In this document: in pieces, positions 1 through 36,749 of the stretch
Layout of the letters: each line of letters opens with the position of its first letter
How positions within the stretch are numbered: the stretch's first letter is position 1
IMG/VR virus record: IMGVR_UViG_3300047497_000064
Coordinates: 1-36,749 of that record
Strand: one strand, 5' to 3'
Source of the DNA: a virus
DNA length: 36,749 bases
The notes under the pieces: model-generated
What the model saw: only the letters and a program-made list of their open reading frames with translations
Database searches by the model: none
Told to the model about the DNA's origin: nothing
Position numbers and translations under genes: made by a program

Positions 1-171
1 CGGCTCGAGTCGCGGCTCGAGTCGCAGCTCTGGTCGCAGCTCGGATCGCAGCTCGAATCGCAGCTCGAATCGCAGCTCGAATCGCAGCTCGGATCGCAGC
101 TCAGGTCGCAGCTCTGGTCGCAGCTCAGGTCGCAGCTCTGGTCGCAGCTCGAATCGCAGCTCAGGTTGCAG
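1..171. repeat. Left copy of 171-base terminal direct repeat (circular overlap)
   Basis: Bases 1-171 match 36579-36749 at 170 of 171 positions. The only difference is A at 127 against T at 36705, which changes an AGG (Arg) codon to TGG (Trp). The overlap keeps the reading frame, so the contig is most simply a circle of about 36,578 bp. Confidence 0.9.
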
Positions 172-510
172 CTCGAGTCGCAGCTCAGGTCGAAGCTCGA
201 ATCGCAGCTCGAATCGCAGCTCTGGCTGCAGCTCGAGCTGCAGCTCGAGTCGCAGCTCGGACCGCAGCTCGGATCGAAGCTCTGGTCGCGGCTCGAGTCG
301 AAGCTCGAGTCGCAGCTCTGGTCGCAGCTCTGGTCGCAGCTCAGGTCGCAGCTCGGATCGAAGCTCTGGTCGCAGCTCAGGTCGCAGCTCGAGTCGCAGC
401 TCAGGTCGCAGCTCGAGTCGCAGCTCTGGTCGCAGCTCTGGTCGCGGCTCAGGTCGCAGCTCGAATCGCAGCTCGAGTCGCAGCTCTGGTTGCAGCTCAA
501 GTCGCAGCTC
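1..510 (+). repeat. 12-base coding tandem array (left part), tetrapeptide Q-L-x-S
   Basis: Degenerate 12-base units, cag-ctc-NNN-tcg, run in frame to about base 510. The third codon is almost always one of TGG, GAG, GAA, AGG or GGA (Trp, Glu, Arg, Gly); the first is CAG, CGG or AAG. Leu recurs every fourth residue. Bases 1-171 are the terminal overlap with 36579-36749; from base 169 on there are 28 further units. Because the array is longer than a short read, its true unit number may differ from the assembled one. Confidence 0.95.
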
Positions 511-1140
511 TATAACGCGTTGTATGGGCACCACTGGTGTGCGTGGCTGGTTTTCTACCGCTTCGCGGAGGAGATCGGCGTCAAATACGCCGCGAAAGAT
601 TCCGGGCTGCTCGATTTGTGGCTGTACGAATCTCGCCACCTGCACTGGTGGTTTCCGTACGACGGAATCGCGCTGGTTTCCGAGCGCTACACCGTTTGCA
701 AAGTGGACGAGCAGGGGCGTCTGCATAATCCGGCTGGGCCCGCGATCGGCTATAGCGACGGTTGGGGTGTTTGGGCCTGGCATGGGGTCCGCGTTGAGCA
801 GCGAATCATTGAGCAGCCGGAGGCACTGACCGCCAAAGAAATTCTCGCCGAAGAAAACGCCGAAGTGAAGCGCGTGATGGTCGAGCGCATGGGCATGGAG
901 CGCTTCCTTACCGAGGCTGGTGCGAAGCAAATCCACACGCACGAGCGCGGCGATCTCTTCACTATCGACCTGCCAAACGATCCCGAGGGCGTGTTGCGCG
1001 CGGTGCGTGTGACGGACCCTTCCACCGGTCGCGTGTATTTCCTGCGTGTTCCGCCAACGATCCAGCGCGCCGATGACGCTGTTGCGTGGACGTTCGGGTT
1101 TGACGTGGAGAAAGAGTACCGGCCCGTGGCCGAAACGTGA
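1..1140 (+). CDS. DUF6745 protein, repeat array and C-terminal domain (3' part of a gene split by the contig ends)
   Basis: The frame is open from base 1, so the gene enters from the left edge; its 5' part is at 36192-36749. Joined through the 171-base end overlap it encodes about 508 residues: an N-terminal domain, about 54 four-residue units of the form [Q/R/K]-L-[W/E/R/G]-S, and a C-terminal domain of about 210 residues (from about base 508). The C-terminal domain has features I associate with DUF6745 proteins: a Trp-rich stretch (HLHWWFPYD), LVSERY, DEQGRLHNPAGPAI, DGWGVWAWHGVRV, a conserved-looking AEVKRVMVERMG helix, YFLRVPP, and a VAWTFGF...EYRPVAET end. The function of the family is unknown to me. 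An internal TTG at 166 is not a credible start. It follows a small partner gene (35879-36190), so the two probably form a cassette. Confidence 0.85.
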   Translation, partial: RLESRLESQLWSQLGSQLESQLESQLESQLGSQLRSQLWSQLRSQLWSQLESQLRLQLESQLRSKLESQLESQLWLQLELQLESQLGPQLGSKLWSRLESKLESQLWSQLWSQLRSQLGSKLWSQLRSQLESQLRSQLESQLWSQLWSRLRSQLESQLESQLWLQLKSQLYNALYGHHWCAWLVFYRFAEEIGVKYAAKDSGLLDLWLYESRHLHWWFPYDGIALVSERYTVCKVDEQGRLHNPAGPAIGYSDGWGVWAWHGVRVEQRIIEQPEALTAKEILAEENAEVKRVMVERMGMERFLTEAGAKQIHTHERGDLFTIDLPNDPEGVLRAVRVTDPSTGRVYFLRVPPTIQRADDAVAWTFGFDVEKEYRPVAET

Positions 1141-1147
1141 GAAATGC

Positions 1148-1264
1148 ATGAGCGCCCGCCTCTCCCAGCTGAAAAAGTTTGCCAGCCATGCCGGTCCCTG
1201 CGCGGCGTGGATCGAGCGGTGTGTCGCGTGGTGCAGGGAATCCGACTTTGCGGAGGCTGTGTAG
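1148..1264 (+). CDS. Small hypothetical protein (38 aa)
   Basis: A 38-codon frame starting with ATG 7 bases after the DUF6745 stop. It encodes a short helical, Trp/Cys-containing peptide (MSARLSQLKKF...CVAWCRESDF). It competes with the overlapping frame that could extend the next gene upstream to 1144. I prefer this frame because its third codon positions are about 80 % G/C, like the neighbouring genes, against roughly 55 % for the other. No family is recognised. The alternative is that this is noise and the next gene starts at 1144. Confidence 0.35.
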   Translation: MSARLSQLKKFASHAGPCAAWIERCVAWCRESDFAEAV

Positions 1265-1269
1265 CCGAT

Positions 1270-1803
1270 ATGCCCATTTGGTGCGCGTCCCACCTGAAAA
1301 ACAATCCGCCGGAGTGGGTGAGAGCCACTCAGTTCCGGGAGAGCCAGCACTTTTGCAAGGAATGCCTCTATGAAAAATACCCAGAGACGCGGCCTGCGAA
1401 GACGCTCGCCCAGATGGCCAAGGAGGCCTTCGGAAAGCCGGCGCCGATCGAGCAAGCCGCGCCGGCGAAGCTTTTGGAAGTTGAATTCACGGAGGAGAAA
1501 GCTATGCCGGCACGGAAAGAGATCGATTGGGCCAAGGTTCAGAAAGACCGCGACGACGGAATGACGACGACCGCGCTGGCGGAGAAGTACGGCTGTTCGA
1601 CGCCCACGATTTGCACACGGACGAAGCCGGCCAGCGAAGCGGTGCGCCAGGCGCGGAGGAAACCCGCCGGCAAACTCACCGAAGCCGCGGCCGCTGCTAC
1701 AACCAGCAGCGATTCGCCGTTGGCCAGCGTCATCGCCGATTTGATCGCGAAGCGCGACAAGCTGAACGCCGCGATCGAACAGCTGCAGGCGATCGAGCTC
1801 TAA
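1270..1803 (+). CDS. Zinc-ribbon / helix-turn-helix protein (possible DNA binding)
   Basis: About 177 residues. Near the N-terminus there is a C-x2-H ... C-x2-C pattern (WCASH, then FCKEC) that could bind one zinc. The C-terminal third, after an Ala/Glu-rich linker, looks like a small resolvase/homeodomain-type helix-turn-helix (DWAKVQKDRDDGMTTTALAE, then KYGCSTPTI), followed by a basic stretch and a final helix. A sequence-specific DNA-binding role is inferred. Start choice is uncertain: ATG 1270 follows a GGAGG at 1252-1256; the same frame is open back to 1144; and ATG 1504 has a strong GGAGGAG at about 6 bases, so a separate 99-residue HTH-only product is possible. Confidence 0.6.
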   Translation: MPIWCASHLKNNPPEWVRATQFRESQHFCKECLYEKYPETRPAKTLAQMAKEAFGKPAPIEQAAPAKLLEVEFTEEKAMPARKEIDWAKVQKDRDDGMTTTALAEKYGCSTPTICTRTKPASEAVRQARRKPAGKLTEAAAAATTSSDSPLASVIADLIAKRDKLNAAIEQLQAIEL

Positions 1804-2139
1804 ATGCGCCGCGCGCCGATCCCCGAGACCTGGGAAGCCCTGGAACGCGATGGCTGGAAGTTCCTCGTCCGCACCAGGTGCCGGGAGTGCCGGCGAACGA
1901 TTGAATTTTGGGAATTGCCCAGCGGCCGGAAGATGCCGCTCGAAAAAACGGATGTGCAGAGTTTGTACGTGCCGCATTTCGCGGTGTGTCCCTATGCAGA
2001 AAAATTCAGGAGCAACGCATGGAAGCCGAAAGAGCAGCAGCCGGTAGCACCCAGTTTGAAATCGTCGGAATCGACCAGCTCCACGAAAGCAAAACCAATC
2101 CTCGAAGAGCCTTCGCAAAAGACGCTCTTTCAGATCTGA
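1804..2139 (+). CDS. Small cysteine-containing phage protein
   Basis: 111 residues, starting directly after the previous stop. The first 70 residues look real: CRECRRTIEFWELPSGRKMP followed by PHFAVCPYA, a C-x2-C ... C arrangement like that of many small phage zinc-ribbon proteins of unknown role. The last 40 residues (Ser/Lys/Pro-rich) overlap the start of the ParB-like gene by about 120 bases and may be a non-conserved tail. Confidence 0.6.
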   Translation: MRRAPIPETWEALERDGWKFLVRTRCRECRRTIEFWELPSGRKMPLEKTDVQSLYVPHFAVCPYAEKFRSNAWKPKEQQPVAPSLKSSESTSSTKAKPILEEPSQKTLFQI

Positions 2140-3779
2140 CGGCCAGCATCGCGGAGAAGGGCGTGCTGGTGCCGCTGCTGGTGCGGCCACAACGGGTCCT
2201 CGATGCCGATGTGCACAACGGCCGCGGCCAGGTCTTCGAGATTCTCGCCGGCGCGAGGCGGTACCGCGCGGCGAAGGCCGCCGGCGTGAAGGAAATCCCC
2301 GTTGTGATTCGCGATCTCGACGACACGCAGGCGCTCGAAGTCCAGGTGATCGAGAACCTGCAGCGCAAAGACGTGCATCCGCTCGAGGAAGCGGAAGGCT
2401 ATAAGGCACTGCTCGAAAAAGGGAAGTACGAGATCGCGGCGCTGGCCGGGAAGGTGGGCAAAAGCGAAAGCTATATTTACCAGCGGCTGAAACTTGCGGA
2501 GCTGATCGAGCCGGCAAAGAAGGCATTCATGGCCGAAGCCATCACCGCGGGTCACGCCATCCTGATCGCGCGTCTGCAGCCCGAGCAGCAAAAAGAAGCC
2601 CTGAGCGTGGCGACCGATCCATACGACCAACTGAGCGTCCGCGATCTGAGCGATTGGATTCAGCAGAACATTTTCCTCGACCTGCACAGCGCGGCGTTCC
2701 CGAAAGATGTCGACAACCTGGTGCCCGGGATCGTGTCCTGCGTCGATTGTCCAAAGAGAACGGGTTTCGCGCCGGCGCTTTTCGCGGACGTGAAGAAGAA
2801 AGACACCTGCACCGATTCGGCATGCTTCCACAAAAAGGCGGACGCCTTCGTTCAGCTGCAGCTCGCGAGCGCGAAGAAAGACGGGAAGCCGCTGGTGCAG
2901 CTTGTCGGCGAATACGGCAAGCCGAAGATCGCCGGCGCGTTGTCGCGCGACCTCTGGCAGGAATTCGAGCACAAAGATGCGAAGTGTCCAGCGGCCGAAA
3001 AGGCGATCGTCGTCGACGGCCGCAGCCAGGGGAAAACACTCTCCATCTGCCGCGACACGAAATGCAAAACGCACGGCCGCCAGGCGCGTGAGACCAACGC
3101 CGGAACATCGGACCCCTACCGCGTAAAGCAGCTCAAGGAGGAGAAAAAACGCCGCAACGAGATGGAACTGCGGAGAAAAATCCTCCACGCGATTGCCGAA
3201 CGCACGGTCCAGCCGATCGACAAGCTCAAGCCCGCGCACTGGCAGATGCTGGCGAAGTTCGTGCTCGATCGCATGTGGCATGACGCCGAGGCACTCTTTG
3301 CGAAGGCGATGGGCATCGAGCCCAAGATCACGAAAAATTCCTGGGGAGCGACCAAGGACTTCGGCGGCGCAATCAAGGCCCGGGTGAATGCTGCGAAGTC
3401 GCCGGCGGAGCTGGTGCGCTGGATATTGCTGCTAGCCGCGTCGCCGACTTTGCTGGTCGCCACGTATGACAGCGACAGCAGCGCTGACCGCAAGCTGCTC
3501 AATGAATTCGCGCAGCTCGAGGGCGTGAAGGTTTCGGAGATCGAGAAGCGGCACAACGAAGCCCTGGCCGGGAAGAAGGCCAAGAAACCCGGGAAATCGC
3601 AGACGGCTGTAAAGCCAGCGAAGAAAGCGGCGAAAGCAAGCCGAAGAAAAAGGCGGCGTAGCGCAATCCTGCAGCACAAATCTTTCGGAGGAAACCATGA
3701 ACGATGGAGAGCTGGTAAGTCTGAGCAACATCTGCAACGTTATCGGTTGAGCTGTAAAGAAATTCTCGAAACGAGGTGA
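2019..3779 (+). CDS. ParB-like nuclease/CTPase-fold DNA-binding protein
   Basis: About 586 residues from ATG 2019, chosen because an AGGAG (2008-2012) lies 6 bases upstream; the frame is open to 1908 but that part is shadow. The N-terminal ParB/Srx domain is clear: NPRRAF, the GARRYRAAKAAG box, and ENLQRKDVHPLEEAEGY, followed by a KorB-type HTH (ALAGKVGKSESYIYQRLKLA). A Cys-rich central region (CVDCPKR, CTDSACFHKK, CRDTKCKTHG) follows, as in large phage-encoded ParB-like proteins. No ParA is encoded, so chromosome-style partitioning is not implied; a role in DNA processing or regulation is as likely. The last ~50 codons (Arg-rich, after the Lys/Pro/Ala stretch) look out of frame. Another frame from 3602 ends naturally in ...KPKKKAA at a TAG at 3659-3661, suggesting a frameshift near 3590-3640. 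Confidence 0.85.
   Translation: MEAERAAAGSTQFEIVGIDQLHESKTNPRRAFAKDALSDLTASIAEKGVLVPLLVRPQRVLDADVHNGRGQVFEILAGARRYRAAKAAGVKEIPVVIRDLDDTQALEVQVIENLQRKDVHPLEEAEGYKALLEKGKYEIAALAGKVGKSESYIYQRLKLAELIEPAKKAFMAEAITAGHAILIARLQPEQQKEALSVATDPYDQLSVRDLSDWIQQNIFLDLHSAAFPKDVDNLVPGIVSCVDCPKRTGFAPALFADVKKKDTCTDSACFHKKADAFVQLQLASAKKDGKPLVQLVGEYGKPKIAGALSRDLWQEFEHKDAKCPAAEKAIVVDGRSQGKTLSICRDTKCKTHGRQARETNAGTSDPYRVKQLKEEKKRRNEMELRRKILHAIAERTVQPIDKLKPAHWQMLAKFVLDRMWHDAEALFAKAMGIEPKITKNSWGATKDFGGAIKARVNAAKSPAELVRWILLLAASPTLLVATYDSDSSADRKLLNEFAQLEGVKVSEIEKRHNEALAGKKAKKPGKSQTAVKPAKKAAKASRRKRRRSAILQHKSFGGNHERWRAGKSEQHLQRYRLSCKEILETR
3697..3750 (+). CDS. Possible 17-residue leader or remnant ORF
   Basis: ATG 3697 follows a near-perfect ribosome site (GGAGG at 3688-3692) but the frame stops at TGA 3748-3750, giving MNDGELVSLSNICNVIG. 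The frame continues open after the TGA to a TAG at 3800. It lies inside the presumed out-of-frame tail of the ParB-like gene, which supports that gene's real end being near 3661. It may be a truncated start of a lost phage gene or a leader peptide. Confidence 0.3.
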   Translation: MNDGELVSLSNICNVIG

Positions 3780-3784
3780 AGGAA

Positions 3785-4144
3785 ATGGCAGCAGATAGAG
3801 AGACAGCAGTAGAGTCGTTCAGCACGTCGAGTCTGGAACAGGAGCTCAAGCGGCGCTTCGCACGCAATGCGTCGCCCGATCCGTTTCGCGATGAAGTTTG
3901 CGAAGTCAGCGGCGCGCGGCTCGGCCGCGCGCCAGGCTTCGACCTCGATCACCTGTTCACCTATCACGCGCCGAACGCACGCCAGCTGACGCAATACGAA
4001 GCCATCCGCACTGCGGCGAAGTATTTCGCGACGGTGTTGCTGCAGAACACTCCGGCCTGCGCGGACCAGAGCGACGCGATCCGCAAGCTGCGCGAAACGG
4101 TGATGACAGCCAACGCCTCGATCGCGCTCGACGGCCGGCAATGA
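3785..4144 (+). CDS. Acb2/Tad1 hairpin-domain protein (candidate anti-CBASS nucleotide sponge)
   Basis: 119 residues from ATG 3785 (GAGG at 3773-3776; GTG 3776 is an alternative). The C-terminal ~60 residues have the pattern of the Acb2/Tad1 hairpin family: FTYHAP, YEAIRTAAKYFA, a spacer ending in CADQSDAIRKL, and the closing helix VMTANASIALDG. Acb2-type proteins form helical hexamers that bind cyclic oligonucleotides and so block CBASS effectors; the Tyr in TYH (Y60) and the Lys in the next helix (K79) could serve as ligand contacts, but I have not aligned them to a structure. The first ~55 residues are an extra region not typical of the short family members. Family assignment is from remembered pattern; sponge activity is inference. 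Confidence 0.75.
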   Translation: MAADRETAVESFSTSSLEQELKRRFARNASPDPFRDEVCEVSGARLGRAPGFDLDHLFTYHAPNARQLTQYEAIRTAAKYFATVLLQNTPACADQSDAIRKLRETVMTANASIALDGRQ

Positions 4145-4338
4145 CTTCCCGCGCAGGCCTCCGCTCCGAACGCAAAAGCGCGGAAGAGCAATGCAGCGAA
4201 AAGTTCTTCCGCGCGGGGGCGGTGTGCGATCTCGGCAAGGGCCATCGCGGGGAGCACCACGCGACCGTCGCGGGCGTGGACCACACCTGGCGGGATTTTC
4301 GCGACGATTCGGACGACGAAGGAGATTCGGACTCATGA
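4141..4338 (+). CDS. Small Cys/His-motif phage protein
   Basis: 65 residues, ATG overlapping the previous stop (ATGA). It carries C ... C-x-LGKGH-x-GEHHA ... W, a Cys2/His2-like arrangement seen in many small actinophage and environmental phage proteins (possible zinc site). The C-terminus is acidic (DDSDDEGDSDS). No function known. Confidence 0.65.
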   Translation: MTSRAGLRSERKSAEEQCSEKFFRAGAVCDLGKGHRGEHHATVAGVDHTWRDFRDDSDDEGDSDS

Positions 4339-4454
4339 GCACCTGCAGAGTCTGTCTCGGTGAAGGCAAAAACACGGTGAACGGCGTCGTGAAAGCCTGC
4401 CGCTACTGCGGCGGCACAGGGAAGCGGCTACCCAACCCGAAAGGCGGTCAGTGA
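4335..4454 (+). CDS. DnaJ-type zinc-finger mini-protein
   Basis: 39 residues, with ATG overlapping the previous stop. It consists almost entirely of two CxxCxGxG repeats (CRVCLGEG and CRYCGGTG), the motif of the DnaJ central zinc domain; the pair would bind one zinc. Stand-alone copies are common in phages. A chaperone role cannot be claimed without a J domain. Confidence 0.75.
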   Translation: MSTCRVCLGEGKNTVNGVVKACRYCGGTGKRLPNPKGGQ

Positions 4455-4738
4455 TGGGCGAATTTTTGGTGTCGTCGATCGTCAGCGAGCGGACCAAGGA
4501 AGGCATGGTTCAGGTGATGTGGGACGGCAAGGCCTGCCAGCTCGACGTGGCCGGCGCGCGCGAGCTCGGCAACAACCTGCTGCATTGCGCCGAGGCGGCC
4601 GAAAGCGATGCGGGCATCGTTCACGTCATCACCCAAGTTGTTAAGGCGCCGTTGGAACTGGCCTACGCAGTGCTGATCGACCTCCGAAAATATCGCGAAG
4701 AGCAAGAGGTCACGCGACGGGAGACGCAGCAGAAATGA
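4454..4738 (+). CDS. Hypothetical protein (94 aa)
   Basis: Start ATG 4454 overlaps the previous TGA (GTG 4451 is an alternative). A compact alpha/beta-looking protein: beta-rich first part (FLVSSIVSE..., MVQVMWDGKACQLDVAGA) and a helical second half (ARELGNNLLHCAEAAE, then a long helix ending REEQEVTRRETQQK). No recognised family. Confidence 0.7.
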   Translation: MGEFLVSSIVSERTKEGMVQVMWDGKACQLDVAGARELGNNLLHCAEAAESDAGIVHVITQVVKAPLELAYAVLIDLRKYREEQEVTRRETQQK

Positions 4739-5058
4739 GAAACGACAAACGCCTGTTCTGGGCCACGCTGGTGAAATCCTCGCCGCGCTACGTCGACTGG
4801 CGTCACATCCTCGATGACGACGATGTTCCCATCACGTCGCCGAATTCGGTCGAAGCGCAGCTTGGCCCCGAGAAAGTGGAAGTCTACCGCCTGGACGTGA
4901 AGCGGATGAATCCTGGCCAGCGCGATCGACTGATCGACTTCATCGTCGTGAAGTTCAACGAACGCCGCAGCGCGGTGGCCGATGCGATCGACAAAGAGGG
5001 TTTTCCGATCCGCGCGGAAGATGTGACCGTCGCGATGAGCATGAGGGCGTTTCTATGA
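4735..5058 (+). CDS. Hypothetical protein (107 aa)
   Basis: ATG overlaps the previous stop. Acidic and basic patches alternate; visible elements are RYVDWRHILDDDD, VEVYRLDVKRMNPGQRDRLI and a helical ending. No recognised family; its position in a tightly coupled early operon argues that it is a real gene. Confidence 0.7.
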   Translation: MRNDKRLFWATLVKSSPRYVDWRHILDDDDVPITSPNSVEAQLGPEKVEVYRLDVKRMNPGQRDRLIDFIVVKFNERRSAVADAIDKEGFPIRAEDVTVAMSMRAFL

Positions 5059-5459
5059 ATCTCTCTCCCGATCTCGAACGCTGGCGCATCACGTCCGGCC
5101 CTTACGCTTCTTTGCCTGGCGAACAGTATGGCGCTTTCCGGTTGCCCGGTCCTTGCGGCCGCAGCCTACTGATCATCGCCAGCGCCGGCGACGAAAGTCT
5201 TGGCGTTTTCTGGGAGCACGTCAGCGTCTCGGCCGTTAAATATACGCCGAACTGGCGCGAGATGTGTTTCGTCAAGGATCTCTTTTGGGATGCCGAAGAG
5301 ACGGTGATTCAGCTGCACGTGCCGCGCTCGCGATGGATCAGCAATCACGCCACCTGCCTGCACCTGTGGAAGCCCACCAAGCAGGAAATTCCACTGCCGC
5401 CAGACTTCACCGTCGGCGTGAAAGAACTCGGCGAAATTTCCGGGGCAGAGCATGCATAA
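5055..5459 (+). CDS. DUF7694-type phage protein
   Basis: 134 residues, coupled start. It shows a pattern widespread in phages and prophages: a GAFRLPGP...LLIIASAG strand pair, WEHVSVSA, PNWREMCFVKDLFW, VIQLHVPRS, CLHLWKP and a closing PLPPDFTVG. I associate this with the DUF7694 family, whose function is unknown; genes of this family usually sit among early genes next to other small proteins, as here. Confidence 0.75.
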   Translation: MNLSPDLERWRITSGPYASLPGEQYGAFRLPGPCGRSLLIIASAGDESLGVFWEHVSVSAVKYTPNWREMCFVKDLFWDAEETVIQLHVPRSRWISNHATCLHLWKPTKQEIPLPPDFTVGVKELGEISGAEHA

Positions 5460-5706
5460 ACCCGCCCAAGTCACTGTCGAAGACCGCCTCGCCAATGGGT
5501 CGACGCTGCTGCGCAAAGTCGACGTGGTCACCGCCGAACTCGAAGCCGCCGGCTTCATCACCATGGCCCGTTGCGACCGCTGGGAAAAACTGATAGCACC
5601 GGAGCGCTTGCGCGTGGGTCAGGCGATGAAGTCCCTGGGCGTTCCGCCGCTGAGCAAATTGCCATCTCTCGCGAGGGCCAAGGCGGTGCCAGGTGCGCAG
5701 CAATGA
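5452..5706 (+). CDS. Hypothetical protein (84 aa)
   Basis: ATG 5452 overlaps the end of the previous gene by 8 bases. A short, mostly helical, basic protein (LLRKVDVVTAELEAAGF, then IAPERLRVGQAMKSLGVPPL). No family recognised. Confidence 0.65.
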   Translation: MHKPAQVTVEDRLANGSTLLRKVDVVTAELEAAGFITMARCDRWEKLIAPERLRVGQAMKSLGVPPLSKLPSLARAKAVPGAQQ

Positions 5707-5906
5707 TTCCCCGCGACGCCCTCAGCGAGTGCAGCTACGCCTGGCGGGACGAAAACAACCTGCTGCACATCAGCTTGCCGGCGTTTCTCGAAAGCGCAGG
5801 CCTGCCGGTCAACGAAACCTCCATGCGCGTGGCGGTGGAAGTGCTGCGCCGGCAATTCAACATCCCGATGATCGTCTTCGACGAAGGGAAGAAGGCCGAC
5901 GCATGA
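5703..5906 (+). CDS. Hypothetical protein (67 aa)
   Basis: ATG 5703 overlaps the previous TGA; the frame upstream of it is shadow. Contains SYAWRDENNLLHISLPAFLE and a helix-strand ending (VAVEVLRRQFNIPMIVFDE). Unknown function. Confidence 0.65.
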   Translation: MIPRDALSECSYAWRDENNLLHISLPAFLESAGLPVNETSMRVAVEVLRRQFNIPMIVFDEGKKADA

Positions 5907-6313
5907 AATCGCGCCCGGAGATGATCCCACTCGAAACCGTGCTCAATGCCGTCGGGGAGCTTTGCGACGGATGCCGGGCGCGGGTGCGAGCGCGCTTTGC
6001 GCAGGCGATGCTGGACCCTGAGAAGGCCAGGACCTGGGGCCTGCCGGGCACGTTGCCATCCCTCCTCGAGATCATCGGGACCGCGTGTAAAGAATCCGGC
6101 GTGAACCCCAGGGCGTTGTTGTCGGAGGGTAACCAGGCCCAGCTCGTGGCGGTGCGCCGCGTGATCGTCGAGCGAGCAAGGCAGCGCGGGTTTTCCTATC
6201 CGCAGATCGGGCGCGCGCTCGGCCGCCATCACACTTCGGTACTTCACTTGGCGAAAACGAGCATGTATTTGAGGCGGGGAAGGGAAAGACGGGAGCAGCG
6301 GACGGAGGCCTGA
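5903..6313 (+). CDS. DnaA domain IV-like DNA-binding protein
   Basis: 136 residues from ATG 5903 (overlaps previous stop). The C-terminal 55 residues match the DnaA C-terminal (domain IV) helix-turn-helix: AVRRVIVERARQRGFSYPQI followed by GRALGRHHTSVLHLAK, close to the DnaA signature in which the IG-x-x-x-G-R-x-H-T-x-V segment reads the DnaA box. There is no AAA+ ATPase part, so it is not an initiator by itself. It could recruit or compete at DnaA boxes, or act as a regulator. The N-terminal half has a CDGC pair and is otherwise unassigned. Confidence 0.75.
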   Translation: MKSRPEMIPLETVLNAVGELCDGCRARVRARFAQAMLDPEKARTWGLPGTLPSLLEIIGTACKESGVNPRALLSEGNQAQLVAVRRVIVERARQRGFSYPQIGRALGRHHTSVLHLAKTSMYLRRGRERREQRTEA

Positions 6314-6317
6314 GGGA

Positions 6318-6506
6318 ATGAAGTGCCCGGAGTGTGGGAGAGAGCAGCACAGGGTTGAAAAAAAACGGAAATATGACATCCAAGACTACCGACGGAAAAA
6401 GTGTCTCAGCTGCGGCTATCGCTTCAGCACCGAAGAGCGCATCAAGCGGAAGCTCAAAGTGGTACGGCCAAAAGCCGAAAAAACGCGGCTGGAGCGACGC
6501 CCGTGA
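6318..6506 (+). CDS. NrdR-like zinc-ribbon protein
   Basis: 62 residues; GGAGG at 6304-6308 is 9 bases before ATG. It is essentially the zinc ribbon of NrdR: MKCPECGREQ, then YDIQDYRRKKCLSCGYRFST and a basic tail. The ATP-cone domain of full NrdR (about 150 residues) is absent, so it is not a ribonucleotide reductase repressor; such stand-alone ribbons are common in phages. Confidence 0.75.
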   Translation: MKCPECGREQHRVEKKRKYDIQDYRRKKCLSCGYRFSTEERIKRKLKVVRPKAEKTRLERRP

Positions 6507-6825
6507 AGAGTTTGTGCTGGGGCGCTGCGAGCATTGCGGCGCGGAATGCGTCGAGCGGCGAATCGTCGGCACGAACGTGTATGTGACCTACGTGGGGGCA
6601 GTCGATCACCTGGTAGCGGAAAGATTGATTCTGCAGCTCGCGCCTGGGATGGACCCGCACGACCGCGTGAACCTGATGTGTCTGCAGCGCGTGTGCCACG
6701 GAATCAAGATTGGCGCGGATCGGCTGCTTTGCCGCGGCGATAAGCTCGGCTTTTTGCAGCGGTTACGGGAGAACGGGTGGCCGATGGACAGAGTGCAAAG
6801 GGCGTTGGAATTCTACGGGATATGA
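6373..6825 (+). CDS. HNH-like zinc endonuclease-family protein
   Basis: The well-supported core (from about 6514) reads C-x2-C (CEHCGAEC), then AVDHLVAERL, and then DRVNLMCLQRVCHGIK, the layout of an HNH/His-Me finger domain: a first Cys pair, a D-H in place of the H-H/D-H active-site motif, an N, and a second Cys/His group. Phage HNH proteins beside terminase genes often assist packaging; this one lies about 0.75 kb upstream of terS. The start is unclear: ATG 6373 overlaps the NrdR-like gene by 134 bases, while GTG 6514 would give a 103-residue protein. The stretch KPKKRGWSDAREEFVLG before the first Cys looks like genuine protein, favouring the longer form. Confidence 0.65.
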   Translation: MTSKTTDGKSVSAAAIASAPKSASSGSSKWYGQKPKKRGWSDAREEFVLGRCEHCGAECVERRIVGTNVYVTYVGAVDHLVAERLILQLAPGMDPHDRVNLMCLQRVCHGIKIGADRLLCRGDKLGFLQRLRENGWPMDRVQRALEFYGI

Positions 6826-7165
6826 GCTGAAGCATTCGTCAGCGGCCTGGTACCCATCGAGGACGGAGTTCGATTCCCGGCGAGCGCATCGAACGCTTCC
6901 GCTGACCGGAAATGAAGATTTTGTCCTACCGCTAGCCCACCCTCGGCTCGACCTCCGGTTTTCTATTGACGAAGCCCGACGAAAGCCCCAAGGTGAACTC
7001 CTAACAGCCACTTCGAGGCACATCCGAGCGAGAAGGCCTTGAAAACCTTCTCGCTCAACCCGGGAAGCGGTGGCACCGTGCAGGCAGTTCAGCAAATCCC
7101 GGCACGGCGGGTCCGAAATCAGTCGCCCGAAATGGCGAAATGGTTTTGGTTTCAGCGAACCCCCC
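6826..7165. other. 340-base gap without a convincing gene
   Basis: No frame here looks coding. It contains a T-arm-like string near 6872 but no complete tRNA fold, one isolated TTGACG (6966) without a matching -10 box, and an 11-bp perfect hairpin at 7026-7056. It separates the early genes from the packaging genes and may hold control signals. Confidence 0.6.
7026..7056. promoter_or_regulatory. Perfect 11-bp inverted repeat (hairpin)
   Basis: GAGCGAGAAGG (7026-7036) and its exact complement CCTTCTCGCTC (7046-7056) are separated by 9 bases. No T-run follows on either strand, so a classical terminator is unlikely. It lies at the boundary of the early and packaging regions, 110 bases before the next gene. 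Confidence 0.6.
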
Positions 7166-7540
7166 ATGCCCAATTCAATCGCAGTTTTTTCCCGATTCGT
7201 CGACGAAAACACGAAGCCACGTTTCCACGTGAGCTTGAAGCGTGCGCGCGTCCTGGTGGAGACCGGACAGGCGACCTGGGTGAAGGTGGGCGAGAGCATC
7301 CGCAAGACTCTGCGCTTCGGCTCTCCGCAGGCACCGGAGTACATGACCATCGGGCGCGATCTGAAAGCGCTGCAGAACTTCACGCCTTCGCGGCCGTTCG
7401 ACAGCGAAGCGAAGCGGATTTTGCCGGGCTCGTTCCTCGTCGAGGAACCGGATGGACGGAACTATACGGAGATTTTGGAGACGCCGGAAGGTTTGATTGC
7501 GCGTCTGGTGGCAGGAAAGAAGCTACAACTTCAGGCTTAG
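7166..7540 (+). CDS. Hypothetical protein upstream of terminase (124 aa)
   Basis: Starts at ATG 7166 by protein plausibility; no clear ribosome site is visible, and the frame is open further left. The sequence is amphipathic with KPRFHVSLKRARVLVETGQA and PGSFLVEEPDGRNYTEI. No family recognised. Its place directly before terS fits a packaging-region accessory. Confidence 0.6.
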   Translation: MPNSIAVFSRFVDENTKPRFHVSLKRARVLVETGQATWVKVGESIRKTLRFGSPQAPEYMTIGRDLKALQNFTPSRPFDSEAKRILPGSFLVEEPDGRNYTEILETPEGLIARLVAGKKLQLQA

Positions 7541-7582
7541 GCCAATGCGGAGCCCGCAGCTCGGGCTCACGAGGAGTCGGCA

Positions 7583-7981
7583 GTGAAGCGGACAGCACAA
7601 AAAATCGAGGAATCGAAGGAAGCCCAGAAGAGACTCTCGGTCACAATACCGGAAGAGTCAAGGAAATGGACTGGTCGCGGCAGTCATCCGAATTCGCGCC
7701 GGAACCTCATTGCTCCGTGGCCCAAAGGCGTCTCCGGCAATCCCGGTGGCCGCCCGAAAGATACTTCCGCGAATCTTGCCCGCAACGTGTTCGAGGGCAA
7801 CGAGGAAGTGATTTACAAGGCTATGGTCAAAGCGCTGCTGAAAGGCAACGCGTACGTGTTCCAGGTACTCGCCGAGCGCGCCTACGGAAAGCTGAAGGAA
7901 TCGCATACCGTGGACCTGACGGTGCAGGCCGGGGTGCTCGAACGGTTGGAAGCCGGCCGCCGGCGTATCTCCGCGGCGTAG
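7583..7981 (+). CDS. Terminase small subunit-like (DUF5681) protein
   Basis: 132 residues from GTG 7583, supported by GAGGAG at 7571-7576 with a 6-base spacer. It has the DUF5681 hallmark WPKGVSGNPGGRPK (x-G-x-SGNPGGRPK), followed by a helical region (LARNVFEGNEEVIYKAMVKA...VLAERAYGKLKES). DUF5681 proteins usually lie immediately before large terminase genes and are treated as small-terminase candidates. The gene ends 3 bases before terL. Confidence 0.8.
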   Translation: MKRTAQKIEESKEAQKRLSVTIPEESRKWTGRGSHPNSRRNLIAPWPKGVSGNPGGRPKDTSANLARNVFEGNEEVIYKAMVKALLKGNAYVFQVLAERAYGKLKESHTVDLTVQAGVLERLEAGRRRISAA

Positions 7982-7984
7982 GGC

Positions 7985-9460
7985 ATGGCGGAAAACGCCG
8001 ACCTGCTTCTTGCCGCAGAGGTCGCGAAGTGCTACGCCGACCCGCTGCGTTTCGTGCGCATGGCCTATCCCTGGGGCGAGCCAGGACCGCTGGAGAAATA
8101 TCCCGGCCCGGACCTCTGGCAGGAAGAGTTTCTGCGGGAGATCGGCGAAGAGGTTGCCCGCCGGGCGTTTGACGGCACGAAGCCGGTGCTACCGATTCGC
8201 GAAACGACAGCATCGGGCCATGGCATCGGCAAGTCCACGCTGGTGGCCTGGGTGGTCAACTGGATCATGTCCACGCGGCCGCACTGCAAGGGCACGGTCA
8301 CCGCGAATACCTTCCAGCAGCTGACGACGCGCACCTGGTCGGCGATCCAGACCTGGACCAAGCGCTGCATCACCGCGCACTGGTTCATTTGCACCGGCGA
8401 TAAGATTTACCATCCGGCGTTTCGCGAGTCGTGGTTTTGTTCGGCGCAGAGCTGCAAGGAAGAAAACTCCGAAGCCTTTGCCGGCCAGCACGCCGCGGAC
8501 TCGACCAGCTTTTACATTTTCGACGAGGCCAGCGCGATCCCGGAAAAAATCTGGGAAGTAGCCGAAGGTGGATTGACCGACGGCGAACCGATGATCTTCG
8601 CGTTTGGCAACCCCACGCGCTCTCGCGGGGCGTTCCACAAAGTTACCTTCGGCGAAGAGCGCAAACGCTGGAAGACGCGCTCGATCGATTCGCGCAACTG
8701 CGCGTTCAGCAACAAAGAGCTGATTGCCGAGTGGATCGCGGACAAAGGGGAAGACAGCGATTTCGTTCGCGTGCGTGTCAAGGGCATTCCGCCGCGCGCC
8801 GATGATTCGCAGTTCATCGATCTCGACCGTGTGACGCAGGCGCAAAAGCGCGAAGTCGCGGTGCTCGACGATGAACCGTTGATTGCCGGCGTGGACCTCG
8901 CCTGGGGCGGCGAGGACGACAACGTGGTGCGCTTCCGGCGCGGCAAAGATGCCCGTACGATTAAGCCGCTGCGCATTCCCGGGGAAAAGACGCGCGACAG
9001 CGCCGTGATGGTGGTCAAGTTGTCGGAGCTGCTGAACAAAGACTTCGACGGCAAGCGCATCCACACGATGTTCATCGATTCCGCCGGCATCAGCGGCGCG
9101 GTGGGAGCCAGGCTGCGGCAGCTCGGCCACCACAACGTGATCGAAGTGAACTTCGGGGCGGATTCGCCCGATGAGCACTATCGCTTCATGCGCGATTTTA
9201 TGTGGGGCCGGATGAAGGAGTGGCTCTTGACCGGCGCGATTGACGCAGAGCCGCAGCTGGAGATGGACCTGACCGGGCCGGGTTTCCTGCTCGATAACCG
9301 CGTGCGGGTTCAACTCGAAAGCAAAAAAGACATGAAGAAGCGCGGGCTGGATTCTCCGGACGATGGCGACGCGCTGGCGCTGACGTTCGCGCAGACCGTT
9401 GCGCCTCCGGAGCCGGCGACGGCCGAGAAGCCGTATCGGCCGCCATCGCGATGGGGATGA
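7985..9460 (+). CDS. terL: Terminase large subunit (packaging ATPase/nuclease)
   Basis: 491 residues, the motor that pumps DNA into the prohead and cuts it. The ATPase half has a Walker A at residues 77-85 (SGHGIGKST), Walker B at about 176-182 (FYIFDEA) and a coupling motif FGNPT near 207. The RNase H-fold nuclease half carries acidic residues in GVDLAWGG (D304), MFIDSAG (D365) and SPDDGDAL (D459, D460, D462). The length is normal for a terminase. It lies directly after the small-subunit candidate and before the head genes. Packaging mode (cos or headful) cannot be read here, though P22-like relatives use headful packaging. Confidence 0.92.
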   Translation: MAENADLLLAAEVAKCYADPLRFVRMAYPWGEPGPLEKYPGPDLWQEEFLREIGEEVARRAFDGTKPVLPIRETTASGHGIGKSTLVAWVVNWIMSTRPHCKGTVTANTFQQLTTRTWSAIQTWTKRCITAHWFICTGDKIYHPAFRESWFCSAQSCKEENSEAFAGQHAADSTSFYIFDEASAIPEKIWEVAEGGLTDGEPMIFAFGNPTRSRGAFHKVTFGEERKRWKTRSIDSRNCAFSNKELIAEWIADKGEDSDFVRVRVKGIPPRADDSQFIDLDRVTQAQKREVAVLDDEPLIAGVDLAWGGEDDNVVRFRRGKDARTIKPLRIPGEKTRDSAVMVVKLSELLNKDFDGKRIHTMFIDSAGISGAVGARLRQLGHHNVIEVNFGADSPDEHYRFMRDFMWGRMKEWLLTGAIDAEPQLEMDLTGPGFLLDNRVRVQLESKKDMKKRGLDSPDDGDALALTFAQTVAPPEPATAEKPYRPPSRWG

Positions 9461-9573
9461 CCATGCCGTTGCCGTATTTCGGAGAGCGCATGCGCTTGGT
9501 TGTTGCCGGCCGCGAGAACGGCTGGCCGCGCTTTGTGTGGGCCAAGATTCTGCGGGTGTGGAGGGCGGCGTGA
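9457..9573 (+). CDS. Mini-protein (38 aa), translationally coupled
   Basis: ATG 9457 overlaps the terL stop (ATGA) and its own stop overlaps the next GTG, so it fits the coupled layout exactly. The peptide is basic and Trp-rich (ENGWPRFVWAKILRVWRAA) with an amphipathic C-terminal helix. Function unknown. Confidence 0.5.
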   Translation: MTMPLPYFGERMRLVVAGRENGWPRFVWAKILRVWRAA

Positions 9574-9812
9574 AAGTGCACACAGGAATCTCGTCGGTGC
9601 TCAAAGCAACGCATCACATCACCGCCAAAAAGCGGGCCAGCTTGCCGAAGAGCGACTTCGGCCTTCCGGGCCAGCGCAAATATCCCGTCGATACCCGCGC
9701 GCGGGCGGCCAACGCGAAGGCTCGCGCGACGCAGCAGGTGAAGAAGGGCAATTTGTCGCCGGCGAGTGCGGCGAAGATTCGTGCGAAAGCGAATCGCGTC
9801 CTGGGCAAATGA
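9570..9812 (+). CDS. Small basic head-region protein (80 aa)
   Basis: Starts at GTG 9570, with GGAGG at 9560-9564. Its C-terminal part follows a common phage pattern: LPKSDFGLPGQRKYPVDTRA, then many Ala/Lys/Arg residues and a closing KIRAKANRVLGK. Such proteins are frequent near terminase and portal genes; the role is unknown. Confidence 0.7.
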   Translation: MKVHTGISSVLKATHHITAKKRASLPKSDFGLPGQRKYPVDTRARAANAKARATQQVKKGNLSPASAAKIRAKANRVLGK

Positions 9813-10024
9813 ACTGGGCCGCCGAGCACGAGCTGCCGCTCGCGCAAAAAGTCACGCACCAGGTGGTCCAGTACGTCAGCCAGTCGAAGTCCGAAGAACG
9901 CTGCGGCAACTGCCGGAATTACATTCGCGCCGCACAGGGCGGAGCGCCGCGCTGCCGCACGGTGATGGGTCCCATCGAATCCACGGGTTGGTGCCTCAGA
10001 TACAGGGCGAAGGAGACGACGTAA
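9809..10024 (+). CDS. Four-cysteine small protein (HiPIP-like pattern)
   Basis: 71 residues, ATG overlaps the previous stop. It has C-x2-C (RCGNCRNY), a third Cys (PRCRTVMG) and a fourth (GWCLRY), spaced like the high-potential iron-sulfur-type small proteins annotated in some phage head regions. Whether it binds a metal or an Fe-S cluster is unknown. Confidence 0.65.
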   Translation: MNWAAEHELPLAQKVTHQVVQYVSQSKSEERCGNCRNYIRAAQGGAPRCRTVMGPIESTGWCLRYRAKETT

Positions 10025-10308
10025 TGAACAAGGGCGGATTGGCTCGGGCAGCGCAGATGCCGATGGAGCCGAAAGTCAAAAAGCCGAAGAAGGTGCTGGA
10101 ACACATTCGCATCCATCCCTCGATGGGCGGCGGGGTGCGCGTCGAGCATCACTTCACCAGCTACGAACACCCCATGGAGCTGCACGAATTCGGTAAGGGC
10201 GACGGTGAGAAGTTCCGCGATCACATCGAAGACCACACCGGCATGTCGTGGAACGACGACATGGGCAACAAGAATGACGTGGATAAGGCAGGCAGCGAGC
10301 CCGAGTAG
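10024..10308 (+). CDS. Hypothetical protein (94 aa)
   Basis: ATG 10024 overlaps the previous TAA. After a Lys-rich start it shows EHIRIHPSMGGGVRVEHHF and a His/Asp-rich C-terminus (HIEDHTGMSWNDDMGNKNDV). Similar small proteins occur between terminase and portal genes in related phages, by my recollection; function unknown. Confidence 0.65.
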   Translation: MNKGGLARAAQMPMEPKVKKPKKVLEHIRIHPSMGGGVRVEHHFTSYEHPMELHEFGKGDGEKFRDHIEDHTGMSWNDDMGNKNDVDKAGSEPE

Positions 10309-10310
10309 GC

Positions 10311-10514
10311 ATGCCCTGGAAGCCCGGCGACGCCAGCCGCCACACCAAGAAAGCGAAGTCGGCCGTGGCCAAGCGGCAGTGGCGCGACGTCGCCAATTCC
10401 GCACTGAGCCGCGGGCAATCCGAAGGCTCGGCGATCCGCCAGGCCAATGCCGTCGTTCGCGATCGTGGAAAAAAGAAGGCCCGCGTGCATCGCGGCGTTA
10501 CGGATCTGCTGTGA
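10311..10514 (+). CDS. Small phage protein with PWKPGDA...ANAVV motif (67 aa)
   Basis: Pattern MPWKPGDASRHTKKAKS, then WRDVANSAL, then AIRQANAVV, a common small phage/prophage protein found close to terminase and portal genes. Basic; probably helical. No known function. Confidence 0.75.
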   Translation: MPWKPGDASRHTKKAKSAVAKRQWRDVANSALSRGQSEGSAIRQANAVVRDRGKKKARVHRGVTDLL

Positions 10515-10726
10515 GGCATTGCACGAAGCGCGAGCTGACCGAAGAGGAATTCAAGAAATTCCTCGCCGAGCACGACCAAGCGCCGCTGCGCTTTGACGGC
10601 ATGCGATACACCTTCCTGGTTCCGATGGGCCAAGGCGGAAGGCGGACGACGGTCTGGAACAAGCCGGTGGCCTGCGTCATGGGCAAAGACCCTGACAAAA
10701 AATTCTTTGTGATCGAGGACAAATAG
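10511..10726 (+). CDS. Hypothetical protein (71 aa)
   Basis: GTG 10511 overlaps the previous TGA. Helical start (ELTEEEFKKFLAEHD) followed by a beta-rich part (MRYTFLVPMGQG, ACVMGKDPDKKFFVIEDK). No family recognised. Confidence 0.65.
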   Translation: MRHCTKRELTEEEFKKFLAEHDQAPLRFDGMRYTFLVPMGQGGRRTTVWNKPVACVMGKDPDKKFFVIEDK

Positions 10727-10734
10727 GAGGCGAC

Positions 10735-10812
10735 GTGGAATACGAAGAGCGCGATGCGGCTCTGGCCGCCGGCGCTTCGACGAAAATCTGGGACAAAGAA
10801 AAGCACTCGTAA
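10735..10812 (+). CDS. Mini-protein (25 aa) with strong ribosome site
   Basis: A 25-codon frame starting at GTG 10735, only 4 bases after a perfect AGGAGG (10725-10730). Its TAA overlaps the next gene's ATG, so it may be both a peptide and a translational coupler. Sequence MEYEERDAALAAGASTKIW and onward; no family. Confidence 0.5.
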   Translation: MEYEERDAALAAGASTKIWDKEKHS

Positions 10813-11111
10813 TGGGCCGCTGCAAGCCGGTTAAACGGCCGAACCAGACCACGCCGCGTGGCTTTCAACCCCATAGCAACGGCCATCACCGGCCGTTTCG
10901 CCGCGTGCTGTTGTCCGAAGCTCTGCGGCACATGATGGCCGAGCAATCCGCGAAGCTCGAGGCGGAGCGCGGCAAACCGGCGCAGGGGCAGTGCGCCGAC
11001 TGCAAGAACGGCGTGCCAGCCCACGAACTGGCCGTGAAGTGCGACCAATGCGACAGCTTTGTTTGTATTCGATGCGTAGACGCGCACCCTCACCTGCAAC
11101 GCAATGCCTGA
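10812..11111 (+). CDS. Double zinc-finger-like protein (99 aa)
   Basis: The C-terminal 40 residues contain CADCKN, then CDQCDSFVCIRC and DAHPH, spacing that suits two interleaved zinc sites. The N-terminal part is basic and proline-containing with RPFRRVLLSEALRHMM. Overlaps the portal gene start by 8 bases. Function unknown. Confidence 0.65.
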   Translation: MGRCKPVKRPNQTTPRGFQPHSNGHHRPFRRVLLSEALRHMMAEQSAKLEAERGKPAQGQCADCKNGVPAHELAVKCDQCDSFVCIRCVDAHPHLQRNA

Positions 11112-13278
11112 CCGCGACACCGCTGAAGAAAACCTGACCGGCGACGAAGCGCTGCTCGCGGAAATCCGCGACCGCTTCGATTATTGCCAGGACCAATGGA
11201 AAGACGTTCGCGACGAAGCCAAGACCGACATGCTCTATGTGTCGGGCGATCCCTGGTCCCAGGCCGATCGCCTGCGCCGCGAGCAGGCCGGCCGGCCCTG
11301 CCTGGTGATGGATGAGTATTCGCAATACGCGAATCAGATCATCAACGACATCCGGCAAAACGAACGCGCGGTGGAAGTGGTGCCGCGGGGATTCGGCGCC
11401 AACGACAAAACTGCAAGGTTGCGCGGCGATCTGATTCGTGAGATTGAATACAAGTCGAACGCGCAGGCCGCCTATTGCGCCGCCTTCGAAAACATGCTCA
11501 ACCGCTCCTATGGCGGTTGGAAGATTGTTCGCCGCTACGTCAGCGACAAAAGCTTCGACCAGGAAATTCGCATTGTGCCGATTCCCAATCCGGATTCGAG
11601 CTATCCCGATCCGGACTGCAAGGAAGCGGACTACAGCGACGCGAAATTCTGGTTTTTGCTGGATCTCGTCCCGCGTAAAGAATACAAGCGGCGCTACCCC
11701 AAGGCGCAGATCACCGACTTTGCGGGCGTGCATTTTTCGGATGCCCCGGCGTGGATCAAGGAAGACCAGATCCAGGTCGCCGAATACTGGCGCGTCGAAT
11801 TCAAGAAGCGCCTTCTGCTGCAGGTGCGCGTCGCCGACGACCAGCCGGTGATTTCGCTCTTCGAGGACGAACTGCCGGAGGGCGAAAGCTACCAAAGCCT
11901 AAAGGACGCCAAGAAGCTGCTCGATGAACGCGAGGTGCAGGAGCGTTCGATCGTGCAATACATCACCAACGGCGTCGAGATTCTCGAAAAGAATCCGCAG
12001 CCCGGCAAGTACATTCCGATTGTCTGGCTCACCGGGAAGGAGCTGTACGTCAACGATGGCTCTGGGCCGAAGCGCATCCTGATGAGCCTGGTGCGCCTGG
12101 CGCGCGATCCGCTGATGATGGTGAATTACCTGGCCACCTGCGAAGCGGAAGTCATCGGCATGACGCCGAAGACGCCCTGGGTTGGCGTGGTTGGGCAGTT
12201 CCATAAACCGGACAACTGGCAAAAAGCGGTCAGCGAGCCGGTGGCGTACCTCGAGTACAAAGCCATCACCGAAGCGACGGGTGGGCAGGTGCTGCCGGCG
12301 CCCCAACGCCCCGCGTATGAACCGCAGATTGCGGCGCTCGAGGCCGCCCGCGAATCTTCTCGCCGTGCGGTGCAAGCGGCGCTCGGCCTTTCGGCGTTGC
12401 CGACGAATGCGCAGCGGCTGAACGACAAATCGGGCGTGGCGCTGAAGCAGATCGACGCCAACGAGGATCGCGGCAGTTTTCATTACATCGATAAATACGA
12501 AATGGGCCTGGAACACAACGGCCGAATCATCAACGACCTGATTCCGCACGTGTATCACCAGGAAGGCCGCGAAATTGGCGTGCGCGATCGCAAGGGCCAG
12601 CATCGCAGCACCAAGATCAACGCCCCGTCGACGGATGCCGACGGGCAGCCGGTGAATCTCGACCTCACCGCCGGCGAGCACGAAGTAACGATTTCCACGG
12701 GTCCGAGCTATGAAAGCGAGCGCGACCTCGCGAACCACTTCGTGGACACCATGATCCCCGAACTCGAGGGCATGCAGCTCGATCCTGCGGTCAAGGCCAA
12801 GCTGCTCGCGCTGCTGATTAAGCTCAAGAACGTCGGCCCGATCGGTGACGAAATGGCCGAGCTGCTCGATCCTCAGAATCCGCAGGGTCAGGCGACGCAA
12901 CAGCTCGCGCAGGCGCAGGGCCAGCTGCAGCAATACCAGGCCATGATCGCCGAGCTGCAGACCGAAGTGCAGAACCTGACGCTCGAAAAGAAAGCCAAGG
13001 TTATCGAGACCAAAGGCCGGCTGGTGCAGAGCCTGATCGATCGCGAGACGCAGCTGACCGTGGCGGAAATCAACACCAAGGCGCAGTCGATCGAAGAGCG
13101 CGTGAAGTTTGTCGAGGACATGTGGGCGCAATTTCATCAGCAAGCCCACGAAGCGGGCATGCAGGCTTCCGACCAGGCTCACGCCAAAGAACAGGCTGAT
13201 GCCACGGCGCAGCTGGCTGCCGCCCAAGCACAGAATTCGCCCCAACCGGGAAATAACGGCGCCGGGGCAGGAGCGTAA
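11104..13278 (+). CDS. Portal protein, P22-like
   Basis: 724 residues, the length expected for a P22 gp1-type portal, the dodecameric ring through which DNA enters and leaves the head. Visible family features: RPCLVMDEYSQYANQIINDI then RQNERAVEVVP near residues 65-95, RLRGDLIREIEYKSNAQAAY, a GGWKIVRRYV segment and IPNPDSSYPDPDCKEADYSD, all typical of this portal type. The last ~150 residues are Gln/Ala-rich coiled coil (AQGQLQQYQAMIAELQTEVQ...), corresponding to the barrel/tail region. Followed directly by a scaffold-like gene. Confidence 0.9.
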   Translation: MPDRDTAEENLTGDEALLAEIRDRFDYCQDQWKDVRDEAKTDMLYVSGDPWSQADRLRREQAGRPCLVMDEYSQYANQIINDIRQNERAVEVVPRGFGANDKTARLRGDLIREIEYKSNAQAAYCAAFENMLNRSYGGWKIVRRYVSDKSFDQEIRIVPIPNPDSSYPDPDCKEADYSDAKFWFLLDLVPRKEYKRRYPKAQITDFAGVHFSDAPAWIKEDQIQVAEYWRVEFKKRLLLQVRVADDQPVISLFEDELPEGESYQSLKDAKKLLDEREVQERSIVQYITNGVEILEKNPQPGKYIPIVWLTGKELYVNDGSGPKRILMSLVRLARDPLMMVNYLATCEAEVIGMTPKTPWVGVVGQFHKPDNWQKAVSEPVAYLEYKAITEATGGQVLPAPQRPAYEPQIAALEAARESSRRAVQAALGLSALPTNAQRLNDKSGVALKQIDANEDRGSFHYIDKYEMGLEHNGRIINDLIPHVYHQEGREIGVRDRKGQHRSTKINAPSTDADGQPVNLDLTAGEHEVTISTGPSYESERDLANHFVDTMIPELEGMQLDPAVKAKLLALLIKLKNVGPIGDEMAELLDPQNPQGQATQQLAQAQGQLQQYQAMIAELQTEVQNLTLEKKAKVIETKGRLVQSLIDRETQLTVAEINTKAQSIEERVKFVEDMWAQFHQQAHEAGMQASDQAHAKEQADATAQLAAAQAQNSPQPGNNGAGAGA

Positions 13279-13284
13279 TTTTCG

Positions 13285-14337
13285 ATGGCAACCGAAACTT
13301 CGGTCACCACCGCACCCGCAGTCGAAACACCCGCAGCCGAAACACCCGCGACGCCGATCGCGCTCGATAAGCTTTCTCCCGTGCAGTATGACAACTGGAG
13401 AAAGACCGGGGAACTCCCCGCCGAGAAGCCGGCAGCGGCAAAAACGCCGAAGTCCGAGAACCAACCTGCGGACGGCGGCGAGCCAAGGGAACCGGCAACC
13501 GCCGCAGCGCCTGGCAAGAAGGGCGTGAGCAGCATGTCGCATCGGGAGTTGCGCGAGTTGGCACGCCAGCAGGAAGCCGAGATTGAACGGCTTCGCAAAG
13601 GCGGCAGTGCGCAACCAAAAACCGAGCCGGCAGCCGCCGCACCACCGCCGCCACCGGCCGAGCGCAAGGAAAAGCCTGAACCGCGGCCGCGTCCCGACGA
13701 CAAAAACGCCGATGGGACGCCGAAGTATAAAGAGTGGAACGATTACGAGGACGCCCGCGACGCCTGGTTGAAAGCCGAAGCCAAGCGCGAAATTCGGGAA
13801 GACCTCGCCAAAGAGCAGCGCGAGCAGACCGTGCAGCAGCAGAACCGCAGGATCGAGCAATCCTGGAAGGAACGCGTCGACAAGGCCTCCGAGAAGCATG
13901 CGGATTTCGCCGAAGTCGCCCTGGACCGCGAAAAAGGTCCGGGCAAGCGCATCGGGAGAGGCTCCGTCGTTGACGGTTTCATTCTGGATTCCGAGTTGGG
14001 CGCCGAGATCCTGTATCACTTCGGGAAGCATCCCGAGGACCTCGAGCGCTATGCCACGCTGAATCCCTACCAGGCCGCGCGCGAACTCACCAAGCTCGAA
14101 ACGAAGCTCGCCGGCGAACCCGTGCAGACGTCTGCACACACGCCGAAGGAAACCCCACCGAAAGAACCCAAACGAACGCCTCCACCCGCCACAGATATCG
14201 GCGGCCGGGGCACTTCTGCCGTCGACGACGTAGAAAAGGCCGTCCGCGACAATCCGAGCGTTTCCGAAGAAGCCTTTCGGCGTTTCAAAGACGCCGCGAA
14301 CCGCCGCGATATCAAAGAACGCCTTGGAACCCGTTGA
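13285..14337 (+). CDS. Scaffolding-like protein
   Basis: 350 residues between portal and coat genes, where P22-like phages encode the scaffold that shapes the prohead and then leaves. The composition fits: Thr/Pro/Ala-rich low-complexity start, long charged coiled-coil centre (KAEAKREIREDLAKEQREQT...), and a basic C-terminal helix (FRRFKDAANRRDIKERL), the usual coat-binding end. Primary sequence of scaffolds is poorly conserved, so the call rests on position and composition. Confidence 0.65.
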   Translation: MATETSVTTAPAVETPAAETPATPIALDKLSPVQYDNWRKTGELPAEKPAAAKTPKSENQPADGGEPREPATAAAPGKKGVSSMSHRELRELARQQEAEIERLRKGGSAQPKTEPAAAAPPPPPAERKEKPEPRPRPDDKNADGTPKYKEWNDYEDARDAWLKAEAKREIREDLAKEQREQTVQQQNRRIEQSWKERVDKASEKHADFAEVALDREKGPGKRIGRGSVVDGFILDSELGAEILYHFGKHPEDLERYATLNPYQAARELTKLETKLAGEPVQTSAHTPKETPPKEPKRTPPPATDIGGRGTSAVDDVEKAVRDNPSVSEEAFRRFKDAANRRDIKERLGTR

Positions 14338-14346
14338 CCGACGCGC

Positions 14347-14363
14347 CTAGGGCATAGCCCTAG
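14347..14363. promoter_or_regulatory. Short perfect hairpin before the coat gene
   Basis: CTAGGGC (14347-14353) and GCCCTAG (14357-14363) form a 7-bp stem with a 3-base loop, 17 bases before the coat ATG. No T-run follows. It could stabilise or process the coat mRNA 5' end; this is inference. Confidence 0.5.
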
Positions 14364-14380
14364 AAAGGTCAGTCAGCCAA

Positions 14381-15613
14381 ATGGCGAACCAGTTTAGTTT
14401 TAGCAACTGGGTCGCGCCGGAAGCTTTGCGTCTGCTGGTCAACAAGCTTCAGGTCGCCCAGTTTTTCGATACCAAATGGATGAAGCAGTTCAACCAGTCC
14501 TTCGCGGTTGGCAGCTCCGTCCAGGTGAAGTTGCCGCAGCGCTGGACCGTCCGCAACGGTCTCGGCTATCAGCCGCAACCCATCAACCGCATCACCACCA
14601 CGGTCAACTGCAACCTGATCAAGGGCATCGATTTCGAGTGGGACGATGTGGAAAAAGCGCTCGAAATGGAGCGCTCCGAGGCGGAAATCTCGAAGCAATA
14701 TCTCGAACCCGCCGCGGCGAAGCTCGCGCAGCAGGTCGATTCCGATGCCGCGCTCTTCGCCTACCAGAACGCCAACAACATCGTGGGACAGCTGGGAGTG
14801 GACCCGAATAACTCCACGGTCTTTATGCAGGCCCAGCAGGTCCTCGAGCAGCTGGCATGCCCGCCGGGAGGCGAGCGCGGTGTGTGTCTTGCGCCGTCGG
14901 TCGCGACTGCGGTTATTCCCGGCATTCAGACGTACTTCAATCCTTCCAGTGAAATTTCCCGGGCCTTCAAGCAGGGCTCCCTCGGAAAGTTCAACGGATT
15001 CGATTGGTACAGCTCGATGTCCATCAAGCGACACACGGCCGGCACCTGGCAGGGCGCGGTTACCATCAACGGACCGGGGCAGTCGGGTTCTTCGCTGAAC
15101 CTCAACTGCACCAACGGGGACACGTTCCACAAGGGCGACGTGTTCGCCATCCAGAACGTGAACTACGTCAACCCGGAAACCTACGAGGCGCCGAACGTCC
15201 AGGCAAAGACCTTCGTCATCACCGCGGATGTGACTGCGACGGCCAACACCGTCACCGTGCCCATTTCGCCGACGCTGTACGGCCCCGGTTCGCAGTATCA
15301 GAACGTTGATTCGCTGCCTGCGGACACCGCCACTCTCACCCTGTTCCCGGGGACACCGAATCCCAATGGTGCTTCGGGCGCGCAGAACCTCGCGCTGCAT
15401 CCCGATGCCTTTGCCCTGGTGAGCGTCAAGCTCGAATCGCCCGAAGCGGTCGAAGTGATCTCCCAGGCGCGCGATCCGGAGACCGGTATCGCCCTGCGCT
15501 TTGTGCGCGTATGGGACGGCGTTCAATCGCGAATGATCAACCGCTGGGACATTGTCTACGGCTTCGGCGCCATGTATGCCGATAACTGCTGCGTCCGCAT
15601 TTTGGGCAGCTAA
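14381..15613 (+). CDS. Major capsid (coat) protein, P22 gp5-like
   Basis: 410 residues, close to the 430 of P22 coat. It has the family's recognisable start (WVAPEALRLLVNKLQVAQFF, SSVQVKLPQRW) and end (NLALHPDAFALVSVKLESPE, then GIALRFVRVWDG and RWDIVYGFGAMYADNCCVRI), which form parts of the HK97-fold core. A central insertion of beta-type sequence (VFAIQNVNYVNPETYEA...) corresponds to the insertion-domain region. It follows the scaffold candidate. Confidence 0.9.
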   Translation: MANQFSFSNWVAPEALRLLVNKLQVAQFFDTKWMKQFNQSFAVGSSVQVKLPQRWTVRNGLGYQPQPINRITTTVNCNLIKGIDFEWDDVEKALEMERSEAEISKQYLEPAAAKLAQQVDSDAALFAYQNANNIVGQLGVDPNNSTVFMQAQQVLEQLACPPGGERGVCLAPSVATAVIPGIQTYFNPSSEISRAFKQGSLGKFNGFDWYSSMSIKRHTAGTWQGAVTINGPGQSGSSLNLNCTNGDTFHKGDVFAIQNVNYVNPETYEAPNVQAKTFVITADVTATANTVTVPISPTLYGPGSQYQNVDSLPADTATLTLFPGTPNPNGASGAQNLALHPDAFALVSVKLESPEAVEVISQARDPETGIALRFVRVWDGVQSRMINRWDIVYGFGAMYADNCCVRILGS

Positions 15614-15643
15614 CCCGGAAACGAAAGAGAGAAAAAGACGAAC

Positions 15644-16414
15644 ATGAAAAATCTAAAGCTCGCATTTCTCGCTCTCGCGCTGTGCCTCGTGCCGATGTTG
15701 GCCGAGGCGCAGCAATACACGCTGACGCAGACGAGTCTGTCGGCGCAGCTCAGCTACGGCACTACGTGCTTCACGGTCGCCAGCACTTCGGGCATCACCG
15801 TCCAGACCAATACGAACGCGACCGACGTTTACATCGATCGCGAACTGATTCAGGTCACGTCGGTCAATTCGACGACGGGCCAGGTCTGTGGCTTGCGGGG
15901 TGTCAGCGGTACGCAAGCGGCAACGCATGCGTCGGGAGCCATGGTGCTCGCAGGCGCACCGGCGGCGTTTCTCAACTACGACCCGTCGGGCGTTTGCAGT
16001 ACATCGGCGCCGAAGTCGCCGCCGGAAGCGGTGCCGGCACAGCCAACAATCAACACGAGGACGGGGGCGCAGGCCTTCTGTTCGAGCGTGACAGGGACCT
16101 GGGTGCGAGGTTTCGGCCCTCAGATCTCGACGCTCAAAACAGGGCTCTCCGCCGCCCAGACCGGTGCGACGATCACTCCCGCAGGACCCTACTTTCAGTT
16201 CAGCGGAACGACCGCGCTCGTGACGATCAACGTTCCTGTCGGTGCTTCCGATGGGGACCAGATCACCATCGAGTTCACCGGGTCGGGCTCCGGTCTCACC
16301 TGGACCGCAGCCGGCAATATCTCCGTATTGGGCACGGCCACTTCCGCGCTCAGTTCGGTCACGTTCACGTACAACGCAGCGACGAGTAAGTGGATCCCGT
16401 CGAGGGTAGCGTAA
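15644..16414 (+). CDS. Secreted-type beta-rich protein in the head region
   Basis: 256 residues. The N-terminus is a textbook Sec signal peptide: MKNLK, a hydrophobic core (LAFLALALCLVPML) and an AEAQQ cleavage site. The next part resembles phage structural domains of the form YIDRELIQVTSVNSTTGQVC, RGVSGTQAATHASGAMV. The C-terminal ~80 residues are beta-rich (TALVTINVPVGASDGDQITI...). Gene position suggests a decoration or accessory virion protein, yet a signal peptide would send it to the periplasm, an unresolved conflict. Confidence 0.75.
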   Translation: MKNLKLAFLALALCLVPMLAEAQQYTLTQTSLSAQLSYGTTCFTVASTSGITVQTNTNATDVYIDRELIQVTSVNSTTGQVCGLRGVSGTQAATHASGAMVLAGAPAAFLNYDPSGVCSTSAPKSPPEAVPAQPTINTRTGAQAFCSSVTGTWVRGFGPQISTLKTGLSAAQTGATITPAGPYFQFSGTTALVTINVPVGASDGDQITIEFTGSGSGLTWTAAGNISVLGTATSALSSVTFTYNAATSKWIPSRVA

Positions 16415-16472
16415 GGCAATACGGGGCGGGCTTCGGCTCGCCCCCAATCTTTTTGAAGAGGGAGAACGGCAT

Positions 16473-16850
16473 ATGTACGAAGTTCCCAAAGGTGCCTTTA
16501 CGCGCGAAGCGGGCGATGCGCTGCTCGTCGGCGATTACCTCCAGCACCAAACCGCTGCCCAGACGGCCATCAACGGCAGTCTTCCCGGCCGCCGGCTGAT
16601 CACCTACGATGGTGGCGTGCTGGCCCTGGTGCTTTCCGCGCCGATTGCGGGCTCGGATGACGGCAAGCTCATTGAGGTACGCTCGGCCACGGCGCATGCG
16701 CATACCGTGACCTGCACTGGACACCTTCTCGATGGCGCCGGGCATACCAATCAAGCCACTTTCGCGGCGAATCCTGCCGCCGGCTTTATCGCCGAGGCCT
16801 ACAACGGCAATTGGCTGGTGCGCAACTCCGTCGGCGTGACCTTCAGCTAG
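16473..16850 (+). CDS. Probable head decoration / structural protein (125 aa)
   Basis: Start ATG with GAGGGAGA upstream. Beta-rich: RRLITYDGGVLALVLSAPIA, DGKLIEVRSATAHAHTVTCT and GFIAEAYNGNWLVRNSVGVT, a pattern common in small phage head proteins. It lies between coat and the gp4-like connector gene. Exact role unknown. Confidence 0.65.
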   Translation: MYEVPKGAFTREAGDALLVGDYLQHQTAAQTAINGSLPGRRLITYDGGVLALVLSAPIAGSDDGKLIEVRSATAHAHTVTCTGHLLDGAGHTNQATFAANPAAGFIAEAYNGNWLVRNSVGVTFS

Positions 16851-16880
16851 TCCGATTTTTCAGCAGGGGAGAGTTTCGTC

Positions 16881-16955
16881 GTGCTCGAAAAGGACGCCGC
16901 AGCAGCTGCAAACCAGCCGTGCCTTCATCCAACTCGTATGACAGCGTGCCTCTGA
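16881..16955 (+). CDS. Possible 24-residue ORF
   Basis: GTG 16881 with GGGGAG at 16866-16871; the frame ends one base before the next gene's ATG. Ala-rich short peptide. Without it the 106 bases between 16850 and 16957 hold no gene. Confidence 0.25.
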   Translation: MLEKDAAAAANQPCLHPTRMTACL

Positions 16956-16956
16956 A

Positions 16957-17952
16957 ATGCCACCGATTACGATGCGTGATTTAATAACCGACGCCTATTT
17001 AGAGGCGGGCATCTTTGCCGCTGGGGAGACTCCGTCTTCCGAGGACATGGCGTGGGGGTTGCGCAAGGCGCGACGGCTTTTCGACCTCTGGAACGCCGAT
17101 GACCTGACCATCTTCGCCAATTCGTTTCTCGAATTCATTCTCGTTCCCAACGTCCAGCCGTTGACGATCGGCCAGGCGGCGCCCATCACTCAGGCTTCGC
17201 TGACCGGCAACGTAGTTACCTATCTCGCGAAGAATTCGTTCTCGGTAGGCGATTTTGCAGACGTCTACAACTGCACCAATCCGGTCTTCAACATCACCGG
17301 CGAACAGGTCATCGCCGCGACTCCCACTTCTTTCCAGGTCGCGGTCACGCATGCGGACATCGCTCCGGAGGCGGAAAACGGCGCTCTGGCGGTGTACACC
17401 GACGTCATCCCGCCGAACTACGCGCTCCCGGTGACCCGGCCGACGAAGATCCTGAACGCGAACATCGTGCTCAATAACGTCGATCCCATCGTCAAAGTGC
17501 CGCTGGTCGTTCACAACAACAAGCCCGGCGGCGACTGGTGGTCGGCGAATTCGGTGCCGACCGTGCCCACGACCATTCCGACGGATTTGTACTACTCCGC
17601 GGATTTTCCGAATGGTTCGCTGTATCTGTGGCCGCTGCAGACGACCAACTACGGCCTCGAACTGGAAGTGCAGTCGCTGCTGGCCGACCTTTCGAGCCTC
17701 GATTACACGTTTTTTCTTCCGCAGGGCTACCAGGATGGCGTGACCTATTCGCTCGCCGAAAGCGTTTGTCCGGGCTACGGCCGGGAGATCGATCCCGGGC
17801 TTCGCGCGCAAGCCAGCAATGCCCGCGCAAAAATCAAAGAGCTGAATTCCGATTCGCCGATGATCATCACCCGCGATCCCGGCTTGCCACGCGGCAGCCG
17901 CAATCGCACCTATTTCAACTGGCTGAATGGGCAGAGCGTGCCGCCGCGATGA
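16957..17952 (+). CDS. Tail accessory / head-completion protein, P22 gp4-like
   Basis: 331 residues. Features of this connector family: a helical start (MRDLITDAYLEAGIFAAGET, LRKARRLFDLWNADDLTIFA), TRPTKILNANI, IPTDLYYSADFPNGSLYLWP and LPQGYQDGVTYSLAESV. P22 gp4 (166 aa) attaches to the portal and starts tail assembly. This form has about 80-100 extra beta-type residues (VTYLAKNSFSVGDFADVYNC...) inserted near residues 70-150, as in other long members. Confidence 0.8.
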   Translation: MPPITMRDLITDAYLEAGIFAAGETPSSEDMAWGLRKARRLFDLWNADDLTIFANSFLEFILVPNVQPLTIGQAAPITQASLTGNVVTYLAKNSFSVGDFADVYNCTNPVFNITGEQVIAATPTSFQVAVTHADIAPEAENGALAVYTDVIPPNYALPVTRPTKILNANIVLNNVDPIVKVPLVVHNNKPGGDWWSANSVPTVPTTIPTDLYYSADFPNGSLYLWPLQTTNYGLELEVQSLLADLSSLDYTFFLPQGYQDGVTYSLAESVCPGYGREIDPGLRAQASNARAKIKELNSDSPMIITRDPGLPRGSRNRTYFNWLNGQSVPPR

Positions 17953-20072
17953 GCCGTTTCGCCTTCGTTGGACCGTCGTATAAATCGCAAAGCATCTCGG
18001 CCGATAACCAGGCAGCCATCAATTTTTATCCGGAAGTCGACGAAAGCGGCGCCGGCAATGCGCCGATCATGCTGTATCCCACGCCTGGGCTGAAGACCTT
18101 CGTCGACCTGAAGCGTACCGTGCAGGCCGGGGTCGACGGGCTAAGCGCCTTCGACAAGGCGTCCGCGCCCAATTCCGGCGTTGGAACGGCGCTCACGACT
18201 GCGGCCGTCGCGCCGTCGTCGACGCCGAGTTTTGCGATCTTCGGTACGGCAACGATTAACGCCGGTTTGCCTGGCGGGACCTGGTCGACGCTGACCGGCA
18301 TGTCGAACGTCTATAAAGACTTCGGCAATGGCCCCTTCACCGGCGCGGCCACGACGTCCACTTCGAACGCATGGGCAGCGATCGTTGCGTTGTTCAAGGT
18401 CGTCGGCGCGAGCGCTCCCACGCTCGTCCAGACGCAAAACATTTCGGGCGCGGTTGTCGGGCCGCAAAACCTTCCGTTTACAAATCCCGTTACCGCGGGA
18501 AACCCGCTGATCGTGGTGATGTCGCTCGGGAATCTCGACGGCAACGGGGCGAGCGGCGCGACTTGGACATCGAGCCGGGGCGACGTTTTTACCCGCGTCG
18601 CCGGCGTCGTCAACCTCGCGAATACCGGCTGCGAAATTGGAATTTATTTTTGCCCATCGGCGAAGGGGGGAGCCACAACGATTGAATCGAGCGCGCTCAA
18701 TCTTTCGTCGGGCGTTTCGATCGGGATCTTCGAGTATGCGGGTGGCCTGCAGGCGGTGGTGCAGAACGGCCCGGTGCGCGGCGAAATCAGCATTACCGGT
18801 CGCACCTTCGTCGTCTCGGGCGGAGATTTCGACGAAGTCCTGGCCAACGGCACGTACACGAACTGGGGAACGGTCGAGAACGACGCCAAGCCGGTGACCA
18901 TGGCGGCGACGCCGCAGCAGCTGCTGCTGGCCAGTGCCGGCACGGCCTACGTATTCGATCTGCAGGCTAATACGCTGACGGCGATCGACCCGGTGACGTT
19001 CGGCAATCCCGTGGCCCAGGCGGGCGTTTGCGACGATTTCTTCCTGCTCACGATTAAGGATTCGAAAGAGTTCTTTGTTTCTGCGCCACTCGATGCCACG
19101 GACTGGGTGACCAACGGTTCGGCGATCGTTTCCGTTTTTCCCGACAATATCGTCACCATGGCAGTGGTGCATCGGCAAATCTTTTTTGCGAGCGATACGA
19201 AAGCGGTTTTCTATTACGACTCGGGGAACATTTTTCCCTTCGACGTCATTCCCGGCAGCGATATGGACCAGGGCGCCGCGGCCGAGAACGCCACGTCGCT
19301 GCTGTACAACACGGTTTTCTGGGTTGGCGCGGATGAACGCGGGCACGGTGTGGGCTGGATGGCCAATGGCTATACGCCGCAGCGAGTCACCAACCATGCG
19401 ATCGAGACCGCCTGGCAGAGTTACTCGCGGATCGATGACGCGGTTGCGCTCACCATGCAGGACCAGGGGCACTATTTCTGGATTGTCTACTTCCCGACGG
19501 CCGGGATCACCTGGGCTTACGACGTCATCACCGGGATGTGGCACCAGCGAGGCTACTGGCTCGCCGCTCTCGGCCGGCAGGGCGCGGCCCGCTATCAGAA
19601 CCACACCTTCAATTTCGGGAAGCACCTGGTGGGCGACTGGGCCAGCGCGAAAGTGTATGAAGCGCACGTCCCGGTTCTGACCGCAGGCACCTGGACGTTC
19701 TGCGACGACAACGGCAACGTCATCGTTCGCGAGCGCGTAGCGCCGCACATTTCGAAGGAGCAGAAATACCAGACCCATTTCGAGCTGCAGATCTTCGTGC
19801 AGCCAGGCTTGGGGCCCATTCCGCCGCTCGAGGATGGTGACGGCAATCCGCGCGCGCCGGAAATTCAGCTGCAGTGGTCGGATGATTCGGGTCAAACCTG
19901 GTCGAACATCCACACCCGCGGCATCGGGCAAGCCGGGCAGTACAAGAACCGTTCGCGGTGGTTGCGGCTCGGCACTACGCGCGATCGCATTTACAGAATG
20001 CGCTGCAGCGATCCGGTGGGCTGGCGGATTGTCGACGCATATTTGCAGGTCCAGCCGGGAACAGGAGTCTGA
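17949..20072 (+). CDS. Packaged-DNA stabilisation / tail needle-knob region protein, P22 gp10-like
   Basis: 707 residues from ATG 17949 (overlaps previous stop). The gp10-like frame is visible: NFYPEVDESGAGNAPIMLYP, TPGLKTFVDL, then GPVRGEISITGRTFVVSGGD, MAATPQQLLLASAGTAYVFD and a propeller-like remainder ending in IVDAYLQVQPG. P22 gp10 (472 aa) plugs the portal channel with gp4 and gp26. Between TPGLKTFVDL (residue ~54) and GPVRG (residue 274) lies an insert of about 218 residues that looks like two beta-sandwich domains (AAIVALFKVV; NPLIVVMSLGNLDG...GIFEYAGGL). Confidence 0.8.
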   Translation: MSRFAFVGPSYKSQSISADNQAAINFYPEVDESGAGNAPIMLYPTPGLKTFVDLKRTVQAGVDGLSAFDKASAPNSGVGTALTTAAVAPSSTPSFAIFGTATINAGLPGGTWSTLTGMSNVYKDFGNGPFTGAATTSTSNAWAAIVALFKVVGASAPTLVQTQNISGAVVGPQNLPFTNPVTAGNPLIVVMSLGNLDGNGASGATWTSSRGDVFTRVAGVVNLANTGCEIGIYFCPSAKGGATTIESSALNLSSGVSIGIFEYAGGLQAVVQNGPVRGEISITGRTFVVSGGDFDEVLANGTYTNWGTVENDAKPVTMAATPQQLLLASAGTAYVFDLQANTLTAIDPVTFGNPVAQAGVCDDFFLLTIKDSKEFFVSAPLDATDWVTNGSAIVSVFPDNIVTMAVVHRQIFFASDTKAVFYYDSGNIFPFDVIPGSDMDQGAAAENATSLLYNTVFWVGADERGHGVGWMANGYTPQRVTNHAIETAWQSYSRIDDAVALTMQDQGHYFWIVYFPTAGITWAYDVITGMWHQRGYWLAALGRQGAARYQNHTFNFGKHLVGDWASAKVYEAHVPVLTAGTWTFCDDNGNVIVRERVAPHISKEQKYQTHFELQIFVQPGLGPIPPLEDGDGNPRAPEIQLQWSDDSGQTWSNIHTRGIGQAGQYKNRSRWLRLGTTRDRIYRMRCSDPVGWRIVDAYLQVQPGTGV

Positions 20073-20401
20073 TGGCCAGCAACACAATTCAACGCAACGC
20101 CCTGATTTCGCCGTTTCCGGTGAAGACACCGTTTATCGACGAATCGACCGTGAGTGCCGGCAAGGGCGCGAATTCCAAGCGGCAGGCACCGCCGACCAAC
20201 CAGTCGGGAATTTCCCGGCCGCACACGGTGTGGCTGCAGCAGGTCGAAAACGCCGGCAACGCTTCGGTGCAGATCACGGCGACGATCCCCGTGAGCAGCG
20301 CTTCGCCGGGCCAGCCGGGGACGATCGCGTTCGACTCCAACTGGCTTTACCTCTGCGTAGGTTTGAATATCTGGCGGCGCGTGGGGCTGAACAGCTTCTG
20401 A
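20072..20401 (+). CDS. Hypothetical structural-region protein (109 aa)
   Basis: ATG 20072 overlaps the previous stop. N-terminal Pro/Ser-rich part, then HTVWLQQVENAGNASVQITA and GTIAFDSNWLYLCVGLNIWR-RVG, a WLYLCVG...W ending seen in small tail/fibre-associated phage proteins. Function not assigned. Confidence 0.65.
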   Translation: MASNTIQRNALISPFPVKTPFIDESTVSAGKGANSKRQAPPTNQSGISRPHTVWLQQVENAGNASVQITATIPVSSASPGQPGTIAFDSNWLYLCVGLNIWRRVGLNSF

Positions 20402-20745
20402 TGGTTTTCTCAACACTCTCCGCGGCCGAACGCGCCGACCTGGCTGGCTTTGCCGATGGATTTGTGCCTCCGCCCAATTCCATCGTTGTCGTCGGTCGCA
20501 AGGATGGCCGCATCGTGGCGCGCAGCTTCCTTGTGGCTCCGGTGCATATCGAAGGCACGCACATTCTCGAAGAGTATCGGAACGGTTTTGTGCTGGCGCA
20601 GCTGATTCGCGCGGTCGAACGGGAGGCAAAAAACATCGGGGTGTCGCAGTTACTGGCTTACGCGGCGGAACCTTCGGTCGAGGATTATCTCGGGAGACTC
20701 GGCTATCGAAAAATGCAGCTGACCGTCTGGGAGAAAAAACTCTAA
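20401..20745 (+). CDS. GNAT-type acyltransferase-like protein (114 aa)
   Basis: ATG 20401 overlaps the previous TGA. It shows the last part of a GNAT fold: HIEGTHILEEYRNGFVLAQL (acyl-CoA binding loop position), a helix VEREAKNIGVSQLLAYA, and YLGRLGYRKMQLTVWEKKL, the usual C-terminal strand. The classical Q/R-x-x-G-x-G/A loop is not obvious, and at 114 residues it is short. Such genes occur among phage tail genes; substrate unknown. Confidence 0.65.
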   Translation: MVFSTLSAAERADLAGFADGFVPPPNSIVVVGRKDGRIVARSFLVAPVHIEGTHILEEYRNGFVLAQLIRAVEREAKNIGVSQLLAYAAEPSVEDYLGRLGYRKMQLTVWEKKL

Positions 20746-21630
20746 ATGCCAATCGGGCTGATTGGTGGAGCAATTTCAGGTGGAGCATCGCTGCTGAGCG
20801 GAATTCTCGGCAGCAATGCGGCGTCGAAGGCGGCTGCGGAACAGGCCGCGGCCGGAAGGGCTGCCGCCGGGCAGCAGGCCGAAGCCGGGCAACAGGCGCA
20901 GGGATATCTCACTTCGCAGCTCGCCAACGCAAATACCAACTCGCAGCCGTTTGTCTCGACGGGGCAGAACGCTGTCAATTCGCTGAACAATGCCCTCGCA
21001 CCTGGCGGAGCGCTCACGCAGGGCTTCGCGGCGCAGAACGGCACGTTCCAAGCCCCAACTGCGGCGCAAGCAGCGGCGACACCTGGCTATCAGTTCCAGC
21101 TCGATCAGGGCCTCGCTGCCCTGCAGAACTCTGCTGCAGCCCGCGGTGGGCTGCTCTCGACGGGAACGGCGAAGAACCTCGAAAATTATGCACAAGGCCT
21201 CGCCTCGACCAATTACCAGCAGGTCTACAACAACGCCCTGCAGGCGTACAACACGAATTTCGGCGTGTACAACACCACGCAGCAGAATCTCTATAACAAC
21301 CTGCTGGGCGTGTCGAGCCTCGGTGCGAATTCCGCGGCGAATCTGAACTCGGTGAACGCCGGCACCACCAATTCGCTGGCTAACAACATCACCGGCAACC
21401 AGCAGATCGTGGGCAACGACCTTTTGGGCTCTGCCACGGCCTTGGCTGGTGGCACCATCGGCAGCGCCAATGCGCTCAACAGCGGCATTGGGGGCGCGGC
21501 GAACAGCCTGGGCAGTGGAATCACGTTGTCGCAGATCCTCGGCGCACAAAACGCCAGCAATAGCGGCCGCTCGCCGAATCTCAATAACGCTTTGCCGGTA
21601 GATCCGCAGACCGGAATGGTGGTCGAGTAA
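20746..21630 (+). CDS. DNA ejection protein, gp7-like
   Basis: 294 residues. Gly/Ala-rich hydrophobic start (LIGGAISGGASLLSGILGSN), Ala/Gln helix, then a motif typical of this family: TPGYQFQLDQGLAALQNSAA, ARGGLLSTGTAKNLENYAQG, LASTNYQQVYNNALQAY. In P22, gp7, gp16 and gp20 are packed in the head and ejected to form a channel across the envelope. Asn/Ser-rich C-terminus. Followed by two further ejection-type genes. Confidence 0.8.
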   Translation: MPIGLIGGAISGGASLLSGILGSNAASKAAAEQAAAGRAAAGQQAEAGQQAQGYLTSQLANANTNSQPFVSTGQNAVNSLNNALAPGGALTQGFAAQNGTFQAPTAAQAAATPGYQFQLDQGLAALQNSAAARGGLLSTGTAKNLENYAQGLASTNYQQVYNNALQAYNTNFGVYNTTQQNLYNNLLGVSSLGANSAANLNSVNAGTTNSLANNITGNQQIVGNDLLGSATALAGGTIGSANALNSGIGGAANSLGSGITLSQILGAQNASNSGRSPNLNNALPVDPQTGMVVE

Positions 21631-23189
21631 TGTCGCTTCCTCCTGTGGCTCTCAACATCGCTCCCGCGCCGGCGCCGAACACGCCGTTGCAGCAGTACGA
21701 CCAGGCGATGACCGTGCAGACCCTGATCAACCAGGCCGCACTGCAGAAACAACAGCAAGAGGCAAACGTCATCAAGCAGCAGCAGGCGCAGCAGGAGCTG
21801 GCCCAGCAGCAGATCGCCACGCAGCAGGCGCAGCAGGCGCAGAAAGACCAGGCGGCGCTGCGGAAGGCTTACGCGGATTCCGGCGGCGACATGGACAAGC
21901 TTTTCCAATCCCTGCCGAGCTACGGTGTCAGCCCGCAAACCGTCGCGCAGCTGCAGAAGGAGCACTTCGGTGCCATCGAGTCGCTCTCGAAAATGCACAA
22001 GGCGCAGATCGATGTGCTCGACGGCAAAAATAAGTTGATGGGCAACGCGGCCAACGCGATGCTCGCCGTTTCGGACCAGCCGGCCGACGTGCAGCTCGCC
22101 GAGCACAATAAACAGATCAACGCGCTAAAGCTTTCCGGGCAGTTCAGTCCGGAGGAGCTCGCGCAGATCCCGAATCGTCCGCTTTCCGTACCGGAATTGA
22201 AAGCGCTGCAGGCGCACGCGCTCACCGCGGACCAATACATTACCCAGGCGCGGGAAAAACAGGAGCAGGATGCGACGTTGCCCGGCAAAGTTGCGGAATC
22301 CGGCATCAAGCAGGCGGAGCTCGATCAGCTGCAGAAAGGCCTGCCGGTTGGCACCACGCTCGATGCCCAGGAGGCGCGCTCCTGGATGCAGCAGAATCCC
22401 GGCAAAACCCTGGCGGATTACGGGAAGTACAAAGCCACCCTCGTGCCGGCGTTCAACTTCAATCTCGCCGGCGGCGCGAATGGCGGCCTTAGCCAGGCGG
22501 CGATCGACCAGCAGGCCGACAATTACTTCGCGACCGGCAAACTTCCGCCTGTAGGCCGCGGGCCCGCAGGTCTCGCTCTCACGCGACAAATCATGCAGCG
22601 CGCGAGCGAACTCCATCCTGGGAGCCTGGCAGAGGGATCGGCTGAATACGCCTCGAACAAAAAGTCGCTGGAGGGTTTGCAGAAAAACTTCGACCAGGTA
22701 ACGGCGTTCGAGAATACGGCGCTTAAGAATCTCGACCAGGTCGCTGCCGCTGGCGCGAAGGTTCCGGATCTTTCGGCTCGTTTCGCCAACGTCCCGGTCC
22801 GTATGATTTCGTCGCAGATGATCGGTACGCCCGAGATGGCGGCGTTTAAGACGGCATTGCTGACGGCACAAACGGAAGCGGCCAAAGTGCTGAGCAGCTC
22901 GAATGCGAGCGGAGTGTTGTCGGACTCCGCTCGTCACGAAGCACAGGAAGTGCTCGACGGCAACTTGCCATTCCCTGCAATGATGGCCTCGATCAATCAG
23001 CTGAAAACGGATTTTGGCAATCGGCACGAGTCGTATGCGAACCAGATCGCCGACATCCAGAAGCGGCTCGGCGCGAAGGGTGGCGGCACGGCGCGGCCAG
23101 CCGGCGCGACGCACACCGGCATCGGCAGCGTCGACAAAAAGAAGCATTGGCTGGATGCCAACGGAAACGACCTGGGGGTAGCTGAGTAA
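21630..23189 (+). CDS. Ejection-region virion protein (519 aa), Gln-rich coiled coil
   Basis: TAATG overlap with the previous gene. Residues 20-75 are a striking Gln/Ala coiled coil (QKQQQEANVIKQQQAQQELA...), followed by long helical and low-complexity regions and a basic, Gly-rich end. Position second in a three-gene block after a gp7-like gene suggests the gp20/gp16 role (internal ejection protein), as in P22-like phages. Sequence-level homology is not recognised. Confidence 0.65.
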   Translation: MSLPPVALNIAPAPAPNTPLQQYDQAMTVQTLINQAALQKQQQEANVIKQQQAQQELAQQQIATQQAQQAQKDQAALRKAYADSGGDMDKLFQSLPSYGVSPQTVAQLQKEHFGAIESLSKMHKAQIDVLDGKNKLMGNAANAMLAVSDQPADVQLAEHNKQINALKLSGQFSPEELAQIPNRPLSVPELKALQAHALTADQYITQAREKQEQDATLPGKVAESGIKQAELDQLQKGLPVGTTLDAQEARSWMQQNPGKTLADYGKYKATLVPAFNFNLAGGANGGLSQAAIDQQADNYFATGKLPPVGRGPAGLALTRQIMQRASELHPGSLAEGSAEYASNKKSLEGLQKNFDQVTAFENTALKNLDQVAAAGAKVPDLSARFANVPVRMISSQMIGTPEMAAFKTALLTAQTEAAKVLSSSNASGVLSDSARHEAQEVLDGNLPFPAMMASINQLKTDFGNRHESYANQIADIQKRLGAKGGGTARPAGATHTGIGSVDKKKHWLDANGNDLGVAE

Positions 23190-25360
23190 TGCCAGGCCCG
23201 CAACAGCAGACGTTCACCGACGTGACGCCGGTTCAGACGTTCCTCAACGTCACGCCCGTCGACCAGGATCAGGAATCGCCCGAGCGGCTGCGCGCGCGGA
23301 TCAAGGCCGCAATGCCCGACGCGCCGGATTTGCTCGTAAATTCCATCCTGAAAAACCCGGACGATCCGCGCTATCGCAAAATTCTTGCAGCGGTTCCTGA
23401 AAAGCAGACCGACAACACCGGCGTCTGGTCCGGCGTGCGATCGGCGCTGCCTTCGGCCGGGGATGTTGTGAAGTCCGGAGCAGCTGCGGCCGCGACTGGT
23501 GGGCTTTCGCTGGCCTACGACACTGGTAAGACGTTGTACGACGCTGCTCGCAACGCGCCGGCAAATTTCCGCACCGGCGCCGCGAACATCCGCGCGATCG
23601 AGCCGGAAGCGACAGACGCACTCGGTCGCGTCAATTCGGCTGTCGATCAGGCGATCGGTGGCACGGCGAGCGCTTTCGGTCCGCTCGTGGGCGTCAATCC
23701 CCAGAGCATGGCTGAACGTGCGTCGCGTGGCGATACCGCGGGAATTCTCGGGGAAGCGGCTGTTCCGGCGGCACTCGCCGTCGGTGGGCAAGCCGCGGCC
23801 GAGGGGCGAGCTGCACTGGGTGAACGAGCTGCGTGGAAGCCTGGCGGCTCGAAATTCATCGGACCGCTTCCTGAATCCGCGGAAAATCTGCAGGCTCACG
23901 CGGATCTCAAGCACGCGATTCCGGCCACGAAGTCCACGCCGTACACCGACGCCGATCTGCATACGGCAAAACCGTTTCTCTACGACGAGCACCGCACCAG
24001 TCCGATCAAGAGCGTCACCGACGTTCGCGACGCGGCGGATGCGGCGATCGGCAAGATCGAGGATCACGTCGCAGACCGCATCGGGCAAATTCCGGACGAT
24101 CCCATTGCGACAAATCCCAGGGCCGACGTACAAAGGGCCCTCAGCAGCAGCCCGCGCGGGCAGAAATTCGTGGACGCCGGCATGAAGGAGCTGGAGGGCC
24201 TGAACCTCGACGATCCGACGGTTTCAGAAGCGGACGCCATCCGCCGGCAGCTCAACGCCGAAAATAAAGCGGTCCTCAAAAAGAACAACTACGACATCGA
24301 TACCGCCAGGCGCGCGGATGCTGGATTTGCTGCGCGTGAAGCGGCCGCGGAGTCGCTTCGCAACGGCATTTACGATCAGCTCGAACTCCGTGGCATCGAG
24401 GGCGTGCAGGGCCTCCGCCAGGCGGAAGGCTCGGTCATCAGGATTCGCAACGCCGCGCAGAATCAAATTTTCAACGGCGACAAAGCGGTGCGCGCCTCCG
24501 CACCGACGTCCGTCGCGCAATCGACGGCCGCGGAACTCGCGAAGCTCGGCGGAACGATGGCGGGCGCGCACGTCGCAGGCCCGGTGGGCGCGGTTGTGGG
24601 CCGGAACGTGGCTGATATCGCCGCGCGCGCTATCAAACCCGAGGCCCTGACGCGCGACGCGCTTATCGACCGCGCCTTTCAGAACATGGACGTCGAGCCC
24701 GTTCGCTACTCGACGATCAACCTGCAGGCTTTGCCGGCGAAGGAAGCGCGCCCGGGAACGCAGTGGAGCATGATCTCCGACGAAGTTGCGCCGCAGGGCG
24801 GCCTCTTCGATATCCACCAGTCGACGCCCTATGAGAATTTCACTCCCCAGGAGAAGGCCAACATCCAGGCCGTGCGCGAGCGGCCGTACCAGAAAGTACT
24901 CGACGACCCGAACGCGACGCTGTTGCAAAAGGCTCAAGCGAAATTCGAGCTGGCGAAGATGGCCACTCCTCAAACCGCGTCGGCCGCTGCTGCCTCACCC
25001 GCTCCGCCCGCTCTGCGGGGCGGTCCTTCGGATTTCTACTCCCTGGACCCTGAACCGGAACCGGAATACGAACAGGGGCCGGTGAAAACGGCATATCGAG
25101 TGCGCAGTCAGGGAGACGAGGGAATTTCAATCGGAGAAGGAGATCATGCGCACGCCACGTCGACGCTCGAAGATGCGCAGCGCTTATTGCCCGGACGGAA
25201 GGCGATTTACGGCGGCGAGCCACAAGAGATCGTTAAGATTGATCTCTCGAAACATAAACCCGGGATCGACTACCATGTCATTCCGCGCCGCGGTCAGCCG
25301 GCGTGGATACGCATGCTGCGACCATTTTCAGAAGACGAAATTGATCCATTGAAAGAGTGA
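23189..25360 (+). CDS. Large ejection-region virion protein (723 aa)
   Basis: Third gene of the ejection block, TAATG overlap. N-terminal disordered part, Ala/Gly-rich helices (VVKSGAAAAATGGLSLAYDT...), a helical centre (VSEADAIRRQLNAENKAVLK...), a membrane-like AELAKLGGTMAGAHVAGPVG, and a globular C-terminus (VKTAYRVRSQGDEGISIGEG ... QEIVKIDLSKHKPGIDYHVI) that could be a separate small enzyme-like domain, not identified. The size suits a gp16-type ejection protein. Bases 24374-24433 are the apparent source of the 60-base segment in the fibre-domain triplication junctions. Confidence 0.7.
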   Translation: MPGPQQQTFTDVTPVQTFLNVTPVDQDQESPERLRARIKAAMPDAPDLLVNSILKNPDDPRYRKILAAVPEKQTDNTGVWSGVRSALPSAGDVVKSGAAAAATGGLSLAYDTGKTLYDAARNAPANFRTGAANIRAIEPEATDALGRVNSAVDQAIGGTASAFGPLVGVNPQSMAERASRGDTAGILGEAAVPAALAVGGQAAAEGRAALGERAAWKPGGSKFIGPLPESAENLQAHADLKHAIPATKSTPYTDADLHTAKPFLYDEHRTSPIKSVTDVRDAADAAIGKIEDHVADRIGQIPDDPIATNPRADVQRALSSSPRGQKFVDAGMKELEGLNLDDPTVSEADAIRRQLNAENKAVLKKNNYDIDTARRADAGFAAREAAAESLRNGIYDQLELRGIEGVQGLRQAEGSVIRIRNAAQNQIFNGDKAVRASAPTSVAQSTAAELAKLGGTMAGAHVAGPVGAVVGRNVADIAARAIKPEALTRDALIDRAFQNMDVEPVRYSTINLQALPAKEARPGTQWSMISDEVAPQGGLFDIHQSTPYENFTPQEKANIQAVRERPYQKVLDDPNATLLQKAQAKFELAKMATPQTASAAAASPAPPALRGGPSDFYSLDPEPEPEYEQGPVKTAYRVRSQGDEGISIGEGDHAHATSTLEDAQRLLPGRKAIYGGEPQEIVKIDLSKHKPGIDYHVIPRRGQPAWIRMLRPFSEDEIDPLKE

Positions 25361-25478
25361 TCGTTCCGTCATCGTTCAGTTCATGACCCGGGCAGTCTGG
25401 AATCCCGCAAAAACATTGCGATTCGATATCGACTGCATCAGCTGCCGGCTGGGCGCCTTCCAGGATGTGGGAGTTCAT
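25278..25478 (-). CDS. Small minus-strand protein (66 aa)
   Basis: Opposite to its surroundings. Its ATG (25478) overlaps the stop of the minus-strand gene upstream (25475-25477), so the two form a coupled pair. It has CFCGIPDCPGHEL, a compact Cys/His cluster, and LSMDQFRLLKMVAACV. Its 3' end overlaps the end of the ejection gene by 83 bases, so the last part may not be constrained. Confidence 0.5.
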   Translation of the reverse strand: MNSHILEGAQPAADAVDIESQCFCGIPDCPGHELNDDGTITLSMDQFRLLKMVAACVSTPADRGAE

Positions 25479-25867
25479 TGCACCGCGACCTTCTCGACGA
25501 TCGGCAGGGAACGATCTTTTCCGGAATCGTCCCGCACATGCAGCCGGCCGCCATCGACGTAAACCTGAGTTTTCCCGTGAATGGTGAGGTCTAGTCTATG
25601 CCAGTTTTTCATGGGGTTGAAGGCTAAAACATACACCGTTGTAGACGTCCGGAGCGTGTAGTATGTCGTGTACACGCCAACCGAAATGCCGCTCCCATAG
25701 GCGTTGACAGAGTTCCCGGTCGCATAGGCGTTGGCATTGGCCGTCGAATAGGTTCCCACGCGCTGCGAGCCGATCGAAACGACCGTGGCGTCCTGCCACT
25801 CTTTGTGTTTTGCGAAGCACGGCACCGCGATCGCGAGCGCCACCAACAAGGACAGTAGGGTTTTCAT
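25475..25867 (-). CDS. Secreted protein of unknown function on the minus strand (moron-like)
   Basis: 130 residues from an ATG at 25867, preceded on the minus strand by GGAGGA with a good spacer. Clear Sec signal peptide: MKTLLSLLVALAIAVPCFAK. The mature part starts HKEWQDATVVSIGSQRVG, contains a Tyr/Ser/Asn-rich stretch and ends with IHGKTQVYVDGGRLHVRDDS, a pattern I have seen in uncharacterised bacterial (including acidobacterial) secreted proteins. As the only minus-strand cassette in the genome, placed within late genes, it looks like an acquired extra gene acting in the host envelope, for example in superinfection exclusion; that is inference. Its first 12 codons are repeated twice downstream in the triplication. 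Confidence 0.7.
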   Translation of the reverse strand: MKTLLSLLVALAIAVPCFAKHKEWQDATVVSIGSQRVGTYSTANANAYATGNSVNAYGSGISVGVYTTYYTLRTSTTVYVLAFNPMKNWHRLDLTIHGKTQVYVDGGRLHVRDDSGKDRSLPIVEKVAVQ

Positions 25868-25890
25868 CGGTATTTCCTCCTGGAGATAGC

Positions 25891-26352
25891 ATGACTCGTT
25901 TAGCACGTCACATCAATGGAACGATGGTCCCAGTGCGTCAAGTACTAGCGACGCTCTGGGTACTTCTCGTTTTGTTCGCCCTGCCTGCTGCTGCACAGGT
26001 CCAGCCTGCCCCTTTCATGCCCTTGCAGCTCCTCGATAACAACGGGCGGCCGATCGCCGGCGGTTGTGTCTTCACCTACGTCTCCGGAACGACCACCCCG
26101 CTGGCCAGCTATAGCGATGCCGCCGGCATGGTGCTTAATGCGAATCCGGTCATCCTCGATTCCGCCGGGCGAGCGCGCATTTTCCTCACTGCGGCCGCCT
26201 ATACCCTAAAACTCGTGACGCAGGGCGGCGTGAATTGCGCTTCGGGGGTGGCGGTCTGGACGATCGAGATCAGCTCGAAGCCCGTGGCATCGAGAGCGTG
26301 CAGGGCCTCCGCCAGGCGGAAGGCTCGCGAGCGCCACCAACAAGGACAGTAG
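25891..26352 (+). CDS. Truncated tail-fibre N-terminal domain, copy 1
   Basis: 153 residues: signal-like hydrophobic segment (residues ~15-36, ending LPAAAQ), then the domain PFMPLQLLDNNGRPIAGGCV, FTYVSGTTTPLASYSDAAGM, NPVILDSAGRARIFLTAAAY, widely found at the N-terminus of podophage fibres/tailspikes as the virion-attachment domain. After WTIE the frame runs into the 60-base foreign segment and ends in a basic tail (KPVASRACRASARRKARERH) read from the wrong frame. It lacks any receptor-binding part. GGAG at 25882-25885 is a usable ribosome site, so a short product could be made. Confidence 0.7.
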   Translation: MTRLARHINGTMVPVRQVLATLWVLLVLFALPAAAQVQPAPFMPLQLLDNNGRPIAGGCVFTYVSGTTTPLASYSDAAGMVLNANPVILDSAGRARIFLTAAAYTLKLVTQGGVNCASGVAVWTIEISSKPVASRACRASARRKARERHQQGQ

Positions 26353-26361
26353 GGTTTTCAT
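26339..26361 (-). pseudogene. Duplicated signal-peptide start of the minus-strand gene (unit 2)
   Basis: The triplication copies the ribosome site and first codons of the minus-strand secreted protein. In units 2 and 3 (ATG at 26361 and 26855) the frame leaves the gene after about MKTLLSLLVALAS and enters the foreign 60-base segment, so only a truncated peptide could result. The same arrangement recurs at about 26833-26855. Confidence 0.55.
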
Positions 26362-26384
26362 CGGTATTTCCTCCTGGAGATAGC

Positions 26385-26846
26385 ATGACTCGTTTGGCAC
26401 GTCACATCAATGGAAGGGTGGTCCCAGTGCGTCAAGTACTAGCGACGCTCTGGGTACTTCTCGTTTTGTTCGCCCTGCCTGCTGCTGCACAGGTCCAGCC
26501 TGCCCCTTTCATGCCCCTGCAGCTCCTCGATAACAACGGGCGGCCGATCGCCGGCGGTTGTGTCTTCACCTACGTCTCCGGAACGACCACCCCGCTGGCC
26601 AGCTATAGCGATGCCGCCGGCATGGTGCTTAATGCGAATCCGGTCATCCTCGATTCCGCCGGGCGAGCGCGCATTTTCCTCACTGCGGCCGCCTATACCC
26701 TAAAACTCGTGACGCAGGGCGGCGTGAATTGCGCTTCGGGGGTGGCGGTCTGGACGATCGAGATCAGCTCGAAGCCCGTGGCATCGAGAGCGTGCAGGGC
26801 CTCCGCCAGGCGGAAGGCTCGCGAGCGCCACCAACAAGGACAGTAG
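26385..26846 (+). CDS. Truncated tail-fibre N-terminal domain, copy 2 (mosaic)
   Basis: Same architecture and length as copy 1 with its own start and ribosome site. Left-hand marker bases (26396, 26416, 26418, 26517) agree with copy 3; right-hand ones (26634, 26645, 26745) agree with copy 1. It is therefore a recombinant of the two, with the switch between 26517 and 26634. Ends in the same out-of-frame basic tail. Confidence 0.7.
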   Translation: MTRLARHINGRVVPVRQVLATLWVLLVLFALPAAAQVQPAPFMPLQLLDNNGRPIAGGCVFTYVSGTTTPLASYSDAAGMVLNANPVILDSAGRARIFLTAAAYTLKLVTQGGVNCASGVAVWTIEISSKPVASRACRASARRKARERHQQGQ

Positions 26847-26878
26847 GGTTTTCATCGGTATTTCCTCCTGGAGATAGC

Positions 26879-28114
26879 ATGACTCGTTTGGCACGTCACA
26901 TCAATGGAAGGGTGGTCCCAGTGCGTCAAGTACTAGCGACGCTCTGGGTACTTCTCGTTTTGTTCGCCCTGCCTGCTGCTGCACAGGTCCAGCCTGCCCC
27001 TTTCATGCCCCTGCAGCTCCTCGATAACAACGGGCGGCCGATCGCCGGCGGTTGTGTCTTCACCTACGTCTCCGGAACGACCACCCCGCTGGCCAGCTAT
27101 AGCGATGCCGCCGGCATGGTGCTTAATTCGAATCCGGTTATCCTCGATTCCGCCGGGCGAGCGCGCATTTTCCTCACTGCGGCCGCCTATACCCTAAAAC
27201 TCGTGACGCAGGGCGGCGTGAATTGCGCTTCGGGGGTGACGGTCTGGACGATCGACGGCATCAACCCGTCGGCCAATTCGGTTCTTGGGACCAACAATAC
27301 CTGGACCGGGACCAACGACTTCACGAACGCCACCACCTTCGACGGTTCTGCGCAGTTCAACGTGGGACTCACATCGGAAGGTCCGAATGATCTCACCGGC
27401 GGCGGGGAGTTGACCGGGACCTGGACCGGTTCGCCGATCTTTTCAGGCACGCCGAATTTTACCGGCGGCATCATGGCCACGACCGGGACGTTTTCCGGCC
27501 AGGTCACCTCTACGGTGACGACGGGCACGCCGCCGTTTGTCATCGCTTCGACGACCGAAGTGCCGAATCTGAACGTTGCCGAGCTCGAAGGCTGCACGTG
27601 GGAAGTGCCATGCCACCTTGGCTCGACGACGCCGAACGCAGTAGATGCGACGGTGCTCAATGCGCACACCAGTTTCGAGCTGAACGGCTCTACGGTGCAG
27701 ACCGGCATTCAGGGCACGGACACCAGGCTGATGACCGCCGGCACGGTCGCCTCTGGCGCCGGTCATTCTCTTTGCACGGACACTGCTGGCGGCGCCACCA
27801 CCAGCGGCTGCAATAGCAGCGGCTTTACGCAAATCGAAGCGGTGAAGAAAACCAGCGGGAATTGCACTACGACCAGCAGCTCCTACGATTCCTGCACGGA
27901 TTCGCTGACCTGGCCGACGGCGTTTGCCGACACAAATTATGTGGCTGTCTGCGGAGGCTTGAACACAGCGACAGCCGGCGACGGCAGCTCCAACAACGCC
28001 ACGACGCTGACGACGGATACATATTCGACGAGCGGGTTGACGGTGTTTACGCAGACGCAGCGCGGCGCCACTGGAACATTTACCGAGATCCACTGCATCG
28101 GGGTGCACCCGTGA
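26879..28114 (+). CDS. Tail fibre / receptor-binding protein (full-length)
   Basis: 411 residues; the intact third copy. Order: hydrophobic signal-like segment (VLATLWVLLVLFALPAAAQ), the fibre/tailspike attachment domain (LLDNNGRPIAGGCVFTYVSG ... NPVILDSAGRARI ... VWTIDGINPS), a Thr/Gly-rich shaft (TWTGTNDFTNATTFDGSAQF...), and a C-terminal domain of the form NCTTTSSSYDSCTDSLTWPT, FADTNYVAVCGGL, QTQRGATGTFTEIHCIGVHP that resembles H-type-lectin-like receptor-binding tips. It would decide host range. The signal segment before a fibre domain is unusual. Confidence 0.8.
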   Translation: MTRLARHINGRVVPVRQVLATLWVLLVLFALPAAAQVQPAPFMPLQLLDNNGRPIAGGCVFTYVSGTTTPLASYSDAAGMVLNSNPVILDSAGRARIFLTAAAYTLKLVTQGGVNCASGVTVWTIDGINPSANSVLGTNNTWTGTNDFTNATTFDGSAQFNVGLTSEGPNDLTGGGELTGTWTGSPIFSGTPNFTGGIMATTGTFSGQVTSTVTTGTPPFVIASTTEVPNLNVAELEGCTWEVPCHLGSTTPNAVDATVLNAHTSFELNGSTVQTGIQGTDTRLMTAGTVASGAGHSLCTDTAGGATTSGCNSSGFTQIEAVKKTSGNCTTTSSSYDSCTDSLTWPTAFADTNYVAVCGGLNTATAGDGSSNNATTLTTDTYSTSGLTVFTQTQRGATGTFTEIHCIGVHP

Positions 28115-28509
28115 GAACGCCTGTGGCGATTGCGCTGGTTTGCCTGCTGACTCTTTTCGTTTTGTATCTCCTGCCGGCTGCCGCCCAGGAGCAGAAGCTC
28201 GACGCGCCCAAACCTCTTGACGATGCGACGGCCTTGGCGGTGCGCAACGCGCAGCACGCGGTGGAAAAGGTTGCCGCACAGCTCTCGTGGATCCGCGAAC
28301 GCTACAAAGAGCACGAATTGGCCATGGCCCAGCTGGACAAGAAATACGCCGAGCTGCATGCCCAGCTCGATGCCGCGCAGAAGGATCTCAGTAAGGCGAG
28401 CGCGGAGGCATTTCTGAAGAGCGGAGCGGATCCTGCGAAATATCAGCTGGACCTCGAGGCCTTGAAGGTTGTCGAGAAGTCCAAAACCGCAAACGGGGCG
28501 CGTCCGTGA
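28111..28509 (+). CDS. Membrane-anchored or secreted coiled-coil protein (132 aa)
   Basis: GTG 28111 overlaps the fibre stop. Hydrophobic N-terminus (VAIALVCLLTLFVLYLLPAA, then AQEQK) serving as signal peptide or anchor, then a ~90-residue coiled coil (AVEKVAAQLSWIRERYKEHE, LAMAQLDKKYAELHAQLDAA...). The layout resembles an inner-membrane spanin or a fibre-associated trimeric helix; there is no partner gene to decide. Confidence 0.65.
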   Translation: MRTPVAIALVCLLTLFVLYLLPAAAQEQKLDAPKPLDDATALAVRNAQHAVEKVAAQLSWIRERYKEHELAMAQLDKKYAELHAQLDAAQKDLSKASAEAFLKSGADPAKYQLDLEALKVVEKSKTANGARP

Positions 28510-29081
28510 AAAAAATGCTGGTCGGTTTGCTGCTACCGCTATTGGGCTCGGTCGCCCAGGCCCAGATCACGCCCCCTCCGGTCTGGCAATGGGGCGGCAA
28601 CATCACCGCGGCAAATTCGAACTGCATTGTCACCGCCTGCGTTTCTGAATAGGGCGGAAATACCGGATTCACGATTGGTGCGGGAACGACCCTGGTGGCC
28701 GATGGCCACAGTGTTCCCGGAATCTGCACGGGCACGGTCACAGCGTCCACCACGATCGATCTGTTCTATCCCGGCAGTTCGGCAGCCGGCGCGACGTGCG
28801 CGAATACCACGACCGGCGTCGGCGTTCCAGTCGCGACCGGCCGCACACTCTCGAATCTAAACGTCAGTGCTGGCAGTGCTTGCGTTTCTGGCGGGTGCAT
28901 CGTTCACGTCGTTGTGAACGGCTCGAACTCGACGCTCACCTGCACGATTAGCACGGCGACGAGCTGCGCGGACACCACGCACACGGTCTCGATTTCCTCA
29001 CCTTCGCTCGTGTGGATCACGGTCACCGGCGGTGCTGCGGAGACCGGCGCAAATATCTCGGCCATTGTCGACATCACTTAA
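28506..29081 (+). pseudogene. Secreted beta-rich protein interrupted by an in-frame amber codon
   Basis: GTG 28506 overlaps the previous TGA. The frame gives a signal peptide (MKKMLVGLLLPLLGSVAQAQ) and 48 residues, then TAG at 28650-28652, then continues without shift for 142 residues (GGNTGFTIGAGTTLVADGHS ... ISAIVDIT) to a stop at 29079-29081. Composition does not change across the TAG, so this is one 191-codon gene with an amber codon: a nonsense mutation, a base-call error, or programmed read-through. A restart at GTG 28695 could make the C-terminal part alone. TAG is used as a normal stop elsewhere (for example 7979, 10306, 10724), so genome-wide recoding is unlikely. Confidence 0.7.
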
Positions 29082-29093
29082 AAGGGGAAAACC

Positions 29094-29555
29094 ATGAAGA
29101 AAGTATTTCTCGCGCTGGCACTCGTGTGTGCCTTCACCGGCGTTTCGCGCGCGCAGACGACTACCGCCACCGGCACCATGCCGGCGCAGGTGGTGCTCAG
29201 CTGGCAGGCTCCGGCCGTTGTCGCCGGCGTCTCTGCGCCGACGAGCTACACGGTTTACCGCGAGACCGCGCCAAACAATGCGGCGACGAACTCCGGCTGC
29301 TATTTTCCCGGCACCACGGGTACTGGACCGGGCTGCCTCACAGTCACCGGCTGCGTCGCCATCACGGTGCTCACCTGCACCGACAATCCCGGCGTGGGCA
29401 CCTGGTATTACGTGGTGCGCTCCAACAACGCGCAAGGGCAGAGTCCGGATTCGAACGAGGTGCAGGTGATTATCAGCGCGCCGAAGCCCACGGCTCCGAA
29501 CGCGCCAGCCTCGCTGACGGTCACGGTGACGGCATGCGCGGGAAGCTGCCAGTAG
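29094..29555 (+). CDS. Secreted fibronectin type III-like protein (153 aa)
   Basis: AGGGGA precedes the ATG. Signal peptide MKKVFLALALVCAFTGVSRA with QT at the mature start. The body is one Fn3/Ig-like sandwich: VVLSWQAPAVVAGVSAPTSY, TVYRETAP, GTWYYVVRSNNAQGQSPDSN, EVQVII, followed by a Pro/Ala tail. Four Cys in the middle could form disulfides, which fits export. Fn3-like domains are common on phage surfaces and bind carbohydrate weakly. Confidence 0.75.
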   Translation: MKKVFLALALVCAFTGVSRAQTTTATGTMPAQVVLSWQAPAVVAGVSAPTSYTVYRETAPNNAATNSGCYFPGTTGTGPGCLTVTGCVAITVLTCTDNPGVGTWYYVVRSNNAQGQSPDSNEVQVIISAPKPTAPNAPASLTVTVTACAGSCQ

Positions 29556-29812
29556 GTCGCTTCGTTCTCCCAGACGACCCGCTGGCCTTTGTCGTGCACA
29601 GGTTTCAGAAGTTCTCGGTAGCCGTGGAGATCCGGGCGATGCGCTCCACGACTGACCAGGATTTGCGAGAGAGGCAAGCAATGGGGAAGGCAGGGACCGC
29701 AAGCCGCAACAAAAACGTTTCTGGCGCTACGCAAGGCGGCATGACGATGGGAGGCGTCCTGGCGGTTTCGTAAGGCTTCTCTCGCAAACGGACCAAGGGG
29801 GATTAACGACAC
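29556..29812. other. 257-base gap before the lysis genes, one weak small ORF
   Basis: A 30-codon frame at 29681-29773 (MGKAGTASRNKNVSGATQGG..., with GAGG 6 bases upstream) is the only candidate on the + strand. Long minus-strand frames here give no recognisable protein. No promoter or terminator is evident. Confidence 0.4.
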
Positions 29813-30145
29813 ATGGGTGGTTTCAAACTCGATTGGCAGCACTGGTTGTATGGGCTCGTTGCCGCCGGAATCGGCGGTGGCGCCGGCGCCGTAGTCACTG
29901 CAGGCTCGGCCAACGTCGTGCTTCCGAACACCGTGAATCTCGACGAAGGCTTTCACACCATGATGCTGCTCTTCAAAGTTTCCTTCATCGCTCACGCTCT
30001 GATTTCCGTGGCGTTTTACCTGCAGAAAAGCCCCTTGCCGGCAATCGAAGAAACGACCAAGGCCACGGTGTCGTTGACCACGCAGGAGGGCCAGCCGCCC
30101 AAGGTCACCTCTACCGTGGTGGAAACCAGGACGGAATCCAAGTGA
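29813..30145 (+). CDS. Holin candidate, two membrane segments (110 aa)
   Basis: First gene of the lysis block; AAGGGGG lies upstream of the ATG. Two hydrophobic segments: WLYGLVAAGIGGGAGAVVTA (about 11-31) and MMLLFKVSFIAHALISVAFY (about 50-69), then a Thr/Glu-rich soluble tail. Small size, two membrane spans and position upstream of an endolysin fit a class II holin; the sequence itself is not from a family I recognise. Confidence 0.65.
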   Translation: MGGFKLDWQHWLYGLVAAGIGGGAGAVVTAGSANVVLPNTVNLDEGFHTMMLLFKVSFIAHALISVAFYLQKSPLPAIEETTKATVSLTTQEGQPPKVTSTVVETRTESK

Positions 30146-30336
30146 CGATCGCCGAAGCGGGAACGATCCTAACTCTGGTCCTCGGTTTCCTCTCGATCCT
30201 TGGCTACTTCCGCAGGATCGAAAAGAAAATGGATTTCTACCTCATCGAGCACGAAATGCTGATGGCCGATTACGCCGCGCGCATCGGCGTGCAGCTGCAC
30301 CAGCTTCCTACAAGAACGCGAGGAATTCGACCGTGA
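30142..30336 (+). CDS. Small membrane protein of the lysis block (64 aa)
   Basis: GTG 30142 overlaps the previous TGA. One N-terminal membrane segment (AGTILTLVLGFLSILGYF) followed by a charged helical tail (RRIEKKMDFYLIEHEMLMAD). Could be a second holin, antiholin or accessory; layout only. Confidence 0.6.
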   Translation: MTIAEAGTILTLVLGFLSILGYFRRIEKKMDFYLIEHEMLMADYAARIGVQLHQLPTRTRGIRP

Positions 30337-30836
30337 CGCCTGGACAACTCGATTGGTACAACCGGATCGCGGCGGCCGCAAAAGCCGCTGAGCACATCTT
30401 TCCGGACATGGCGGCCGCCGAAGCAGCTCTCGAGAGTGGTTACGGAAGCTCGGCGCTGGCGCGCTTGGATAACAACTTCTTCGGAATGAAGCAACACACT
30501 CACCCGATCCATAGCACGGCGATGTTGCCAACCCGGGAATTCAAAAACGACATGTGGGTCGAGGTCACCGGCGCGTTTGTGAAATACGACAATCTCGAAG
30601 AGTGCTTCGAGGACCGCATGGAGACGCTGCTGCGGCTCAAGGATAAATACCCGCACTACGCGAAGGCCTTGGCGGCAACCGACCCCGTCACCTACGTCTT
30701 CCAGGTCAGCCAATCATGGTCGAGTGACCCGAACCGGGCGCAAAAATGCGTCGATATCTTCAACGAAGCCGCGGCCGGGCGCCTAGCGGCGACCAACGCA
30801 ACAGTGGTGCAGGATGCAACCGCCGGCGAGCACTGA
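30333..30836 (+). CDS. Endolysin, glucosaminidase (GH73/FlgJ-like)
   Basis: 167 residues, GTG overlapping the previous TGA. It has the core of the GH73 fold: FPDMAAAEAALESGYGSSAL with Glu34 as probable catalytic acid, then DNNFFGMKQHTHP, the usual N-x-FG-x-K step, and an EVTGAFVKYDNLEECFEDRM segment matching the aromatic Y/F-motif region. It would cleave N-acetylglucosaminyl bonds in peptidoglycan. No signal peptide, so export relies on the upstream holin candidates. Confidence 0.85.
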   Translation: MTPGQLDWYNRIAAAAKAAEHIFPDMAAAEAALESGYGSSALARLDNNFFGMKQHTHPIHSTAMLPTREFKNDMWVEVTGAFVKYDNLEECFEDRMETLLRLKDKYPHYAKALAATDPVTYVFQVSQSWSSDPNRAQKCVDIFNEAAAGRLAATNATVVQDATAGEH

Positions 30837-31089
30837 TCGCTTCGCCGCACCCAGCGAAGCGCCCGTCGATTTGTACTTCCGAGCGCAACATCTCTGCCGG
30901 CAGCCGCGGTGCCGGCTCTGTCTCATCTTCCGCGTGCTGGCGACTCGCGTGCGCTATGGCTTCTCGCCGTGGACCACGCTGAGCCAGATGGAGGTCGTGC
31001 ATGCTAAACCGGATTTTGCAGACGTCTGCAATCGTAGCGTTGCTGCTCCTGAGCCTGGTGTTGTGGGATCTGCACCAGCTGGCACGTGA
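30814..31089 (+). CDS. Small Cys/Arg-rich protein overlapping its neighbours (91 aa)
   Basis: Starts inside the end of the endolysin gene and ends 89 bases into the next. The middle (HLCRQPRCRLCLIFRVLATR, VRYGFSPWTTL) looks like real protein with a C-x4-C-x2-C cluster; the last 30 residues overlap the next gene and may be unconstrained. Without it 30837-31000 has no gene. Confidence 0.45.
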   Translation: MQPPASTDRFAAPSEAPVDLYFRAQHLCRQPRCRLCLIFRVLATRVRYGFSPWTTLSQMEVVHAKPDFADVCNRSVAAPEPGVVGSAPAGT

Positions 31090-31669
31090 GGCGCGTGTCT
31101 CCCTGCTCCTCACCGATCCGGTGCTCGGGAACATCAACGCCGCGGCCAGCAATCTGACGGCGGCCGCCGGCGCGATCGGCACCGTGGCGCGATCGGCAAA
31201 CGCAGGCCTCGTGGCCGAGACGAAGCGGCTGAACGCCGGCACGCTCGAGCTGCAGAAAACAGAAGCGAGCGCCAGGCTGCTGATCGTCAGGACCAACGAG
31301 TCGTTGAACGGCGGACCGGATGTAAAGAGTCCTTTACTTCCGGCCGCGGCGAATGCGCTGAATCGCATGACGGCCGACGTCGACGACGTCACCGCAGGCC
31401 TCGCCCCATCGCTTCAGAATCTCCAGCAGGGCAGCGCAGCGTTTGCCGCGGCTGCAGCTGACCCCAACATCCGGAAATCGCTGGACAGCCTCGCAGCGAG
31501 CTCCCTAGAGGCCGCCGAAACCCTCCAGGAGGCGCACCGCAGCCTCACGGACGTGCGCGAGATGGCGGACAAGGCTCGGGAGACGTATTTGAAGCCCGTC
31601 AACCTCTGGTGGGCTGTGCTGAAGGAATTGCTGCCGCTCGCAGGCTCGGCGGCGCAGGTTGTGAAGTAA
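31001..31669 (+). CDS. N-anchored long-helical membrane protein (222 aa)
   Basis: ATG 31001, GAGGT upstream. One N-terminal hydrophobic segment (TSAIVALLLLSLVLWDLHQL), then ~190 residues of Ala/Leu/Asn-rich helix (NAAASNLTAAAGAIGTVARS, RSLTDVREMADKARETYL). This is the layout of an inner-membrane spanin or an Mce/DUF948-like anchor. With the endolysin just upstream, a role in envelope disruption is plausible but unproven. Confidence 0.6.
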   Translation: MLNRILQTSAIVALLLLSLVLWDLHQLAREARVSLLLTDPVLGNINAAASNLTAAAGAIGTVARSANAGLVAETKRLNAGTLELQKTEASARLLIVRTNESLNGGPDVKSPLLPAAANALNRMTADVDDVTAGLAPSLQNLQQGSAAFAAAAADPNIRKSLDSLAASSLEAAETLQEAHRSLTDVREMADKARETYLKPVNLWWAVLKELLPLAGSAAQVVK

Positions 31670-31692
31670 ATCAAAACGAAGGGAAGTGGAAT

Positions 31693-32181
31693 ATGAGTTT
31701 TTTCGGGTCCGTAAAATCGTTCTTTGAGGGAGTCGGGAAAACGCTGGAGAAGCTCTTCGGCGCCGGCGCCTCGACGTTCGAAGTCAAAGCCCAAGCGGTC
31801 ATCACCTACGTTGCGCCGCTGGTCACCACCATCGTGCAGCTCACCGCGGGCACCGCGGCCGCTACGCTCGTATCGAACATCATGAAGACGGTGCAGGTCG
31901 ATCTGGCCACGGTCGCAACGGCGGTCCAGGCCGGCACAGCAGCGCCTGGCAGCCACACCTACGTTGTCGTCACCACGGCCCTGAACAGCATCACGTCGAA
32001 TCTGGCTTCGCTGCTCGCGGCCGCGGAAGTGAAGAACAGCGGCAAGGTCAGCGAAATCACCGCGGCCGTCAATCTGATCGTTGGCGAGGTCGAAGCCGTA
32101 CTGTCGAGCCTGGCCGCGTCAAATGCGCCGGCGCCGGCCGTTCCTGCTGCATCGGCGCCGATCGCCGCTCCCGCGAAGTAA
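31693..32181 (+). CDS. Hypothetical amphipathic/helical protein (162 aa)
   Basis: Start ATG 31693 with AAGGGAAG about 8 bases upstream. Amphipathic start (MSFFGSVKSFFEGVGKTLEK), then hydrophobic helical stretches (VITYVAPLVTTIVQLTAGTA, LNSITSNLASLLAAAE) and an Ala/Pro-rich tail. Last gene before the late terminator. Unknown function; perhaps membrane-associated. Confidence 0.65.
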   Translation: MSFFGSVKSFFEGVGKTLEKLFGAGASTFEVKAQAVITYVAPLVTTIVQLTAGTAAATLVSNIMKTVQVDLATVATAVQAGTAAPGSHTYVVVTTALNSITSNLASLLAAAEVKNSGKVSEITAAVNLIVGEVEAVLSSLAASNAPAPAVPAASAPIAAPAK

Positions 32182-32204
32182 GTCTTTCTCGCAAGGCTCC
32201 AACC

Positions 32205-32240
32205 AACGCCCCGTCCTCACAGGCGGGGCGTTTTCTTTTT
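32205..32240 (+). terminator. Rho-independent terminator of the late operon
   Basis: AACGCCCCG (32205-32213) and CGGGGCGTT (32224-32232) form a perfect 9-bp GC-rich stem, extendable inward, and are followed by TTCTTTTT (32233-32240). It lies 24 bases after the last late gene and just before the early promoter. Confidence 0.93.
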
Positions 32241-32304
32241 GCTGGTACTTCCGCATCGGTACGACGGTCATGGACCATTTCCACAGTTTATCCTCCGATT
32301 TCCC

Positions 32305-32333
32305 TTGACAATGTTATGCGTTTGCTAGATAAT
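32305..32333 (+). promoter_or_regulatory. Consensus sigma-70 promoter
   Basis: TTGACA (32305-32310), a 17-base spacer, and GATAAT (32328-32333). Transcription would start at about 32340-32342, which coincides with the ATG of the next gene at 32342, so the transcript may be leaderless. It is the best promoter in the window and the likely start of the early unit. Confidence 0.85.
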
Positions 32334-32341
32334 GTCCGGGT

Positions 32342-32512
32342 ATGGCTACCACACTCAAAGAGGAAATCCTGACCGTGCGAATCCCTAAGGCCCTAAAAGA
32401 GAAGTTGGGAGAAGCGGCCCGAATGGACCAACGTACTCTTTCCAACCTGGTCGTCGTCATCCTTACTAAGGGTCTCGAGGATCGGCTGAAGAAAGCCACG
32501 GAAGCGGCCTAA
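32342..32512 (+). CDS. Ribbon-helix-helix transcriptional regulator (56 aa)
   Basis: 56 residues: ILTVRIPKALKEKLGEAARM, DQRTLSNLVVVILTKGLEDR. This is the CopG/Arc/MetJ-type layout: a short beta strand (residues ~8-14) that reads DNA as a dimer, then two helices with a turn at MDQRT. It is preceded by the consensus promoter and has no ribosome site, so it is probably translated as a leaderless mRNA. Inverted repeats in the 160 bases downstream are candidate operators. Probable early-region repressor by position. Confidence 0.8.
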   Translation: MATTLKEEILTVRIPKALKEKLGEAARMDQRTLSNLVVVILTKGLEDRLKKATEAA

Positions 32513-32575
32513 GAGGTCGATATTTCAATGCGATACATCGCACCCAACACACTGCGTCCTATAGGATATAACTCG

Positions 32576-32638
32576 TTTATTGACAGTGGGTTAACAGAAT
32601 CTGTCAGTAAACAAAAACCTGCATTTTCCCTTGTTTAC
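32576..32638. promoter_or_regulatory. Two overlapping inverted repeats, candidate operators
   Basis: TTTATTGACAG (32576-32586) faces CTGTCAGTAAA (32601-32611), 10 of 11 pairs, around a GTTAAC. GTAAACAA (32607-32614) faces TTGTTTAC (32631-32638), 8 of 8. A TTGACA (32580-32585) sits in the first arm, but no good -10 follows at 16-18 bases. The stretch 32513-32673 has no gene and is AT-richer than its surroundings; it lies between the RHH gene and the rest of the early operon. Confidence 0.6.
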
Positions 32639-32673
32639 GCTGATTTCTTGCGGGCATGAATTGGAGGCGTTCT

Positions 32674-32868
32674 ATGTGCTCTAGCTGCGCAGGCCACTAC
32701 GAAGACCCCGACGTGACGATCTACGTCGACGACGAACCAGAGCCGGAATGCCCGCACACGCAGGTTTCCTGGGACGGCTATCGCTCGCTTTTCAAGTGCA
32801 AGAGCTGTGGGGCCCAGATCGTGAACACCGAATTGGCGGAGGCGCTCGGCCTCACGCCCACGGAGTGA
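32674..32868 (+). CDS. Small zinc-ribbon-like protein (64 aa)
   Basis: ATG 32674 chosen over ATG 32656 because GGAGG (32662-32666) lies 7 bases upstream. Cys pattern: MCSSCAGH, a Cys-Pro-His (ECPHTQ), and FKCKSCGAQI, suggesting one or two zinc sites. Acidic middle. Unknown function. Confidence 0.7.
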   Translation: MCSSCAGHYEDPDVTIYVDDEPEPECPHTQVSWDGYRSLFKCKSCGAQIVNTELAEALGLTPTE

Positions 32869-32870
32869 CT

Positions 32871-33077
32871 ATGAGCGGCTTTTCGATCAACGACTATTCG
32901 ATTCGCCTGTCGGTCGTGTCCACGCATGAAGAGGTTCGCGTCCACACCTACACCGGTCCCTGGGACCACAACTGGTGCGCGGTGGTTGCGGGTTGGGAAG
33001 ACGGCCCGCGCGGCACCAATTCGGATGAAGCGGGTGCCATCGACGATTTGTTGGAGCAGTTGGGAGTTCGAATCTAA
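32871..33077 (+). CDS. Hypothetical protein (68 aa)
   Basis: Starts 3 bases after the previous gene ends. Beta-rich and Trp-containing (YSIRLSVVSTHEEVRVHTYT, GPWDHNWCAVVAGW) with a helical end (DEAGAIDDLLEQLGVRI). No family recognised. Confidence 0.65.
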   Translation: MSGFSINDYSIRLSVVSTHEEVRVHTYTGPWDHNWCAVVAGWEDGPRGTNSDEAGAIDDLLEQLGVRI

Positions 33078-33089
33078 AAAGGAGGCTGT

Positions 33090-34325
33090 ATGTCGGAACA
33101 ATTACCCAGTCAGAAGTTCGCGAATGCGCCGATCCCCGAGCGCAAGCAATACAAAAAGCCGGAAACCTTCGGCGATCTGTTGGAGGAGGCCAAAATCGAG
33201 CAAAGTGCCGCTAAAGTTGGCATTTTCGGGCTGCAGGGCAGCGGGAAATCCACACTCGCGGCGCTGATGTCCATCGGGCTCAGCAAGACTTACCACGGTG
33301 GCGCGCCCGTGGCCTACCACGACACCGAAAACGGCTCGGACTTTTTGAAGCCGCTTTTCGATGCGGAAGGCGTTCAACTGCTGGTGCGGAAGAGCAAGTG
33401 TTTCGCCGACGCCGCGGCAACGCTGCACGAAGCCGCGCGCCGGGGTTGCTGCACGTTCATCGAGGATTCCATTACCGGCGACTGGGACGAGCTCACCGAG
33501 TCGTTCAAGAAAAAGAAGGGCATCTCGAAAATCGAGCTCTACCACTGGGGAATGCTGAAACCGCAGTGGAATGAGGAGTGGGTTGTGCCCATGCTCAACT
33601 CGCCTCTGCACGTCATCACCTGCGGCCGCGCCGGCGATGTGTGGCAGGAAGTTGACCAGGAGGACGGCTCGACGAAGTCGACGAAGGTGGGCACGAAGAT
33701 GCGCGCCGAGGGGCAATTCGGTTACGAGCCCTCGCTGCTGATCGAAATGCTCTGCCAGCAGAATCTCGGCGGGCGGCGCCGCAAGAACGCCGGCCGGATG
33801 ATTCACTCGGCGACGATCCTCAAAGATCGCGCTCGCTTCCTGAACGGCAAGAGCTTCGATTGGCCGGATATCAACACCTACAAAGCCGGCGACTGGAAAA
33901 AATACTTCGAGGTTTTCCAGCCGCACTTCAATTTCCTCAACATCGGCGGGAAGCACGTCGCCGTGAATCCCGCGGATTCTCAGCAGCTTTTCGACGGCAA
34001 CGGCAACGCCGATTACTACAAGCGCAAGCAGGAAATTCAGATCGCTCTCGAGGAGATCGAGGGCACGCTGGTGGCGATCTGGCCAGGCGCGGACGCGAAG
34101 AGCAAGAAGTTCAAGGCCATGGCGATCTACACGCTCTTCGGCACGCGCAGTTGGGAAAAGGTCACTACGCTGCCGATCGCTGACCTGGAAGCCGGCCTGA
34201 TTCGCCTGCGTGCGATCGAGCAAAACACCAAAAACACGCCCATGGACGAGGAGGACGTGGTCAATGCCGTCCTGCTCGAGCAGATGGGCCAAGCGGCGCC
34301 AGCACCCGTGCACGTCGTTTCGTAA
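33090..34325 (+). CDS. Sak4/RecA-like phage ATPase (AAA_24-type)
   Basis: 411 residues; GGAGG upstream of the ATG. Walker A at residues 47-55 (GLQGSGKST) after a short strand (AKVGIFG), a Walker B-like CCTFIEDSIT near 120-129, and HVITCGRAGDVWQEV further on, which fits the RecA-like core of phage ATP-binding proteins such as Sak4 single-strand annealing recombinases. The C-terminal ~130 residues are an additional helical region (DYYKRKQEIQIALEEIEGTL...). A role in phage DNA recombination or replication is the usual inference. Confidence 0.8.
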   Translation: MSEQLPSQKFANAPIPERKQYKKPETFGDLLEEAKIEQSAAKVGIFGLQGSGKSTLAALMSIGLSKTYHGGAPVAYHDTENGSDFLKPLFDAEGVQLLVRKSKCFADAAATLHEAARRGCCTFIEDSITGDWDELTESFKKKKGISKIELYHWGMLKPQWNEEWVVPMLNSPLHVITCGRAGDVWQEVDQEDGSTKSTKVGTKMRAEGQFGYEPSLLIEMLCQQNLGGRRRKNAGRMIHSATILKDRARFLNGKSFDWPDINTYKAGDWKKYFEVFQPHFNFLNIGGKHVAVNPADSQQLFDGNGNADYYKRKQEIQIALEEIEGTLVAIWPGADAKSKKFKAMAIYTLFGTRSWEKVTTLPIADLEAGLIRLRAIEQNTKNTPMDEEDVVNAVLLEQMGQAAPAPVHVVS

Positions 34326-34420
34326 AGGTCTCGCCGTCAGGCCCTTTGCGCGGGCCGGGCTGGGTACCGTGTGGTCCCGAGCGGTGGCGAGGGTTCGGGA
34401 CAAATTTTCCGGAGGGCGCG

Positions 34421-34657
34421 ATGAAGATCACGGCGATGGAGTGGATGCGGTCAAAACCGGTTGTGCCGCAGCGCGACGTGGAAATTGCTGCGCTGGTGCT
34501 CGGCCTCGAGGACAAAGAGCGCGCCGATCTCACGCAATTTTACCGTCGCGAATTCGAGAGAGAGCGGCGCCGTGAACGCATTCGACAGATGGTCGCCCTG
34601 GCGGCGTTCGTCGCCCTTATAGCGATTTGCGTCGCTGCGGTGTGGGCGAAGCTGTGA
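34421..34657 (+). CDS. Tail-anchored small membrane protein (78 aa)
   Basis: CGGAGGG 6 bases upstream of the ATG. A soluble basic/acidic helix (QRDVEIAALVLGLEDKERAD, then FERERRRERIRQ) precedes a C-terminal membrane segment (MVALAAFVALIAICVAAVWA). C-tail anchoring with the N-terminus inside is the simplest topology. Unknown function. The 95 bases before it hold no gene that I can support. Confidence 0.65.
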   Translation: MKITAMEWMRSKPVVPQRDVEIAALVLGLEDKERADLTQFYRREFERERRRERIRQMVALAAFVALIAICVAAVWAKL

Positions 34658-34749
34658 GCGGCTTTTTCGCTTTTCTCTTCCGCGCGACGCGATGGCGCTG
34701 GGCTTTGAAGTGGTACGGGATTTTTTCGTGCATGGAGGGACGCCGATGA
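34654..34749 (+). CDS. Mini-protein (31 aa), coupled on both sides
   Basis: GTG 34654 overlaps the previous TGA, and its own TGA overlaps the next ATG (34746). Aromatic and basic: MSGFFAFLFRATRWRWALKW then YGIF..., ending in RR; likely membrane-active or membrane-bound. The double overlap argues that it is real. Confidence 0.5.
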   Translation: MSGFFAFLFRATRWRWALKWYGIFSCMEGRR

Positions 34750-34943
34750 TCGACACGATGACGAAAACACCGACGGAATTGCGCCAGCTGGCCTCGGAGC
34801 GCCTCAAAACGCTCTGCATGTGCGGCCACCCGATGGCGAAACACGCGCATGGCACAGCGTTCTGCCAACACGTCGGCGAAGGCTACAAGCCCTGTTTCTG
34901 CGACAAGTTTGTCGATCCGGTGACGCCGGCGGCCGCTGCTTAA
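34746..34943 (+). CDS. Small Cys/His-rich protein (65 aa)
   Basis: ATG 34746 is preceded by GGAGGG; the frame is also open from ATG 34692. Motif order: CMCGHPMAKHAHG, FCQHV, PCFCDKF, a Cys/His set repeatedly seen in small phage proteins and probably zinc-binding. Unknown role. Confidence 0.65.
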   Translation: MIDTMTKTPTELRQLASERLKTLCMCGHPMAKHAHGTAFCQHVGEGYKPCFCDKFVDPVTPAAAA

Positions 34944-34958
34944 AAATTTTTGCTTGTT

Positions 34959-34970
34959 CGGTACGTACCG
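34959..34970. promoter_or_regulatory. Perfect 12-bp palindrome, possible operator
   Basis: CGGTACGTACCG is fully self-complementary. It lies between a TTGCTT (34950-34955) and a poor -10-like TTTATG (34973-34978) at 17-base spacing, 50 bases upstream of the initiator-like gene. The promoter boxes are weak; the palindrome is certain. Confidence 0.5.
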
Positions 34971-35020
34971 CGTTTATGTGCGTAAATGCAGGGTTTTTCT
35001 TAGGGACCAGGGGGCTGAGG

Positions 35021-35800
35021 ATGAGCTGGCAGGCCGTGACGTGGGTATTAGAGCGTTCAGAGGCGACGTTGGGGGCGAGGTTGGTTCTTCTTTCGATTGC
35101 GAGTCATGCGAATCGGGATGGGCGCGAAGCGTATCCAGGCCTGCGTACGATCGCCCTGGAATCTCGGCTTTCGCGTAGCCAGGTCATCCGGTGCGTCCGC
35201 ACTCTGGAGGAAGCGGGCGAACTCCTAGTACTTCGTGGGCATGGCCGCAACAATGTGAACCAATACCGACTGCCGCACGTTTCTGAGTGGCTAAAAGGTA
35301 GCAGGATGGAACCTTTTCGCGAGACCGAAAAGGTGTCAAAAGGTAGCAGGATGGAACCTTTTTGCGAGACCGAAAAGGTGTCATTTAAGCCCGGAAAAGG
35401 TCGCATCCATGACACCCGAACCGTAGGAACCGTAAAACATAACCCCCCTGTAGTCCCCCCAAGGGGGGACGAAACCCAAACTTTCCACAGTTCGGAGCCT
35501 TTCCACAGTTCGGAACCTTTTTGCGAGACCGAAAAGGTGTCATTTAAGCCCGGAAAAGGTCGCATCCATGACACCCGAACCGTAGGAACCGTAAAACATA
35601 ACCCCCCTGTAGTCCCCCCAAGGGGGGACGAAACCCAAATTTTCAGTTGGTCCGGCCAGCATGTCGAGGTCGAGATGGGGCGGCGCCGCCGGCTGCCTCG
35701 TCTCGATGCCTACGCCGGTTCGAGAGCGGAAGACGTGGTGCAGTTCCTTGAGCGACAAGGCTTCGAATCCAGAATTTTGGCGCGTGGTGCAGTTCCTTGA
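35021..35800 (+). CDS. Helix-turn-helix replication-initiator-like protein
   Basis: 259 residues; AGGGGG is 6 bases before ATG 35021. The N-terminal ~85 residues form a winged-helix domain of the helix_turn_helix_36 type: SEATLGARLVLLSIASHANR, AYPGLRTIALESRLSRSQVI, RCVRTLEEAGEL, as in phage and plasmid replication initiators (lambda O-like layout). The middle (residues ~90-207) is built of nested in-frame repeats of 15, 53 and 6 residues and looks unstructured. Codons here may serve as DNA sites rather than protein, as iterons do inside lambda O. The C-terminus (LDAYAGSRAEDVVQFLERQG) is altered by a 49-base tandem duplication. Confidence 0.7.
   Translation: MSWQAVTWVLERSEATLGARLVLLSIASHANRDGREAYPGLRTIALESRLSRSQVIRCVRTLEEAGELLVLRGHGRNNVNQYRLPHVSEWLKGSRMEPFRETEKVSKGSRMEPFCETEKVSFKPGKGRIHDTRTVGTVKHNPPVVPPRGDETQTFHSSEPFHSSEPFCETEKVSFKPGKGRIHDTRTVGTVKHNPPVVPPRGDETQIFSWSGQHVEVEMGRRRRLPRLDAYAGSRAEDVVQFLERQGFESRILARGAVP
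35293..35639. repeat. Nested iteron-like repeats inside the initiator gene (candidate origin)
   Basis: Three repeat orders: 45 bases twice (35293-35337, 35338-35382; 1 mismatch), 128 identical bases twice with period 159 (35353-35480, 35512-35639), and 18 bases twice (35482-35499, 35500-35517; 1 mismatch). All periods are multiples of 3. Within them AAAAGGT occurs seven times (35293, 35328, 35338, 35373, 35395, 35532, 35554) and its inverse ACCTTTT three times (35311, 35356, 35515), giving three identical inverted pairs with a 10-base spacer. Two copies of an 8-bp G/C hairpin (35453-35470, 35612-35629) are included. Confidence 0.9.
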
Positions 35801-35832
35801 GCGACAAGGCTTCGAATCCAGAATTTTGGCGC
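35735..35832. repeat. Exact 49-base tandem duplication at the end of the initiator gene
   Basis: 35735-35783 and 35784-35832 are identical. 49 is not a multiple of 3, so the frame changes and the protein ends RGAVP instead of AQ followed by TGA in the single-copy form. The second copy is effectively intergenic. Confidence 0.95.
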
Positions 35833-35878
35833 AATGAGTTTTGCGGGCTCAACCCGCAAGAGCGAAAAGGAGAACGGG

Positions 35879-36190
35879 ATGAATGCGTGTTATCGGCAGG
35901 GAGATATTTTGTTCGTTCGGAAAGACGCGAAGCCCGCGGGCAAGGCGATTGCGCGGCCGACCGGTCACATTCTCGAAGGCGAGGCTACGGGCCATATTCA
36001 CCGGCTCAGTGCACCGTGTCTTGAAACCGCAGAAGTTTACGAGGTCGACGGAAAACTTTTTGTGTCGAGCGAAGAGGGGATTTCCATCGTTCACGAAGAG
36101 CACCGCACCCTCGATCTGCCGGCGGGGCACTACGAAGTTGTGCGGCAGCGCGAGTACAGCCCCGAAGAAATCCGCAACGTAGCCGACTGA
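35879..36190 (+). CDS. Small partner protein of the DUF6745 cassette (103 aa)
   Basis: ATG 35879 is chosen over 35834 because AAGGAG (35867-35872) lies 6 bases upstream. Features: YRQGDILFVRKDAKP, HILEGEATGHIHRL (a GEATGH-x-H motif), then HEEHRTLDLPAGHYEVVRQR and EYSPEEIRNVAD. By recollection, this small His-rich protein is commonly found next to DUF6745 genes, and here its stop is one base before that gene's ATG, so they are surely co-translated. Function unknown. Confidence 0.75.
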   Translation: MNACYRQGDILFVRKDAKPAGKAIARPTGHILEGEATGHIHRLSAPCLETAEVYEVDGKLFVSSEEGISIVHEEHRTLDLPAGHYEVVRQREYSPEEIRNVAD

Positions 36191-36191
36191 C

Positions 36192-36749
36192 ATGGCAAAG
36201 CGGATCACCAAGCTGACGGAAGAACAGGAAAAGCGCCTGGTCGACGTGCGTAGTGAGTGGCTTTCAATCGGCTACAGCACCGCGCCCGTCGATCGATCTG
36301 AGGCGACCAAGGTCATCGGCGAATTTTATTCACGGATTGGCAAACCCAAACCGGCGGTGATGTTTTTCTCTTCGCCGATGATGTGCATTCTTGCTTGGGG
36401 AGCGTTAAAGGCCCTGGCTGGAAAAGAATCAAAGCAGCTCTGGTCGCAGCTCGAGTCGCAGCTCGAGTCGCAGCTCGAGTCGCAGCTCGAGTCGCAGCTC
36501 AGGTCGCAGCTCGAGTCGCAGCTCTGGTCGCGGCTCTGGTCGAAGCTCGAATCGCAGCTCGAGTCGCAGCTCTGGTCGCGGCTCGAGTCGCGGCTCGAGT
36601 CGCAGCTCTGGTCGCAGCTCGGATCGCAGCTCGAATCGCAGCTCGAATCGCAGCTCGAATCGCAGCTCGGATCGCAGCTCAGGTCGCAGCTCTGGTCGCA
36701 GCTCTGGTCGCAGCTCTGGTCGCAGCTCGAATCGCAGCTCAGGTTGCAG
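36192..36749 (+). CDS. DUF6745 protein, N-terminal domain and start of repeat array (5' part)
   Basis: ATG one base after the previous stop. Residues 1-81 form the N-terminal domain: [56 protein letters not shown], matching what I recall of DUF6745 N-termini (LT-x-EQ ... R-x-EW ... G-x-ST-x-P-x-DR). From residue 82 (36435) the tetrapeptide repeats begin, 26 units to the contig end. It continues without a frame break at base 172. Confidence 0.85.
36435..36749 (+). repeat. 12-base coding tandem array (right part)
   Basis: Twenty-six consecutive units of cag-ctc-NNN-tcg, in frame with the DUF6745 gene, running off the contig end. Variation is concentrated in the third codon (TGG, GAG, GAA, AGG, GGA) with occasional changes in the first (CAG/CGG/AAG). 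Confidence 0.95.
36579..36749. repeat. Right copy of 171-base terminal direct repeat
   Basis: Matches 1-171 except for T at 36705 versus A at 127. See the left copy. Confidence 0.9.

Follow-up and report, generated by a model that had tools for sequence, protein, structure and literature searches.

The window, a 36,749-nucleotide viral contig, carries three head-to-tail copies of a 494-bp unit at its tail fibre locus, the last of which runs on into a full-length fibre gene. We assign a probability of about 0.68 to its being a genuine tandem array in the fibre gene of a podovirus resembling P22 and Pam1, produced by a template switch, divergence of the copies, and then unequal crossing over. 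The best reading of the array is that of a recent and mainly non-adaptive recombination product, in which unit 3 is the working gene.

Structure of the tandem array

The three units start at positions 25831, 26325, and 26819 on the plus strand with a constant spacing of 494 bp, share ~98–99% identity, and together span 25831–27255. Unit 1 (25831–26324) and unit 2 (26325–26818) are homologous to unit 3 (26819–27255) in only the first 437 bp of each, and both end in the same junction with an inserted segment. Seven positions (1.6%) of the common 437 bp distinguish unit 1 from unit 3. The four markers on the left (25902, 25922, 25924, and 26023, and their equivalents) read A, C, A, and T in unit 1 and G, G, G, and C in units 2 and 3, and the three on the right (26140, 26151, and 26251, and their equivalents) read G, C, and G in units 1 and 2 and T, T, and A in unit 3. 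Unit 2 is hence a mosaic, agreeing with unit 3 at the left markers and with unit 1 at the right ones, and has one switch point, located between 26517 and 26634 in a stretch of 116 bases (26518–26633, plus strand) that is the same in all units. The chance of a single switch from unit 3 to unit 1 among seven free markers is 6/128. The initial annotation had read the three units, the seven markers, and the interval of the switch correctly, and had interpreted the mosaic as the middle unit expected of unequal crossing over between two two-copy arrays; the single switch and its predicted polarity support that interpretation. Because positions 26024–26633 are repeated exactly at 26518–27127 (610 bp), short reads are unable to fix the number of middle units, and three is the minimum. 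A diversity-generating retroelement or a phase-variation switch was also considered and rejected, as the repeats are direct and no adenine bias is seen among the seven substitutions that distinguish unit 1 from unit 3.

Phage identity and gene context

The phage can be classified as a podovirus of the P22/Pam1 type based on its genes for a portal (phrog_156), a scaffold, a P22-like major head protein (phrog_283), a head-closure protein (phrog_578), and a DNA-ejection protein (phrog_598). The closest coat proteins in cellular genomes come from an Acidiferrales MAG, an Acidobacteria MAG, and Acidicapsa dinghuensis, and the host of this soil phage is therefore probably a member of the Acidobacteriota. 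Upstream of the array, an ORF of 723 aa (23189–25360, plus strand) likely encodes an ejection protein, an assignment made by position only; phage PBR31 likewise encodes its fibre downstream of the ejection-protein region.

Between this ORF and the fibre lies a divergent minus-strand gene (25475–25867), encoding a 130-aa protein with a signal peptide, whose ribosome site, start codon, and first 12 codons are part of the repeat unit, so that its start region has been carried into units 2 and 3. Only 23 bp separate the start codons of the divergent gene and of the first fibre ORF (25867–25891), and the two ribosome sites overlap within a near-palindrome, TCCTCCTGGAG. A search for relatives of the divergent gene returned none, and a promoter scan found no sigma-70-like site.

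Fibre ORFs and the head-binding domain

The intact fibre gene (26879–28114, plus strand) encodes 411 aa comprising a signal peptide, a head-binding domain, a shaft, and a C-terminal part. Over residues 43–139, the protein aligns with the Pam1 tailspike head-binding domain (7eeq, E 1.8e-9), and there is a further match to 9vyg. The short ORF of unit 1 (25891–26352, plus strand; 153 aa) and that of unit 2 (26385–26846, plus strand), which has the same architecture, consist of the signal peptide, the head-binding domain up to one residue short of its last conserved aspartate, and 27–28 foreign residues resulting from out-of-frame reading into the insert and the first bases of the unit that follows. 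The GGAG ribosome-binding motif and the start codon are the same in units 1, 2, and 3. In a fold comparison using an AlphaFold model of the unit-1 product, the head-binding domains of Pan3, Pam1, and P22 were among the best matches; the models are of low confidence (pLDDT 62 for unit 1 and 52 for unit 3), and we do not claim that the shortened domain folds. Judging chiefly from the sequence match, which carries most weight, the N-terminal domain of the fibre is a tailspike head-binding domain of the P22/Pam1 type, and is predicted to bind to the tail or portal vertex. These data agree with the original assignment of the triplicated region as a fibre attachment domain, of which the first two copies keep their starts and ribosome sites and lack a shaft and receptor tip. 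The locus differs from those of Pam1, Pan3, and P22 in the extra truncated copies and in a Sec-like signal peptide preceding the domain, a feature shared with related Acidobacteriota phages.

Templated insert and proposed order of events

The last ~57–60 bp of units 1 and 2 are a copy, with 57 of 60 bases identical (95%), of positions 24374–24433 on the same strand, within the 723-aa ORF. The insert occupies 26268–26327 in unit 1 and 26762–26821, with the same source, in unit 2 (both plus strand). At its right edge, it overlaps the start of the following unit by 3 bp (TCG), and its left edge shows zero overlap. The presence of this 60-bp segment at the junction points to a tandem duplication with a templated insertion as the founding event; from these junction sequences, the first duplication would be a template-switch tandem duplication with a short templated insertion and little or no breakpoint homology. 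The initial annotation, sound with respect to the crossover, had missed this insert, which reveals how the first duplication arose. Relatives of the source gene, sought to polarise the three mismatches between insert and source, were not found in viral contigs, the single weak match (in G008) falling outside the copied segment.

The following order of events can be proposed. A copying error would have doubled ~437 bp containing the start of the divergent gene, the fibre signal peptide, and the head-binding domain, with copying jumping briefly to a site ~1.9 kb upstream and leaving the 60-bp templated insert at the junction. The two copies may then have diverged by seven bases, and unequal crossing over within the 116-bp identical stretch would have generated a middle unit whose left half stems from the last unit and whose right half stems from the first. 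The entire fibre gene would have been retained in the last unit, the two upstream ORFs being by-products that are perhaps translated and probably do little.

Further short tandem duplications are located at 35293–35383, 35353–35644, and 35734–35832. They form a cluster of near-identical repeats (45 bp twice, 133 bp at a spacing of 159, and 49 bp twice, respectively), suggesting that this genome is prone to tandem duplication.

Authenticity of the array

A mosaic middle unit is predicted alike by unequal crossing over and by a loop in the assembly graph, and the choice between them hinges on the k-mer length of the assembly. If the true genome had two units, an assembler circling twice through a loop at the 116-bp stretch would create a false third unit with exactly the observed mosaic structure. 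The switch falls in the longest stretch shared without a mismatch by units 1 and 3 (116 bp, followed by 99, 98, and 71), just where it would also fall if the assembler had looped at a k of 100 to 116, and the resulting 610-bp exact repeat exceeds any k-mer. The contig ends, however, fit a larger k. Positions 1–126 are identical to 36579–36704, followed by a SNP and 44 further identical bases. Related contigs of the same collection have end overlaps of 127 bases (G004 and G009) or of 126 (G010) and 127 (G012) exact bases beside a SNP, and contig ends made by metaSPAdes share maxK, as reported by COBRA (PMC10914622). Taken together, k was most probably 127. The marker pair flanking the switch in unit 2 spans 118 bp, which fits within one 127-mer; the recombinant link should then exist as an observed k-mer and be real. 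An assembler working at a lower k would probably have treated the marker differences as bubbles and collapsed them. This end fingerprint makes a graph artefact, the chief concern of the initial annotation, unlikely, and the two-unit duplication with its insert would hold regardless of the third unit.

The routes to an artefact that remain are a wrong inference of k and a chimera formed during library amplification. It is conceivable, though considerably less probable than the graph loop, that library preparation joined two co-existing phage strains and that the array is present in no genome: the contig is a population consensus with a SNP between its two ends, divergence amounts to 5% between the insert and its source and to 1.6% between unit 1 and unit 3, and a PCR chimera between units could make the same marker link. 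Such a rare product, however, would have low coverage and normally be removed, the same insert junction occurs twice and is flanked by markers of both types, and the independent short duplications elsewhere in the contig suggest a duplication-prone genome. The exact insert junction was absent from the viral collection searched, in which near-identical records may be hidden, and no second independent assembly of the phage was found.

With regard to the contig ends themselves, the overlap amounts to 171 bp with a single SNP at base 127, and the assembled genome looks circular and cut inside a repeat array. Arrays of 12-bp tandem repeats (SQLx repeats) occupy 1–510 and 36434–36749, with a reading frame continuous across both ends.

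Comparison with related phages

Among 12 records reached via the coat protein, 11 gave a fibre match. Each of these has one fibre gene with the head-binding domain, except for G012, which has two separate diverged genes. A broader survey covered 87 loci with the domain, the window among them, and three of the others have two copies, in separate ORFs of 302 and 1062, 304 and 650, and 652 and 667 aa. Where a relative has two such genes, both are full-length. Near-identical cut-off copies were found neither in the 11 fibre-matching relatives nor in the other loci of the 87-locus set, and the fibre domain had no match in the bacterial and archaeal genome collection. The multi-fibre phages L006, L098, and L099 have two tandem genes each beginning with the same domain, but their copies are old and diverged, each with its own long C-terminal part, whereas those of the window are ~98–99% identical and cut off. 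In another phage group, the head-binding domain occurs in stand-alone proteins of ~152 aa, with a C-terminal part of ~63 residues that is missing from units 1 and 2. At L042 (3989–4447) and similar loci, such a protein is encoded upstream of larger fibre or lyase-like genes and is possibly an adaptor.

Repeated tandem duplications have evolved inside the tail-fibre gene of the Enterococcus phage EfV12-phi1, resembling the present array in their location and varying copy number (PMC6365445). In that phage, a single fibre is extended by in-frame repeats of 1.8 kb situated upstream of a predicted carbohydrate-binding domain, and the repeats arose only under host coevolution or host resistance (PMC6365445). 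In the present array, by contrast, it is the N-terminal anchor that recurs, in short ORFs of its own and with foreign sequence inserted at each junction, and nothing here indicates such selection.

Function of the short products

The short products might instead be functional, by occupying tail sites, adjusting the number of fibres, or acting in the periplasm via their signal peptides. All copies have retained GGAG–ATG starts and open frames, the domain extends to within one residue of its last conserved position, and head-binding domains of this family do occur alone upstream of larger genes in other phages. Those stand-alone proteins, however, have the ~63-residue part lacking here, the C-terminal residues of the short products derive from the out-of-frame insert and the next unit's start, and the 11 relatives with a fibre match all lack such copies. 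Of the seven changes separating unit 1 from unit 3, four are nonsynonymous (5.1 expected), showing no significant purifying selection, with seven differences being too few for power. A functional array thus appears improbable, and the roles initially suggested for the first two copies (decoys, dosage modifiers, or a substrate for fibre swapping) are not supported, given the signal peptide on the short products, the lack of significant purifying selection, and the lack of a relative with such copies. In view of the out-of-frame tails and the absence of conservation, it is simplest to regard the upstream copies as by-products, with unit 3 supplying the working gene.

Sec-like signal peptides of the fibres

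A hydrophobic segment followed by A/S/G/C–Q directly precedes the head-binding domain in all 12 fibre matches from the 11 relatives, as well as in the window's own copies. The arrangement was judged by eye to be that of a Sec signal peptide. The corresponding region is 26879–27000 in the window, and is represented in the relatives by loci L186–L197, including a related phage region in the genome of Acidicapsa dinghuensis, a cultivable source of such a fibre gene. The signal peptide is absent from Pam1, PBR31, L006, and the marine-type group represented by L042. A Sec-like signal peptide is unexpected on a protein assembled onto cytoplasmic virions, and a literature search found nothing on signal peptides before such virion-anchoring domains. 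Three more ORFs downstream of the fibre (28112–29560) also begin in a signal-peptide-like manner (MRTPVAIALVCLL..AAAQ, MKKMLVGLLLP..AQAQ, and MKKVFLALALV..SRAQ). A much bolder prediction, to which we give very little credence, is that the fibres are truly exported by Sec and the short units are exported, envelope-acting domains whose dose is set by recombination of the array; if so, the exported domains could serve as a decoy or in superinfection exclusion, for example by blocking tail sites on incoming virions.

Biological implications

The array is probably the outcome of a known kind of mutation, and a new working system is improbable. It nevertheless offers a natural snapshot of duplication at a fibre locus, with the junction as the probable trace of a template switch and the middle unit as that of a subsequent crossover. 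Other phages have tandem fibre paralogues of this gene family. The overlaps at contig ends can also reveal the k of an assembler, which helps to distinguish true mosaics from loops in the graph. Of greater importance, perhaps, are the unexpected signal peptides on this clade's fibres, which raise the question of how a protein with an export signal reaches a capsid built in the cytoplasm.
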